This document shows, in pieces, positions 1 to 64,000 of a stretch of DNA of 64,000 nt. The notes under the pieces are model-generated. The model did not search any database, was not told where the DNA came from, and was given only the letters and a program-made list of their open reading frames with translations. Position numbers and translations under genes: made by a program. The stretch comes from Talaromyces rugulosus (taxonomy: Eukaryota > Ascomycota > Eurotiomycetes > Eurotiales > Trichocomaceae), in assembly GCF_013368755.1 (NCBI RefSeq), contig NC_049564.1:2364001-2428000 (forward strand), in the 5' to 3' direction. The stretch's first letter is position 1. Every line of letters starts with the position of its first letter.

Positions 1-1464
1 CTATCACGGAATCTTTGCTGCATGCGAAACCTATCGATTCCCTCGCCGCGGAAAATTTCCAGAAGAATGATTCCTAGAGAAAGAATCTTTGGGTAGCTGT
101 GAAGGCATGCAGATACCGGTTTTTCATCCGTCTCCGACTCTGATGCACAGGGAGTAGAGGAACCTTGTTTACCGGAGCCTATGTTGGCCGTGATAAAGGG
201 CCTCTGCAGATATGCTAGGATCGATTGGTCTCTGATATCCTCCTCTTTCATGAAATGGATCGTATCTTTCGACCAGGCCTCGGACATCCAGTGCGAGTCG
301 TAGAATTGCCACACTGCTTTTGCAACCAGGTAAGAGAGTTTAACTCGTAACGCATCGTCATCCTTTAGTTTCTTCTGATAAAGTAGGTTTCCCAGAGAGA
401 CACTAGGTTCATTGACAACCATGATGGACGGTGGATTATCCCTCTCCTTGGTCAGGCTGCCCCTGGTGCCTCTTAGGACAGGGTAACTGAGCGTCTGCTT
501 CCGGGTGAGCTTGCAGAATTCCTCGGGTGAAATATGGGAATGATCTGTGATACTTTTACTGTATATTGTTAGAGAAGGTTTGGAAAAGCTTCAGCTGGGA
601 TGTTCAGACCTCTGGAGGATAACACCTATTTGAGTCTCCCTCCAGCCCCAGAAAGTATCCTCGTCGGTATGAAGATGCGAAATGAATAGGCTAAATGGCA
701 CCGAGTCCTGTTCCGTCTCGACTTCAATGAGTGGCAATCCTACATTTACGATGAACCCAGGATTGCCTGCCAAAGAACAAGCACATGCTTCTACGAGAAT
801 GGTGTGCAGCTCTTGCACATACTCGGCCCGATCGACCTCTTTGATGCCTTCCGTTGGCAGGTCTGATAGGCACTCTCGTGATTTATCCCCCGTAAGCTCT
901 CCCAAATTTTCTAGCTCCGCCTGAAATTTCTCCCTATCAGACTTGGAACGGCTCCGTATATCTCCCAAGTTTTTTATACATTTTATTGCGCTGTTTCGCT
1001 TTTCCCGCGGCGAGCGACGGAGAATGGCCTCGAGATTGGAATAGGATGACCGACTGTACGTAGAAGGTTTCTTTCTCTGAAAATCCGGTGTGTCCTGCAT
1101 CATATAATAGTCAGCACCGCAGCCCTCTTGAACATATAGAGAATTGTGTAACCTTTGTTGCCTCTTCGAGGAGCGTGAGCAGGTTCAGGACTTGCTTCTC
1201 CTCCGGGGACCCTTTATGACACCCACTAGCATGCCACTGCGTGATGCATTTTCCAGCTTCGTCTAGATATTGCCCTAGGATAGCGAGGAAAGGGCGGAGT
1301 GGAGGGCTAGACGGTTGCGGCTCAGTCCGACTTTCTCGCACCACACTGATTGTGCTCGGTGGAGGCTTCGTCAACGACTTGACGACGTTGCGAAACGGTG
1401 GGAGGACTTTGAGAGCGAAGGATATCGCCGAAGAAGGAACGGAGGTGGAATTGTCTCTCGCCAT
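1..1464 (-). CDS. DUF7580 family protein (partial, 3' end outside window)
   Basis: Three exons can be joined in frame on the minus strand: 1464-1153, 1094-626 and 544-1. Introns are 1095-1152 (58 nt, phase 0, branch GCTGAC) and 545-625 (81 nt, phase 1). The second half has the features of fungal DUF7580 proteins: a stretch with FSLFISH and WGWRETQI, then SHISPEEFCKLTRKQTLSYP, VVNEPSVSLGNLLY, and a kinase-helix-F-like YPKILSLGIILLEI just before the window edge. DUF7580 proteins are fungal, of unknown biochemistry and kinase-like in fold. The N-terminus (about 100 aa, Ser/Pro-rich, then a predicted helix) is not recognised. The start at 1464 is tentative; another ATG at 1617 with an unresolved intron is possible. 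The gene is divergent from NLR1, with 313 bp between the two start codons, so they may share a promoter (inference). Confidence 0.72.
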
Positions 1465-1777
1465 TGGCTTCCATAAATTCAGAGTAGAAAGTCATTTGAG
1501 ACGCAACGGAATAGACTCACTTGGGGGTGGCGATGAAGTGGGGTTGGAGTAGGTGGTGCGGGGCACAGTGGTGAAACGCGACACTCTTACCTCGATTTTC
1601 GGGTTCAGCCTCACCATTCTGAATCTCGAGTATTCAGTACCAACAACGGCTATATTCAATCAGCAGGGCAGCTGCGGCCTGGACGAATACTTCCACCCAA
1701 TCGAAATCCCCCGCAGAGGGATCGACTGACCGCTAAACGGAGATTCTAGGCGATGTGATTTTAAACCCTTTGCAAAT
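1465..1777. promoter_or_regulatory. Divergent intergenic region between DUF7580 gene and NLR1
   Basis: This 313-bp gap separates the presumed start codons of two divergent genes, so it must hold both promoters or 5' leaders. No clear TATA box or named operator is visible. A possible extra 5' exon of the DUF7580 gene lies here (ATG at 1617 on the minus strand, donor-like AAGTGAGT near 1520), but its reading phase could not be made to fit. Confidence 0.4.
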
Positions 1778-4700
1778 ATGGAGTACGTCACGATACCAAC
1801 TGAAATAGCGAGGAGCGCAACTGCGTGTAAGGAAATTTTGGACATGCATGCCCCGAAGGAGCATGCATGGATTCGATCGGCGCAACTCGACTTCAACCTT
1901 TGGTGCTGCGCTATCAAAGCCACATCACTTGACAAATCGGGGATGGATCACAGGTTAAGGAACTATCCAGATGCACGAGAGTCAATTTGCAATCTTCTCG
2001 ATGCTTTGAAAACTTCTGTTGAAGGAGCAGTGGGCATCTATAGTGGGACTTGTAAGCTTCTGGTCTCCAATAATAATTATATAGCTAACTGTGAGATCCG
2101 AAGCGAAAGAACTTGAAGATGACAAGTCAGAAGATGATATTCCTCAGTTAGTGGACGAGAATGACGCAGAAGCCCCTGCTTGGGAGGGAGAGTTAGAGGA
2201 CTCGGATAGCACACAGGAATCTGACGAAGTACAGTCTTCCTCGACAAAATCAGAGGCGTTATTTAATGAGGAATCCGAGAGTGAAGACAATGCTTTGAGC
2301 AACTCCGGTTCAACCTCGACCAATAATTCAGTTCTTGAAGAATACATCTCATATGTCAGAACGATTCTAGACCAACTGACAAGAATATCCCTCACCATCC
2401 GGAGAGCCGGCGCCAAGTATCGGTTTGAGAGAGCAGACAAGGCCTTGAAGGAGACAGAAGAAGTTAAAGCATTCCGTCAGCATCTTACAACAATCATCAA
2501 CTCTGGATTTCCCGACAAAGATGCCGAGGGCTTGCCGGCCACGGAAAAGATGAAACGAGTCTATGATGACAGCAAATTCAGCCCCGTCAAGTTGAAATTG
2601 ATACGTGCAAATATTCTCCGTAGACATCGCATTGAGTATTTCACCAAAGCACGAGCTAGAACGCATGCTCCAGTAGAGGTGCCAGAGGAAGTCCAGGTGC
2701 AGAAGCCTGACAAGACTCCAGCTGCGGTGGATAACGCTCCTCCTACGAGCATTGTATCTTCGAAAGAAAAAGAAAGTCAGCCAGTCACCCCAATTGCTCC
2801 TCAAGCGCATGAGGCGCCAGCCGAAAGGACCCGCTCAATCTACACTGCCGCAGTAACGGCGACCGATGTTGGCCCGAATTTTGATACTACGGATCTATCC
2901 GCGAATAAGACGCCATCAAGGATAACCAGGGTGACAAAGATTGGGGGATCGCAGGCCTATCCGGGGTGTCCAAAGCCCCTGCCAAATGGGACACTAATCT
3001 GTCCGTACTGCAATGATAAACTGCCAGACTCGTATGCGAAGAATGAACAAAGTTGGAAGTAAGTACCAGAGGCTAGTTTGCATCCCATTTACTGATATAT
3101 TCCAGAGCACACGTCGCTCAAGATATTCTCCCCTACTCGTGCATTATGGAAGAGTGCAGCAACGATGATGAGATGTACCTCAAGGCAGATCAGCTACTTG
3201 CGCATATGAGAGCGAAACATTCTTCAACAAAATGGACTTGCAATCCTTGCTCGACCCACACCAAACAGGCCTCCGAATTCGATCAGTCTGATCCACAAGT
3301 TCTAGTTTTCTTTGACAGTGCCGAAAGCTGGCAGGCCCACACAGAACAAGAGCATGGGAACCTTGGACCAGCGCCCCAGCGAGATATCCTCATGGAACTC
3401 AGCAAGCGACAACTCATTGGCCCGCTGGTGTGTCCGCTATGTAAAACAGAGCCCACGGAGCCGAGGACAGGCATCGACGAGCACATATTGAAGCACTTAC
3501 ACGAGTTCGCGCTTCGAGCGCTTCCTGGAGATGCCGGATCAGCGAATGAGAAAGAAAGCACTACGTTTCAGGTATCGAGTAGCGCCAATCTACTCTCGTA
3601 TACGACAGACAGTTGGACTGCCAATGTCGGTACTCCAGGTGATGAATTCATCCGCTATAAAATGGTGATGGAAATATTTGACGGCCTCGAACCAAGATTG
3701 GAAAGATTCGAACCGGAATTCAGTGAGCAAGCCCGAACAGGCCTGAGAAGATGTCGGAATATCATGACATCTCAATATCATGACCCTAACAACAGAATTC
3801 AAATTTATGATCCTTCAATCATCAATCTACTGGAAGTTTACCACATATTTAGCAACACTGATAAAATTCCACGGATTCAAGACCAACCATATCCGCCACA
3901 CAACATCACCCTTGAGATGGAGCAGGATATTTTAAATGCAGCTTTGGAGCGAATTTTTGACATGAACGATAGCGGAATAGCAGCTACAGAAGATTTTCTG
4001 AATCTTCTCGAAAGTAAGTAGAAGTTTCACCTATCTGCTATATAGCAAAGGCCGGCTGTATGTTAAGGCAAATGGACTTGGCTAACTAAATCTTAGGAAA
4101 GGTCAAGTATCCCATCGATTTACCTCTTCCGTCTCCCAGCCCAGACCGAGTCGACATTGAAGACATTGCAGAAAGGATAGACACTGGCTTGACCAAAGAC
4201 ACCGATCTGACCAGGCATTCTAACAAGTACAAAAACAGCCCTATGCCTCTTGGCGAAGAATTCAAGAAGCCCACAAAGGATGCCATTGGACTTGTTAGAG
4301 AATTGAGTCTCCTGCCAAATATCATACTCACTGGGCGTGATCCTGACAAGATCACCAAGACTACAGTAAAGCTAGTCAATGAGTTGAAAAGGCAGGTAGA
4401 AGATTGGTCAATTCTCTGGGTTGACGCTCGAAGCGTAGCTTCCATCCAGAAGTCATGCGTGCAGATCCTCGAAACCCTCATCGGAACGGAACTCAGAGAT
4501 GGATCAAGATATGAAATTTCTAGATATGGGGCCAAGGCACTTTTCCACTACCTCTCTTGGACGTATGAGGGTCTTTGGATTATGGTCTTTGATGGATTAG
4601 AGGCAGATGGGGCAATATATCTCCGACTGGAGAATATGTTCCCTCGTTCTTGTGCCGGAACACTCATAATATCCACGACTGACCCTACATCCGCCCAGTT

Positions 4701-7700
4701 GCTTGGCCTGGCAGAAGTTATTCAACTTCCCGAAGCAGATAGTTCTCTGATGGTCGACCTGATCAACGACATCGATCTGAAGAAGTTGAAGGTCGTGATG
4801 GAGGCACAGTTTGACTCATTCTCTGACCAAGACGAAGTCCAATGCCTCCCAGGCACTAGGACCGAGCTCCTTCAGCAAATAATGGAATGGGCTATGTCGC
4901 CGTCCCAAAAAAGCATTTTCTGGCTAAAGGGAATGGCTGGGACAGGAAAATCCACAATATCTCGAACTGTGGCAAGGTCACTCAAGAACACCAACCATCT
5001 AGGTGCCAGCTTCTTCTTTAAGCGGGGTGGAGGGGACGCAGGGAACGCGAAGAAGTTTTTCCCGACATTGACAGGGCAACTGATGCTCAGGATCTCTGGA
5101 CTAAGATATGGCGTGCAAAAGGTGCTCAATCATGACCCTAATATTGCTTCAAAATCACTCAGTGAGCAGTTTGAGAAACTACTCCTTCAACCACTGCTTA
5201 ATCTTGACCGACTCAGTGGACAACGTCAAACCGCTGTGATGGTTATTGACGCATTAGATGAATGTGAACATGATCAAGATGTCCAGATTATAATTCAACT
5301 ACTGCCTCTTCTACAGAAGGTAGAAGCAGTTCATCTTCGGATCTTCGTGACTAGCAGACCTGAACTGCCAATTCGCCATGGCTTTTCAAAGGTCGCGGAT
5401 CATGAATATCAGGACCTAGCTCTTCATGAGATACCCGAAGAAGTGACAGAACATGATATAAATTTATTTCTACAAGACCGATTTGCAAAGATTAAACACG
5501 ACAGAAATATTTCGCAAGACTGGCCTGGCGATGATGTCATCCAAGAATTGGTTACAATGTCTTTTCCACTTTTTAGCTCGGCTGCCACAGTATGTCGTTA
5601 CATCGAGAATTCAAAATGGGAACCTAAATTGCGCCTTGCAGAGCTTCTCTCGGACCAAGCCAAATATGTATCAAGAATGGATAAGATATACCTACCAATT
5701 CTAGAACGACTGCTAGACGACCAAGAAGGTGATGAGTCAGAGCAGCAGCAGCTCCTGAAAGAGTTCCAGATAATGGTCGGTGTCATCATCCTTCTTGCTG
5801 TTCCGCTTTCTATAAATGCGCTATCATTATTCCTGGAAATAGGAGCAGACCAGATCAGCAATCTACTTGAATCATTTCGATCTGTTTTAAGCGTTCCTAG
5901 TGATCGAGACCAGCCTGTGAGGATTCTGCATCTATCATTTCGGGACTTTGTGGTCCAGCCTGGAACCAAGTTCTCTGTAGATAGGGCGCAGAAGCACAAA
6001 GAAATTGCTAAGTTGTGCCTTAAAACTATGCGACGTTGTTTACAGAGAGATATCTGCCATCTAGAAGGCCCTGGAACGCGTAGAGCAGACATCGACGCTC
6101 AACATATCCGCCGATGTATACCAGCGGAATTACAATACTCTTGTCGCTACTGGATATACCATCTCGAGCAGAGTAACGCCATATCTTCTAATATAGAAGA
6201 TGTGCGACTTTTTCTCCAGGAACATTTTCTACATTGGGTAGAAACGATAGCCCTACTTGGCCTCATATCAGAGGTGGTGGGTATGCTTGATCTTCTGCAC
6301 ATGGCTATACCAGTAAGCATCACAGTATACAGTCATTTAAGATATACACTAAAAGATGTAGGGCGATGATAATTCTGTATTATCTAATTTTGTGCATGAT
6401 GGAAAGCGCTTTATTCTTAAAAATCGCCAGATAGCCGATGAAGTACCACTTCAAATTTATTGCGCAGGATTGGTATTTGCACCTCGAACGGCAATAATTC
6501 GTACAGTGTTCAACCGAGACATTCCTAGCTGGATATGCCGGCTGCCACAAGTTAACGAAAGATGGAGTGCAGAATTACAGACTCTCGAGGGTCATTCTAG
6601 CTCAGTTTCATCAGTAGCCTTCTCTCCTGACGGCCGGCTACTGGCGTCCAGTTCTTTTGACCAGACAGTGCGGCTCTGGGATACAGCAACAGGTAGTCTA
6701 CAGCAGACTCTTGAGGATCATTCTGGCTCGGTTTTATCAGTAGCCTTCTCTCTTAACGGCCGGCTACTAGCATCCGGCTCTCAGGACAAGACAGTACGCC
6801 TTTGGGACACAGCGACAGGTTGTCTACAGCAGACTCTTGAGGGTCATTCTAGCTCAGTTTCATCAGTAGCCTTCTCTCCTGACGGCCGGATACTGGCATC
6901 CGGCTCTTGGGACAAGACAGTGCGCCTTTGGGACACTGCGACAGGCGCTCTACAGCAGACTCTCAAAGGCCACTCTGACTCAGTTTCGTCAGTGGCCTTC
7001 TCTCCTGACGGCCGGCTACTGGCATCCGGCTCTCGGGACAAGACAGTGCGCCTTTGGGACACAGCGACAGGTTGTCTACAGCAAACTCTTAAGGGTCATT
7101 CTGGCTCAGTTTCATCAGTAGCCTTCTCTCCTGACGGCCGGCTACTGGCATCCGGCTCTCAGGACAAGACAGTGCGCCTTTGGGACACAGCGACAGGCGC
7201 TCTACAGCAAACTCTCGAGGGCCATTCTGACTCAGTTTCGTCAGTGGCCTTCTCGCCTGATGGCCGACTGCTGGCGTCCGGCGCTGGTGACGAGACAGTA
7301 CGCCTTTGGGACACAGCGACAGGCGCTCTACAACAGACTCTCGAGGGCCACTCTGACTCGGTTTCGTCAGTGGCCTTCTCTCCTGATGGCCGGCTACTGG
7401 CGTCCAGTTCTTTTGACCAGACAGTACGCCTTTGGGAAACAGCGACAGGCGCTCTACAACAGACTCTCGAGGGCCACTCTGACTCGGTTTCGTCAGTGGC
7501 CTTCTCTCCTGATGGCCGGCTACTGGCGTCCAGTTCTTTTGACCAGACAGTACGCCTTTGGGACACAGCGACAGGTGCTCTACAACAGACTCTCGAGGGC
7601 CACTCTGACTCGGTTTCGTCAGTGGCCTTCTCGCCTGATGGCCGACTGCTGGCGTCCGGCGCTGGTGACGAGACAGTACGCCTTTGGGACACAGCGACAG

Positions 7701-8260
7701 GCGCTCTACAGCAGACTCTCGAGGGCCATTCTGGCTGGGTTTATTCAGTGGCCTTCTCGCCTGATGGCCGGCTGCTGGCGTCCAGCGCTGGTGACAAGAC
7801 AGTACGCCTTTGGGACACAGCGACAGACGCTCTACAGCAGACTCTCAATGGCCACTCTGGCTCAGTTTCGTCAGTGGCCTTCTCTCCTGACGGCCGGCTA
7901 CTAGCATCCGGCTCTCAGGACAAGACAGTGCGCCTTTGGGACACAGCGACAGGTGGTCTACATGAGACCTTGACCACCAAGGGAATCGTCACAGAACTCG
8001 AATTTTCACAAGATAGGTCATATATCAACACCAACCTAGGATTGCTCAGGATGCAATCCGGGAATGGCAATAATATCTCCAGGCCACCCAAAACAAATCC
8101 AAATATATTTCTGGAAGGGCGGAACTGGGTGGTTCTAAATGGTAAACAAGTACTATGGCTTCCTCCTGAGACTAGGCCTTCTTGTTCAGCAATAAAATCA
8201 AATATGCTCGCTCTGGGACATGCGTCAGGTCGGATTTCCTTCATAGGATTTCGGGTATAG
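1778..8260 (+). CDS. NLR1: zinc-finger / NB-ARC-like / NACHT / WD40 STAND protein
   Basis: Five exons are proposed: 1778-2051, 2104-3058, 3106-4013, 4097-6312 and 6362-8260, about 2083 aa. Introns 2-4 (47, 83 and 49 nt) have good donors and acceptors and matching phases. The first acceptor (2103 or 2109) is less certain. Domains in order: an N-terminal helical region of the kind preceding acuF-type zinc fingers (DHRLRNYPDARESICNLLDAL); an acidic Ser/Glu stretch; Cys/His zinc-finger motifs (CPYC near residue 391, CPLC with HILKHLHEFALRALP near 520-545); an NB-ARC-like domain (about 745-930) with a decayed P-loop; NACHT with Walker A GMAGTGKST (about 991) and Walker B VIDALDEC (about 1095); the linker FILKNRQIADEVPLQIY; then 11 WD40 repeats and a degenerate twelfth. 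Such proteins act as cytosolic non-self or heterokaryon-incompatibility sensors (family knowledge). No frameshift is seen. The fusion of acuF-type fingers, NB-ARC-like and NACHT-WD40 parts is unusual. Confidence 0.85.
6577..7963 (+). repeat. NLR1 WD40 repeat array, 11 x 126 bp
   Basis: Eleven in-frame 42-codon units run through the last exon of NLR1, each with a GHSxSVxSVAFSPDGRLLAS core and an SxDxTVRLWDTATG end. Units 7 and 8 differ at only a few bases, as do units 6 and 9, indicating recent duplication of a block of units. The differences concentrate at the residue after GHS, the residue before SVAF, and the ASxSxD loop (SFDQ, SQDK, SWDK, SRDK, AGDE, AGDK). A degenerate twelfth unit (TLTTKGIVTELEFS) closes the array. 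Confidence 0.92.
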
Positions 8261-8796
8261 TAGGTCTTAATTAGTTGGTTTGATATCTTCGTATATCTTC
8301 TAGTCTCTTATAGGAGGGCCTAGGAGAGATAGAGAATTTATTTCGACTGATTTCTTTCCCAGAATATGCTACATGTTTCCTACAGATTCCAACATAGTGG
8401 CAAATGCGCAAGATCTAGTTGCCACAAGTCTATCCTGACTTAAGCATCTTTTGAGCTATTTGTCACATAGTAAATGAAACTGTAGAAGAAAACAGGTACA
8501 GTAGCTGATTATTATGGATAGCTAATCCACGGTATTTGGTGCTCATCAAGGCGTTCCATAAGCCATGTGGGGTGACGACATCGCAAAGAGCCTTAAGGCA
8601 ATTCAATGGGAGCTAGCCAAGTCACGTAATTAACATTAGGTGGTAGAACTTAGTATTCTCGGCCCGAGAACTAAGTATCGGGGAAACTCCACGTGACACA
8701 TGGAGACATTTTCATCTGGGACAGGGTGGACTCTAGTTTGAAAGTATAGTACTAAATGTACTCCGTAGATCTGCGCCAATTGTTTGTGGGCCTGTG

Positions 8797-8814
8797 TACG
8801 GAGTACTCCGTACA
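8797..8814. repeat. 18-bp perfect palindrome GTACGGAGTACTCCGTAC
   Basis: The stretch reads the same on both strands. A related half-site (TACTCCGTAG) lies about 40 bp upstream at 8759. Palindromes of this TACGGAGTACTCCGTA type recur in intergenic DNA of Aspergillaceae genomes (background knowledge, not checked here). Function is unknown; it could be a protein-binding site or a mobile-element scar. Confidence 0.6.
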
Positions 8815-8844
8815 GAAAAGTGCGTATATAATATTCATACAGTA

Positions 8845-8998
8845 CTGTATATTACCTGTTTCATACCACATGTAATTTACACTAAGCCTTATTTGAAACA
8901 GGGACTCAATAACCTACTCAGACTAATGTCTTGGCAGTGGGGCTAGAAGAAAACTGTTTTATGTTTATCAGTCAAACCGATTTCGGGAATGACTGTAC
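8845..8998 (+). repeat. Repeated block, copy 1 (ends at conserved ATG)
   Basis: About 150 bp from CTGTATATTACC to CGATTTCGGGAATGACTGTA. Copies occur at 27276-27430 (minus strand) and 32721-32870 (plus strand). All contain TTTGAAACA, GACTAAT, CTTGGCAG or CTCGGCAG with GGGGCT, and the near-identical GTCAAACCGATTTCG(G/A)GAATG. In this copy the frame from the ATG (8989) closes after 13 codons. Confidence 0.75.
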
Positions 8999-9009
8999 AA
9001 TCTGTGATT

Positions 9010-12000
9010 CTAATGACACTGTCTCTTTGAACTACCAACTTCCTGGATTGGTTGCTTTCTCTTGCGTAATCCAACTGCTGGTTTATTGCGTTTCGCATGC
9101 CCTTCATCACCACTACAACACAGGAGGCGCCCTGGAGATCCATGGTCCGGGGTCCCAAAATATGAATCAAGCTGCTGACGACGAACAAACCATTGAATTG
9201 ATTGAGGGAAGGCACTGATTTTTCTCCTTTTTTCCCTGCCGGTTCGTAGATAGATATTGATCATACTTGTCAGATTCCGAACTGAGAAGGTCACTCGTTT
9301 TCGATACCGCTGACAGCCAGAACATCTGTCTAAACGAAGACTAGAAATATCAAGCTCACCCAGAAGTTCAGAATCGATCATAAATTGGAGATGATTATCC
9401 TGTAGTCTCAAAAGGTCCGATACGACGGTTTGACAGTTGCCGCGACAGCGGATCGAGCCTTCACAATGAAATCGATCACCCACACGGTTTGGGAGTCTAT
9501 CAAGAACAAAATAGAACCTTTCGACAAGTGCATTGGTAGTCTCCTCGAACACCTGACTGGATCTAGTCAAACCTTCTCGTGCCTTTTTTCGTAGGGCTGT
9601 CATTCCAGCGGTATCAGATATCCTTAACGGCCCGCAAAGTTCGATATTGAAACGAGAGACTTTCACGTCAAAGAGTCGGCTGGCTACTTGATCACCATCC
9701 ACACATCGACCCAGTGAACGACCCATGCGAAAGACCGCATGGTTGTGGAGCCATTGGGAGATGTCGTTTCGTTGCGTCTTGTTGGGGTGATCATCTTTGC
9801 GATTCATCCTTTTGCCAGTCCCAAGGGAAAGCACATAACCAGATACGTGGAAAGACAACAGCCGACGTCGTTCAAGAAGACAGAGAAGAGTAGGATTATT
9901 GTGACCGCCTAATCCACCGTCCTGAAGTGTTCTTTTCAGAGGGACGTCCATTTCCACCGGCGCGTATAGCCTAGTCCAGGTGAGCAGTCTGCCAAATGAA
10001 TAGACGGTCAATCTTACCCTGGTGCAGCAGACGTTGCTTGCCCGCTTTAAAGAGTTAGCACTGCGAGAAGAGAGAAAGGCAGATACATACATTTTCCACA
10101 CTAGAGGTTCATTTGTGACATCCTCATGATGCACAAACTCATATCCTGGCGTCATTAGCTCAAATTCATCATTATGGAAATGCCGCTTTTACCGCACTGA
10201 CTCCCCACGGCAGCATTTCCGTTGTATGTGGCGAACACCAACGTAGAAGAATTTTCAGTATCCGTTGCCGTGATGAGTACTTTCTTTCCGGAGTATCCTT
10301 TGGTGTACCCAAACATGGGGCGATCCGATCCCAGGATATCCATTAAAGTTTGCGCCATGGTATTTGCGTCGTATACGCCGTCAGAAATGATGCAGCGTAG
10401 AAGACCTGTAAAGAAATTCCAGAACTGGCCGCTGACCCACGGAGATCTGTGAAATACACGTCGCGCGAGTTTGTCAAATACATGGCTGCATTGGTGAACA
10501 TTCCAGCCCATCATTATGAGGCCTATAACGATGAGACCCCCTGTGCTATGATTCAGTAGTGCTTTTCGTAGAAGGAATGATAGCATACCTGAGCTTGTCC
10601 CTCCTGACAAATCAAACAGATCAACAAGGGGCGTTTCAATCAAGTCTTGCATAGCCCGTAAAAATTCTAGGGGTATAACGCCTCTCGTACCGCCGCCATC
10701 AATGCTGAGAATACTCAAGTTTGCCGTCGGAGGGGTTAAACTCGCTACTACTCTTGCGGAAACTTTGCATAGAATACAAAACGACACAACGAACCGTTGG
10801 TCCGCCTCCTTCGACTCCTGACCATAAATGCGCGCGCATTGGTCACAGATTGTATGACCGCAGGTGAGGACATGCTCTTCGGGCTTTCGCCGTATGCAGA
10901 AGAGGCACGTGTGGTTAGACCGCATTAGCGACCAGACTCGACTTCGGAGGCTCAAGTTGTCGCTGTGGACCTGAGCCGAAGTCCTATCTCCGGTTGCTAA
11001 TTCACCAAACAGCCGACAAAAATGGGTTTCTATCAAAGTTGGTATAGTAACCGCATCCTCGCCATTGGCCACCTGGCTTGCAGCCTGGGAGCAGAAAGGC
11101 ATATATAGAGAGTGGAAGACTTCGCTTGGGGGGAACCCTAGTAATGTTAAATTTGCTTAAGTGCTGGATATTTGATTCTTACGATGCATATTTGGCGGAT
11201 AAGCGTCCATGAGGATGGCAGATGCGATGAAAGAAGCCATGTCATAATAGGAGACATCAAGCGCCAGACTAAGTCGAAGAAAGTTTATAATATGGCCGAC
11301 AAATGCCCCCTCAAGGAGATTGTCCGCCCTCGTCGCAGCAATGAAATCGAATGGATCCGATGCGGTTTTGGCAACGTGCTCAAGAGCGAGACGGAAAAAA
11401 GCCGCAAAGTGGCTACAGGATAGCCGCGTTCCATTTTGATTGCGTCGTTCGTTGATTTCCTGCAAGTGTGACAAAAGGACATTCTTGAGTGGCATATTTC
11501 CTTGATTCTTAGATTTGTTCTGGTAGAAAGGCGGCAGTAGCGTATACATGTCACCTATCTCAGTCCAATCCGGTCCACTAATGTAATCTTCGATCTGCTG
11601 CTGTGTACTGGCAGACTCAGACCAGATTAAAATCACATTTGGGCGGTTGGAAGAAGGAAGGCTGGACGACTGTGCTGCCTTCGCCCAGCCGATTAACTGG
11701 ATTGCAACTTCTCTCAGATCTGAAAAATCTTCGACAAAGATGCAAATCAGGTCACTAAAGGGAAAGGTGAGACGCGCCAAAAGAACGTTCACGATGTGTC
11801 GAGATGTAGCAGGCCACTTTACTTCAAGTAGGTGGTTCTTTGATTCTGTCGACAACTCATCCTGGACAGGTGCTGTAAATGGATTGCAGTCTGCTAGAAG
11901 CAAAGGTGCACAGGAGCTCGCGGTGGAATCTACCACACGGAGGTCATATAGACTGGACATGGAAGTGCGCCTTTGAAAGCTATCAGGGAAGACCGCGCGG

Positions 12001-12170
12001 ATGGCTTTATCTTTTGCAGCCTGTCCAACAAAGTGCAGTAACTGAGGTGTCTGAGAGTCCGGGTTTGGCAAACCTTGAAGGAGGTTAGATAGACGCCCGG
12101 TATTTTGCAACCAAAATCCATCCTTGTATATGACTCGGAGCCAGGATGCATCTTCAGTGACTAGCTTCAT
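9010..12170 (-). CDS. RING-like/patatin phospholipase-domain protein
   Basis: Seven exons join with consistent phases: 12170-11183, 11137-10589, 10540-10193, 10145-10091, 10044-10018, 9970-9010 carry the coding sequence, with introns of 45, 48, 47, 46 and 47 nt, about 975 aa. The N-terminal 330 aa are not recognised. A RING-like cluster follows near residue 406 (CLFC, CGHTICDQC, later CILC). The patatin domain has the oxyanion loop DGGGTRG (about 476), the nucleophile elbow GGTSSG (about 507, spanning an intron), the conserved GQATSAAPG patch and the dyad Asp in QDGGLGG, so the Ser/Asp dyad is intact. Patatins are acyl hydrolases of phospholipids; in fungi they occur as stand-alone proteins and as NLR effector domains (family knowledge). 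The gene is convergent with NLR1. An antisense reading over its 3' end is a shadow. Confidence 0.88.
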
Positions 12171-12845
12171 ATTTTAAAGCATTATACGGTAATATGGTTA
12201 GCAAAATGTTGTTTCTGGACGTTCCAGCGGCTTAAATTATACGGAGAACTAGATCTTAATTTCGCCTTATTCTTAATGAGTTTTCCAGGAACAAAATCTC
12301 TCTTTCCGGCTTTCCGGTTTCCTCTAGGTCTGATCTTTGGCCAACCTACAGTAATGATGTAAGGCTGAACAGGGAGTCCGGAGGTACTGTCGGACAGGGA
12401 ATTCCAATTTAAACAAGAGGATGGTTCGGATCAATCACATGAACGGTATTGTTCACCTTACTCTGCACTCTAGTTTGAATGTATGTCTCCTTTTAGTTCT
12501 TGGTTGGACCTCACACCAGACCCATTTTTTATATATGCTGGGGTTAGTAAAAGGGATACAAAGTTGCTTAAGTCAGTACATAACTAAATGAACGATACGT
12601 TAATGTAATGAGAAAAGAACAATTAAATGAAATATTAAAAGAATGATTCAAGTGTGATTATAGAAGAAGTGTTGAATTATAAAAGAGTAAATTGGTGTGA
12701 TTAAAGTATGATTAGTGTGTGATCAAAGCGTGATTAGCGTGTGATCAAAGTATGATTAAAAAGTTTATTTATTAAAGTACAATTTAAAGAATCATTAAAA
12801 ACTTGGAATAACTCATATTCTAGTTGAACTATTCTAACAAAAAGT
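12171..12845. other. AT-rich intergenic region
   Basis: No gene is seen. From about 12640 it becomes a degenerate tandem array (separate entry) leading up to the next gene. The part 12180-12550 would hold the patatin gene's upstream region; no TATA box is convincing. Confidence 0.5.
12640..12770. repeat. Degenerate 11-14 bp tandem repeat (GTGATTAAAGT type)
   Basis: Repeated words GTGATTA, GTGTGATCAAAG and GTATGATTA follow one another. On the opposite strand they read as TAATCACACTTTGATCAC, close in word content to the AATCACTC-type arrays at 24895, 33065 and 35145. It lies just upstream of the gene at 12846. Confidence 0.6.
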
Positions 12846-13616
12846 ATGATGATTCTTCCGCACAACTCCACACGTCCAAGTCCTCACTCATCCTCCTACC
12901 ACTGGCATGAGGCACATCCTCTAGAAACGCCAGATACTGTGCATACATTATCTGAGCCCTCCACCTCTCACTTATGGATTGGTAGTTCTGATCGTGTCAC
13001 ACGGAAAAAATCATCCAACGTTTCACCTTCAAGCACCAACAGCCTAGACCTTTCTGATCGTGTCACATGGAATAAATCACCCAGCGCTTCACCTTCAAGC
13101 ACCAACAGCCTAGCCCTTTCTGGCGGTGTGAGGCATCCTACGTCCAGCTTTGGCTGGTCATCGGTCATTCAATCGAAATTTCTCAAGGCTCCTGCAGCAA
13201 TACAGGGAGCTACTGACACTGGTTTCACCTTGTCAACAACTTCAATCACGGATTTATCGACCCCACCAGTTGATATGCCTTTTAGCTCCACTGTTTCAGT
13301 ATCAAGTTTATTTACCACCCCAACTATCATTAGCATTTCATCAGTGTCTGCTGTTTCCACCTTGCCGACTGCCATACCGGTTCCCATCGTGCCGAACAGC
13401 CCATCCTCTACGGCACCAGACTCTCCTACTTTCACCACGGAAGCTGGGAACAAAGGAACTACAGTCGGAGTGAAAGTGGGATACATCGGAGGAGCAATAC
13501 TGGGGGCTGCTGCGGTGGCGTTATGCCTTGTTTTAATCAGCAGATGGTATCAATCCAAGCAGACCCAATATCGCACGAATCATTGCGCACAAGATGTATC
13601 TCACTTCTCAGATTGA
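12846..13616 (+). CDS. Ser/Thr-rich single-pass membrane protein
   Basis: An open frame of 256 aa. The first 210 residues are very rich in Ser, Thr and Pro, as in heavily O-glycosylated cell-wall stalks. A single hydrophobic segment near residue 213-235 (GYIGGAILGAAAVALCLVLI) is followed by a basic stop-transfer (SRWYQSKQ) and a short cytosolic tail. An internal 66-bp tandem duplication encodes two copies of SDRVTxxKSxxxSPSSTNSL (about residues 46-90). No N-terminal signal peptide is obvious, so a missing upstream exon or a type II topology is possible. Layout resembles fungal wall-stress sensors or mucin-like proteins, but no WSC or other ectodomain is seen. Function is not assigned. Confidence 0.55.
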   Translation: MMILPHNSTRPSPHSSSYHWHEAHPLETPDTVHTLSEPSTSHLWIGSSDRVTRKKSSNVSPSSTNSLDLSDRVTWNKSPSASPSSTNSLALSGGVRHPTSSFGWSSVIQSKFLKAPAAIQGATDTGFTLSTTSITDLSTPPVDMPFSSTVSVSSLFTTPTIISISSVSAVSTLPTAIPVPIVPNSPSSTAPDSPTFTTEAGNKGTTVGVKVGYIGGAILGAAAVALCLVLISRWYQSKQTQYRTNHCAQDVSHFSD

Positions 13617-13664
13617 TCTCCGCCAGTGAAAAAATTGGAAGTATAGTTTATATACATCTAAGCC

Positions 13665-14225
13665 TTAGATAAAACCTTCGTATCCATGATCCATGTTGAT
13701 GCCCCAGTAACCGAGAAATTGGTTTTCTGCCTTCCCTAAACCTGCTGAGCAGTGTTCAATGGAGTGCTGCAGCATATTCTGTATTCTCACTGTCTCCTTG
13801 TTGATTTTGACTATCGAGGTGTAAAGCTGCATCAGAGAACCCTTTACCTCCTGGAGATATGCCAACTCTGCCTGTAACCTTCCAATGTGACGCTTCAAGT
13901 CAAGGATCTCTTCGTCGTATTGCGCTCTGCGTTGTTTAGATCTCGTCATCTCTGTCCGTAGTCGGTCTGTGACAGATGTACTTCCGCCGTGGGTTCGAAT
14001 CAGATAGTCCAAGTCGGGAAGAAGAATTTCCTCGGGAATATTTGGATTCGGCTTCGCTCGTCTCGGTGAGAGTGGTGGAGGAATTCCGGTTTCCATGCTT
14101 TCAAAACCCCGTGAGACAGCCTCCGAGCTCCTGTTTCCCTGCATGGCCGTTGTGCTGGCACCAGAATCAGTGCCTTTAAACGATACGAATCTCTTCAGCT
14201 TGTTAGACTTCTTATATTTGTCCAT
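13665..14225 (-). CDS. Coiled-coil protein of unknown function
   Basis: A single open frame of 186 aa. The N-terminus is basic (MDKYKKSNKLKRF), the middle Pro-rich, and residues about 85-150 are strongly heptad-like (RLRTEMTRSKQRRAQYDEEI and onward), suggesting a coiled coil. No known domain was recognised. It lies tail to tail with the membrane-protein gene ending at 13616, only 48 bp away. A similar architecture (disordered N-terminus, short coiled coil) recurs in small fungal accessory proteins. Function is not inferred. Confidence 0.6.
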   Translation of the reverse strand: MDKYKKSNKLKRFVSFKGTDSGASTTAMQGNRSSEAVSRGFESMETGIPPPLSPRRAKPNPNIPEEILLPDLDYLIRTHGGSTSVTDRLRTEMTRSKQRRAQYDEEILDLKRHIGRLQAELAYLQEVKGSLMQLYTSIVKINKETVRIQNMLQHSIEHCSAGLGKAENQFLGYWGINMDHGYEGFI

Positions 14226-14397
14226 ACTTTGCTTTTGTTCGTGTTTGAAGTTGGGCTTTGTGGGTTGGGCTTTGTAAATTTTATACTAGTGTACTGGAAT
14301 GAGCGGATTTGCCGCCAATGGTGACGTCATGCTTCATTATTTCGATCAGTTGCATACGATACATGAATATGATACCACTCCGTATTTGCCGTACACT

Positions 14398-14769
14398 TTA
14401 ACCCAACTGGAAGAAAGGTTGTGCCCCGAAATCCAATTCCGGAAAAGACATGCCGCTGGGCTCCTGACCCATCCCAGATTGTCCATTGGGCAGCGAAGAC
14501 ATGTTCTGGGTCTCCTGTAAAGAAATTAGCAGAGCTACACTGGCGATAAGAAGGAATTAAGTACTCACGGCTGGGTTGGATGGAAGATAGTTGTGCTTGA
14601 TCTTCCGCCATTCGTATTTGAGACCATGAATAGTTCTCTGGCGATTTTCAGGCATGGCACTGTTGAATGAATCGGTAATTTCCTTCCATGTCATCGGCGG
14701 CTTTCTCAGCTTCAGTTCAGCTAGCAAAGTGTCCTCGTGAAAGCGATAGGCCTCTCGTTTGCTGGACAT
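14398..14769 (-). CDS. Myb/SANT-like small DNA-binding protein
   Basis: Two exons, 14769-14569 and 14514-14398, separated by a 54-nt phase-0 intron (donor GTGAGT, acceptor TTTACAG), give 105 aa. Residues about 8-60 (FHEDTLLAELKLRKPPMTWK, then DSFN and GLKYEWRKIKHNY) have the spacing of aromatic residues and helices of a Myb/SANT-like or trihelix domain; the rest is a short polar tail. It is probably nuclear and sequence-specific (inference). The gene is divergent from the small acidic gene at 14969, with about 200 bp between start codons, so the two may be co-regulated. Confidence 0.68.
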
Positions 14770-14968
14770 TATGTGATGTGTGAGTAACCTGTCTGCGAGG
14801 GTGATCTAGTCCGCTGATATATCCTGTCATTCTCCTGGCTTTGTTCTCCTCCCCCGTGAACTTAAATTCAGGGAAACTCTAATAAACTGACCGTTTATAT
14901 GATCAGCCCTTGCCATGTACATAACGAAGTTTCCCCAAAGGCACAACATTCATCTGAACAGGAGGAAA

Positions 14969-15497
14969 ATGGACAACAAGAACGGAGACCAAGATATATG
15001 GGAAAGTCTTATTGCTGAATGGGAGAATGATATGGCTCCTGACATGCAGACTTCTGGGGTGAGTTTCTCTGACTGGCATCCAGCTGGTCTCTCGGGAAGT
15101 CGTTCGCCTGCTCCGGACCTCAGCTTGGGTAAGACGGATACATCACCCAAAGAGAATCAAACAGACGCATCTGGCCCGTTTAGCTCCCCCATCAATACCG
15201 AGAGTGCAGGGCAACATGCAACGATACAAGAGGATATCGAACGACTTAAACGAGAGTAAGTCACGCAGTTACCATTATTAAAGCATGATCAGTTAACCGC
15301 ATGCAAGGCTTGACGAGAAATCCCAGTATGTCCAGTCATATTCTCCCATTAGGACGTACTAAAATGAAACCATCAGAATGTTGGCCGAGCTAGTCGAGTA
15401 TGTCGATACCTCACTTCAACCATGGACGGTGGCGATGACAGATGCTATCAAAGATCTAAGCGCAAGGTGCGATCGGTTGGAGAAGCATTATGCGTGA
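14969..15497 (+). CDS. Small acidic protein with an 18-nt microexon
   Basis: Three exons: 14969-15255, 15308-15325 (only 18 nt) and 15377-15497, all junctions phase 2 with GTAAGT and GTATGT donors, giving 141 aa. The N-terminal half is acidic and Ser/Pro-rich (DIWESLIAEWENDMAPDM). The C-terminal half forms amphipathic helices (DIERLKRELDEKS, and a last exon ending ARCDRLEKHYA), likely a coiled coil. No family was recognised. An alternative in-frame ATG at 14915 would add 18 residues. It is divergent from the Myb-like gene, so it could be its partner, but nothing in the sequence proves this. Confidence 0.6.
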
Positions 15498-15750
15498 TTC
15501 AGAGGCAGCTCAATGAATGGACAATTTTCTGTTTACCCCTCCAATTAGTGACGCACTAGTCATGCACCTAAATCTGCCCCAAACAAAGAAACAAAGAAAC
15601 AAAGAACCAACAAGGGTTCTAGCCGCAGAAGTTGGCTTTCCGGATAACGGCAAGTTTCCGGAAAGGTAATTTCGGGGGATAGCAGACGTACGAATTATAA
15701 GAACAATATAAGCATGTCAGCTGCGTGTTATCACAGGGACTAACTTGAAA

Positions 15751-16394
15751 ATGGGTTCTCGGAGGAACTTGCGTTTTTTAACTTTCTTATCAATCCTACC
15801 TCCGGAGTCTGATCAGCGCCTCCCTAGACATCAAACGGAATATTTGCGGATGCTGATCGAATACGACAATTTGCCACTTGGCTCAAGTTTATTAGCCCTT
15901 TTTTTCACATGGATTCTCTTGGCAGGGTATCTAGTATTTCCAGGAACTTTCACTTCCATCGATCATCTTGCTAGTGAAAGCGTACCTAAAACCTTGCTTG
16001 TACGGGCGGTTCGGAATCTGCCCCTCCTATGGACAGCAGCGATCTGCTGCGGTATTGGTGCATGTGGCATTATTTGGTTGTGGTGGAAGCTCAGGGCGAA
16101 CTACTTTTATACCATGAATCGCTTGTTTTTGTGAGTATAACGTCATTGACTAGACAGCAGACTAATAAAGACAACAGACCTGGTGGAACTCACTCAATAA
16201 TGGGATTTTTAACGACAGTTGTGAATGTTTATACTGGTCACAACGGTCACTGGTCAATTACTGCAGTGATCACTGCTACCGTCACTGGAATTCTCTCCGT
16301 CCTCCTACTCGGTCTCTATGGTATTTATCTACTGGTATTTCTTGCAAGAATCAAACAGGACCATCTTAGCCAAGTCCACCGCTGGAGGCATTAG
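15751..16394 (+). CDS. Fungal multi-pass membrane protein, uncharacterised
   Basis: Two exons, 15751-16130 and 16178-16394, with a 47-nt phase-2 intron (GTGAGT...ACAACAG), give 198 aa. Hydrophobic segments are seen near residues 50-70 (SLLALFFTWILLAGYLVF), 95-115 (LLWTAAICCGIGACGIIWLW) and 160-190 (TAVITATVTGILSVLLLGLY plus YLLVFLA). The EYDNLPLGSS...GTFTS motif before and after the first segment and GGTHSIMGFLTTVVNVYTGH after the intron recur in a family of uncharacterised ascomycete membrane proteins I recognise only by pattern. It is probably a plasma- or endomembrane protein; function is unknown. It is upstream of and on the same strand as the HMG-box gene. Confidence 0.7.
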
Positions 16395-17150
16395 TTTGAA
16401 CGTAGAAATTCCATCATTGTATACAATATCAATATTTTTTTTGGATCTTTGAGATAAATTGTACATTTACAGCGGCAGATCGCTCCTCATTGGATCATGT
16501 TTTGGTCCCATGGCCAACCCCGGAAGATGCCACTTGTAACATTGTAATGCTCCGATACGGTATGGCTGTTGGTACTAACAAATACATGACAAAAAGTTAC
16601 GCATGCATACCGGCGATCATGGCGGATTCGGTCCCATCCCGGGATCACGCTCAGCAGCAAAGTGGCATTACGTCCTACCTGGACCTGGAGCGGGGAACTG
16701 TTCGCGACGGGATATAAAATAGACCCTGCTTTCTCTCGTTGTTCCCATCCTTTCTCGCTGCTTGTCTCTGTCCCCTTTTAGTCCTCTGTTTCTCCCGGAC
16801 AATAACCCCCCGCGAGTGGTCTCGACGTCCACTGGCTCTTGATCAGACTTGGCGATCAATCCTGCCCAAACTCCGTGACCATATTCTTACACGACCCTGC
16901 TGTAGCACGTCGTCTCCCTCTTTGTCAAGATCGACTAGCCAGTCGGTGAGTGTTATTCACCCGCTCTGTGAGCTGCTATCCGACGGAGTCATTTAGCAAT
17001 TTGCTACCTGTTCTCCCAAAGAGGAGACGACCAGCCCGCAGGAGGAGGATACAGTAAGTATCAGGAACAGCAATCTCACCCCAGTATAGGCTGATGTATT
17101 CGTAGTTTCAGCGCGTCAAAAGCCTACAGTTGCTGTCCAAAACAGAGCCG
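16395..17150. promoter_or_regulatory. Long upstream region of the HMG-box gene
   Basis: No gene is supported here. The stretch 16728-16800 is pyrimidine-rich (CTTTCTCGTTGTTCCC, TTTCTCGCTGCTTGTCTC), as in many fungal core promoters and 5' leaders. A donor-like ACAG/GTAAGTATC at 17055 and acceptor-like GTAG at 17105 suggest a 5'-UTR intron of about 50 nt shortly before the start codon. Long, intron-bearing leaders are common for developmental regulators (inference). Confidence 0.4.
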
Positions 17151-18182
17151 ATGTGCCTTCCCAGAGACAACCCCGTCAAGGGCGAGCTCGTACAAACCCC
17201 AGCCGCAAAGGCTCGACGTTCCTCCGGCATAAGGCGCCGCGCCAAGCCTACCAAAGTAAAGAGAATATCAATTCCGATTCTTTCTCAGCCCATGAGTGTC
17301 TTGACCAAGAACATGTCCCACATTTCCGTCAGAAACATGAGAGCCTGGGTGACCCGCGATGTTGAAACGCGGCACAAGGAGATCGCTCAGAAGAACGGCA
17401 AGATCCCCAGACCTATGAACTCATTTTTGCTCTACCGATCTGCGTACACCGAGCGCATTAAAGCATGGTGCGCAGACACCAACCACCAAGTTGTGTCAAA
17501 GGTATCCGGGCAAAGCTGGCCTAAGGAGCCGGCGCATATACGCGAGCATTATGAGTCACTAGCCCTAATAGAACGGGATAACCATCATAAAGCTTATCCT
17601 AATTACAAGTTTATGCCGAAAAAAAAGTATAAGCCTCCTAGGGATAAGCGCAAAGAAGGGCAGGAATTCAACCATCCCGATAACCCCTGTCCATCCCCTG
17701 CCACTTCGGAAAGGACCAAATCATCGGGATCGAACTGTTCCTTTAATAGCCAGGCGTCAACCCCAGCAGACAATCACGGCTATTTATTGGGTACATACGA
17801 TCCTTCTTCTTTGCAGTTGCCAGAGAGTCGATCTACAGTTGCTCCCCGCGTCTCATCGTCGACTGAAGCTGGATACCCGATAGGATGCAATCGGTTCTCT
17901 CCCAGTGGAGGTCAAGAACTAATCAATGCTCAGTACAATACGGGTAGTCTGGCTGGAACCCCACACGGCGTGTATCACCAACTGGAGCCGTCCTACCCAA
18001 CTGGTCACGCGGTTAGTCATTTAGAAGGACCGCAGCCCTGTCCGCATTTTCTCAACTCAGAGGTTCCTGGGGACTATTTATATTACTTGAGTCAGCTCAG
18101 CGTCCGGCAGATGAACCAGAGCATGAACCCAAACTTTATTCAGACCGTTGCTGATACGGATTACGAGACCATGGGCATGTAG
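17151..18182 (+). CDS. MATA-type HMG-box transcription factor
   Basis: An open frame of about 343 aa from the ATG at 17151. A basic N-terminal stretch (RRRAKPTKVKR) may be a nuclear signal. The HMG box spans roughly residues 80-155: KIPRPMNSFLLYR, NHQVVSKVSGQSWPKEP, HIREHYESLALIERDNHHKA and YPNYKF, which is the mating-type (MATA/SOX-like) rather than the non-specific HMGB kind. It is followed by KPPRDKRKEG and a long Ser/Pro/Tyr-rich region typical of an activation domain. Family members bind short ACAAT-type sites by intercalation and control mating, sexual development or related pathways. The window shows no paired alpha-box or flanking APN2/SLA2, so it is not evidently the MAT locus itself. 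Confidence 0.85.
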   Translation: MCLPRDNPVKGELVQTPAAKARRSSGIRRRAKPTKVKRISIPILSQPMSVLTKNMSHISVRNMRAWVTRDVETRHKEIAQKNGKIPRPMNSFLLYRSAYTERIKAWCADTNHQVVSKVSGQSWPKEPAHIREHYESLALIERDNHHKAYPNYKFMPKKKYKPPRDKRKEGQEFNHPDNPCPSPATSERTKSSGSNCSFNSQASTPADNHGYLLGTYDPSSLQLPESRSTVAPRVSSSTEAGYPIGCNRFSPSGGQELINAQYNTGSLAGTPHGVYHQLEPSYPTGHAVSHLEGPQPCPHFLNSEVPGDYLYYLSQLSVRQMNQSMNPNFIQTVADTDYETMGM

Positions 18183-19082
18183 ATCACTGACCCAGAGGAG
18201 AACAACGATCTAGATAGGATCTGATCGGAAGTCAGCAAATACTTGAAAGGAAAACCGCGGACAGGACACGTTTTATTGCTTTTTTGACTTTCTATTCTTG
18301 CCTGTTTTTTTTTTTTTTTTTTTTTTTGTTTTCTTTGGTTTTTTTTTTAATATCCCGACCTCATGGGCAGTTTTTCGTTTTCTTCTCCTTTTTTCCCTTC
18401 TCTATCAGTTGCAAGTATTTAGTGACAGCATGCGAATTCTATTTGAGAGACAAGGCCGGTTCTAAATGGTAAACTGGGGGTTTCGGTACACGGCGCCAGC
18501 ATTGCGCGCCTGATTGGGTGGGTGACTACTAGCATGATACTTAGCGTACCGTTGTGTCGGGAATTATGTGCAAATCAGACCAGTTTTCAGCCCTCCCTTA
18601 CTAGTCATGGCTCACCACGTGACTTGACCTCTCATGCGGGCAAGAACTTTATTTCTTTGTTTGGGCCTCAGCGTGGCGGCCGGACCGGGCCTGTAACCAG
18701 CCAAACTGTGTGGGGCTACATTTGATTACCGTGGATGGCGCACGGACAGTAGGCTATCCGTACCGAGCAGTTTTAGGAAGACTGCCATAATATCTACAGT
18801 CTATCGTAAGGAGATTCCAGTGAGCATGTAAGCTCAAAATGTTTGGAAAACCCTAAGATATAACCAAAATTACAGGCATGTTCAAGCAGCCTGTACCTTT
18901 ATGGGCGACGACGCTGTGGCCACAGGCACTAATTGCTATAGCTGCACACCTACGACGTAGGTTCTGGCGGGAATGTAGACTATTAGCTAGCAGCTTATAC
19001 GTCCAATTGAAAACAGTGCGTATCTATTGCCTAAATAATTTCTAGCAAGAATCACATTCCAGAAGCAGCGAGGCCAGTTTGA
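18183..19082. other. Intergenic region with a 23-nt T run
   Basis: No gene is seen between the HMG-box stop and the 3' end of the ferric-reductase-like gene. A homopolymer of about 23 T (18305-18327) and further T-rich DNA follow the HMG gene. CACGTGACT occurs near 18615. Short open frames here show no coding pattern. Confidence 0.5.
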
Positions 19083-21125
19083 CTAGACGTCTCGGCGTGA
19101 CGACATCGTGTAACTGCGACTAGGTTGAAAGAGCAACTCAGCCAAATCAATAGAGTGAACTCGGCTATTCAAGTCGTTTGATACAGGGTGCACATGCCGA
19201 TGAAACACTTGTATTGAATGTACCAACTTGTCCACCTTTTGGCCTATTCTATCTTTTGGATCTTCACGGGAAGATCTTATTAGATCTTTCATATTGGCCT
19301 GCATATTTGAAATGTAGACCTCCATCCTAGGCCTCTGGTCGTGAAGAGGGGAAACTATCGCCGGTTGATCTGAAAGCAGCCCAGAAGCGCTGGTGCGCTC
19401 CATGATGGCAAACCTCACCTCATCACGAGTTTTGTGCGTAGCAGCTACTAAGAGGGGTCAGTAACCCAAGGAACCCATTAGGAATGGCATACCAGTTATC
19501 AGCATTTTTCCGCTCCTGGCTTTGATCTCTTCATCGATTAATGAGCCAACGTTCATATTTTGGGGCAGGATTTCAATTCGATCATGGATCCCGTATTTAC
19601 TAGGCGCATCGGTGTTATTTGGCATAAAAAGGTAGATGCGCAGCATCTACTGGTAGGTCAATACGAATATAATCCATAGAGACAGGAAAATGGAACTTAC
19701 ATAGCCACCTTGATCTTGCTTGAGTAGCTCCTGCATCCAGTTGCGGACCCAGTCAAGTTGACCTATCACAGTCAGGAAAAGACCTTATACGATAGAGCAT
19801 AGCATACTTGAGTGCTCAACCTCCCAAGCGAGGGTTATATTTCGCATAGAAGATTGCCATCGCCAACGCTGTTTGAGTATCTCCTTGACATATGAAATCT
19901 GGGCAGCAATCCCAATTCCAGTGGCAAACATGACAGTACACCCATACCCACGAAGATCCAATGGTACACCGTACGGCCCGTCCACCCACGTCAGATGGGC
20001 CGCATTACTCGATGCATTTCGAAGCAGCTTCGCCGTAAAGCCAGTCCGAACCTGAACCAGAAAGGAAAGTGATGTAGCGCATCCATTTTCGTCTTCCTCC
20101 CACCATGCCACGGCAAATGGGTGGTTCTGGAACAGTGACCAGACAGACACTCCAGGGATTCGGAGTTGAAAGAACTGGCCCGCTCGGACTTTGAAGGGTT
20201 GGATGTTGGACACCTGCAACGTCACAGAATCTTTCTGTGGGATGATGATGGTTCGGGGAAGCGGCCTGTGAACTGATATATTAGAGAGAAGCATAGAGAT
20301 GCCATGAATCACCAAAGTGACGATAAATGCGGCCGCACCACCGAGAAGGTAATAACGAATAAATGCATTCTCTGTTGGGGTGTGCCGCCAAATGGTACAA
20401 AATGCCACAATAGTGAGGGCATGATGCGATTTAATGAAAAGCTCATAACATGGCCGCCGCAGGAACAGGAATATGACGATAAGGCCAATGGCGACAGCAG
20501 CCTATCATCTCAGTAACACATTCAGATATGGGCGAGCATGACCTACCAGCAATCCATATAACTGAGTTCCAGATCCGACGGATATTTGCTTTTCGATGAG
20601 GAGGATCAGGAAATGGGTTAAAATTTGCGCAGTGGTTACCATGGACACCGTGCTATGAATGTGGAGGTAGGTCCTCAATGAAAGTCCCATGAGATCCGCG
20701 ATAAGAGCGGGCTGGCTGGCGAGTAAAAGGGAGAAGTTGATGGTGCTGAGGCTTGCCGACCTGTCACCCGTGTCGCGCAGCGACCGTGCCCCGAGTACGT
20801 TAGTGACAATGTTAACGGCCAAATAGCCCATCTGAAAACAGAGCCGTAGCCAAGTGACACTGCCGAAGAATCGAGCTCGGGGGAAAACCAAAGGCAGAGC
20901 GAGATATCGGATGACGAGGGAGCCAAGTCGCTGATGAGCCACCCAGGCGATTTTTTGTAACGCTCGAAGGAGTATAGGTAATATGGCCATAACGGCGCAA
21001 GTCACAGCATAGACTTTAGTTAGTTCTATCATGATTACCCAGCTGTGGACTTGAATGGCATTGGTGATGTGACTAATATGTACCCCTCGGCCCGCTTTCC
21101 AGAATCCGGTTCTCCGGGTCTGCAT
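19083..21125 (-). CDS. Ferric reductase-like transmembrane oxidoreductase
   Basis: Five exons: 21125-20547, 20501-19808, 19762-19701, 19646-19493 and 19447-19083. Introns are 45, 45, 54 and about 45 nt with matching phases, giving 617 aa. The N-terminal half has several membrane helices and the two His pairs expected to hold hemes: HIHSTV...LTHF in exon 1 and KSHHALTIVAF...WRH in exon 2. The FAD-binding domain has the HPFAVAWW motif (family HPFT/S), then GPYGVPLDL, and the NAD(P)H site GCTVMFATGIGIAAQI. Family members move electrons from NADPH through FAD and heme to Fe(III)/Cu(II) outside the cell. Oddities: the final NADPH element is MLITVAATHKTRDEVRFAI, without the usual GP, and about 90 unrelated residues follow in place of the canonical aromatic C-terminus. 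It may be a divergent or decaying paralog. Confidence 0.8.
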
Positions 21126-21475
21126 TTCCGGAAGTCTGGCTAACCAGATACCGGGTCCCGGCTAAGTATAGGCTTTGGTGCTAATGCACTTATAAATTTA
21201 ATATGGGTCTGATGATCTACGAATCAAATTCTTGCTGACAGCCACCTGTAGCACCGCTTAAGATGCTATACTACCCTCCAGTAGAGTTCGGGAGGCAATT
21301 CGCGCAACCCACCGTATCATAGACCAAGCGCTTCATATGGGAAAGGTACATTATTAAAGCCCAGTTAACGATTCACCGCACAAAGAGCGGCGATTCCAGC
21401 GGCGACTCTACTCTTTTGATAGACACGTTCATTATTCAATTCAAATTCTAGGATGAATCGGTAGTTTTATAAAAG
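21126..21475. other. Intergenic, no feature seen
   Basis: A 350-bp gap upstream of the ferric-reductase-like gene and downstream of the J-domain gene. No coding pattern, repeat or clear promoter element was found. Confidence 0.5.
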
Positions 21476-23497
21476 TTAATAATACTTATACCGTGGATAT
21501 CCACCCGGTGATGCTGCTGATCTCCTTTCTCGCCTCTTCACTTGCATTCTTTTCAAGTCCAACTGCAACGAGGCAATACGTTCTTCCAGATATTCAATGT
21601 CCGGGTCCTCATTCTCCCAGTTCGATTTGCTTGCAATAGCTCTTCGCCCACGACTCGGTGACTTGAACTCTGATTCACTACTGGAGGGGGAATTCCTTCT
21701 GACGTTTCTTCGGCTAGCAATCGATTTTTTTGCAATCGATTTTTTTGAACGCACATTATCAATCCTTTTGGAACGTGCTTGTGTCCCCTCCCGACTGTAA
21801 AAATTGACGACCAGATCATAAGCTACCTTCTCTCCCATTACCTCTTTAAATTTATTCCAACGCAGCCATCTTTCCCACTTGTAAAACCTGCCGTTTCTCT
21901 GCTTCACGAGAGAAACTTCGCATACTGCATCGCAGTGCTCCGGGTCGTCGATGATGTCATCATTTAGGCGTAATCCTACAAAGGTAACCTTGTCAATATA
22001 GCGTGCGTCTTTGTATTGGAAATCTTTCGACTGGATTCCGTAGTCTGGCGGCTTATTGGGCATGTTGAGGAAAGCTTTTACAACCTCTTTACCAATCTTT
22101 GATCCGGGTAGGATAACTCCAATTGCCTTCTCTTCATCAGGTTGGACCACGACCGTGCACCCCCGCGCCCCCCCTAGATAGGACGACATTGCATGATAAG
22201 TTTTAATTATTTGTCCGTCCGTGGTTCGGCAGGGAGTCCTGCTGGCCTCGGACCCCGAGGTGCTAATCGATTCATCTCCGGTATCGGCATGCTGCAGTTC
22301 AACCGTTGGTTCTGGGGTGCTGTTTACGGTCGATTCGTCTCCAGTATCTGAATCAGCAGCCATAGTACGTTCTAGCTCGGCACTCCTGGTAAGTTGAAAC
22401 TGCACCATCCATTCTCGAGGATAATGATTGCTAGTAACCCATTTTTTGATATTCTGGTTGGCCACGCCAATTTTTTCTTGCGCGGTCCGGTATTTTTTGT
22501 CAGAGTGCTCTTGCGTCTTCCCGAACGACTTCGTTATTTCTTGAGCAGATACGACTTCCACCACAAGACCTGCATATGAAATGCAACATTCTTTTCGATG
22601 CATACCATGCTTTTTATTGTAAACTTTGAGTTTTTCATTGCAGCGGTCGATGGCAAGCGCTGCTTCATGATTACGTGGATCGTTGATAAGTTGGTGGATG
22701 TACGGAGTGCATTTTTGGTACATTTTCACGTGATAGGACCGAGGCATTGTTCCCTGAGCGGGGATATCTTTCATTGGAATATCACCATCTTGATCATATC
22801 CATCTATGTCGTCGCTTTCGTCTGTCAAGGGATCACTGGCACTCGAGTATGCATTCTCAGCAAATGCTTCGCTGGGCATTCCTAATCTCTTCATGGCTTT
22901 GTTCAACTCTAGTTTTGTGACTATTAGCATATTTCGCTGCCCCAATCGAAATCTTTACCTACTCTGGAACGCTTTGGTTGCCCTGGGGTCCTCGTTTTTA
23001 TCAGGATGGACACGACGGCTGAGACGACGAAATGCGTTTGTAATAGTTTTTTTGTCGGCTGTGGAAGCATTGAACTCATTATACTTATCAGCTATTCCCA
23101 ACATTTCGTATGGTTTCCTGGACGATGTATTCAAAATGTGATCTATCTCTTTACCCTTCTCAATCGACGTTGAAGTCTTTGTAGGTTTTGGAGGGCCAGT
23201 GAATAAGGAGGAAAAATCGCCTCTACTCTGGGTTCCATGTTCATCGGCGTCAGAGGTAACTGTGGGGGCTGGCGGTTTGGAAGTTACCTCAGGTGCTGTG
23301 CTTTGTGGCGCCTCTTTTCCTTCTTTCTTTTTTGCATTTTTTTTGTCAAATAGACCAACTGTTTGTAGTTTCTCATATTGAGTATTGTGCTCGTGTGAAG
23401 AGCTACGAAGTCTCTTCCGGGACTTTTCCCCTGATGGGTCAGGTAATTGCGGATATTGGATCATACTGGGTTGCTTGCTGCGAGGAAGCAGTGCCAT
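21476..23497 (-). CDS. J-domain (DnaJ-like) protein with long unknown C-terminus
   Basis: Two exons, 23497-22963 and 22908-21476, with a 54-nt phase-1 intron (donor GTAGGTAAAG, acceptor AACTAG), give 655 aa. A Lys/Ser-rich N-terminus precedes the J domain at about residues 125-185: KPYEMLGIADKYNEFNAST, then AFRRLSRRVHPDKNEDPRAT, with the essential HPD motif intact and the helix IV region crossing the intron (AFQKLNKAMKRLG). The remaining 470 residues hold acidic stretches, a folded-looking middle (TVVVQPDEEKAIGVILPGSK) and a basic, coiled-coil C-terminus (LEERIASLQLDLKRMQ). J proteins recruit and stimulate Hsp70; the C-terminal part would set the client and is not recognised. The layout differs from all standard class A and B DnaJ proteins. 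Confidence 0.82.
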
Positions 23498-23795
23498 TTA
23501 GTGGGCTGGAGTAGCTTTATAAGATGGAACCTGATGAGGAAATCCGGCTCTCCAGAGCAGGCGTTACCGGATCCCCACTGTCCTCCGGAATGTGGTCCAC
23601 TCCGGAAATACCATTCAACAGGGTCATTTACGCTTAAAATCCCAGTCTTAGGCGACTCCGATGATTATGAAATGACTGTCGATAGCTGAAAAGACCATGT
23701 AATTTAACGGAAAATATTATGCATTTAAAGAATTGAATTGATACTAATCTGACATATTTAATACAGACAACTGGTTCATTATTCCAGACTGTAAA
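23498..23795. other. Intergenic, no feature seen
   Basis: About 300 bp upstream of the J-domain gene and downstream of the secreted-protein gene. No gene or repeat was found. Confidence 0.5.
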
Positions 23796-24770
23796 CTACG
23801 TCCTAGGACAAAAAAAATTGCAATCTATCAGGCGATCAGACAAATTCTCCGTGCTTCCATTATCCACGGAGCATTGAGATGAACTGCTATTCCATATTTG
23901 TGAACCATACGCAAAAGAAACCGGGCCGACAATTATCATTTCATTGTTAATAGCCGTGCGCGGTGTCACCAGTATAACCAATGGAAGTTTGCTATCCGTT
24001 TCGAGTGTTTCACCCCAGGTCAGGCCACCAGAATTGTGGCCAATCACCATACCTTTTGCATCTGTGAGTTTAACGGTAATAAATGTGTCTGGCCCAGTAC
24101 CCGTTTCACTCTCGCGTTGCCAGACTTGCACGTTGCATCTCCCAGGTGCAAATGGGAGCGCGGTTGGTATTGCCGGGTTATAAGAGCTTGATGGCTGGAT
24201 AGTGTAGGCACAGTTTATGAACCCCGAAGCTGTGGGACTGAGTGTGGGGGCCGGTGTTCCCCCACAGTTGCAATAGGCCGATGTTCCGGTAGTTGATATG
24301 ATTGCTGCACACCCAGGCAAGCCGCCTTTGCCCGGTACATTGGTAGGTGCCACTGTCGTGAGGGGGATGAGTGTAGTTTTATTGACCTCGCAGGTATAGG
24401 TAGTAGACTTATCAATTCCGACAGTGGTACCAATTCCAGCTACCCAGCCGTCATTGCATGCACAATATGATGTTGGTGGGAAGCTTTCTCCCGAAATTGT
24501 TGTAGCAGAAGCCAAGGTCATAGAACATGCGGTAATAGGCAAGGGAGATTTGGGGGTAGAGGGATGGGTTGTCGGGGTAGAAGGCGTGGTGGGTGTCATG
24601 TATGATGGCCGTGAACCGGGGGTGCTCGCGGTAGGGGATGTCGTCTTTGGTGTCCAAGACGAGATATTCCTCGGCGTTGTAGATTGGAAGCCATTGCACC
24701 GTGCCTGGATTGTTGACGAGACGAAGGGAAAAAGAAGAGATGAGAAAACAGTTAGGATATAGATTGACAT
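23796..24770 (-). CDS. Secreted Thr/Pro-rich protein of unknown function
   Basis: Taken from the ATG at 24770 this gives 324 aa. It starts with a good signal peptide (MSIYILTVFSSLLFPFVSST), then a Thr/Ser/Pro-rich linker (residues about 30-90). Cys-containing modules follow: ITACSMTLASATTISG, YCACNDGWVAGIG, AYCNCGGTPAP. A C-terminal domain contains RCNVQVWQRESETG and KLTDAKGMVIGHNSGG. Similar short CxC modules occur in fungal secreted glycoproteins. It is likely extracellular or wall-associated. An upstream in-frame ATG at 24854 would bury the signal peptide and is not preferred. Within the linker the overlapping reading frame has strongly C-ending codons, suggesting the linker overprints an older coding segment (see findings). 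Confidence 0.6.
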   Translation of the reverse strand: MSIYILTVFSSLLFPFVSSTIQARCNGFQSTTPRNISSWTPKTTSPTASTPGSRPSYMTPTTPSTPTTHPSTPKSPLPITACSMTLASATTISGESFPPTSYCACNDGWVAGIGTTVGIDKSTTYTCEVNKTTLIPLTTVAPTNVPGKGGLPGCAAIISTTGTSAYCNCGGTPAPTLSPTASGFINCAYTIQPSSSYNPAIPTALPFAPGRCNVQVWQRESETGTGPDTFITVKLTDAKGMVIGHNSGGLTWGETLETDSKLPLVILVTPRTAINNEMIIVGPVSFAYGSQIWNSSSSQCSVDNGSTENLSDRLIDCNFFCPRT

Positions 24771-25350
24771 GTTGGAATCGTGGTACAAACAATAAGTTGT
24801 TAATTCGTTTTTATTGAGGATGCGGAATCTTTCTGATATATAGTAAAAATCCATTAAGATAAGATCAATATCATAGAACTAAAACTCTAGAATCTCTTAA
24901 TCCCTCTTTAATCCTTCTTTAATCCCTCTTTAATCCCTCTTTAATCCTTCTTTAATTCTTCTTTAATCCTTCTTGAATCCTTCTTGAATCCTTCTTGAAT
25001 CACTCTTGAATCACTCTTGAATCACTCTTGAATCTCTCTTGAATCTCTCTTGAATCCCTCTTTTACAGGAAAGCTTCGACTCACCCAGCTACTGTCAGCC
25101 ATTTACACACATGAAACGACGTCGGCTGTTGATGCTTGAATCAAGAGCCGACACTTGCTTAAATGGATCCAGTGCTGGCCCTTGGGGTCCAGTTTTGGTT
25201 TTGATGGCTAGTTTGTTTCCTTATATTTATATAGCGTCACATCATTGGAGACACTTGAAGGAGCTCTACAGCAATTTCTGGACCTTGTTTCAAGCTGAAG
25301 ACATCTGTTTCCACCTCAGCGGTTGTTCGATAAGAGCAGACCATTCAACC
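24771..25350. promoter_or_regulatory. Divergent region between secreted-protein and F-box genes
   Basis: No gene is firmly supported. It contains the 11-bp tandem array (24893-25065). A plus-strand open frame from 25111 runs in frame into the F-box start and might extend that protein, but shows no domain. Confidence 0.45.
24893..25065. repeat. 11-bp tandem array TTTAATCCCTC / TTGAATCACTC
   Basis: About 16 head-to-tail copies of an 11-bp unit that drifts along the array from CTTTAATCCCT through CTTGAATCCTT and CTTGAATCACT to CTTGAATCTCT. The gradient fits growth by local slippage. It lies about 290 bp upstream of the F-box gene. Related words appear at 12640, 33065 and 35145. Confidence 0.85.
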
Positions 25351-26553
25351 ATGTCACTTATTCGCTCCCGATCATTTTCATGGAGTCTGAATAACGAACA
25401 CCAAGCAGGAAAGGTGTTGCTGGATCTCCCGGCTGAATTATTGCAATTAATATGCGATTTTGTATGAAACCCCCACCCCAAATCACATGACATACTAAAG
25501 ATTCAGACGGGATCATGTCGCGGCACATGGGCACTTTATAACACTTCCCAGCAGCTACGAGCTCACGCAGCTAGGTCATTGTTTCGGCATTCAAGTATCA
25601 ATTTCAAGAACGGTCTTCCTTGTATGTTAAACGGAAGAAGATTGCTACCGAAGACAATACTTGATTTATTGTTGCGATGGGTATCCCATATACGGGGTGC
25701 AGATATCTTCTACTCAAACACAACACCTTTCAATGTATTTGACTTATTAAGCAGAATGTCAAATCTGAGGTGGTGCGCGTATAGTTAATCCCTTTCATTG
25801 GTCTATATCGCCACTTACATGAATCATATTAAGCTGACTTGTCGAAGGATTGAAGCGCACGAGGACAATGATGTGTCTCAGTCATTTCACCGTCGAGATA
25901 TCCGTCGATACAACAAGTTCTTGAGACTCTGGCCCTCTTGCTCATTCCAATCACTGGAAGATCTTACTTTATGCGTACGTAGTCATTGGACGATTCCATA
26001 CTTACCAAATCTCCGCAATTTGACGATTGATTACGAGGATCGCTTTGGGTTCGCTGTCTATGTAGATCTAACAAAGCTACCCCAGCTGTCGTCATTTGAG
26101 TTAGAAGGGTATCAGGGCGATGACCTGATACTATTGGGATATTCAGAGACATTACGGAAAGTAACTATAGCGCAATCGTACATCGGATCAAGCTTTATTC
26201 AAAACCTGGGCCGAAGCATTGAAGAACTGAACGTATGCTTCACCGAAATTTATCCAGCGGGACGACATCCCAGGATCCAGCTGCCAATTCTCAAGGTTCT
26301 GTCATTACAGGGCTCAATAAATTTCCTCCCTTTTCTCTTCCCAACGAACCCATTGATTTTGGAGGAAGTATTTGTTTCAGTCGACTGGGCGGATGAGAGG
26401 TCACTCAGGAATTTATTACAGGTTCTAGATCTGAAACGGGGTGACACGCTGTTCACAAAGCACGATGGTTCTTTAGAAAATTTTGCAGGTCGAGCCACGG
26501 AATTAGTTGAAAGTCTCGAATGGCCTGTCGACAGCGCCCATTGGGAGTCTTAA
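25351..26553 (+). CDS. F-box protein with LRR-like C-terminus
   Basis: Three exons: 25351-25461, 25507-25778 and 25848-26553. The first intron is 45 nt, phase 0 (GTATGA...TTCAG), and the second is 69 nt, phase 2 (GTATAG...GCTGAC...GAAG), giving 362 aa. The F-box motif spans the first intron: KVLLDLPAELLQLICDFV then GSCRGTWALYNTSQQLRAHA. The rest is Leu-rich with irregular repeats (FQSLEDLTLCV, LPNLRNLTIDY, LPQLSSFELEGY, SIEELNVCF), as in fungal F-box/LRR-like proteins. F-box proteins link substrates to SCF ubiquitin ligases via Skp1. The target is unknown. The second donor is the less certain junction; GTGGTG at 25769 is an alternative in the same phase. Confidence 0.75.
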
Positions 26554-26934
26554 TAACTCTGATATTCACTCAGTGGCCACGATTTAACAACTTATGTGCC
26601 GAATTTCTTCCTTTCATATCATATACGCCTACCTCTGTACACGATGCTTTCATCGATTTGGTTGATAATGCGGACTTTGAAGTATCGGAATAGCTTTGTT
26701 GTTTTTCTGTCTACTTAAACTCTGGGGGGGGGGGGATAAATCACATGTCCAGCTTTATTCTACAACCGGCAAAATCTCCAGAAAATATTTGGGTGAATTG
26801 GTGTAGGTTATACCACAGAAGCCTTTATACAGGCACACGGTCTGGACCCAGCCTCCATGTATTGATCAGATGGAGACAACAATTCTGTATAAAGATAGAC
26901 ATATATTTGAAATTAGAATAGATACCGGTCTATT
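26554..26934. other. Intergenic with 12-nt G run
   Basis: Tail-to-tail gap between the F-box gene and the small gene ending at 26935. A run of 12 G (26724-26735) is present. No gene was found. Confidence 0.5.
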
Positions 26935-27285
26935 TCACATGATCATAGCATTTGTATAGAGATGCAATTGTGTCTCTTGTGTCATCATCTTCTCACAGTC
27001 CGCGATGGTCAGGGGAAAACGGTACATCTGTTTCCTCCATGGCCTTGGAGTGCGAAAGACCCGTTGGTGGTTACTGATTCTGTTGATCAGATCCCATTGT
27101 TGAGGCTCAGACAAATTCGCAACACACTCCCGACAAAGTGTATCGATATTGATGTGCCGCTTAATAGGAATAAGATATGTGAACAGGGCAGCATAGGCTG
27201 AACCCGGATCATAATACACAATGGTGAAACGTCTTTCTTGAGAGTCATGCCGAGGACAAGCGATGCATGACCATGTTACAGCCAT
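26935..27285 (-). CDS. Small Cys-containing protein, unknown
   Basis: An open frame of 116 aa starting exactly at the ATG that closes the repeated block (copy 2). Visible residues include CIACPRHDSQERRF near the start and TLCRECVANL in the middle, so two CxxC pairs could bind zinc. FTIVYYDPGSAYAALFTYLI and IPIKRHINIDTL look like folded protein sequence. No family was recognised. In the other two copies of the block the frame after the ATG is closed by early stops. The gene may have further exons; the frame ends in a stop without a splice signal that I could choose. Confidence 0.42.
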   Translation of the reverse strand: MAVTWSCIACPRHDSQERRFTIVYYDPGSAYAALFTYLIPIKRHINIDTLCRECVANLSEPQQWDLINRISNHQRVFRTPRPWRKQMYRFPLTIADCEKMMTQETQLHLYTNAMIM

Positions 27286-27430
27286 TCTCGAAATCGGTTT
27301 GACTGACCAACATATGACAGTCTTCTCGTAGCCCCACTGCCGAGGAATTAGTCTACGTCGATTGATGAGTCACTTGTTTCAAGTGAGGGCTGCTGTAAGT
27401 TACCTGTGGTATGAAACGGGTAATATACAG
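27276..27430 (-). repeat. Repeated block, copy 2 (inverted relative to copies 1 and 3)
   Basis: Minus-strand copy of the block described at 8845. It runs from CTGTATATTACC to CGATTTCGAGAATGGCTGTA. It forms the left flank of NLR2, copy 3 the right flank, in opposite orientations and about 5.3 kb apart. Confidence 0.75.
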
Positions 27431-28091
27431 TATTGTATCAATATCATATACATACTTTTCATTGTCTACATACAGTCCAAAATGCAATTGGTGCAGATCT
27501 ACGGAGCACGTTTAGTACTATATTTTCAAACTAGGCTCCAACCCTGGTGCACGTACGGTCGTCCCCGACTAAACGTCCCGACGTACCATGTGGAGTCTCC
27601 CCTGCATGGACGCAAGGACGAAGAAGCTTTCACGGGCCGAGAAAAGATCCTGTTCACGTGATACCTAGCAAATATCATCACAAGACTTAGCTTAGGCTAT
27701 TACGATGTCGTCGCCGCTCGTGGTGGTATAGAAAGACTTGATGAAGACAAAATACTGTGGGTAAAGTATGATAAGAATCAGCTGCCTGTATCCTTTTACG
27801 GTTTCATGTAACTATCAAGGCTGTCCTGGTCATGAAAATCAATCTGATAGGATATTTAGGTGGAAGGGCGGAAAATTTCAGATACTGTGACAAATCAAAA
27901 TATGCTTTACTCAGAATAGATCTATGGCGACTAGACCATTTGGATTGCCACTGTCAGAATCTATAGGAAGCACATAGCATGTTCTAGAAAAGAAATAAAT
28001 CCATATAAATTCTCTGCCTCTCCCAGGCCCTCCTTTTGTAAAGAGATTAGAAAACAGAGGAAGAGAAAACCTTAAATTAATCAAGACCCCA
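27431..28091. other. NLR2 3' flank, no gene
   Basis: Non-coding part of the duplicated segment. Open frames here (for example 27362-27661 plus) are not conserved in the NLR1 copy and are not taken as genes. Confidence 0.6.
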
Positions 28092-31000
28092 CTACACCCG
28101 AAATCCTATGAAGGAAACCCGACCTGACGTATGTCCCAAGGCAAGAATGTTTGATTTTATCGCCGAACAAGAAGGCCTAGTCTCAGGAGGAAGCCATAAT
28201 ACTTGTTTGCCATTCAGAGTTACCCAGTCCCGCTCTTTCAGAAGTATCTCCGAGTTGATTTCGGGTGAACTGGAGATATTATTGCCGCACCCGGATTGCA
28301 TCCTAAGTGATCCTAGGTTAGTGATGATATATGGACTATCTTGAGAAAATTCGAGTTCCGTGACGACTCCCTCAGTGATCAAGGTCTCCTGCAGACCACC
28401 TGTCGCTGTGTCCCAGAGCCGAACTGTCTTGTCAAGAGAGCCGGACGCTAGAAGCCGGCTATCAGGTGAGAAAGCCACCGATAAAACCGAGCTGGAATGG
28501 CCCTCGAGAGTCTGCTGCAGACCGCCTGTCGCTGTGTTCCAGAGCTGTACTGTCTTGTCATCAGAGCCGGATGCTAGGAACCGGCCGTCAGGCGAAAAAG
28601 CCATTGACCGAACCCAGTTGGAATGACCCTCGAGAGTCTGCTGCAGATCACCTGTCGCTGTGTTCCAGAGCCGCACTGTCTTGTCATCAGAGCCGGACGC
28701 TAGGAGCTGGCCATCAGGCGAGAAGGCCACCGACCAAACCGAGTTAGAATGACCCTCGAGAGTCTGCTGTAGACCACCTGTCGCTGTGTTCCAGAGCCGC
28801 ACTGTCTTGTCAAGAGAGCCGGACGCTAGAAGCCGGCTATCAGGTGAGAAGGCCACCGATAAAACCGAGCTAGAATAGCCCTCAAGAGTCTGCTGCAGAC
28901 CACCTGTCGCTGTGTCCCAGAGCCGCACTATCTTGTCAAGAGAGCCGGACGCCAGGAGCCGGCTGTCAGGTGAAAAAGCCACCGACCGAACTGAGCCGGA
29001 ATGACCCTCGAGAGTCTGCTGCAGATCACCTGTCGCTGTGTTCCAGACCCGCACTGTCTTGTCACCAGAGCCAGATGCCAGTAGCCGGCTGTCAGGTGAG
29101 AAGGCCACTGACCGAACCCAGCCGGAATGGCTCTCAAGAGTTTGCTGCAGACTACCTGTTGCTGTGTTCCAGAGCCGTACTGTCTTGTCACTAGAGCCGG
29201 ACGCCAGCAGCCGGCCGTCAGGTGAGAAGGCCACCGACCGAACCGAGCTGGAATGGCCCTCGAGAGTCTGCTGCAGACCACCTGTCGCTGTGTTCCAAAG
29301 CCGCACTGTCTTATCAAGAGAGCTGGACGCCAGAAGCCGGCTATCAGGTGAGAAGGCCACCGACCGAACCCAGCCGGAATGGCCCTCAAGAGTCTGCTGC
29401 AGATCACCTGTCGCTGTATCCCAAAGCCGTACTGTCTTGTCATCAGAGCTAGACGCCAGCAGCCAGCCGTCGGGTGAGAAGGCCACTGACCGAACCCAGT
29501 CAGAATGACCCTCGAGAGTCTGCTGCAGATCACCAGTCGCTGTGTTCCAGACCCGCACTGTCTTATCATCAGAGCTAGACGCCAGCAGCCAGCTGTCGGG
29601 CGAGAAGGCCACCGACCGAACCCAGCCAGAATGGCCCTTAAGAGTCTGCTGCAGACCACCTGTCGCTGTGTCCCAGAGCCGCACTATCTTGTCATCAGAG
29701 CTGGACGCCAGGAGCCGGCCGTCATGTGAGAAGGCCACTGACCAAACCGAGCTGGAATGACCCTCGAGAGTCTGTAATTCTGCATTCCATCTTTCGTTAA
29801 CCTGTGGCAACTGGCATATCCAACGAGGAAGGTCTGCTTCGAACTCTGTACGAATTATTGCCGTTCGAGGGGCAAACACTAATCCTGCGCAATAAATCTG
29901 AAGGGGTGCTTCGTCGGCTATCTGGCGATTTTTAAGAATAAAGCGCTTTCCATCGTGTACAAAATCAGACAATACAGAATTCTCATCGCCCTATATATTT
30001 TAGTGCACCTCTCAAATGGCTGTATACTGCGGTGCTTACTGGTATATCCATGTGCAGAGCATCAAGCATACCCACCACTTCCGATATAAGACCCAGCAGC
30101 GTCATCGCTTCTACCCAATGCAGAAAATGCTTCTGGAGGAATAGTCGCACATCTTCCATTTTGGAAGATAAGGCATCACTTTGTTCGAGGTGGTATATCC
30201 AGTAGCGACAAGAGTATTGTAATTCCGGTGGTAGATACTGGCGGATACGTTGAGGGTCAATGTCTGCTCTACGCGTTCCAGGGCTTGCTAGATGGCAGAT
30301 ATCTTTCTGTAGACCACGTCGCATAGTCTTAAGACACAACTTAGCGATGTCTCTGTGCTTTTGTGCTTTATCTACAGAAAACTTAGATCCGGGCTGTACC
30401 AGAAAGTCGCGAAAGGATAGATGTAGAATCCTCACTGGCTGATCTCGATCACTGGGAACATTCAAAACAGATCGGAATGAGTCTAGTCGATAGCTGATCT
30501 GGTCTGCTCCTATTTCGAGGAATAACGACAGCGCATTGATAGAAAGTGGAATAGCAAGAAGGATGACGACACCGACTATTGTCTGGAACTCTTTTAGGAG
30601 CTGCTGCTGCTCTAACTCGTCACTTTCTGGGTCGTCTAGCAGTCGATTTAGAATCGGTAGATATGTCTTATCCATTTTCGAGACATATTTGGCTTGGTCC
30701 GTGAGGAGCTCTGTAAGGCGCAATTTCGGTTCCCATTTTGAATTCTCGATATAACGGCACACTGTGGCAGCTGAAATGAATAGTGGAACGGACATCGTGA
30801 CCAATACTTGGATATCATCGCCAGGCCAATCTTGCGAAATATTTTGATCGTGTTTAATCTTCGCAAATCGGTCCTGTAGGAATAAATGTATGTCATGTTC
30901 AGTCACTTCTTCAGGTATCTCATGAAGAACTAGGTCCTGATATTCATAATCCGCGACCTTTGAAAAGGCACGGTAAATTGGCGGTTCGGTTCTGCTAGTC

Positions 31001-32102
31001 ACGAAAATTCGAAGTCGCACTGCTTCTATCTTCTGTAGAAGAGGCAGTAATTGAATTATATTCTGGACATCTTGGTCGTGTTCACATTCATCCAAGGCGT
31101 CAATTACTATCACGACGGATTGAGGTTGTCGGCTGAGTGGGTCAAGATTGAGCAATGGTTGAAAAAGTAGTTTTTCAAACTGCTCTCTGAGTGATTTTGA
31201 CACAATATCAGGGTCGTGATTGAGTGCCTTTTGCACACCAGATCTCAGCCCAGAGATCTGGAGCATCAGTTGCCTTGTTAGTGTTGGGAAAAACCTGCTC
31301 GCGTTCCCTCGCTCCCCTTCACCCCGCTTAAAGAAGAAGCTGGCACCCAGATGATTGGTGTCCTTAAGCGACCTTGCCACAGTTCGAGATATTGTGGATT
31401 TTCCCGTCCCAGCCATCCCCTTCAGCCAGAAGATGCCTTTTAGGGATGACGATCGAGCCCATTTCATTATCTGCTGAAGGAGCTCGGTCCTAGTGCCTGG
31501 AAGACATTGGGCTTCATTTCGATCAGAGAAGGAATCAAATTCTGCCTCTATTACGGCTTTCAACTTCTCCAGATCCATGTGTTGACTAATACGATCGGTA
31601 TCATGGACCAGGCCGACTATCAGAGAGCTATGCAGTTCTTGAGTCATTATACCGAGTCAAAATACGGTACTGGATGAACGTACGTTTGATCCACTTGTAA
31701 CGACAAGAGGAATGAAGATTTATATCTCTCAAGGTTCTGGATCGCGCCCTCCACCTCTTCCCGTTGCATGGGCCATTTTAAGGCTCGTATTCCCACTTTT
31801 CTCATCAGCTTCTTTCCCTTTCCTGGATCAAGTGTCGCGTCCAAGGCACGCAGGTCGGAGAGGCAATCAGTAATATCGCTGGCTAGTTGCGACGAGATAG
31901 ATAGGGCCCGTTTGTCGTTGCTTTGGAGAACTTTCTGTAGGTTTTGGAGGGTTCCTTGAAAGCCAGCGATCGCCCGCTGTAGGGTCAAAATTTCATCTCG
32001 CGCATTCTTCACCTCGTGAATGTAGCTCCCACAAAGCTTCACGAGGCTTCCCGTTAATTGAATGACTGCAATAACGCTTGCCGCCGAGGATAAACCATCC
32101 AT
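28092..32102 (-). CDS. NLR2: HeLo-like / NACHT / WD40 STAND protein
   Basis: Three exons, 32102-31684, 31627-30040 and 29990-28092, with introns of 56 nt (phase 2, GTACGT...GCATAG) and 49 nt (phase 0, GTAAGC...ATATAG), give 1301 aa. Residues 1-139 are a HeLo-like/'fungal N-terminal domain of STAND proteins': MDGLSSAASVIAVIQLTGSL and NARDEILTLQRAIAGFQGTL. NACHT follows with Walker A GMAGTGKST (about 211-219) and Walker B VIVIDALDEC (about 315-325), then FVHDGKRFILKNRQIADEAP and 11 WD40 repeats plus a degenerate last unit. HeLo-like domains are membrane-targeting cell-death domains in fungal incompatibility proteins; NACHT oligomerises on ligand binding to the WD40 part (family knowledge). All motifs look intact and no frameshift is seen. 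Confidence 0.9.
28386..29772 (-). repeat. NLR2 WD40 repeat array, 11 x 126 bp
   Basis: Eleven in-frame 42-codon units with cores GHSxxVRSVAFSPDSRLLAS and SxDKTVRLWNTATG. Unit number equals that of NLR1, but the unit types differ (VRSV/VWSV/VLSV; DDK/LDK/SDK/GDK instead of FDQ/QDK/GDE). So each array has been homogenised separately since duplication. Variable residues fall at the same unit positions as in NLR1. Confidence 0.92.
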
Positions 32103-32720
32103 TTGGAGGGTGCGGCATAATATCGTTGGTGCTTTAGGTAGGATGGCGACCGGAGTGTAATCCAGAATTATATTATTAATTATAAGTTGGGTGTTTCCAG
32201 CGAGATAAAGAGGGGTTATACACCAGACGCGAGGCTGTGCCAGGCGCTAATGTGATTAATCATGCATTCCTTAACCCTGTTGAACCGCAAGGTGGTTGCT
32301 ATGAGGTGAGTCGCATTAGCGGCCTGCACACATGGTATCACGTGAGTCGGGTTTAATGTCGGAAATAGGATTAGGTGCAGGATGCAAACAATACAAATAT
32401 AAAATTGATATAATGAAGGTCTGAAAGGTCTGAAACTAAATACTGTACATGAAAACACAACAAATTTATACTCAAAACATGCGCAATTTCTGACTAGATC
32501 ATCAAGTTGATTTATATGATCTGTATGATCCGTTTGATTTGTATGATTTGGTGTTGAACCTGATAAACTGTTGAAAAAATATATAGCAAAGTTGAGCATT
32601 CTGACTGGTTCGTTTTTGGATTAGTAAGGTAGTCCATTTTCCGACATTTAATCACAGACCGTTAGGCTAGGGTTGCCCATCATATATGGAAATATAGCAT
32701 TGTAATACAATGTCTTGTAT

Positions 32721-32870
32721 TGTATATTACCTGCTTCATACCACAACTAACTTACACCAAGCTTCATTTGAAACAGGGGCTCAATGATCTACTTAGACTA
32801 ATATCTTGGCAGCGGGGCTGTGAGAGAACTGTCGTGTGTTTATCAGTCAAACCGATTTCGAGAATGACTG
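32721..32870 (+). repeat. Repeated block, copy 3
   Basis: Plus-strand copy of the block described at 8845, ending CGATTTCGAGAATGACTGTA at 32864-32873. The frame from the ATG stops at the fourth codon (ATG ACT GTA TAG), so nothing is encoded after it. Unlike copies 1 and 2 it is not attached to an NLR 3' flank. Confidence 0.75.
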
Positions 32871-33064
32871 TATAGATCCGCGATGTAAAGAGAACATGTT
32901 CTATTGGTATTAACACTTGCTGTTTCAATCGAGAAGCTGACTTACATATACGTCGGACTTGATGAAAAGCGATTTTTGTGGGCTCAATACTTAAAGGATT
33001 TACATGTTATTATATTTAAGTTAGGAATCGAAGAGACAGCCTCGGTGGATAAAGACCCTTCCCC

Positions 33065-33165
33065 AGTCACACTTCAATCACACTTCAATCACTCCTTAAT
33101 TACTTTTTAATTACCTTTCGATTCATTTTTTTAACTATTTTTAATCACTCTCTCATCACTCTTCT
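33065..33165. repeat. Degenerate tandem array (TTCAATCAC / TTTTTAATTAC type)
   Basis: Repeated 10-11 bp words such as CACTTCAATCA, CTCCTTAATTA, CTTTTTAATTA and CTATTTTTAATCACTC. Similar in word content to the arrays at 24893 and 35145. Confidence 0.6.
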
Positions 33166-33550
33166 TCTCCTAGTTTGAGCTTGCAACCTTTCTTCCTTAG
33201 GCATTGTGGACAAAGAATACGAACAGGTTGGCTCCTGCTCACCAGGGTGGAGATCTCAAGTGACATAGCTCTCTTATTACGTTTCACTCTGAAACATAGC
33301 GCATTTTCTGAGTTGAGTAGCCTGTAGGTCAAGCACGGGAAGGTGTTGTACCTTTATTTATGCCATCCCCATCCACGTAAAAATCGTGTCTCCTGAGGCA
33401 TTGATGCAAAAGCTAATCATGAGTGACAACCAGGACACATATCTACCCCAAGCCGTGAGTAGGAATTCCATATTTAGATGAAACATTTCTAATTTACCAT
33501 GCGGCCCGAAGTTCTCCTTTCCAGATTGGGGCCTCCTGCATTTTCTCAAC

Positions 33551-34066
33551 ATGAGGGAGGACTATATACGATATACAATAGAAAATCTGGAAAACACCAA
33601 TAACTATCACGTCAACATAATCGAACAGACCACAGAGTCGACAAGACGTGACCAGGAAACAATTTCACAGTTAAACAAAGATATTGACAACCTTCGAACC
33701 CAGCAGAGAGATACAGAGGCTGCGCTAAAAGAGATCACTGCGCAGCGTGATCAAGAACGAGAGGTTTTACTTGAGGTTAGAAAAGCCTTAGACCGAGAAG
33801 TCAAATGGAGAGAAAAGAGTCTGAATCATACTTGCTGGGCGTGTAGTGATGAATTGGAGGAGCTGCGAATGCAGAGGAACTCTATGCAGAATACTATTGA
33901 TGAGGCAGTTGATAATCGAAATCAGCTCCAGAAAAGTCAGGCACAGGTCAAGCACCTTGAGGAAGTGGTTTCTGCTCTAAAATTGACTGCACAGCAACGG
34001 GACGATATTACAAACTTGAACGAAGGGAGGGGAGGCAGTTTATTAGCCATGGATTTAGCAACTTAG
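33551..34066 (+). CDS. Coiled-coil protein, unknown (5' end uncertain)
   Basis: An open frame of 171 aa that is almost wholly coiled coil: RRDQETISQLNKDIDNLRTQ, ITAQRDQEREVLLEVRKALD, QKSQAQVKHLEEVVSALKL. A CWAC motif lies in the middle (near residue 95). The frame stays open upstream of 33551 to an acceptor-like TTTCCAG at about 33525, so one or more short 5' exons probably exist. The C-terminus is short and Gly/Leu-rich. No family was recognised; long coiled coils alone do not identify function. Confidence 0.55.
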   Translation: MREDYIRYTIENLENTNNYHVNIIEQTTESTRRDQETISQLNKDIDNLRTQQRDTEAALKEITAQRDQEREVLLEVRKALDREVKWREKSLNHTCWACSDELEELRMQRNSMQNTIDEAVDNRNQLQKSQAQVKHLEEVVSALKLTAQQRDDITNLNEGRGGSLLAMDLAT

Positions 34067-34258
34067 CTCACACATAGTAAACGAAAACCGTGCAAGAATG
34101 CATGCAGCAGCACTGTCACCTTAAAGTGCTGGATTATATCTATCCTTGCATTATGCAAAGAGAATCTGTACTTCTGCGTACTGTATCACTTTTTATTCTC
34201 CAAGAATTTACCAATTGATATATTCTAGCTAAAATTCATAATTTGAACCTCGAATTTT

Positions 34259-34895
34259 TTAAGATGTGTCCTCGTCAAGGACTGCATGTCTACTATTTGA
34301 GCTGTGATAATATTTCGATACATCGATCCGAAACGTAGTGTCACCTCGCCACTCTAAAAGTCTCAAAGCAAGCTGGAAAATAAAAGCTTCTGGAAGACTT
34401 TTGTTTATGAGCCAGCTTTTATCCGCTGCACGCGCATACATATCCAAGAATAGTTCGCGAATTGGAATTGTGACCGAATGATTCGAATTGTTGTATACAT
34501 AATTTATTGCGCTTGCACCTGGGAAATACCCATACTCATCTTGTGCCTCCGGAAAGCCTCTCTCTAAAATGGCGTCAACTGCTGCATTTTGGAACTCGCC
34601 GTCCAGAAATTTATCACCCAATATATAGGCTTTCACAAGGATAAGACATTCGTTATTTTCCACGGAATCCGGTTCGGTATGAAGCACCGGAAGGGTTTTA
34701 AAATAGAGCCAGTGAGCGTACAGTTCGAATATGTCCGGTTCGTCGTCCGGTAGTTGGATAGTTCGTTCCAAAGACTCCTTCCATTCACCGGAAATGGCCT
34801 TTTCGAAAAATGGAGAGGAGCAACGAAGCAGGTTTTCATGAACTCTGATTACGAGCCGCCTGCCGACCTCTATAGCGACCGTTCTTCCAGATAGC
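34259..34895 (-). CDS. BTB/POZ domain protein (first exon unresolved)
   Basis: The minus-strand exon starts after an acceptor at 34896 (branch GCTAATG, then TTTTTTGGTAAAG) and runs to the stop at 34259, about 211 aa. The BTB core is clear: TVAIEVGRRLVIRVHENLLR, CSSPFFEKAISGEWKES, IQLPDDEPDIFELYAHWLYF. A helical region follows with VKAYILGDKFLDGEFQNAAV. BTB domains dimerise and often serve as Cul3 ubiquitin-ligase adaptors; this short type is expanded in filamentous fungi. A candidate first exon (ATG at 35034, ending ...KDNKS-like basic stretch near 34950) joins in phase only through a weak GTTCGT donor, so it is not included. Confidence 0.72.
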
Positions 34896-35368
34896 CTTTA
34901 CCAAAAAACATTAGCATTTAGCGAAGCGCGTTCGAAAGTATCACGAACATGGATTTATCATTTTTGGAAACTCGAATCCTGTTTGAAAACATTTCCGTTT
35001 GACTGCTTTTTGCGACACTAGAAAGGATAACCATAAAATAGCGTAGATGTAGTAGGAAGGGTAAATTTTGATGGGTTCTCTTCGTTTTTATTTACCTCTC
35101 TAAAAGCTAAGTTCTCCTAAACGGATGTCATAGCCTCCACCAATCACTCATCAATCACTCGCTAATTATTTATTAATCACTCACCAGTCACTCACCAGTC
35201 ACTCACCAACCACTCGGTGTTTATGCTTGGCCAATCAGCTTTTTCCCCAAACACTGCCAATGGAGTCTAAACTTGGTGAGTTCCACTTGGCTCACACAGA
35301 TGATATATTTTTATACAAGTCTCAACGGGGTACTAGCATCGATACGGTGACTGTCATTTCTATCCAAC
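34896..35368. other. Intergenic region with tandem array
   Basis: Between the divergent BTB gene and F-box stub. It holds the possible first BTB exon and the 35145-35218 array. Nothing else is seen. Confidence 0.45.
35145..35218. repeat. Tandem array CAATCACTCAC / CAGTCACTCAC
   Basis: Six to seven copies of an 11-bp unit (CAATCACTCAT, CAATCACTCGC, TAATCACTCAC, CAGTCACTCAC, CAACCACTCGG). It lies about 150 bp upstream of an F-box stub, as the 24893 array lies upstream of the F-box gene. Confidence 0.75.
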
Positions 35369-35509
35369 ATGCCTAATTTGCTCCATGAGCTCGTTGGACT
35401 TATCATTGATAATGTTCACATGGTAGGCGATATCTTGAATTGTGCTTGCGTGAACAGCTTCTTCAGTTCGATGCTACAGCCCCTAACAGCACTAGGGGTC
35501 CGGGAGTAG
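35369..35509 (+). pseudogene. Truncated F-box gene (46 codons)
   Basis: From the ATG the frame encodes an F-box-like start, MPNLLHELVGLIIDNVHMVG then DILNCACVNSFFSSML, followed by QPLTALGVRE and a stop. The spacing of Leu, Val and Phe matches the first two helices and the CxxVxxxF part of an F-box. No continuation with LRR-like sequence was found downstream; the next gene is a coiled-coil protein. It is either a remnant or the first exon of a gene whose other exons I cannot find. Confidence 0.45.
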
Positions 35510-35718
35510 GAGTTCCCCTTTCCGGAGTCCCGGAGCCCTGAGTTTCGCCTTGGAAAGACCCTAAAAAATATATAAATAAAAGAAAACGATCCAATTTGTT
35601 GATATTTCGGATACCTTAATTAGGAAGGGCTCTTAAGGGCGATTCTATTAATTCTCCTATACAGTACACAAGCTTTAAAAAAATAGTAGCAACTATATGG
35701 ATCCACCGAGACGCAACC

Positions 35719-36424
35719 ATGGAAACGAAGCAAGAAGCTATTGGAGGCAACAGTGTCGCGAAAAGCTTTCATTCTATCTATGTATGTATATGAAAATCTT
35801 CACAGGTTCGTCCTCTAATTGCTGTGCAGTGAACGAGCTTGGGATTGTCGTCAATCCGAATGAGATACGATTGAAACCTAGGCCAGACGACCCTTATAGG
35901 TGGCGCCTCAGTCCTTCAAAGCAGAGTCTCTTCAAGAATCAGCTTAGCAAACAGGGAACCCGAGGGTGCAAAGAGATTTTTCGCTCTGTTGGCGAAACAA
36001 TCACAGCAGTCTCAGCGAGTGTAGTAGGTGATGGGTCAGAAATGGAAGCTTCGGAAGTCGAACAAACCGTGGGTTAGCCGCATTGTACCAGGATAGTCCT
36101 GACGACTTGCAGATTTTATCCGGAATTTCGACGGTATGCCAGCCCGGGAACCACGATGGAAACAGACTCGATAGTCCGAAGGAATCACTAGCACATCTAC
36201 TTTACGAGTCAGAAAAACAAGTTGAAACTATGGAGAAACAGCTGGAAAATTCGCAGTCCATCATAGAGAGTTTGCGAAAAGAGAACATTTTAATGCAATA
36301 TAAACTGGAGCAGACGGCGACAACAGCAACAAGAGCGTTATCAGAAATGGCTATCATAAACACCAACATGCAATATGATGCAACAGGCTTTTGGCAACCA
36401 GGATCTAGTGAGCTATGTCAATAG
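35719..36424 (+). CDS. Small coiled-coil protein, three exons
   Basis: Exons 35719-35785, 35830-36068 and 36113-36424 join in phase through two introns of exactly 44 nt each (GTATAT...CTGTGCAG and GTGGGT...CTTGCAG), giving 205 aa. A basic, Trp-containing middle (NPNEIRLKPRPDDPYRWRLS) precedes a coiled coil near residues 130-170 (LYESEKQVETMEKQLENSQS, IIESLRKENILMQYKLEQ). No family was recognised. Upstream an A/T-rich TATA-like stretch (AAAAAATATATAAATAAAAG, about 35560) could be the core promoter. An alternative unspliced start at 35697 gives a shorter protein ending at 36076. Confidence 0.52.
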
Positions 36425-36674
36425 TATAACGATAAACTAAGATACAGCCGAATGCACGAACAGTGCACAGTTTTACCCACCCCAATTCTCCAATGTTTCG
36501 TGCCAAACAAAGGTTGCGGAAATGTATGACTTCACTCCTTTCACATGGCTGCTAGCCATACTGACGATGAGATAGCTGGGACAAGGACTCCTCAAAGTGC
36601 AAGATGGTAGATTCGATTGAACCAGAAGTCGATGACGGTATACGTTCGTCATTCAGGAGCATATTGGTATGTAC

Positions 36675-37092
36675 TGTCGCGCCCGAAATGTCCTTTATGA
36701 CATCCAGTCATGTGGACTTTCTTGAGATTCGAGCCCAAAGTGGCAAGGAGGGGAAGAAACCTCCAACCCACAAATGAGTCATGCATCTCAAACCACTCTA
36801 CGCAACGAGGGTTTCCAGATGTGATAAAAACACCTTCGTGTGACAACAAGTCGATTCTTATCTTCTAAGAGTACTCTGCAACGAGAAAACCAAACATGAG
36901 AAGGGAAAGAGGAAGAGAAAGAACCTCCCCCGCTAGTTACATGAGAAACATTCCTTTGTGTGCGCCAGCCTATTTCCTTTATGGTTCCGCATGAAGTTAT
37001 TCCCATCTCAGGTACCGCTCTCGGTTCCCTTTCCTTGGTGGTGCCTCAGGCCGCCACTGCTGGTTCCCGAGGCCTGGGTCAGGACCGTCACA
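36675..37092. mobile_element. Possible solo LTR
   Basis: The stretch begins TGTCGCGCCCGAAATG and ends GGTCAGGACCGTCACA, giving TG...CA ends and a TGT/ACA inverted terminus, as in fungal Ty3-type LTRs, over 418 bp. No target-site duplication is visible and no internal retrotransposon genes are nearby. The call rests on the termini only. Confidence 0.25.
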
Positions 37093-37408
37093 ATAAAGGC
37101 CTTCTACATAGCTCTTAATAGGTTTATAATGTTACTTCCTGCTCTAGCTATCATGACAAGATATACTGATCTCACATAATAAAACAGTATAGCAATTAGA
37201 GAAAGTAGGTACTAAATCTAGTTAAAAAAATCTAGTTGGCTATTAGGATTGATAGTTATATTTATGATAGGTAATAACAAGAAAAAATAATAAACTATAA
37301 TTAAAAGAAAAAAAACCTAGACAGTATTTATATCTACGGTTTAATCACTTTATACAGAGCAGATATGCTATACAGTATTGCCTTTCCCAGGCTACGGCTG
37401 GCATGCAG

Positions 37409-37478
37409 TGTGCCCCGATGCAGTATCCTGGGCCTGTGGTTACATTAGTTCGTGTATTCGGAGACAGCTGAGCCTGTG
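37409..37478 (+). repeat. Dispersed repeat, copy 1 (TGTGCCCCGATGCAGTA)
   Basis: About 70 bp matching 40287-40346 with a ~9-bp indel: TGTGCCCCGATGCAGTAxCC, TGGGCC, TTAGTTCGTGTATTCGGA and ACAGCTGAG are shared. Probably debris of a repetitive element. Confidence 0.7.
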
Positions 37479-37825
37479 GGCCTTCATAATACCACTGTGG
37501 ATACCGTACGACAGTGTCTATACATGTTGACTGTTAACCGCATTTTTTTATTCTTCTCCCTATTGATATGCCGTGTCATACCCCCTATCCGTCTCCATAC
37601 TTCCACCAACTTTAGACCAGTTTGCCTTCAGCAACAGGCATGGCTAAAAAAGTTTCTCGAACCCAATCGAACGGACGCGAGCGCCGAAGCCGCCCTTCCA
37701 CATCACCAACCTATGTGTATCTCTTCGCACTCTGTGTGTACCCAATACTTCTGCCACTCTCGATGCCCTGGATATATCCAATTCTTCTGACACCTCGAAT
37801 ACGTTGGCCCAAAAAACTCACATGA

Positions 37826-39489
37826 CTAAGCTGTAGCTTCCTCGATTGTTCCATGGTAACGTTTTATATGGGAAGTGAGAGTCGTGCTGCGGGTGAATAA
37901 TTTCTGGCAGTTGGTATCAGGACATCGGTACGACCGCGGGTGAGAATGGTGTATTCGTTGACGTGGAGCGTGAGGAATTTGGTGCATGGGGTGGGCAACA
38001 GGCGGATATCCAAGGACAGCATGGTCGCCGGGTTGGGTTTGATGTGCACTCATTTCCTGGGCGCGGAATTGAAAAGGTTGTGCTGGCGGTCCACTCAGTG
38101 ACGGTGTTACACTGTCGGCGGGTTCGCCGTCGCTCATCGAAACATGTGACCATCCCGAGAACGAATTCTGCGTGTTCATGTAAGGCTGTGCTGGGTGGTT
38201 CGTGGGTTGTCTTGTCTCTGGAGATATTGGATACAGAAAAGGATTCGCTGTCATGACTGGTGCCATGGGAATAGGGGTGGTGCCTGTTCCTACGCATTGC
38301 AGGGATTGGAACTGGGCTTGTCCCTCTGGAGTCCCAAAGGTTAGATTCGGATGAATTTGGAGCATATCGGCTGGGGAAATGTGCGATGTCTGGACGTATG
38401 GACTTTTAGAAGAGGGGTTTGAATCCTCTGATTTGAACTCTGGCATATCGTCGCTGTCAGATCTAGCCTCTTTCTCCTCAGATTCTTCGTAGTTGACGAC
38501 ACGGATAATAGTCTTTGAATCTGTGACAACAATTAGTAACTATCTTATATCAATAAAGCCAAGTTTAAGCGTACCAACTTCTTTTCGCTCAAAAGATTCT
38601 TCCAATTTTCGGACGCGGAACAGTTCATCCAGCATCCAAACCTTCGAAGGGTCAATGTGCCTCCTATCACCGCTTGTAGCTCCCTCTAGGTCTTCTGCAG
38701 TGACTATTGATCCAAGTTGCTGGATAATATGAACAAGAAGTCTCAGGCGCGCTATCACTGGTAAGCTGAGACCAAAAGATTGAGTTCTAGGTACGACTCA
38801 CGCCCTTTTGTAAGATGATCAGGCTCTTTATGAATAACATCATGGGGCCACCAATCAGGTTTTGTCATTTCCGGGTCACCCCTTTTACCAGAGATAGAGT
38901 CTCGGCCACCATTATATGGATATTTGACCTGCTTACCAGGTTCAATGATCTTTATAAATGATTTGGCCAACATCCGACAGATGAGCTGTTGTAACCTCTT
39001 GAAGACACTTTCATAATAATCTGCCACTTTTTCCGTATCGCCAATTTGGAGAGGCACAAGATAGTTGATACAATCGACAGCCAGTGGCTCCTCACCTCTG
39101 CGGCGCTTCAGTTGACCGGGGTGTTGCGATGACTTGCTGGACCCGAAACACATGGCTGACAATGTCGGTATCTGAGATGATTGCGGGTCTCTTCTTGCAG
39201 CTAGTTCACTGGCATTTTTGAAGTCCAGGTATACTCTCTCTGTGAAGACACTCGACGGGAGATTGAAAGTCTCCCCTATGTTTCCGTTGCTGTCTACATA
39301 TATCATCGCCCAAAAGCGAGGAACATCACCATTAAACATCACAGTCTGCAGAAATCAGTTAGTCAGCGTTTTGCATGATCAGGCATCGTAAGAAGCACAA
39401 ACCAATTCAGGGGTTTCGAAGTGTCTATTCTCTTGCGCATGAGAAGCACTTGCTGGCGGCTGACCCAGCTCAGCTGACCTTTTAACCAT
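37826..39489 (-). CDS. DUF2841 (hrmA-associated/YDR124W-like) protein with C2H2 finger
   Basis: Four exons, 39489-39403, 39345-38802, 38757-38575 and 38520-37826, with introns of 57, 44 and 54 nt and consistent phases, give 502 aa. The DUF2841 helical-bundle domain is recognised from KQVKYPYNGGRDS, GDPEMTKPDWWPHDVIHKEP, DHLTKG and, across an intron, IARLRLLVHIIQQLG (about residues 140-235). A disordered Pro/Gln-rich region follows, then one C2H2 finger near the C-terminus (YRCPDTNCQKLFTRSTTLTS plus HIKRYH). DUF2841 occurs in a gene of the Aspergillus fumigatus subtelomeric hrmA-associated cluster and in yeast YDR124W (family knowledge). The finger suggests a nuclear, DNA-binding role (inference). 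None of the collagen-like cluster genes is seen nearby. Confidence 0.82.
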
Positions 39490-40286
39490 CTTGATAGTAG
39501 TAACAAAGTTGAGACTAACGGGTGTCGAAGAGAAGGATCTTCTCTCTGATGCGTTGGAAAAAAAACTACACGTAGAGTGGATGACAGAATAAAAGGAAGC
39601 TGCTAATAAGGAGCTGGTGTCAATAGAGTGAGGGTGTGTGTGTAGAGCAGAGTATACAAGGAAAAGAGATATGAGAAGCAAACACCTGGAGAATTGTAGT
39701 TCTTTCATGTCCAACGGAGTCTTGGCCTGTTCGAGGACTCGGTCGACCAGGGTCTATACTTCCTGCTAAGTCGGGTATGTATACGCGCATATATGAAGCG
39801 AGGGATAGTTGCAGCAGCACTAATGCAAAAGCCACAGAGGCCTGGCCAGGATGCACGCACTTGCAATCTCATGCAGAATCCTTGTACGCGCCATTCGAGA
39901 CCTTCGAGAATCCCTGACTCCCCACTATCCCCGCTGATAAATCCCTGTTCATTATCGCATGGCCGTACCAGTAAGGTAGACTATGCCATGGCAATGTGAA
40001 TCATGACTTTATATGGACTAGTCCTGTGGTTGCGCTTGTTTAGAGTCATAGCGCCTACATGGTTAGTTAGTTTTCATCATCGGGAGATCGAGGATGCATC
40101 GTTTACATGCCTACAACCCTATTAGCAACGGGACCGGGGGCCGAAAGGATATCTGTACATGTGCTCCGATGGCCTGTGCTTAATATTGGACTATGATGGC
40201 TTTCGTCACCACTGCAGACCCTTCAACTTTGCGTTAGTCCCTAGAACTGCTCTGTACTAGTCTCTGGGCTACCGGAATTGAGTAAA

Positions 40287-40346
40287 TGTGCCCCGATGCA
40301 GTAGCCTGGGCCTTAGTTCGTGTATTCGGATACAGCTGAGTCCGTG
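40287..40346 (+). repeat. Dispersed repeat, copy 2 (TGTGCCCCGATGCAGTA)
   Basis: Same orientation as the copy at 37409. The two differ by an indel and a few substitutions. Confidence 0.7.
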
Positions 40347-40905
40347 TGCGTGGATCGATGACTGGAGCTTGACTGAGCCGATCTAGTGCCTACGGGTCGC
40401 TTAGTTGGAGGCTTGTAGGCAATGCCTGCGGTTCCGCTCGTGCTCCTCCTTGGATATTCCGATAGTCACCTGTAGCTGACTGCACAACCTTCTTACGTGG
40501 GTGATTGGTATTGGTAGATCGGGGGAAGACGTCATTGTACTAGACATGACACCCCATTATGATAGTGATCAGCTCGATATATCGAGTGTAGAACCCAAGT
40601 AAAGCTCTAGGAAAATAACTAGTATTGGAACTACTATATAAAGTCGCTAAGTTTGTAGGTTGGTGAAAAACAAGGGCTTGGGGCTCGAAGCATGAGAGGG
40701 CGCCACAGACAATGTATGTTGCGACATAGAGTCCCATTGCGGCAAGGCTGAATCAAAATACCACCTATTCTTTCGACATTGCGGCGCTTGTTCCAGTAAT
40801 TGCGGCTGTTCATCAATGCGTCGGAATTTTGGGTTTTTAGTATAAAAATATCGATTTTTGCGGCACGTACGAAATACCGCGAAAATACCGCATGCCTACC
40901 ATAAA

Positions 40906-40950
40906 GGGCTACCTACATACGGGGTGCAGTTGGTCCCTCAATACTTCTTT
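40906..40950 (+). repeat. GGGCTACCTGCATA repeat, copy 1
   Basis: About 45 bp (GGGCTACCTACATACGGGGT ... CAATACTTCTTT) with a matching copy at 54805-54850 and a shorter one at 55257-55280, all in the same orientation. Confidence 0.6.
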
Positions 40951-41245
40951 CTGTCCCGCCTTTTACCCGGGTTACCGGGTACACGTAAATATGCCCCGAC
41001 TTAGTGTGGGCTGCGGCTGCTTTAGTGCATCCAAGACAGTGCCAATAATAAGTGGTGTGATCGGCCAGGGCTATCGAACCATGGCGCTGAACGATGCATA
41101 AATTATATGTAGTGACCATGCGGTGGAATAATGCTTCTTGCAAGTGTGACAGTGACAGCAAGTGTGACGGTATACATAAAAGGCCAGGTGTGCCTGTCGT
41201 TTTAATTACACCTTTTCGATTGGAACACCAATCAAAAAAGCAGAT

Positions 41246-42004
41246 ATGCCATCTCACAATTCCAGCAAAGACCTACACGAATCCCTTCATGATGCACTCC
41301 AGTCAGTAGAAGAGGAGGTGGATTTTAGAGGATTCCAGTGTACATGCAGAGAAAAATATGAGAAATTATCTCAACTTGCCAGCCACCTTCGCGAACATTA
41401 CCAACGTGATGAGAACAGAAAAATCAGCTGTGAAATGTGTGAATATACCTTTGAGCATTACTGCATTCTCGCACGGCATGTACTGAAACATGGTGAAAAG
41501 CCATATCAATGCCGTATATGCCCTTTTTCCTCCACGAGAGAACGTGCGTGTAAAGATCATATTTTCTCAAAGCATACCAAGCAAACGCCATATCAATGCT
41601 CTCATTGCGAGGAAAGGTTTAGCCAGCGCGACATGCACTACAAACATCTACGTATCGCTAAATGCGAGCCATCCTCAGCAGCGATTGCTCCGCACTCGGA
41701 TGACTCTCAAAGGCAGCTGTACAAACCCTCGCTACCATCTGTCTCGAGTTTGGTTGAAGCCATCGAGCATAATCACCTGCCTTCCCTGCGACTGGACTCC
41801 GCCAACAGCTCGTCCTTACATCAAGAAGCACATACGTTCCAACTACCCTCAGCAGAGCACAGCTGGGCACCGACAACCCAAAATCAGAGAAGCCGTTCTC
41901 TTGTGGGCGTTGCGGAAGAGCATTTGCCACCTATGGCAATAGGAATCGACATGGAAAGAAATGCAAGAAACAATAACTATCAGCTATCGTATCTCTATTA
42001 TTAG
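41246..42004 (+). CDS. C2H2 zinc-finger protein
   Basis: An unspliced frame of 252 aa. Four Cys/His fingers are visible: FQCTCREKYEKLSQLASHLR (atypical first pair, CxC), ISCEMCEYTFEHYCILARHV, YQCRICPFSSTRERACKDHI and YQCSHCEERFSQRDMHYKHL, each with its His pair, connected by TGEKP-like linkers (HGEKPYQC, KQTPYQC). The C-terminal 110 residues are Ser/His/Gln-rich and include a helix LPSVSSLVEAIEHNHLPSL. It is most likely a nuclear DNA-binding regulator. No target or ortholog is recognised. Confidence 0.75.
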   Translation: MPSHNSSKDLHESLHDALQSVEEEVDFRGFQCTCREKYEKLSQLASHLREHYQRDENRKISCEMCEYTFEHYCILARHVLKHGEKPYQCRICPFSSTRERACKDHIFSKHTKQTPYQCSHCEERFSQRDMHYKHLRIAKCEPSSAAIAPHSDDSQRQLYKPSLPSVSSLVEAIEHNHLPSLRLDSANSSSLHQEAHTFQLPSAEHSWAPTTQNQRSRSLVGVAEEHLPPMAIGIDMERNARNNNYQLSYLYY

Positions 42005-42383
42005 TTTAAATATGGACACTTCTTGTACGTCTACGAAAATACTGCTGAGAGTACATAGACAGTAATAGGACCTGCAATATGAGTGGTAAAGGTCCAGACC
42101 AAGATGATAAAAGCACGTACTGTAGTGACGATGCATAGGCAAGTACAAACCAAGCTAGAAATAGCGTTCACCAGTCTTACTGTTTCTGTATTACAATGAG
42201 AACAGTTCGCTACTCATTTCATAGGTATAGATCGTTGCTATTTTTGTTGGTGACAACCATGTCGGCCTATCCAAAGACGCAGCCTATACATGTAATATTG
42301 CCTCATCTATAGCGCCCATGTAACTAGCGTCCTCTAGGCTTGACTGGATTATCCCAAACATTCAAGGCAGGCAGCCCCACAGA
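42005..42383. other. Intergenic, no feature seen
   Basis: A 379-bp tail-to-tail gap between the zinc-finger gene and the Myb-like gene. No gene or repeat was found. Confidence 0.5.
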
Positions 42384-43377
42384 TCAGTCGTTTTCTGGCG
42401 TTTCGTTAAACGGACTCCGCGGTCCCACCATCCAGTCTTCCATTAGTAACCACCGGCTCCACTGCGCATCTGCTGCGCGAAGCTCTTCTTCTTGCGGATC
42501 CCGCAGCGGAAGAAGAGCAGGGATAGTCTCGTGCGGAGCGTTATCGTAATGAGCCTTTGTCTTCAGCCAGCCGCTGCTCTTTGCCGCAAAGAGGTAATTT
42601 ACTCTCTCCTGGACGTGCAGTGAGCTAATCCCCACGACCCAGTCATCACCGAACAGCTCTTGCATGTTGCTGGGTGTGTCTGTTGCTGTCACCACAAGCC
42701 GTCGGATATACGGAATCAGTGACACGGGGCCGTATTGTCTTGACTCTTTGCTAAAGTCATTGGAGTTGGTCTCCTTGAAATAGCCACATATTGGAGTGGT
42801 GTCCCACTGGTAGGGAAGACGGATGTTGATGAGTGCAGCTAGTGATCTTGGTCTGGGTCTATGCTGTGCTATATCTAGAAAATGCTTCACGCAGCTTTGG
42901 TAGATTGCGAACCACTCGGCTGGATTCACGTTGGTCAAATTGGCGCTTAACATTTCAAAATCTGCGTGGGCCGTATTGTTGCCATGCGGAGGGAGAATTG
43001 TGTAATCGACACCGCCACTGGAGGCTTGTTTGACATAGAATGTAATCGATTTTTCATCAAGTCCCCGGTGTACTTCCTTGGCCTTCTGAGCTGATATGCC
43101 CACTTCTTTTGCGACTGTTTCCCATAATTGTTCCTCATTCCTAAGAAGATGTTTAGCTATTTAAAGTAACAGAGCACAATGGGTTCAGTCGTTACTTTGA
43201 ATAAGAGAGGGCTACATATTTCATTACAAGAGCCTTCTTTATACGAGCGTCATTTCTCTCGCAACTCTCTTCAGGATGGGATTGCACAGGTCGCTGAGTT
43301 GAAGTCGACGACTCGTCGACTATCACGGGAACTTCTTCTGGTGATTCAGGAGAAGAAGGGCGGCTTCTTTTTGTCAT
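42384..43377 (-). CDS. Myb/SANT-like N-terminal protein, unknown C-terminal part
   Basis: Two exons, 43377-43196 and 43140-42384, joined by a 55-nt phase-2 intron (GTAACG...TTCTTAG), give 312 aa. After a Ser/Pro-rich start, residues about 45-95 (RIKKALVMKYVALSYSKNEE, QLWETVAKEVGIS, QKAKEVHRGL) have the layout of a small helix-turn-helix/Myb-like domain crossing the intron. The C-terminal 200 residues look folded (WFAIYQSCVKHFLDIAQ, YGPVSLIPYIRRLVVTAT, DWVVGISSLHVQERVNYLFA) but are not recognised. Possibly a chromatin or transcription factor; the exact family is open. Confidence 0.62.
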
Positions 43378-44641
43378 TTCCGGCGAGCTGAAATCGAAAG
43401 CTCTGCACCAGCAAGTGGAGTAGCGGTGGGATGATTGGTAAGATGGTAGATAAGTGCAATGCTGCCAGGGCTACGCACCTTTTCATACACGAACCCTAGC
43501 TAGGAAGCAAGCTAGAAGTTTACGTGATTATTCATTTCCTACCAATTAAACTAATGATTGGGCTGCATATTTATTGAGACACGAAGATTGTCATTTGGGG
43601 TCTAAGCTCCTTCCCAATCTGCATCGGGCCAGCTTCCATACTCCCCACCATTAAATATCCCTCTCAACGGACTGGCCGCAGCCAACTGGGGATGAGCGGT
43701 TACTAGGTCTTCCATTTCTGTATGTTGATGTGTTACTTAGTGCATATCCAGCATGAATCACTGGGCTTTTTCGAATAGCATGATATTTTATTGGATATAA
43801 AATCTTGGCCATGCATATGCATTTAGTCGTATGCCTAGAAGTGTCACAGGGTTGATCGATTGCAGATTAGGCTGGCCTGGGCTTGTGCCAGGCTGAAAAA
43901 GGCAGCGTTAGTTGTCCAAAGAGGTGGCAGTGGCAGCTTTAACCTTTTGAGAGGTATCGCATATGGATGAGAGTGGGTCTTCTTTTTTGGGATAAGGTTG
44001 GTGGGGCAAATTATATGTTTGGTCCCACATTTGTGATCGAGATTGAATTAACTAGTGAATTTACTAGGTGTCATGCTATTTGTAATTGGACATGTTTCAC
44101 ACCATCAATGCGTGATTTATTTCAGCAATGGAAGGTACTATATGCAATGTCGCCCCGAGTCCAATTCAGCCCCGCCAAGGAATCATTTCTGACGAGTCTC
44201 TCCCGCCTTCTTCCGCCCACTTGGTTTCCCAGGGCCAGTTGGTCCTTTCTAGGACATAACCACATGCATAATGGCGACTGCAACTAGGCGGCGCTGCAGT
44301 TGTCGCTATTCCGGATTTTGCTTTCATCACAGAAAAAATTTAATAGAACTTGCCGCTATAAACGCCGAATAAAGTGAAGCAGGGTTGGCTGGTCATCCGG
44401 ATAAAGTGGGGCAACTGACGTGTGCTATGCGAGTACGCTTTTTGGTATAGCATGAATTCATGCACCTGAAATCCAGCTCCTTCCTTATTCTGCCAATCAT
44501 TTCTATTCCGCGTAACAACGGCCAGTTTCCCCTATTGTCCTTATAAGTATACTCTGTCAGTGCTCCCGCTAGCTGGCCTTGTCGTCTGCCTTGCATACTA
44601 GCGGTTGCCTTGAACCAACGTTCTTTCCGCCATGATGAAGA
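43378..44641. other. Gene-free region
   Basis: About 1.26 kb with no gene supported. Open frames at 43967-44287 (plus) and 44393-44791 (minus) lack domains and look like chance. Confidence 0.45.
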
Positions 44642-45346
44642 ATGATGACTCCGGTTAGTGGCACAATCATTGCAGAGGGCCATGCTAATATTGGGGTAGA
44701 TTGCTTCCGAATCAAAGGAAGAACTGGTGAGACCTTTTCTATTGGAACCAAGTCCCAGGAATTTTCGATTACTACCGAGCAAACGATGCAATCTTTATTT
44801 GGAATTATTCTCCTGGTTCAGCATGGATATATCGCAACTGTTATGCGCCAACTATGGAGTATCTATTTATTATCACAATGGGGTATTTGGGAACCAGTGA
44901 GGGGCTCCCGGGGTCTTCGTTTGGGTAAACTTTCCCGTGGAAAATGTTATGCAACTATTATATATGATACCGAGAATTGTATCGAGTGCCCTACTATCGC
45001 TCTTCAAGGAACTTGGACTGGCAGGGTCATGCTGAACTGGGAAGCTTACTCAAAAAAAAGGCTTTCTATGCTCATCGCATGGGTTCTATTCCGGGCTGCT
45101 ATGCTGGGTATCTGGGTCAATGTTTCCTTGCTTTTTGTCAGTCGTGCGTCTACTGAAACCCCAACTACTACCGAAAGTTCAGAGCATCGAGAGACCACAC
45201 AAACTTCCCCCCAAGATGAAGAAATGGGTGAAACATCCGCTCATATGTCGCATATTACCTACAGTGACGAAAGGATGGACCTTGAAGCTCTCTTTTTTGG
45301 CGGTCTATGTTTGTCTATCATGTCCTTGTTAATTCTCAACGGTTGA
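44642..45346 (+). CDS. Hypothetical membrane protein
   Basis: An unspliced frame of 234 aa with hydrophobic segments near residues 50-70 (MQSLFGIILLVQHGYIATVM), 145-165 (MLIAWVLFRAAMLGIWVNVS plus LLFV) and at the extreme C-terminus (FFGGLCLSIMSLLILNG). A Thr/Ser/Glu-rich loop (residues about 168-200) separates the last two. No family was recognised, base composition is A/T-rich, and it lies next to a pseudogene, so it may be a degraded gene. Two adjacent ATGs begin the frame. Confidence 0.35.
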   Translation: MMTPVSGTIIAEGHANIGVDCFRIKGRTGETFSIGTKSQEFSITTEQTMQSLFGIILLVQHGYIATVMRQLWSIYLLSQWGIWEPVRGSRGLRLGKLSRGKCYATIIYDTENCIECPTIALQGTWTGRVMLNWEAYSKKRLSMLIAWVLFRAAMLGIWVNVSLLFVSRASTETPTTTESSEHRETTQTSPQDEEMGETSAHMSHITYSDERMDLEALFFGGLCLSIMSLLILNG

Positions 45347-45479
45347 GCTGACGTGCGGTAGGAATACAAGGGCTTCCATCATCACATGCCCAGAAAGTAT
45401 TATCGTTAAACTTTCTGAGAAGGTGATATTTTCTTACTCCTCCGGATCGCCTCACAAAAGTAGTGGCGAAAAAAGGGCC

Positions 45480-46222
45480 CGCTCTCAAGTCTGTTTATGA
45501 ATGGTAATTTGAAGGAAGAATTTATGGCCGATGTTCGCGACTATCTCCTCCCACAAACACAAGATTAGTACAATAATCATGGAATCCTGTATCAACGGGG
45601 ACGCTCCTGTCATAGCTACCCATGGACTACCGGTTTACATTCTTTACATGTATACAGTGGATGAGCATTCGTTTTCCAGATAGCTTTTCACATTACATGA
45701 ACGATGTATTTTGCTTATAGAGAATTTTAATGAAAATTCTGTAACAGTCAAAGGGACCTTAATATCACATCATGATACATCTAAATATAAAAATAATGTA
45801 GTAAACAAGTTATCTCTTTTGACCTATTTTCATTACTTGCGACTGAAGGCCGGATGCTTGTTCTCAGTACGAACCACGAAGACAACATTGACCCAGCACT
45901 GCTTCGGCCAGGTCGGATTGATAGGAGCTTTAATATCGAGTATTCAAGTTTCGATACTATTCAACACCACTTCTTGTGCGTATATGAAGATCCTATCAAT
46001 GCTCCGCTAGGTCCACCAGAACATGACCCCCCCTCTGTGACTAGGTATTAAATTGAAGCCTTCGCGGATAGATTTGCGCAGTATCTGTCTAGGATATTTA
46101 TTACCTAGGCAAAAATTCAAGAATATCTTGTTAGACATCGGGGGAGGCTTGGCGATGCCGTCGAAGAAGTGGCTCTTCAGGGTGAAACCAAGTACAATCC
46201 TCGCGGTCTAGCTAGTAGATAG
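45480..46222 (+). pseudogene. BCS1-like AAA ATPase pseudogene
   Basis: Fragments of a BCS1-type AAA protein follow one another in order on the plus strand. The pre-AAA segment reads NGNLKEEFMADVRDYLLPQT, then QD, a TAG stop where Trp is expected, then YNNHG. The Walker A region is present only as a disrupted CHSYPWTTGLHS-like stretch. The sensor/arginine region is ST(N)HEDNIDPALLRPGRIDRS followed by FNIEYSSFDTIQ. Further stops (for example after VTRY near 46050) interrupt FADRFAQYLS and AKIQEYLVRHRGRLGDAVEE. BCS1 proteins are mitochondrial translocases for the Rieske protein, and filamentous fungi have many nuclear paralogs of unknown role. Stops in what should be Trp or Gln codons would fit C-to-T type decay. 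Confidence 0.72.
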
Positions 46223-46528
46223 CTTCTCAGTATCCTATCCGGCCTTATTTTTAAGAACTAGGGACCTAGCTGGTCCAGTCAGCGCGTTAGAATAAGACGA
46301 TAGTATTACAACCCAATAAGGCTCCTATTCATATCGTAGCACTGTAATGTTGAAAGCAGATGGCGTCTGTGTCTCAATTATTTATATTTACTGCTACTGC
46401 AAGTTGCTTCCTCCGTGAAATTATGTGTACCTCTTGCCAGGAATCCTGCCAGCAAGAGCTCAAATAGTGACAGGACTGGATAAGTGCCATTGTTACTTAT
46501 CATCTTATTTATCATCGTCGCGTCTGCC
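46223..46528. other. Intergenic, no feature seen
   Basis: About 300 bp between the AAA pseudogene and the 3' end of the GT2 gene. Nothing recognisable. Confidence 0.5.
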
Positions 46529-47788
46529 TTAACGACCGCTTGATCGAGCAAGTGTATATCCCATCGACTCCAAATCTCTTCCGCTCCATGATAAATCGCT
46601 GAAAGTCAATAACGCATAGAGCTTGATAAAAGAATGGAAATAAGCAAAAGCATAATAAGCTGGCAAATATATCAAATCCCGTGGTTCCCTTAAGAAATAC
46701 GGCACCAGCTTCACTAGCTTAGTACACAGTATCCAGATACATAAATAACATAATCCTTGCCACCCTGTCTGGCAGAAAGCATATACCAAAAAAGGATCGT
46801 AAAGAAGGGCGAAGTTGACAAAACTGGAGAGATAGACAGCATAAACACACCATGGCTGTTGTTTCCACACTGTTCGATCAGTAACGAGACTTGTAGTGTT
46901 ACTTCGCCATGTTGTTCGAGACCAACGAAGACATTGAGAAATGAACTTAGGTGTACCCAAATTTGTTTCAATTAGCGCATCGTGGCAATACTGAATCTTG
47001 ATATTCCAACCATGATTGATCGCATACCGAGTGATATAGTTATCGTCATCGGTATTGAGTGGCCCGAATCTTCTGAAAAAGAATCGTTCATTTGTAAAAC
47101 CTTTTATGAAGTCATCATTTTTTAGAATTTCCGTGCGATGAGCGGAAGTGCGACCTGAAATAACAAAGACACCACCATCAATAGCGTTGGTTGCTCGTAT
47201 TTCGAAATTATGTCTCTCAAGATAGAGAGCTCCGAGCATGTTCCAGATGGATTCGAAGATGGTGCAATTTTTTCTTCGCCGCACGCGTTTATTTGTACCG
47301 ACTATACCAACTTTGGGATCTTCAAATGGGGCCAACACAGTCTGAAGGAAGTTTGGTGAGGGCCAGAAGACATGGTCGTCAAGGAGGACAGTGATCTTCG
47401 TTTGAATGAAAGGGATTGCGCGGGCGATTTGAAATCGCTTGTTGGCTACCTTCGTCGAGAGTACAGTGATCTCAGTCTCGTGATAATTGGAACGGAGGGG
47501 GTGGACAATTTCTTCTATATCTTCTATCTGCAGGCCACCACCGATAATGAACATCGATTTGGGCTTGTTTATTAGACAGGTAGATAAACATTCCTCGAAG
47601 TCGTCATTACGTGGGTTGACCGTCGGGATGACCACTGAGATATCGGCAGGGCTGTACGTTGGGTGTTGGGGGATCTTCGCCGGGCGATAGAGAAACCAGA
47701 AAGAGTAGATATGGTAGAGCAAACGAACATATCGAAAGGCAAATAGTTCAAGGAAATAACAATGCCAAACGAATTGATTTTCAGACAT
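46529..47788 (-). CDS. Family 2 glycosyltransferase (polysaccharide synthase-like)
   Basis: An unspliced frame of 419 aa from the ATG at 47788. A membrane-proximal helix (LFAFRYVRLLYHIYSFWFLY) precedes the GT-A catalytic domain: ISVVIPTVNPR (nucleotide-binding strand), ITVLLDDHVFWPS (DD of the DxD-type site), NTDDDNYITRYAI (acceptor-site Asp) and QCLRWSRTTWRSN, the Q/RxxRW motif of processive synthases. Three or four C-terminal membrane segments follow (VYAVYLSSFVNFALLY, LCYLCIWILCTKLV, YYAFAYFHSFIKLYALL). Such proteins polymerise or transfer sugars from UDP-sugars at the plasma membrane; fungal relatives include capsule/Cps1-like enzymes. The product is unknown. All core motifs are intact, so it is likely active. 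Confidence 0.85.
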   Translation of the reverse strand: MSENQFVWHCYFLELFAFRYVRLLYHIYSFWFLYRPAKIPQHPTYSPADISVVIPTVNPRNDDFEECLSTCLINKPKSMFIIGGGLQIEDIEEIVHPLRSNYHETEITVLSTKVANKRFQIARAIPFIQTKITVLLDDHVFWPSPNFLQTVLAPFEDPKVGIVGTNKRVRRRKNCTIFESIWNMLGALYLERHNFEIRATNAIDGGVFVISGRTSAHRTEILKNDDFIKGFTNERFFFRRFGPLNTDDDNYITRYAINHGWNIKIQYCHDALIETNLGTPKFISQCLRWSRTTWRSNTTSLVTDRTVWKQQPWCVYAVYLSSFVNFALLYDPFLVYAFCQTGWQGLCYLCIWILCTKLVKLVPYFLREPRDLIYLPAYYAFAYFHSFIKLYALLTFSDLSWSGRDLESMGYTLARSSGR

Positions 47789-48919
47789 TGTCAAATGTTA
47801 GGCGGGTCGCTATTGACTGAACTGGTCTAGAAGCTCACGTATCAAGACATGATGAGCAATATAAAGATAGAAATAGATACGGCCTTATTTTTTATTTTCC
47901 TAAATCTCTTTCGGCAAACTCCGATCCTTTCTCAGTCATGGTGGTGAAAGCCACGGTATTGTTTGCTAAATAACACTTTTATTTTAAACTGGCCTGGTCT
48001 GGATCATAGATATTATGCAGAGGCCAAGTTCCACAACATTGAAGACCAGTATCTCAAAAATAACTGGGAAAATGTCTCTAACTCCTGCACTATTTGCTGG
48101 TCATAAAAAGCAATTACTTGATATCAGTGTACCATGCATGGGCACCAGCTGAGGCACCTGCATATTGGCTGCAAAATTGAAGAGCATGCCTCTGAACATC
48201 GACGCACACTGACGTTTTGTGAAACACAGTAAAGCTGCGCTGATACCTGTTACTAGCAGCAATTTGACATGCATTATTAGCAACACTGCTATGCAGTATT
48301 TAAAGGTAACAGGAGAGAAAAAGGGGGGGAATTGTAAGGGGGAGAATTCCCCCAGCCACCGGTAAGTAGCCCCCAATAATCACATTACAAGGCATGCTTA
48401 AGGGCTCTCTTTGCCTGCCTTGAATGATAGGCTGCCCTGTTCTTATTACTGGCTTAAAATATACGTAATGATATTTAATTAAACAGAGGTATCATATGTA
48501 AAACTAGCGCAACTTATATAAATTACAAATGTTGGTTTAGCCCATGTCATTCTGGTACAAGTAAGAGGGCTGCATGATCTAGGTTAGGTCCTCGTGTGTG
48601 AGGCGGCAAGGCGCACAGACGATTAGAAGTTTCCTGGTACGCTAGCCATCTGAGCCCAAGGATTGACTCCCAACATTGAGCTGTATTTACATGCCGCAGC
48701 TTGATTCGTGGAAGCGGAGATGATATTCATGAGAAAAATGCCGCAGTGTAGGTGATGCGGCCAGAGACAACAAAATAAAAGAAACTAGGAGAACTAGGCT
48801 AGCTGTGTGGTGTGTATATGTAAGGAAGCTACGACGGGACAACTTACTCTTCGTAAGAACCATAGCCAAGATTTCCAATTCCTCAATCCGAATCACTTTA
48901 CCCCAAGTCAAAGGTCTCC
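47789..48919. other. Gene-free region
   Basis: About 1.1 kb upstream of the GT2 gene. There is a G-run and C-run pair (AAAAAGGGGGGG and AATTCCCCC, around 48320-48360), but no gene is supported. Open frames at 48101-48376 and 48687-48911 look non-coding. Confidence 0.45.
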
Positions 48920-49177
48920 ATGGAGACTCAGCTTTGTGCGGTCACAGTCAAGATCCTCAATGAGGTCATCACATGGTATACAGATAATCCAAAGAGCTTC
49001 AAGTATGATTATCTTATTGGGGGAAAGATCAAAGATATAAGAGTTTTGAACGTGTTGAGAGACGAACTCCCCAAATCTCTGTTAGAAATACAAATATCCC
49101 AAACACAAGACTTCAAAACTGAGCAAGACTTCAAAACTGAGCCAGTCTGGTGGAACGAGGGCAAATCTCTATCCTAG
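48920..49177 (+). CDS. Short hypothetical protein
   Basis: An open frame of 85 aa starting METQLCAVTVKILNEVITWY, with an LRDELPKSLLEI stretch and a tandem duplication of DFKTEQ/DFKTEP (18 bp repeated, about 49113-49142). It ends PVWWNEGKSLS. A CT-rich, AT-containing upstream region could be a promoter. No family was recognised, and it may be the first exon of a longer gene or a fragment. Confidence 0.3.
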   Translation: METQLCAVTVKILNEVITWYTDNPKSFKYDYLIGGKIKDIRVLNVLRDELPKSLLEIQISQTQDFKTEQDFKTEPVWWNEGKSLS

Positions 49178-49581
49178 TTAGTGTCCCACCATCGTTCGTG
49201 TACCCAACTAAAAAATATCAGCAACATCGCTATCAACTCCGTCTAGATTGATCCCAAACTGTCGGGTCATTGCCAAAATGTATAACAAATCGCATCAAGG
49301 CTTGGATTCTCAGGAGCTTCCTATTTTCTTAATCTTGTTGGAAATGGTTTCAATCAAATATCAATGTGCCAGAAAAGCTATTGTTAGATAGTGACTACTC
49401 AAAACCCAGTAATAGCAGATAAATCTTTGTCTTAGAGAAAGTAGCACTTTCAGTGTTAATTCATGAGTGATAACTTCTTTGTAGTTACTTCTGTTGATAT
49501 AGGGAGTAGTATTTCCATCCAAGAAGGCTCCTCTGACTGCACCTTAGAACATAAAGAAAATGAACTGAGCTATTCAAAACA
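49178..49581. other. Intergenic, no feature seen
   Basis: About 400 bp without gene or clear repeat between the short frame and the 3' end of the 468-aa gene. Confidence 0.5.
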
Positions 49582-50988
49582 TTAACTTGTAGAGTCATCA
49601 ATCACCATAGCACCAGAAATATACCGTGTACAGGGAATAATATGTGTGGCCTCCCACCTCAACAGTAGCTCATCAAGTGCGGGTACCTTTGCAATATATG
49701 TTTTGGAAATATAATGACAACATGGTTTCTCTGATGGATACTCAACCACCAGTCCCTCTGGCAACAATAATCCATCTCTCAAAGGGAGATGCAATGCTTT
49801 TGATTTCCTATCCTTGCTTGCTAATATATCTTCAAACTGTTCCCGTGTCCACCGGGCCGACCCTGGATAATAGGAGAAGAACCCCTCATCAGAGTCTAGA
49901 TTTTTGTCCAGTGGAAGAATAAGCGTAATGGCCTTGCCTATGTCTTGGCCTACCGGGCCTATCCTGTATAGCCGCGAGGTACGTGTGTCGTTGGTGACTG
50001 CAACAACAGGGTCGGTGGTTGTTCCTTCCGACTGCGCTATTTTTAGGAAAGTCTGGAAGATATGGACATCCTGCATGAAGTCAGTTACATTTTCCTTGAC
50101 AAGCCTTCGGAAACAAACATTGATCCTTTTAAAAAATTGGGCGAGAACCCCAGCGAAGTGGCTCCCTGCTCGTCCTCGATAAATACGCGTGGGTATCTCG
50201 GTTCTGATATTCGGCTCCGAGTCATAGCGGTGAAGGTAGTTTTTTATACCCTGGACTAGGTGTTCCTGGGGCTCTCCGATGTTCTTAAGTTGCACAAATT
50301 CATATGAATCCATATCCAATCGTGGTTCGGGGTCGAGATGCCTTGGGATTTCTGTATAGGAACTGTGCCACGATATGTTGCAAAAGCTCAAATAACCTCG
50401 GCCTGTCATAATGAAATTCCTTTCTATATCCACCAGCTGGCGAAGACCCCAAGTATCTCGGAAGTCTCTATCCATAAACATTTTAAGCACAACCAGAATC
50501 AGGTCGTAACTGACATTGTCGAGGATATTATGGGTCATAGATAAAATAAGACATAGCCCGGGTACAGCCAAGTGAACGAGATGGTATTTCCGCCCACGAA
50601 GAATGTACTGACGAATTCGTTTTTTCTCATTGTCCGGATATGTTTGGAAATGATTCTCGATGTATTCTGAGATTCTACCCTCTCCACGATGGCCATGTCT
50701 ATACGCACGCCAGAATAGCTCTTCCGCCGTGTGGAATTGTGGGTATAGTTCATGGTATCTGATAGCTAACAGTAGGGCTCCTATGACATGCTGAAATCTA
50801 TCGACTAATTTCTTTGTTGGGGGGTGTACAAGAATTTGATTGACAGCCAGAATTTCACATGTTCGATCGGTGGAATAGAAGTCTTGCGCAGTTTCGAGTT
50901 GATCATGGATTTGTTTTAGTAGCTCTGCAGCACTGGCCCACAAAGTACTGTCTGGGGGAGGCAAATGGTCAAAGATAGCGTCATCCAT
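49582..50988 (-). CDS. Uncharacterised 468-aa protein
   Basis: A single long uninterrupted frame with balanced composition and no low complexity, so very likely real. The N-terminal half is helical (ASAAELLKQIHDQLETAQDF, FQHVIGALLLAIRYHELYP, AEELFWRAYRHG) and includes a hydrophobic stretch VHLAVPGLCLILSMTHNIL. The C-terminal half looks alpha/beta (ITLILPLDKNLDSDEGFFSY, LLLPEGLVVEYPSEK). No domain was recognised. It lies 166 bp downstream of and in the same direction as the AAA-like gene, so it may be a functional neighbour, but nothing in the sequence tells its role. Confidence 0.65.
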   Translation of the reverse strand: MDDAIFDHLPPPDSTLWASAAELLKQIHDQLETAQDFYSTDRTCEILAVNQILVHPPTKKLVDRFQHVIGALLLAIRYHELYPQFHTAEELFWRAYRHGHRGEGRISEYIENHFQTYPDNEKKRIRQYILRGRKYHLVHLAVPGLCLILSMTHNILDNVSYDLILVVLKMFMDRDFRDTWGLRQLVDIERNFIMTGRGYLSFCNISWHSSYTEIPRHLDPEPRLDMDSYEFVQLKNIGEPQEHLVQGIKNYLHRYDSEPNIRTEIPTRIYRGRAGSHFAGVLAQFFKRINVCFRRLVKENVTDFMQDVHIFQTFLKIAQSEGTTTDPVVAVTNDTRTSRLYRIGPVGQDIGKAITLILPLDKNLDSDEGFFSYYPGSARWTREQFEDILASKDRKSKALHLPLRDGLLLPEGLVVEYPSEKPCCHYISKTYIAKVPALDELLLRWEATHIIPCTRYISGAMVIDDSTS

Positions 50989-51153
50989 TCCTCGGTATTA
51001 TAAGATTCATCAAAAGCGTCAGCGCTGGCAAATGGGAGACTCATGAGGATCTCAAATCTTCTCTGTGTGGTTGTCTCGGAACTCAGACCATAGACGTCAC
51101 GTGGGCAGAAATTCTGTCCCCGCTAGACCTAATCGGTAGCTTTCCAAAAAATG

Positions 51154-54100
51154 TTATGTAATCAGCCGACCGCCTGCCATTTTTGGATTAGGGTCTGGAA
51201 ATTCAATCTTCAAATGTATTCGACTCATTATAGCGTGGTCAATTTCGATTACGCGGTCGGTTGCCAGGAAGAGTGACCCCTTGTAGTATTCAAGTTTCCG
51301 AAGGAAGATGGTTACAAGGCAGTCATCCTGGTACGAGCGTTTTTCCGTAAGAGCATCCGCTTGAGTTATAAGAAGGACTGCGTTGAGTTGTTTCATAACT
51401 CTAAAGATGCGATCGAGGGTACTATCCAGTTGCGAAGGATCGCCATCTGTCACTAACTCACTGGCCGAGACCTAATAGTTCAGTATAAAGAACGCCCATT
51501 GTGTAGACATCGCTTACCGAGTAAAGAGGTCGCCCAGGTGTTGCTTCAACCAGGAATGTTTTGCTAAATCCCGGCACGCCGCTATGATGTTTTAGAAAGG
51601 GATTTTGTTTTAGAAAGGACTAACTTACAAGAAGATGGCATTGAGGCCTTGACCCGTCTCATGGACAAAATCAACGGCTTCTCCACCATTGCCGCACAGG
51701 TGAGATATTGTCTCTAAAAGAAGACGCCGTCTCTTGTCTCTTGCAACTTTGAAGTGGTTAAAGGCCCACTGAACATCTTCTAAACCGTCCACGGCACATT
51801 GCACTATTTTGATGAGTATTGGTTCACATGGATAGCAAGAGTAGACTTACGGAACATCTTATCATTAAAGCTGAAGCAACAGACGGTCGGGCAACGTATG
51901 AGGTATTCATTTTTTCCGTCTAATATCTCAGGATTTTGCAAGGATACCCCATCGACAATTGGACGGCGGTCCGGTTCCATTTCACGAAATAAACGAGCAT
52001 CGACTGCAACACAGCTGTCGATATTCACCGCCTGCACTTTGCCATTCACCATACTGAAGGCGTTTCCCCTGCAGTATCGTATCAGGGGGTTGGCTCTGTG
52101 TCCTAGCATCAATTCGCTGAGCTTGCGACCCCGCTTTATGAGTATCCGGGCGGCATGATCCTGATGGGGATGATACTGGAGTGGGAATGCCTCGAGGGTG
52201 GTAATCAGTTTGCGTCCATTAAACTTGGCGATGCCTATTTCCAATCCTTCTTTCCTAATCTCATAGCCGTCATAGTCAAGGAAGTAGCATTCAAGTTTGA
52301 AATACGGTGTACCTTCCCATATAGCCTTTTTGCCGGCGGCAAAAACGACGCATCGAGGTTGTTGAGAGATGGGACACCTTGAGTATACATAGCATCCCGG
52401 TTTGAACAGCGCCTCAAGGAGATCATATGTGATCTCTCCCTTCTGTATCAATGGCTTGACAATGAAAGAATAGGTCTCGTTGAGGTAATCTTTAAGTAGA
52501 GAGAGATGGTCATAGCCAATGATGCATTCCTCTCGCTTGCACTCGAGCTCCGGTAAAAAATGCAATAAAACCATCTCACTAATCTGCCTCAAGATTAACA
52601 TCTAGTGTCTTTCAAGTCCCCATATTGCTTACTGATGCCTTGGTTTTCATGAACTTGGCAGTCTTCACATTCTTCAACCTCTCCCCTACAATCCCCAAAC
52701 TTCCTAACTCCATGTCGACGTAGATAGTAGATTCTTTAGAGATTCGGTCTGGAGCGGGATGAGAATTCATCTTTTGCTAAACAAAAACCCTCGTACATAC
52801 CAATATGTTTCCGCATAACTATCACAGGAAAGATGGTCTCTCTTTTTGCCAAGCGTACCAGCTTGTACTTTGAGGCAACACTATCCCAGCTAGTTCATTG
52901 TCAGCGGTATTTAGCACATATAGGAGGCGAGTCAATCTATACATTTCCAGAACCCTTTCTAGACTAACTCCGTACTTTCTAAGGGTATTTGGCGACGGAA
53001 AGTTTTCAATGTGAGGCTCTGGGCTGGTTTCGATTTCTGTTGCGTCCTCACGAGCTTGATACTCTCCGTAAGCTCCAGATGTATCTAAAGTCAGGATCGG
53101 ACGATGATGTACAATACCTCCCATAGCAGGTGAGGGTGGAATGTATATGGGAGTGATCGCAGCTGCTTATTATTAGGATTCTTCAGGAAAATAAGTTGTT
53201 TTTAGATCTGGGTATCTTACCACTGCTCTCTTGAGTAACTTTCATAGGTGTAGTATCCGATACTTCATCGATCGCTTTGGCTATGAGCCTCTTCCAATCA
53301 TCCTTCGGAGAGGGATGCCGCTTTTTTTCCCCTAAGGATTGAGACAGGGATGTCGGGAGCGCTTCCTCAACGTTAAATTGTCGTGGGATATCCATTTTGG
53401 CGAACGAGCTTCTGCTGGGCTGTTCCACTGGGCTGGGTATTCCACTGGGCTGGGCTGTTCCACTGGGCTGGGTATTCCGCTGGGCTAGGCTGTTCCGCTG
53501 GGCTGGGCTGTTCCACTTGGCTGGGTTGTTCCACTGGGCTGGGTATTCCGCTGGGCTAGGCTGTTCCACTGGGCTGGGTATTCCGCTGGGCTGGGTATTC
53601 CACTGGGCTAGGCTGTTCTGCTGGGCTGGGTATTCCGCTGGGCTGGGCTGTTCCACTGGGCTGGGTATTCCGCTGGGCTGGGTATTCCACTGGGCTAGGC
53701 TGTTCCGCTGGGCTGGGTATTCCGCTGGGCTGGGTATTCCTCTGGGCTAGGATGTTCCGCTGGGCTGGGTATTCCGCTGGGCTGGGTATTCCTCTGGGCT
53801 AGGATGTTCCGCTGGGCTGGGTATTCCGCTGGGCTGGGTATTCCGCTGGGCTGGGTATTCCGCTGGGCTAGGCTGTTCCACTGGGCTGGGTATTCCGCTG
53901 GGCTGGGTATTCCGCTGGGCTGGGTATTCCGCTGGGGCGGGCTGTTCCACCAGATTGGGCTCTGCTGGGCTGAGGATGCTTTGTGGTTTTTTATTTTTAT
54001 TTTTAGACCACTCTTCTAGCCTCGCTAGCAAAGCAGTAAAAAATAAAATATAAAATAAGACAAAGAAAGGAACACAGGAAGCCTTAGCAGGCTCGTGTCT

Positions 54101-54394
54101 AGTTCCGTCTTAGCAAAAATAGGTCGTCAGTTTGGTCCTTTTAGAAATTGCCTGCAAATGCATGATTACTTACTGATGACTTGGCTTCCTAGAATCACTC
54201 GCGATTCGGCATCCCACAGCGTTTGATGTCAATTCTCAGGTGACTTTTGAAGTTGTTAGTGTTGGGTTCCGCAGCAATGATTCCCTTACTAACCTAATTG
54301 TTATTGATGGTAAAATAGCCCCTTCAGGCGACTCTGTGAGAAATAATGGCAGGGAAAATTGCTGATGTAGAGCCTCGATATCTTGTTCAGTCAT
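51154..54394 (-). CDS. DUF7025-type AAA protein with altered ATPase motifs
   Basis: The 3' part is well supported: exons 52601-51851, 51803-51629, 51581-51518 and 51471-51154 join in phase (introns 47, 47 and 46 nt). They encode a DUF7025-like domain (LLEALFKPGCYVYSRCPISQ, QPRCVVF, FPLQYHPHQDHAARILIKRG) and an AAA module. Walker A, normally GPPGVGKT, reads GVPGFSKT, and Walker B, normally LLLDEAD, reads LLITQAD; the arginine/sensor part (TDRVIEIDHAIMSRIHLKIE) remains and the C-terminal lid is missing. Upstream coding parts are at 53124-52822 (NTLRKYGVSLERVLEMYRL), the repeat-rich 53656-53183 and 54031-53747, and a possible first exon at 54394 (MTEQDIEALHQQFSLPL) behind a TATA box. Their exact joining is unresolved. 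The altered motifs and the stop inside the repeat suggest a pseudo-ATPase or a decaying gene. Confidence 0.6.
53407..53950. repeat. 17/18-bp minisatellite in the AAA-like gene
   Basis: About 30 units of GGGCTGGGTATTCCGCT (17 bp) mixed with GGGCTGGGCTGTTCCACT (18 bp) types. On the minus strand the 17-bp unit is open in all frames except where a GCTAGG variant puts TAG in frame. Read through, it gives a Pro/Gln/Asn pattern such as SPAEYPAQRNTQPSGIP. Because 17 is not a multiple of 3, gain or loss of one such unit shifts the downstream frame. Confidence 0.88.
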
Positions 54395-54594
54395 GAAGAG
54401 CCGGCAACGTCACTCTTCTGGCGATAAGGAATAGTGTTCTGACCTGGACACTCCAGTGACTGTCCTGGCTGATAAAGAAAATTTCAGTCGAAGAATTGAA
54501 AGAGAAGAAAGATAAGGAAAGAAACAGCTATAGAGTAAAGCCTGTGTTGTAAGATGGAGTAAACAGAGAAGAACTGGACGGGAAAACTGCCCCT

Positions 54595-54602
54595 TTTTAT
54601 AC
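54595..54602 (-). promoter_or_regulatory. TATA box of a minus-strand promoter
   Basis: CCCAGTATAAAAAGGGG on the minus strand, followed by a pyrimidine-rich leader (CCGTCCAGTTCTTCTCTG, TTTCTTTCCTTATCTTTC) and an ATG about 200 bp downstream at 54394. This is the clearest core promoter in the window and points to a minus-strand transcript, presumably of the AAA-like gene. Confidence 0.6.
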
Positions 54603-54804
54603 TGGGTGGGGCTCTCCCATACCTTTTCGCCCAAGAAAACGAGATTTAATCAGGCACAAGTCCACTGCTGTTCGTAATGTGATCATGACAGCTGCTGCTG
54701 TAATAATAGGTCTAGATTGCGGAGCCAACACATAATTTCACCTCGCATGACTAGTATAACACAGCTGAACGTAGTAACTTGCACATGGGCTTCATGTTCT
54801 ACAA

Positions 54805-54850
54805 GGGGCTACCTGCATATGGGCTGCAGCTAGCCCCACAATACTTCTTT
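54805..54850 (+). repeat. GGGCTACCTGCATA repeat, copy 2
   Basis: Matches 40906-40950; shares GGGCTACCT, CATA, GGTGCAG or GCTGCAG and CAATACTTCTTT. A 24-bp partial copy lies at 55257-55280. Confidence 0.6.
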
Positions 54851-55462
54851 TTAGATGCAGGGTCGACACATCTGTGGTGGCCTCTCTACATCTTGAAGCG
54901 CCTTTCCTACTTTAGCCTGAGATATTTATGATAATACCAATACATTCAACAATTACATATCTTGGAGATAACATCAAAATTCTAAGATAATTAAGCCCTT
55001 TTCAAATTAAAGAAATAAAAAGCACCTGAGCTATCGCATTACATGCTAGTGAAAGCTCATGGGAGAGGAAGTAGAAGGCGGAACTTGAGATGCAATGCTG
55101 TCCAAGTACTGTGAACCAAACACGGGCGTGGCCCCAAAGTTTCCGGCTATATGAGGCAAAGCATCATCTATAGGTGGTTGTCGGATAGCCAAGCTTGTTA
55201 AGAGACGATTATTCGGTTATTTGAGGTATGGCTTGTTCTAGCATGGCAGGTCTAGAAGGGGCTACCTGCATGGGCTGTAAAGAGCAGCATGGGAACCATC
55301 GCTACGGTATCTTAAGAAATATATGAAGGCAGCTACACAGTGACACATAGTGCTATCCCTAATATAATACCTATAACCATGTTCTTTTGTTACTCAACTA
55401 CAATTGTTTAACATATATCTCGCCTGATATGTTCACAAAGACCACTGACAAAATGGAATGAT

Positions 55463-55711
55463 TCAATACCTAGATGATACTTTGTTCAACTCAGACAACA
55501 CCCGTGTAGCATCGTTCTTTTCAACCCCCAGGCTTTTTTTTGTTTCCTCGACTATGCGTTCAGTAGATTTATCGTTCCGCCGGGGGCTCATCTTGCGAGG
55601 ATCGCTATCGGAAAAGTCACCATCCAAGAGTTCCACATTAGGATCATCCCGCGAAACGGCTCTGGTCTCCTTGGGGATTTTAAGTCGACCTGATCTTGGT
55701 TCCTTGTCCAT
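55463..55711 (-). CDS. Small hydrophilic protein with 5'-UTR intron
   Basis: An open frame of 82 aa, very charged and probably disordered (MDKEPRSGRLKIPKETRAVS, then LLDGDFSDSDPRKMSPRRND). A good intron lies just upstream of the ATG: donor CAA/GTAAGTTT at 55777, branch CTGAC, acceptor TTTCTCTAG at 55724 (54 nt). This supports a real spliced transcript starting further upstream. No family was recognised. Confidence 0.45.
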   Translation of the reverse strand: MDKEPRSGRLKIPKETRAVSRDDPNVELLDGDFSDSDPRKMSPRRNDKSTERIVEETKKSLGVEKNDATRVLSELNKVSSRY

Positions 55712-56292
55712 TGTGGAGCGAATCTAGAGAAATAGTCAGTTTTGACACGATAATGGACATCAACAAAGTAAACTTACTTGGAATTGTGATCACAATATGT
55801 GTAAGTATGTTGTAATGTGTTCATAAAGTAGGATAAATAACATGCTGATGCACTGGACTTTATCTTGTCCTGAGCATAGTATCTGCTCGGCATCTCACGA
55901 GTCTGATCCGGTAATGACAGCCAACCCCACACATGAGCAGCACAGCCTTGCCAGTTCATCACTGCCATATGACATCCGGGTTAATTGATTTATTGGCTAA
56001 AAATTAGATACACCTAGCCCAAACTGCAATTACACGGACCACCACTAAATATAAGTTAGACTGATTCCTGCAAGCAATCTAAGCTCTTTCAGTCTATCAC
56101 AGGGTCTAGAATAACTGATCGACTTTGCAAGAGCAGTCCTAACCGAGTAAGAGCTTTTCGGTCCTGGTAGTAATCTATCCTGGACTGAGCTATACGACTA
56201 ACAATGCAGAGGATGAACTAAGACTGCTTAAAAGTATTGACTCGACCGACAATGTGCATCGTTTATTATGAAGACACGCGGAATGAGTTAGG
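55712..56292. other. Intergenic, no gene supported
   Basis: Holds the 5' UTR and intron of the gene at 55463. The frame 55774-55968 (minus) overlaps that intron and is not taken as coding. Confidence 0.45.
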
Positions 56293-56773
56293 CTAACCTG
56301 GAATAGAAGGAAGCTGGGGTAGTCGACGTCTCGCTTTCAAATACGGTATTTCAACCCAGACCTTCCAAACGTTGTACGAAAAAAACACCCAAATCGATTC
56401 ACTGGCAGATTCGGGAACGCTTCCATGCCCTTCAAGGTCGTAATGGTCAAGCCACACAATGGCTCTTGTATGAACATCCAATATCGGCTCGCTATAATTT
56501 ATTCGACGAGTAGGAAGCCAGAACAGTACAGTGCCACCTTCATACGTAGCGAAAATAACATTGGCACCTAAGGTGTCTGCCTCAGTTTCTGGGGTTGGCG
56601 GTGAAGAGATAGTACCCTCCTGTGTGCAATGATAAATTAGCAGATACGCATGATCCTAGGTTTATTCAACCTGGAGTACGAACAGGGTGGCTCATTAAAG
56701 GCGGCCTGTCATTCAAGGAAGACAAGGCTCCCAATTTTCGGCGTGTATTGCCGCACAAAAACCAACTAAACAT
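56293..56773 (-). CDS. Hypothetical two-exon protein (junction uncertain)
   Basis: The second exon (about 56620-56293) reads EGTISSPPTPETEADTLG, ANVIFATYEGGTVLFWLPTR and IVWLDHYDLEGHGSVPESAS, ending LPQLPSIPG. It follows a clear acceptor (CTGCTAATTTATCATTGCACACAG). A first exon starting MFSWFLCGNTRRKLGALSSL at 56773 lies just upstream, but the donors GTTCGT and GTTGAA are weak and only the former keeps the phase. The WLPTR and IWVFFSYN patterns suggest a beta-rich fold, but no family is recognised. It could also be a fragment with lost downstream exons. Confidence 0.38.
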
Positions 56774-57290
56774 GGCAGTATTGTGAAAATGATGTTTTAG
56801 AATCTCGAAACCGGCCAACTTGGCTTGGTCTGTGCCAAAGTGCGGTGAACCTAGGACAAGGCTGACAGCTTTATAGACATACTCCTAGAGCTTCATATTG
56901 CCCATTTCGGTAATGAGCGCTAGTGAAAGCATACTACTTGTAGGCGCATTTATCGTCCCTGAGTTGATTCGATCGGTCCATGCATACCGAGCTATATGCT
57001 GATGTGGACTCTCGTCTTGCTAATTTTCAAAGCCTAAGCCTGGAGTGATTAATGCTGGGCTTCTGAAGCAACCATTTTAGCTTGATCGTAATTCGCATTG
57101 CTTTAGAAAACAGCAGGCTAATCAATCCAGCGAGTAAGCTATTTTTGAGAGCACTTGCCACAGCTCTAGCATTTGCAAGGGAAGCGGTTACTGATCTTCA
57201 GTAAACTCTATTACGACGGTTGATTACGCCGTATCAAAACGACGTAGAGCTGTATTTTACTGCCAGCTAGTTCTCCATTTCTGCACCTTT
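56774..57290. other. Intergenic, no feature seen
   Basis: About 500 bp between a minus-strand hypothetical gene and the 44-bp minisatellite. No gene or promoter element was recognised. Confidence 0.45.
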
Positions 57291-57530
57291 CCGATTTCTC
57301 CGTTTCTTTCCCCGCTTCCCGAATTTGCTGCTGCCGGACTTTTCCGCTTCTTTCCCCGCTTCCCGAATTTGCTGCTGCCGGACTTTTCCGCTTCTTTCCC
57401 CGCTTCCCGAATTTGCTGCTGCCGGATTTCTCCGTTTTTTTCCCCGCTTCCCAAATTTGCTGCTGCCGGATTTCTCCGTTTCTTTCCCCGCTTCCCGAAT
57501 TTGCTGCTGCCGGATTTTTCCCTTTCCCAT
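57291..57530. repeat. 44-bp minisatellite, about 5 copies
   Basis: Head-to-tail copies of a 44-bp unit (core CCCCGCTTCCCGAATTTGCT, then GCTGCCGGA and TTTCTCCGTTTCTTT or CTTTTCCGCTTCTTT). Neighbouring units differ at only a few positions. The array is pyrimidine-rich on the plus strand and stops about 20 bp before the ATG at 57553, so it may lie in the promoter or 5' leader of that gene. Open frames through it on both strands are by-products of its composition. Confidence 0.88.
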
Positions 57531-57552
57531 CATTCTATATCAAATTTTCGAA

Positions 57553-58612
57553 ATGGAATCAGAAAGAGGGTATTTAGTATCACATGAACTTCTTGAACGG
57601 CGAAAACACTTTGAACCAACCTGTTCGTTCCTCGCTAAGCATCGGGATACAATTTACAAAGATGTTCCAATTTCTCAGCTGCTACCTCTGGCATTCCATG
57701 CGAAGGTTTCTCATTTGAAGGATTTTGATGTTCACCACTTAATCTCGGTTGTCTGCAAGAACTATGATAACTCTAAACTATTCTCTGACTGGCAAAAATA
57801 CTGCAAAGCCTTGCATTCTGAACAGCGAACGATAGCTGTATTTGGTACGGTCATTTTCACCTTTACGAATATCATACTCATTTCTTGAAGAAGGTGCTCT
57901 TTTCCTTGCAAGCAAAGATATCTCAGCATTGAAAAAAAGAGAATCATGGACCTCGAGATGGGTGTTGACATGCCTAAGCAGCTTTCAGTCAATGAAGCAG
58001 AATGCGAATGAGGGCAGTGAACATGAGCGCAATTACCGGGCGGTGGAGGAAAACTCCTCAGATATACTTGAGAGCCCCCCAGTGGAGAGATCTGAATTTC
58101 CATCCCAATCTCTCCATAGCGTTCTTGATGATTCTGTGCCGCAAATGCAGGTCAATCCTGTACCGGTCCAACAAGGAGCGAGAGTGAATCCTTTTCAGAA
58201 TAATTCAGATATACTACCCGCTGAGTATGCAAATTTCCCTCCTTTACTGGTCACTGCGATAACAAAGGACATTTTCGGTGATTTCATTCACGATGATGTG
58301 GTGAAAACAATGGCTGCCTCTAATGCTGTGCGTATTCACTCTCCTGGGGAGAAAACTGGGGACTGGATATTGGAAATATGGATGAGCCTGCCGGCCGGCC
58401 AAACCATTCTCGAAGTGAAAGACCGATCGATTGATGATTTGAAAACAGTTCTTGGTGCCTTTCTATTTGCAGCCGTGATAACAAGCAAAATGATAAAAGT
58501 ACAACGCAACGGTGTTGTGGCGGTTCATGCTATCCATGACAGCCATTGTAGCTTATTTGTGACAATTTCTTTTGACATAGGCATGTACTTAATGAACACT
58601 TATTGCGTTTAG
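57553..58612 (+). CDS. Uncharacterised protein, two exons
   Basis: Exons 57553-57844 and 57891-58612 join in phase 1 through a 46-nt intron (GTACGG...TTGAAG), giving 337 aa. The N-terminal part (ESERGYLVSHELLERRKHFE, VHHLISVVCKNYDNSKLFSD) and the region after the intron (ALFLASKDISALKKRESWTS) are helical. A polar, disordered middle follows, and the C-terminal part (ILPAEYANFPPLLVTAITKD, TILEVKDRSIDDLKTVLGAF) looks folded. No family was recognised. The 44-bp minisatellite directly upstream could influence its expression. Confidence 0.55.
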
Positions 58613-59817
58613 TTCTTCCGCACCAGTTTGAAAGTTGTGTTTGTGACAGCCACAAAATGGTTCGCAGGAAGAATCTCATTTTCTTTTTCCATCTCCGTCT
58701 TCTGTACCTCAAGCTTTGTCACCCCGACAGCTATCCGGCCCTGCCCAGATTTCCACGACATATATCTGTCGTAATTAACAGCTTTGAATCTTTCATATTC
58801 GTAGAACTGGTAGTCTCCGTTTGGGGTTTGTTCGGCCTTCGGTTTTCATGTTAAAAGCAGCCCCAAGAGGATACAGATATTGATCTTACCTCCAACTCAA
58901 GCATTAGAGGAATATCGATTTCTCGATAGAGAGCAGCGAAAATAAACGATGATTCAAGAGACCAAGATCGTCCGACGACTCATTCCGTCTTTTTGATTTT
59001 TAGTAGCTTGGTGAGAGATAGAATGCAAAAAACACTCAAACTTGGATGACTTTGTGCGGGGCTAATTTAACCCCACCATAAAAGACAAAATCGGGCAGCA
59101 AATCTACGAGCCTTACAAAGCGCCTCAGGGATGATTTCAAATATTCAGTTTCTAAAGAGGCTTGTTATTAATTTTAGATTTTAAGAGACGGACGAAATTA
59201 TTTAAAATGCACAGGAAATAATCCTGCAGACAAAGCCGCAAAATAAACTCCAGGCAAAAATCGACCGCAGCCGACGGCCATTGGTTTTTGCAGGGGAACT
59301 ACGTAGAAGGCGCCCCTGCATCGAATTAAAACCGATTCTGAAGCAGGTTTTTCCCTTGCCTTCTCCGCTCGCATGCAGAACTGGAGGAATTAAAATAATA
59401 AAAGTACAGGTGACTACCCGCCGCAATGTTAACACCGACAGGTGCCAGTAATTAGCCTAGCAGAGATAAACAATATCAACAGCTTACTCTTGATTTTGCC
59501 CCCCGTCTACCCAAAGCCCAAGGGTATATTACAGTATTATCTAGCAAAGCGTGACGTATGTCATCTCGAGTATAAGAGAGAAGATTTGGTTTAGATTAAA
59601 TAGCTGACACAAGCTCTAGCCATTCCTCTACCTGTGGAACTTCGTTATCAAGGCACTGTCTCAGGTTATTCGTATGTTTTTGTCTTCACTATAATATAGA
59701 ATCGCAGCTTCATCACTTAAGTCATTTCTACCCAAAACACTTACCGCTCCCCAAGAAAAACGTTTTTATATCTAAGCTCGAATTTCTAACTGCTTTTTCA
59801 GACACTGTTCAATAAAA
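58613..59817. other. Gene-free region
   Basis: About 1.2 kb with no gene supported. The end of it (59700-59817) would contain the promoter and leader of the small gene at 59818, including an acceptor-like TTTTTCAG at 59801. Confidence 0.45.
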
Positions 59818-60048
59818 ATGGCAGACAAGATCTCATCCGAACAAAGCAAGGGGAAAGAGGCAATTGTTGGAGTGAAAGCGGACGTCAAAACACTTCAGCA
59901 CCTGAGCTCTTCGGGCAAAGCTGCAAAGGACAAAAGGGAGGCGAACCAGATTGAAAGGGGTATGGGCGCTATAGGCGCAGCTGCAAGAAATGCAATCCAA
60001 GGGAGGGGAGGCCAAAATCAAGGAAATTCAGATAGACCAGCTCAGTAG
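59818..60048 (+). CDS. Small hydrophilic protein (76 aa)
   Basis: The frame begins with ATAAAAATGGCAG and encodes MADKISSEQSKGKEAIVGVK, then HLSSSGKAAKDKREANQIER and GAIGAAARNAIQGRGGQNQG. It is rich in Lys, Ala, Gly and Gln and lacks Cys and Trp, as in small stress- or conidiation-type hydrophilic proteins, but no named family could be assigned. A CAG acceptor-like site 16 bp upstream suggests a spliced leader. It converges with the APH-like gene, with 13 bp between stops. Confidence 0.5.
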   Translation: MADKISSEQSKGKEAIVGVKADVKTLQHLSSSGKAAKDKREANQIERGMGAIGAAARNAIQGRGGQNQGNSDRPAQ

Positions 60049-60061
60049 CGCCTGTTTGATC

Positions 60062-61674
60062 TTAACCATCCTCAAAGGCTTGTCGAAGATCCTCATCGTA
60101 TTTTGTCTTATCAGAAGTCTTCAGAGCAGCAAAATCTCCTACATTCTTTGCCCAAAAAAAAGGCATTATCAAATTAAACTCCTCACCATAGTCTGGACAG
60201 AATAAATGACGAATTTGTTTGTGGAAAATGCTGAACAGTCCAGAAGGAGTAGATAGAGCAAGTGTGTACCAGAATGTTCCTGTTTCCCAGGTTTGATTCA
60301 TCACTTCCGAGAGTGAATAGGGCAGTCTTGACTTTTTTCTTAGTTTCCTCTCTTCTTCTGCAAGGATTCCCATGAGTTCTATTCGAACGGCATTGTACTC
60401 TGTCGAAACCAGCTGGTCCACACCCTTATTCGTAAGCCAATATGGAGGGTTAAGCATTTCAATTGGTAGAGAGCATGCCCATTCTAAATCAACAAGACAG
60501 GTTATATTCCATTCTGCGTCCACAAATATATTACTCTGATGCAGGTCTGTCAGAGTAAAACTGAATGGTCCATGTCGAAAACCCCGCTGAAAAAATGATG
60601 GAAAGATGGTTCGCATTGCACTTAAAGCAGACAATTGATAGACAAGATCTCCAAGGTCATTAATAGCGTTAGGTTGATATTTCAAACGGTTGTCGTGAAC
60701 TGAAAGCAAATCAATAATATAGGAGTCAGTAGCGGAATAGATACTGTCCCGAGATATATCTGTTGGAATATTTTCATTTTCCAATACCTGCATCTCTGCC
60801 AATAAAGGTCGATTCACCAACTGTAAGAGACCATTATTATCGATAATAAAGGAGCCAACTCTAGGCAAAGCGATCCGACTCATGCTTAGGAAAATCCGAG
60901 AGAGACTACGGAAAATGTTTTCCCGCAATCTGGCATCATCTTGTCTATGAAACCATGTATTGGAAAGCATTGTCCCTTGCGTTTCTTCAATAAACTCAAT
61001 CAACAGGTAGCCAGCACTGGTAACTTTGTCCAAGGTGATATTTGCCGGTCGGCGAACGTAGCTCGAAGGGATTGGGAACCGTAACCAGGACAGGACCTGT
61101 CGACGGAGAAGCTCAAAGCATCGAGAGATGGTTGGTAGGTTCTCAAGTCTGGTAAACTAGCCATAATTAGTTTGGATAAGCAAATGTCGGATGTATCTCA
61201 TACAGTTTCACCAGTAGACAGGGCAAAGCCATATAAGCTTGGAATTGGTACATCTGGACAATGTTTTTGCAGCCATGCATAGGATCCTGCTTCGCATCGA
61301 ATCTTCTCGTCCCCATTGCCGGGTCTAAAAGCTTCACCAATGCGGTACGGTAAAGGAAAGCGAATAAGAACGCGTTTCTTATTCCAATCATCGATGATTA
61401 CTGGAATACAAACGTTAAAGCTGCCATGGAGCCAGTTTTCTTCTTCAGCGACGTGGCATGCAGCAGATGATAAACCAAGATGGTGAGCAACAGTGGCCCT
61501 TATCCAGTCCTGTCGGTCGCGAAGATGAGCGAAGAATCGGGTTTGTTCTGCATGGTAACCCAGCTGATGAAGAATATTCTCTTCTTTCTCCTTAGCATCT
61601 AAGTATGTGATCTCCTTGCCTCGAAGGAGTGGCAGTGTTTGGGGCATGTTGCAGTGGTCGCGTGTATTCTGCAT
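60062..61674 (-). CDS. APH-family phosphotransferase-like (kinase-fold) protein
   Basis: Two exons, 61674-61204 and 61156-60062, joined in phase 0 by a 47-nt intron (GTATGA...GGCTAG), give 521 aa. The fungal APH signature is clear: ENWLHGSFNVCIPV, RVLIRFPLPYRIGEAFRPGN, DEKIRCEAGSYAWLQKHCPD, VPIPSLYGFALSTGE and GYLLIEFIEE. The catalytic loop reads LTDLHQSNIFVD, keeping the Asp and Asn of the HxDxxxxN motif but with Leu in place of the usual first His. The metal-site Asp is in CLVDLEWAC. Such proteins phosphorylate small molecules or act as atypical kinases; substrates in fungi are mostly unknown. It is divergent from the JmjC gene, with 229 bp between start codons. Confidence 0.83.
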
Positions 61675-61903
61675 GTTCCAAACATGAAGCTTAACGGTAG
61701 TTGGCCAACTCTTGGCGCTTAGTCATCGTTCCAGTCATGGTTCCGAGCGGTGTTGCTACTGTCGGGCAGCGTTACAGTGTCGGGTTCCTAGCGCTGGGAA
61801 ACATTACCGTCGGAGGGAAACATTACCAGCGCGGGGAAACATTACCAGCACTGGACAACACTCTTCTACCAACATACCGATCCCATACTCTTTCGGACAA
61901 TCA
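61675..61903. promoter_or_regulatory. Divergent promoter region with short tandem repeat
   Basis: The 229-bp gap between the APH-like and JmjC start codons. It contains three near-copies of an 18-bp unit, GGGAAACATTACCAGCRC (about 61796-61856). The repeat could carry binding sites shared by both genes (inference). Open frames crossing this gap in front of the JmjC start are not preferred. Confidence 0.5.
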
Positions 61904-63273
61904 ATGGCAGAGAAACGCCGTCCCAAGAGTGTAAAACACTCAAAGGAATCTCGCAGAAGATTAAATCATGAAATCAAATCTGAACCGGGACCTTACGATA
62001 TCGATTTCCCTACTTTTAACAATCCAGGGGTCAAAGAAATACATGAATTCATGCAAACGCTTGAAAAACACTCCACTTATCCGCAAAAAATTGCTGCCGG
62101 CTTAGAATCCTTTTCTAAACTTGAAATTCTTCACAGACTCTTGGACCCCACGACAGACGACATTATAACTGTCTCGACAGGAGATAAAGATAGATTGGGC
62201 GCCCGCCTACAAGAACGGTTCGAAAAGCCAATTCTTTATCGAGCGGACGGATCAAGCGATTGTCCTGATATCAAAGATTTATTAAAGCAACTTTCAGAGA
62301 AGGGCAATAAAAATCTACATGTTTACGATTGTTCTATTACAGATCCTTCTCGGAGGACTTATCCCACAACTGTTGAAAAGGCGCTTCAGTGTTTTCCGTC
62401 AAATCCTGAATCACGCTCCCTCAATTTTCTCGACATTGAAAACCGATTCGGTGTCTTGTACTGCCCATGGTTAGTTAGTAACCACGATATCCGCACGAAA
62501 ATTTCTACCCACAACTTTGAGGAAGCGGGCAAGGTTGGATCCAACTGGAAACTGGACAAGTCCAGTGAATTTTTTCTACTTTCTACAAGAAACGCTGTTT
62601 CATCAATCCATGTGGACAATGGCGGCCAACTCACATGGATTAAAATCTTGAAGGGACGAAAGATTTGGTATTTTCCACGTTGTCTCGGAATAGGGACACT
62701 TCGTTTGTTAGCTGAGACTGGTTCTCAATACCCAGAATATTATCGAGGAGGCTGGGTCAAGGTAGAACTATGCGTTGGTGATGTTCTGTAAGACTTTCAG
62801 AGTTATTTCACTACGAAATCATTGCTAACGACGCAAGAATAATGCCTCCCGGCTGTCCTCACGCTGTGTTTACACCTGAAGACTGTCTTGCAGTTGGAGG
62901 TCACTTTTGGACGGCAGCATTTCTTGGTTACAGTCTAGAGGTTCTCAAAATGCAGGAAACCTACCCGAGTATCTGCAATGAGGACATCCACGATTCAATC
63001 TATGAAGCACTGGGGAACGTTATTCGTTATTGTGACTCTGTAATATCCCGACTGGAGACTGCAGAGGTTCTTGCCAGTTCCTCGCTTTTTATGACCGATA
63101 TTGGCAGCCTATCCATGCCAGATCTCAGATCACGTCTACAATCTCAGGGAGTGGTGTATGACTCCAGTTCTTCTAAGAAGGAGCTGATTGCGCTTTTAGA
63201 GAATTGTTCTTCCAGCCAGTTCTATCAAATCCTCACGAAATTTAAATCTGACCATCAGACGCTTTTTGAATGA
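61904..63273 (+). CDS. JmjC-domain protein with SAP-like C-terminus
   Basis: Two exons, 61904 to about 62789 and about 62837 to 63273, join in phase 2 across a short intron (GTAAGA, branch GCTAAC, acceptor GCAAG), giving about 440 aa. A basic N-terminus (MAEKRRPKSVKHSKESRRRL) may be a nuclear signal. The JmjC barrel is seen in STRNAVSSIHVDNGGQLTWI, KILKGRKIWYFPR and GDVLIMPPGCPHAVFT. The His and Asp of HVD and the distal His of CPHAV could form the Fe(II) site. JmjC proteins are 2-oxoglutarate/Fe oxygenases, many of them histone demethylases. Near the C-terminus SLSMPDLRSRLQSQGVVYDS, then KKELIALLEN, resembles a SAP DNA-binding motif. Substrate is unknown. Confidence 0.8.
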
Positions 63274-63657
63274 AATAGTTCAGTTGAATGATGTGAGATA
63301 GTATTTCTTTCGATTAATCTTCTATTGTGGTCACTATCGTCTTTATTCATTACTAATATCGCTCCAGTAGAAACATATTACTAACAGTCTTATAATTCAC
63401 TATTCTCAGTCCCTATGTATTCTTCCTGGATGCTCTTCTAAAACATATCTTCAAGCCCAACCCTTGGATTAATGACAGTGACATTATTAATAGTACAAAC
63501 TGCTAGAATAAATTAATAAAGGTTACAAATAGTACAATTCCGCCATTTCAGGCCAACGCTCATTCCTAGGCATTTCCCCTTGGCTTTTGTCCATAAACAG
63601 TCACACTGTAGTCCAAGACTGTTGGCTAATATTGTATGAGCATATTTGGCCTTCCAC
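63274..63657. other. Intergenic, no feature seen
   Basis: Downstream of the JmjC gene; AT-rich, no gene supported. A minus-strand frame at 63513-63749 overlaps the next entry and might hold its downstream exon. Confidence 0.4.
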
Positions 63658-63939
63658 TTACGCCTGCCAGTATATATGTGCGTGTCTTGCCTCTTCGCGC
63701 AAAGCAGCAAGACAGAGTTCCACTCGTTCCAGTCCGATAATAGGCGCAATTATACCAAGGCTCAACCCTTGGATTTCTTCCTCGGAATTCTGACGAACCA
63801 TGAGGACTAAATCCTCGGAATTACCGTCCAATGCATAAAGAGGCCACTGATTAACAACTTCTTTAGTACCAACAAAATGTCCATCCATCAAATATCGTAC
63901 CTTGGTAATGGCTCCGTTTATTGCGGCACATTGCGGCAC
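63658..63939 (-). CDS. Hypothetical protein, possible first exon
   Basis: An open frame of 93 aa from the ATG at 63939: MPQCAAINGAITKVRYLMDG, then EVVNQWPLYALDGNSEDLVL and GIIAPIIGLERVELCLAALR. It looks protein-like, and just before its stop there is a donor-like GGC/GTAAGTGG (about 63662), so it probably continues into a further exon that I could not place. No family was recognised. Confidence 0.35.
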   Translation of the reverse strand: MPQCAAINGAITKVRYLMDGHFVGTKEVVNQWPLYALDGNSEDLVLMVRQNSEEEIQGLSLGIIAPIIGLERVELCLAALREEARHAHIYWQA

Positions 63940-64000
63940 TCTTTATAATTAACAGACCATTGTGTGCTATGTGTTTATATATCAAACATCAATATCAATG

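Follow-up and report, generated by a model that had tools for sequence, protein, structure and literature searches.

Fungal NLRs of the HET-E/HET-D/NWD type combine a NACHT domain with WD40 repeats, and in those whose sensors show high internal conservation, only a few WD40 positions are expected to be variable. A survey of Sordariales NLRs (PMC12258605) reports that 55 of 4613 were scored as both domain types, treated as one ambiguous domain, and that zinc fingers are present in 57, at the C terminus in 52 of these. The literature searched, with incomplete coverage, yielded no paper on tandem nucleotide-binding domains (NBDs) with a zinc-finger prefix. A pseudo-NTPase placed ahead of a working NLR switch, as predicted here for the NLR1 gene of Talaromyces rugulosus, would thus be a regulatory layer not found described for fungal NLRs in that literature.

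The DNA analyzed here (the window) is a stretch of 64,000 nucleotides (C4:2364001-2428000) of the T. rugulosus genome, which comprises 35.8 Mb in six contigs. The NLR1 gene and its front part are laid out as follows.

1778..8260, + strand: NLR1 gene, five exons (1778-2051, 2104-3058, 3106-4013, 4097-6312, 6362-8260), 2083 aa
1778..4740, + strand: N-terminal module, residues 1-927, comprising a helical-looking region, zinc fingers, a linker and the first NBD (NBD1)
3000..3502, + strand: zinc-finger block, residues 391-542, one CCH and three C2H2-like sets, split by the intron 3059-3105
4312..4740, + strand: NBD1, an NB-ARC-derived nucleotide-binding core without ARC1/ARC2, residues ~785-927
4333..4365, + strand: degenerate NBD1 P-loop, GRDPDKITKTT instead of GxxxxGK[ST], identified by alignment to intact relatives

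The joined exons give 2083 codons and a stop with zero internal stops, in agreement with the single protein of about 2080 aa proposed in a preliminary description of this DNA. The product is identical, letter for letter, to the deposited T. rugulosus protein TRUGW13939_07626 (P0009), indicating that the annotators chose the same exon model, first intron included. That intron is the least sure part of the gene model and its exact ends are unsure: its acceptor is non-YAG (CCGAAG), and donor 2043 paired with acceptor 2103 or 2109 would preserve the frame too. NBD1 and the NACHT domain lie inside a single exon and a single stop-to-stop frame of 759 codons (4090-6369), so their junction does not depend on splicing. 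NLR1 can be regarded as one intact-looking predicted gene. The three-part chimera envisaged in the preliminary description was borne out by profiles, folds, and Pfam matches, and the predicted protein is confirmed as a genuine fusion of a zinc-finger region, an NB-ARC-derived core, a NACHT domain, and 11 WD40 repeats.

The zinc-finger block is the sole recognizable part of exons 1-3, which gave no Pfam match above the cut-off. Its 16 Cys/His positions are invariant in all eight aligned rows, and in a wider set each is present in 24-26 of 26 relatives, nearly all misses falling in the P0030 row, where most fingers are cut off by the search pattern or by the gene model, and in the P0018 model, in which some fingers are missing. 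The precomputed lists for P0001, P0002, P0010, P0013, and P0035 contain the accession PF26082, which we take to be the acuF-type C2H2 zinc-finger family.

The assignment of NBD1 draws on more sensitive comparisons. Pfam listed no match in 4099-4863 at E up to 10, in a search in which the HMMER filters discard most weak matches. Profile comparison gave 97% against fungal NB-ARC profiles and at most 0.2% for shuffled controls; the related NBD1s with an intact P-loop scored 99.9% against the NB-ARC set and 94.5% against the NACHT set. Fold comparison matched NBD1 with the NB-ARC folds of plant NLRs, Apaf-1, and CED-4, using a structure model of modest quality (mean pLDDT 57.4, pTM 0.61, 8 sequences) that ends at residue 931. 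With Foldseek alone, two structures matched at E ≤ 1e-3, CED-4 and a subunit of ORC, and a profile search of PDB sequences gave nothing significant (best E 0.16, with NRC1 at 0.56). An NB-ARC fold had been placed at residues 745-930; profile and fold evidence supported the fold but narrowed it to about 785-927.

The motifs of NBD1 are not those of a working NTPase. In addition to the altered P-loop, neither NLR1 nor any of the 25 aligned NBD1s has the second Walker B acid or the TTR-type sensor arginine. Only about 40 residues, mostly common to the cassette of a second NLR described below, separate the end of NBD1 (~927) from the start of the NACHT profile (968), which leaves no room for ARC1 and ARC2/winged-helix subdomains. 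The earlier reading of the middle part as an NTPase in its own right is contradicted by the lost P-loop and the missing ARC1/ARC2, and NBD1, judged by its motifs, is an NB-ARC-type core turned into a predicted pseudo-switch.

The rear part of NLR1 has a close counterpart elsewhere in the window (NLR2) and a truncated one on another contig.

4739..4743, + strand: fusion point, ATAG common with the end of the predicted intron 1 of NLR2
4743..8540, + strand: cassette common to NLR1 and NLR2 (NACHT, linker, intron 6313-6361, WD40, 3′ flank)
4861..5358, + strand: NACHT (NPHP3_N), Pfam E 7.7e-31, with an intact Walker A GMAGTGKST at 4930-4956 (residue 991)
6581..7966, + strand: 11 WD40 repeats, 42 aa each and highly alike, Pfam E 7.1e-169
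28092..32102, − strand: NLR2, PigL_N-like domain, NACHT and 11 WD40 repeats, 1301 aa, intact-looking
C5:785564-786187, − strand: relic, a truncated third cassette copy with PigL_N-like pieces upstream

The two cassettes lie about 20 kb apart and share 83.2% DNA identity over 3725 nt (BLAST, NLR1 4763-8479). In the MAFFT alignment, the 100-nt blocks between 4739 and about 8310 are 73-92% identical and the similarity continues into the 3′ flank (~8540), and the last intron, of 49 nt, sits in the same place in both genes. On the left side, NLR1 and NLR2 share 27% identity over the 60 nt that precede the anchor at 4741 and are hence unrelated there. The NLR2 base homologous to the junction is the first of exon 2, right after the predicted acceptor GCATAG; NLR1 reads GCAGATAG at this place, so that the two sides have the four bases ATAG in common. 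The fusion boundary can therefore be placed within about five bases, where it coincides with the predicted splice acceptor of NLR2.

In the relic, the upstream pieces are 75% and 94% identical to the front of NLR2, so that members of this subfamily usually begin with a PigL_N-like domain; the NLR2 front itself scores 26.6 bits against PigL_N, slightly below the cut-off of 27.2. At seven of 11 loci examined, the upstream frames resemble nucleoside-phosphorylase-type fronts by eye. NLR1 alone of the three copies lacks 21 nt just past the junction, and it is likely the changed copy among them. Pairwise identities of 85.0, 86.2, and 84.9% make the three copies equally distant, so that the donor was not necessarily NLR2 itself. 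As the join lies at an NLR2-type exon start, the zinc-finger/NBD1 module appears to have taken the place of the PigL_N domain. The preliminary description had a complete NACHT-WD40 cassette captured at about 4740; the capture and its position hold, given where homology with NLR2 stops, but the front PigL_N-like exon was not taken, and the captured piece, as predicted from the gene models, is the NACHT-WD40 exons without that donor exon rather than a whole NLR.

Between the NLR1 and NLR2 cassettes, the pairwise Nei-Gojobori estimate of dN/dS is 0.21 at a dS of 0.48, indicating an old split and constraint on at least one copy, although constraint specifically on NLR1 does not follow from a comparison of two copies. 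In the WD40 unit of NLR1, positions 3, 7, 10, 26, 28, and 39 (of 42) each show three or more residue types, as expected for a fungal NLR sensor of high internal conservation.

Proteins with a similar module were recovered from other fungi by searching with the T. rugulosus protein twice (8 matches each, the second including the query itself) and with P0011 once (29 matches); for the latter and the first T. rugulosus search, these are matches among the best 8000 candidates. Over the part searched, module identity to NLR1 is 86% in P0001 (Clarireedia jacksonii) and, in Talaromyces pinophilus, 79% in P0002 and 77% in P0010, the latter two reaching 80% and 78% when compared up to residue 930. The block 901-930 is 80-100% identical in P0001, P0002, P0003, P0004, and P0010, and the block 931-960 is 12-44% identical; earlier in the module, the lowest values of these five, 40-57%, occur in the linker around 631-660. 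NACHT blocks past the boundary are 29-63% identical to NLR1 in P0001 and 7-60% in P0004 (to residue 1530). After residue ~927-930, the tail is NACHT-WD40 in T. rugulosus and in Leptodontidium (P0004), another NACHT in Clarireedia, and a different long stretch with a NACHT in T. pinophilus. The gene calls of P0003 and P0026 are partial; in P0003, a JGI gene call, the same NBD1 is cut at the same residue, and another zinc-finger-type stretch, which shares 24.6% identity with module residues 182-567, comes after it.

In the wider family, the module is followed by a caspase-like domain (P0005), NB-ARC with FHA and kinase (P0014), NB-ARC with TPR (P0027), patatin with NB-ARC and TPR (P0030), NACHT with WD40 (P0022), or little else (P0028); further partners are known from precomputed accessions only. 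Proteins with the zinc fingers and NBD1 but without the NACHT part, whose existence had been put forward for checking, do occur (P0028, P0005, and P0016, and by precomputed accessions P0019). Two other proteins bear a looser relation to the module. P0006, from Trichoderma, with a HET domain by precomputed accession, has only 98 zinc-finger-block residues in common with it (85% identical) and may be a gene-model fusion. In T. rugulosus itself, a distant paralogue of the zinc-finger module lies on C5 (L029 7058-9108, − strand), with an end that looks acyl-carrier-like by eye.

A canonical P-loop is kept in 13 of the 25 aligned NBD1s and degenerate in 12, including all six of the close clade. On a tree of 22 rows, the P-loop state changes five times, at least three of the changes being forced by well-supported branches; the tree holds 22 of 35 proteins, leaving out P0003, P0004, and P0026 (no N terminus) and ten whose NBD1 could not be used. 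Chains with two NBDs had been thought unusual, but they are common in this module family, with 19 such fungal proteins recovered here. All 19 have an intact second P-loop, and nine have an intact first one. The count for the second P-loop is partly built in, since second NBDs were recognized with profiles favoring a P-loop, and the rows are partly redundant or incomplete (P0002 nearly duplicates P0010, and the P0004 gene model is without zinc fingers). A wider reading, which we put forward tentatively as possible, is that the 927-residue zinc-finger/NB-ARC-core piece may be a portable prefix that crosses fungal classes and has been joined repeatedly, at one fixed residue where the NBD core ends, to NLRs (complete or in part) and to outputs such as caspase-like and kinase domains, the first NBD drifting to a pseudo-switch and the second remaining the motor. 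If so, NLR1 would preserve one such join almost to the base.

The distribution of the module between classes raises a further point. Clarireedia, a member of the Leotiomycetes, and T. rugulosus, a Eurotiomycete, are 87% identical over 846 columns, with 0.14 changes per site, and the tree distances from T. rugulosus are 0.22-0.24 changes per site to T. pinophilus and 2.35 to Phialocephala. T. rugulosus is grouped with Clarireedia rather than T. pinophilus with support of 95/88; a Talaromyces clade constraint is not rejected (AU p 0.122). Horizontal transfer of the module between classes is thus suggested as a lead and is not proven. A foreign composition of the module was considered and discarded, its GC of 0.475 and GC3 of 0.479 being ordinary against a window GC of 0.457. 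Carriage by a Starship was considered because a gene with a patatin-like phospholipase domain (E 6.7e-8; 10155-11156, − strand), which also has a sub-threshold RING-like stretch, lies convergent with NLR1, and Starships are known to carry both NLRs and patatins; this too was set aside, as among the 25 matches listed from the best candidates scored, the nearest DUF3435 lies at C4 3253566, over 0.8 Mb off.

Two further features adjoin NLR1.

1..1464, − strand: head-to-head neighbor, DUF7580 frames, with an S8 subtilisin-like protease beyond the window edge (L036, C4:2361000-2366300)
8722..8997, + strand: 3′ flank repeat, matching 27546-27277 (78.8%), its part 8842-8997 matching 32717-32872 (85.9%)

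The NLR1 ATG and the assumed ATG of the head-to-head neighbor are 313 bp apart, and D, H, and S motifs can be seen by eye in the protease frames. Beside the protease gene, outside the window, lies a 275-residue frame (L036 465-1289, + strand) with paralogues on C2 (47%) and C1 (24%). It may resemble fungal gasdermin-like proteins, an identity that found no support in Pfam, NCBIfam, or PDB sequences. A repeat of about 156 bp occurs three times (8842-8997, 27277-27432, 32717-32872), the copies flanking NLR2 being mutually inverted, and self-comparison of the window also showed tandem-like direct repeats at 53410-53972 and 57293-57528.

The explanation that we favor, and consider fairly probable, is that NLR1 is the module fused to a NACHT-WD40 cassette of the NLR2 subfamily, with the NACHT domain as the sole nucleotide-driven switch and the prefix in the effector slot. 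It rests on data shown at the level of the predicted gene: the architecture, the junction, the homology of both pieces, the loss of the P-loop, and the low dN/dS of the cassette. The protein could work in the following way. First, the WD40 propeller would sense a ligand. Second, the NACHT domain, as the only nucleotide-driven switch, would exchange its nucleotide and then oligomerize. Third, since the prefix would occupy the effector slot, where PigL_N would otherwise be, oligomerization would cluster the zinc fingers and the pseudo-NBD1, the latter serving as a docking or self-association surface and not as an ATPase. The output might then be handed to a separate executioner, a candidate partner being encoded by the S8 protease gene that lies head-to-head with NLR1. 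In the close relatives P0001, P0002, and P0010, NBD1 is 80-90% identical, compared with 83-92% for the N terminus and zinc fingers, and conservation like that of its neighbors makes a scaffold or docking role likelier than decay. Against this role of NBD1, its conservation at long distance (P0005, P0011) is lower, 24-29% versus 39-55% for the rest of the module. The explanation is further weakened by the modest NBD1 model, the two Foldseek matches, the lack of a significant hit among PDB sequences, and the 94.5% that intact NBD1s obtained against the NACHT set as well.

The prefix might instead be an integrated decoy or sensor, in which the zinc fingers and NBD1 mimic a host protein targeted by an invader or a non-self factor, any disturbance of it being reported by the NACHT-WD40 part. 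In PMC12258605, zinc fingers rank with the most frequent non-canonical domains of NLRs and are treated as putative decoys for Sordariales; the module is conserved while the tails vary, as a bait might be, and free-standing zinc-finger/NBD1 proteins such as P0028 occur. However, wherever a gene model has the whole module, its position is the N terminus, that is, the effector slot, in contrast to the C-terminal placement that prevails among the zinc-finger NLRs of that survey. Furthermore, enzymes also lie behind the module, such as the caspase-like domain of P0005 and the FHA-kinase of P0014, which fits a regulator of output better. We regard the decoy as unlikely.

NLR1 could also be a non-productive fusion heading for decay, with NBD1 a vestige without a role and the chimera accidental. 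The lost NBD1 P-loop, the recurrence of this loss in the family, the existence of a relic cassette copy, and the faster divergence of NBD1 than of the zinc fingers at long distance all lean this way. They are opposed by the 2083 stop-free codons, the dN/dS of the cassette against NLR2, the high identity of NBD1 in P0001, P0002, and P0010, and the same kind of degenerate motif in six sequences, which together leave decay very improbable. It is likewise very doubtful that NBD1 binds nucleotide in an unusual manner and gates the NACHT domain in cis as a two-input switch, for although the 13 canonical P-loops make nucleotide binding probably ancestral and lysines are kept near the degenerate motif of T. 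rugulosus (GRDPDKITKTT), the T. pinophilus motif (GHDPDQNTETT) has no lysine and the second Walker B acid and sensor arginine are absent throughout.

Under the favored explanation, a module fused to an NLR2-subfamily cassette, the NLR1/NLR2 pair offers a natural before-and-after of a front-domain exchange at an exon boundary, and, with closely similar modules attached to differing tails in Talaromyces and Clarireedia, the shuffling of receptors and the possible crossing of pieces between classes become directly testable. Compared to NLR2, NLR1 has the whole NACHT-WD40 cassette, intron, and 3′ flank in common but is without the front exon, the first intron, and the 21 nt. The module of T. pinophilus P0002 and P0010 is alike up to residue 930 and is followed by another NACHT (NPHP3_N 1203-1355 in P0010), while C. 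jacksonii P0001 also has the module and then a NACHT but with 22 fewer residues between NBD1 and NACHT. The gene model of Leptodontidium P0004 (Leotiomycetes) starts at residue 762, its NBD1 being 89% identical and followed by NACHT and WD40. P0022 of Trizodia has the same order of zinc finger, NBD1, NACHT, and WD40; its module is only 34% identical with an intact NBD1 P-loop, and its NACHT is 20% identical to that of NLR1 and 68% to that of P0023; it is probably an independent assembly. With Apaf-1, CED-4, and plant NLRs, NLR1 shares the NBD fold, whereas its NBD1 is without the P-loop and ARC1/ARC2. Finally, NLR1 resembles the HET-E/HET-D/NWD fungal NLRs in its NPHP3_N-type NACHT and its highly alike 42-residue WD40 repeats with few variable positions, and it differs from them in that the N-terminal effector is replaced by zinc fingers and an NB-ARC-derived core.
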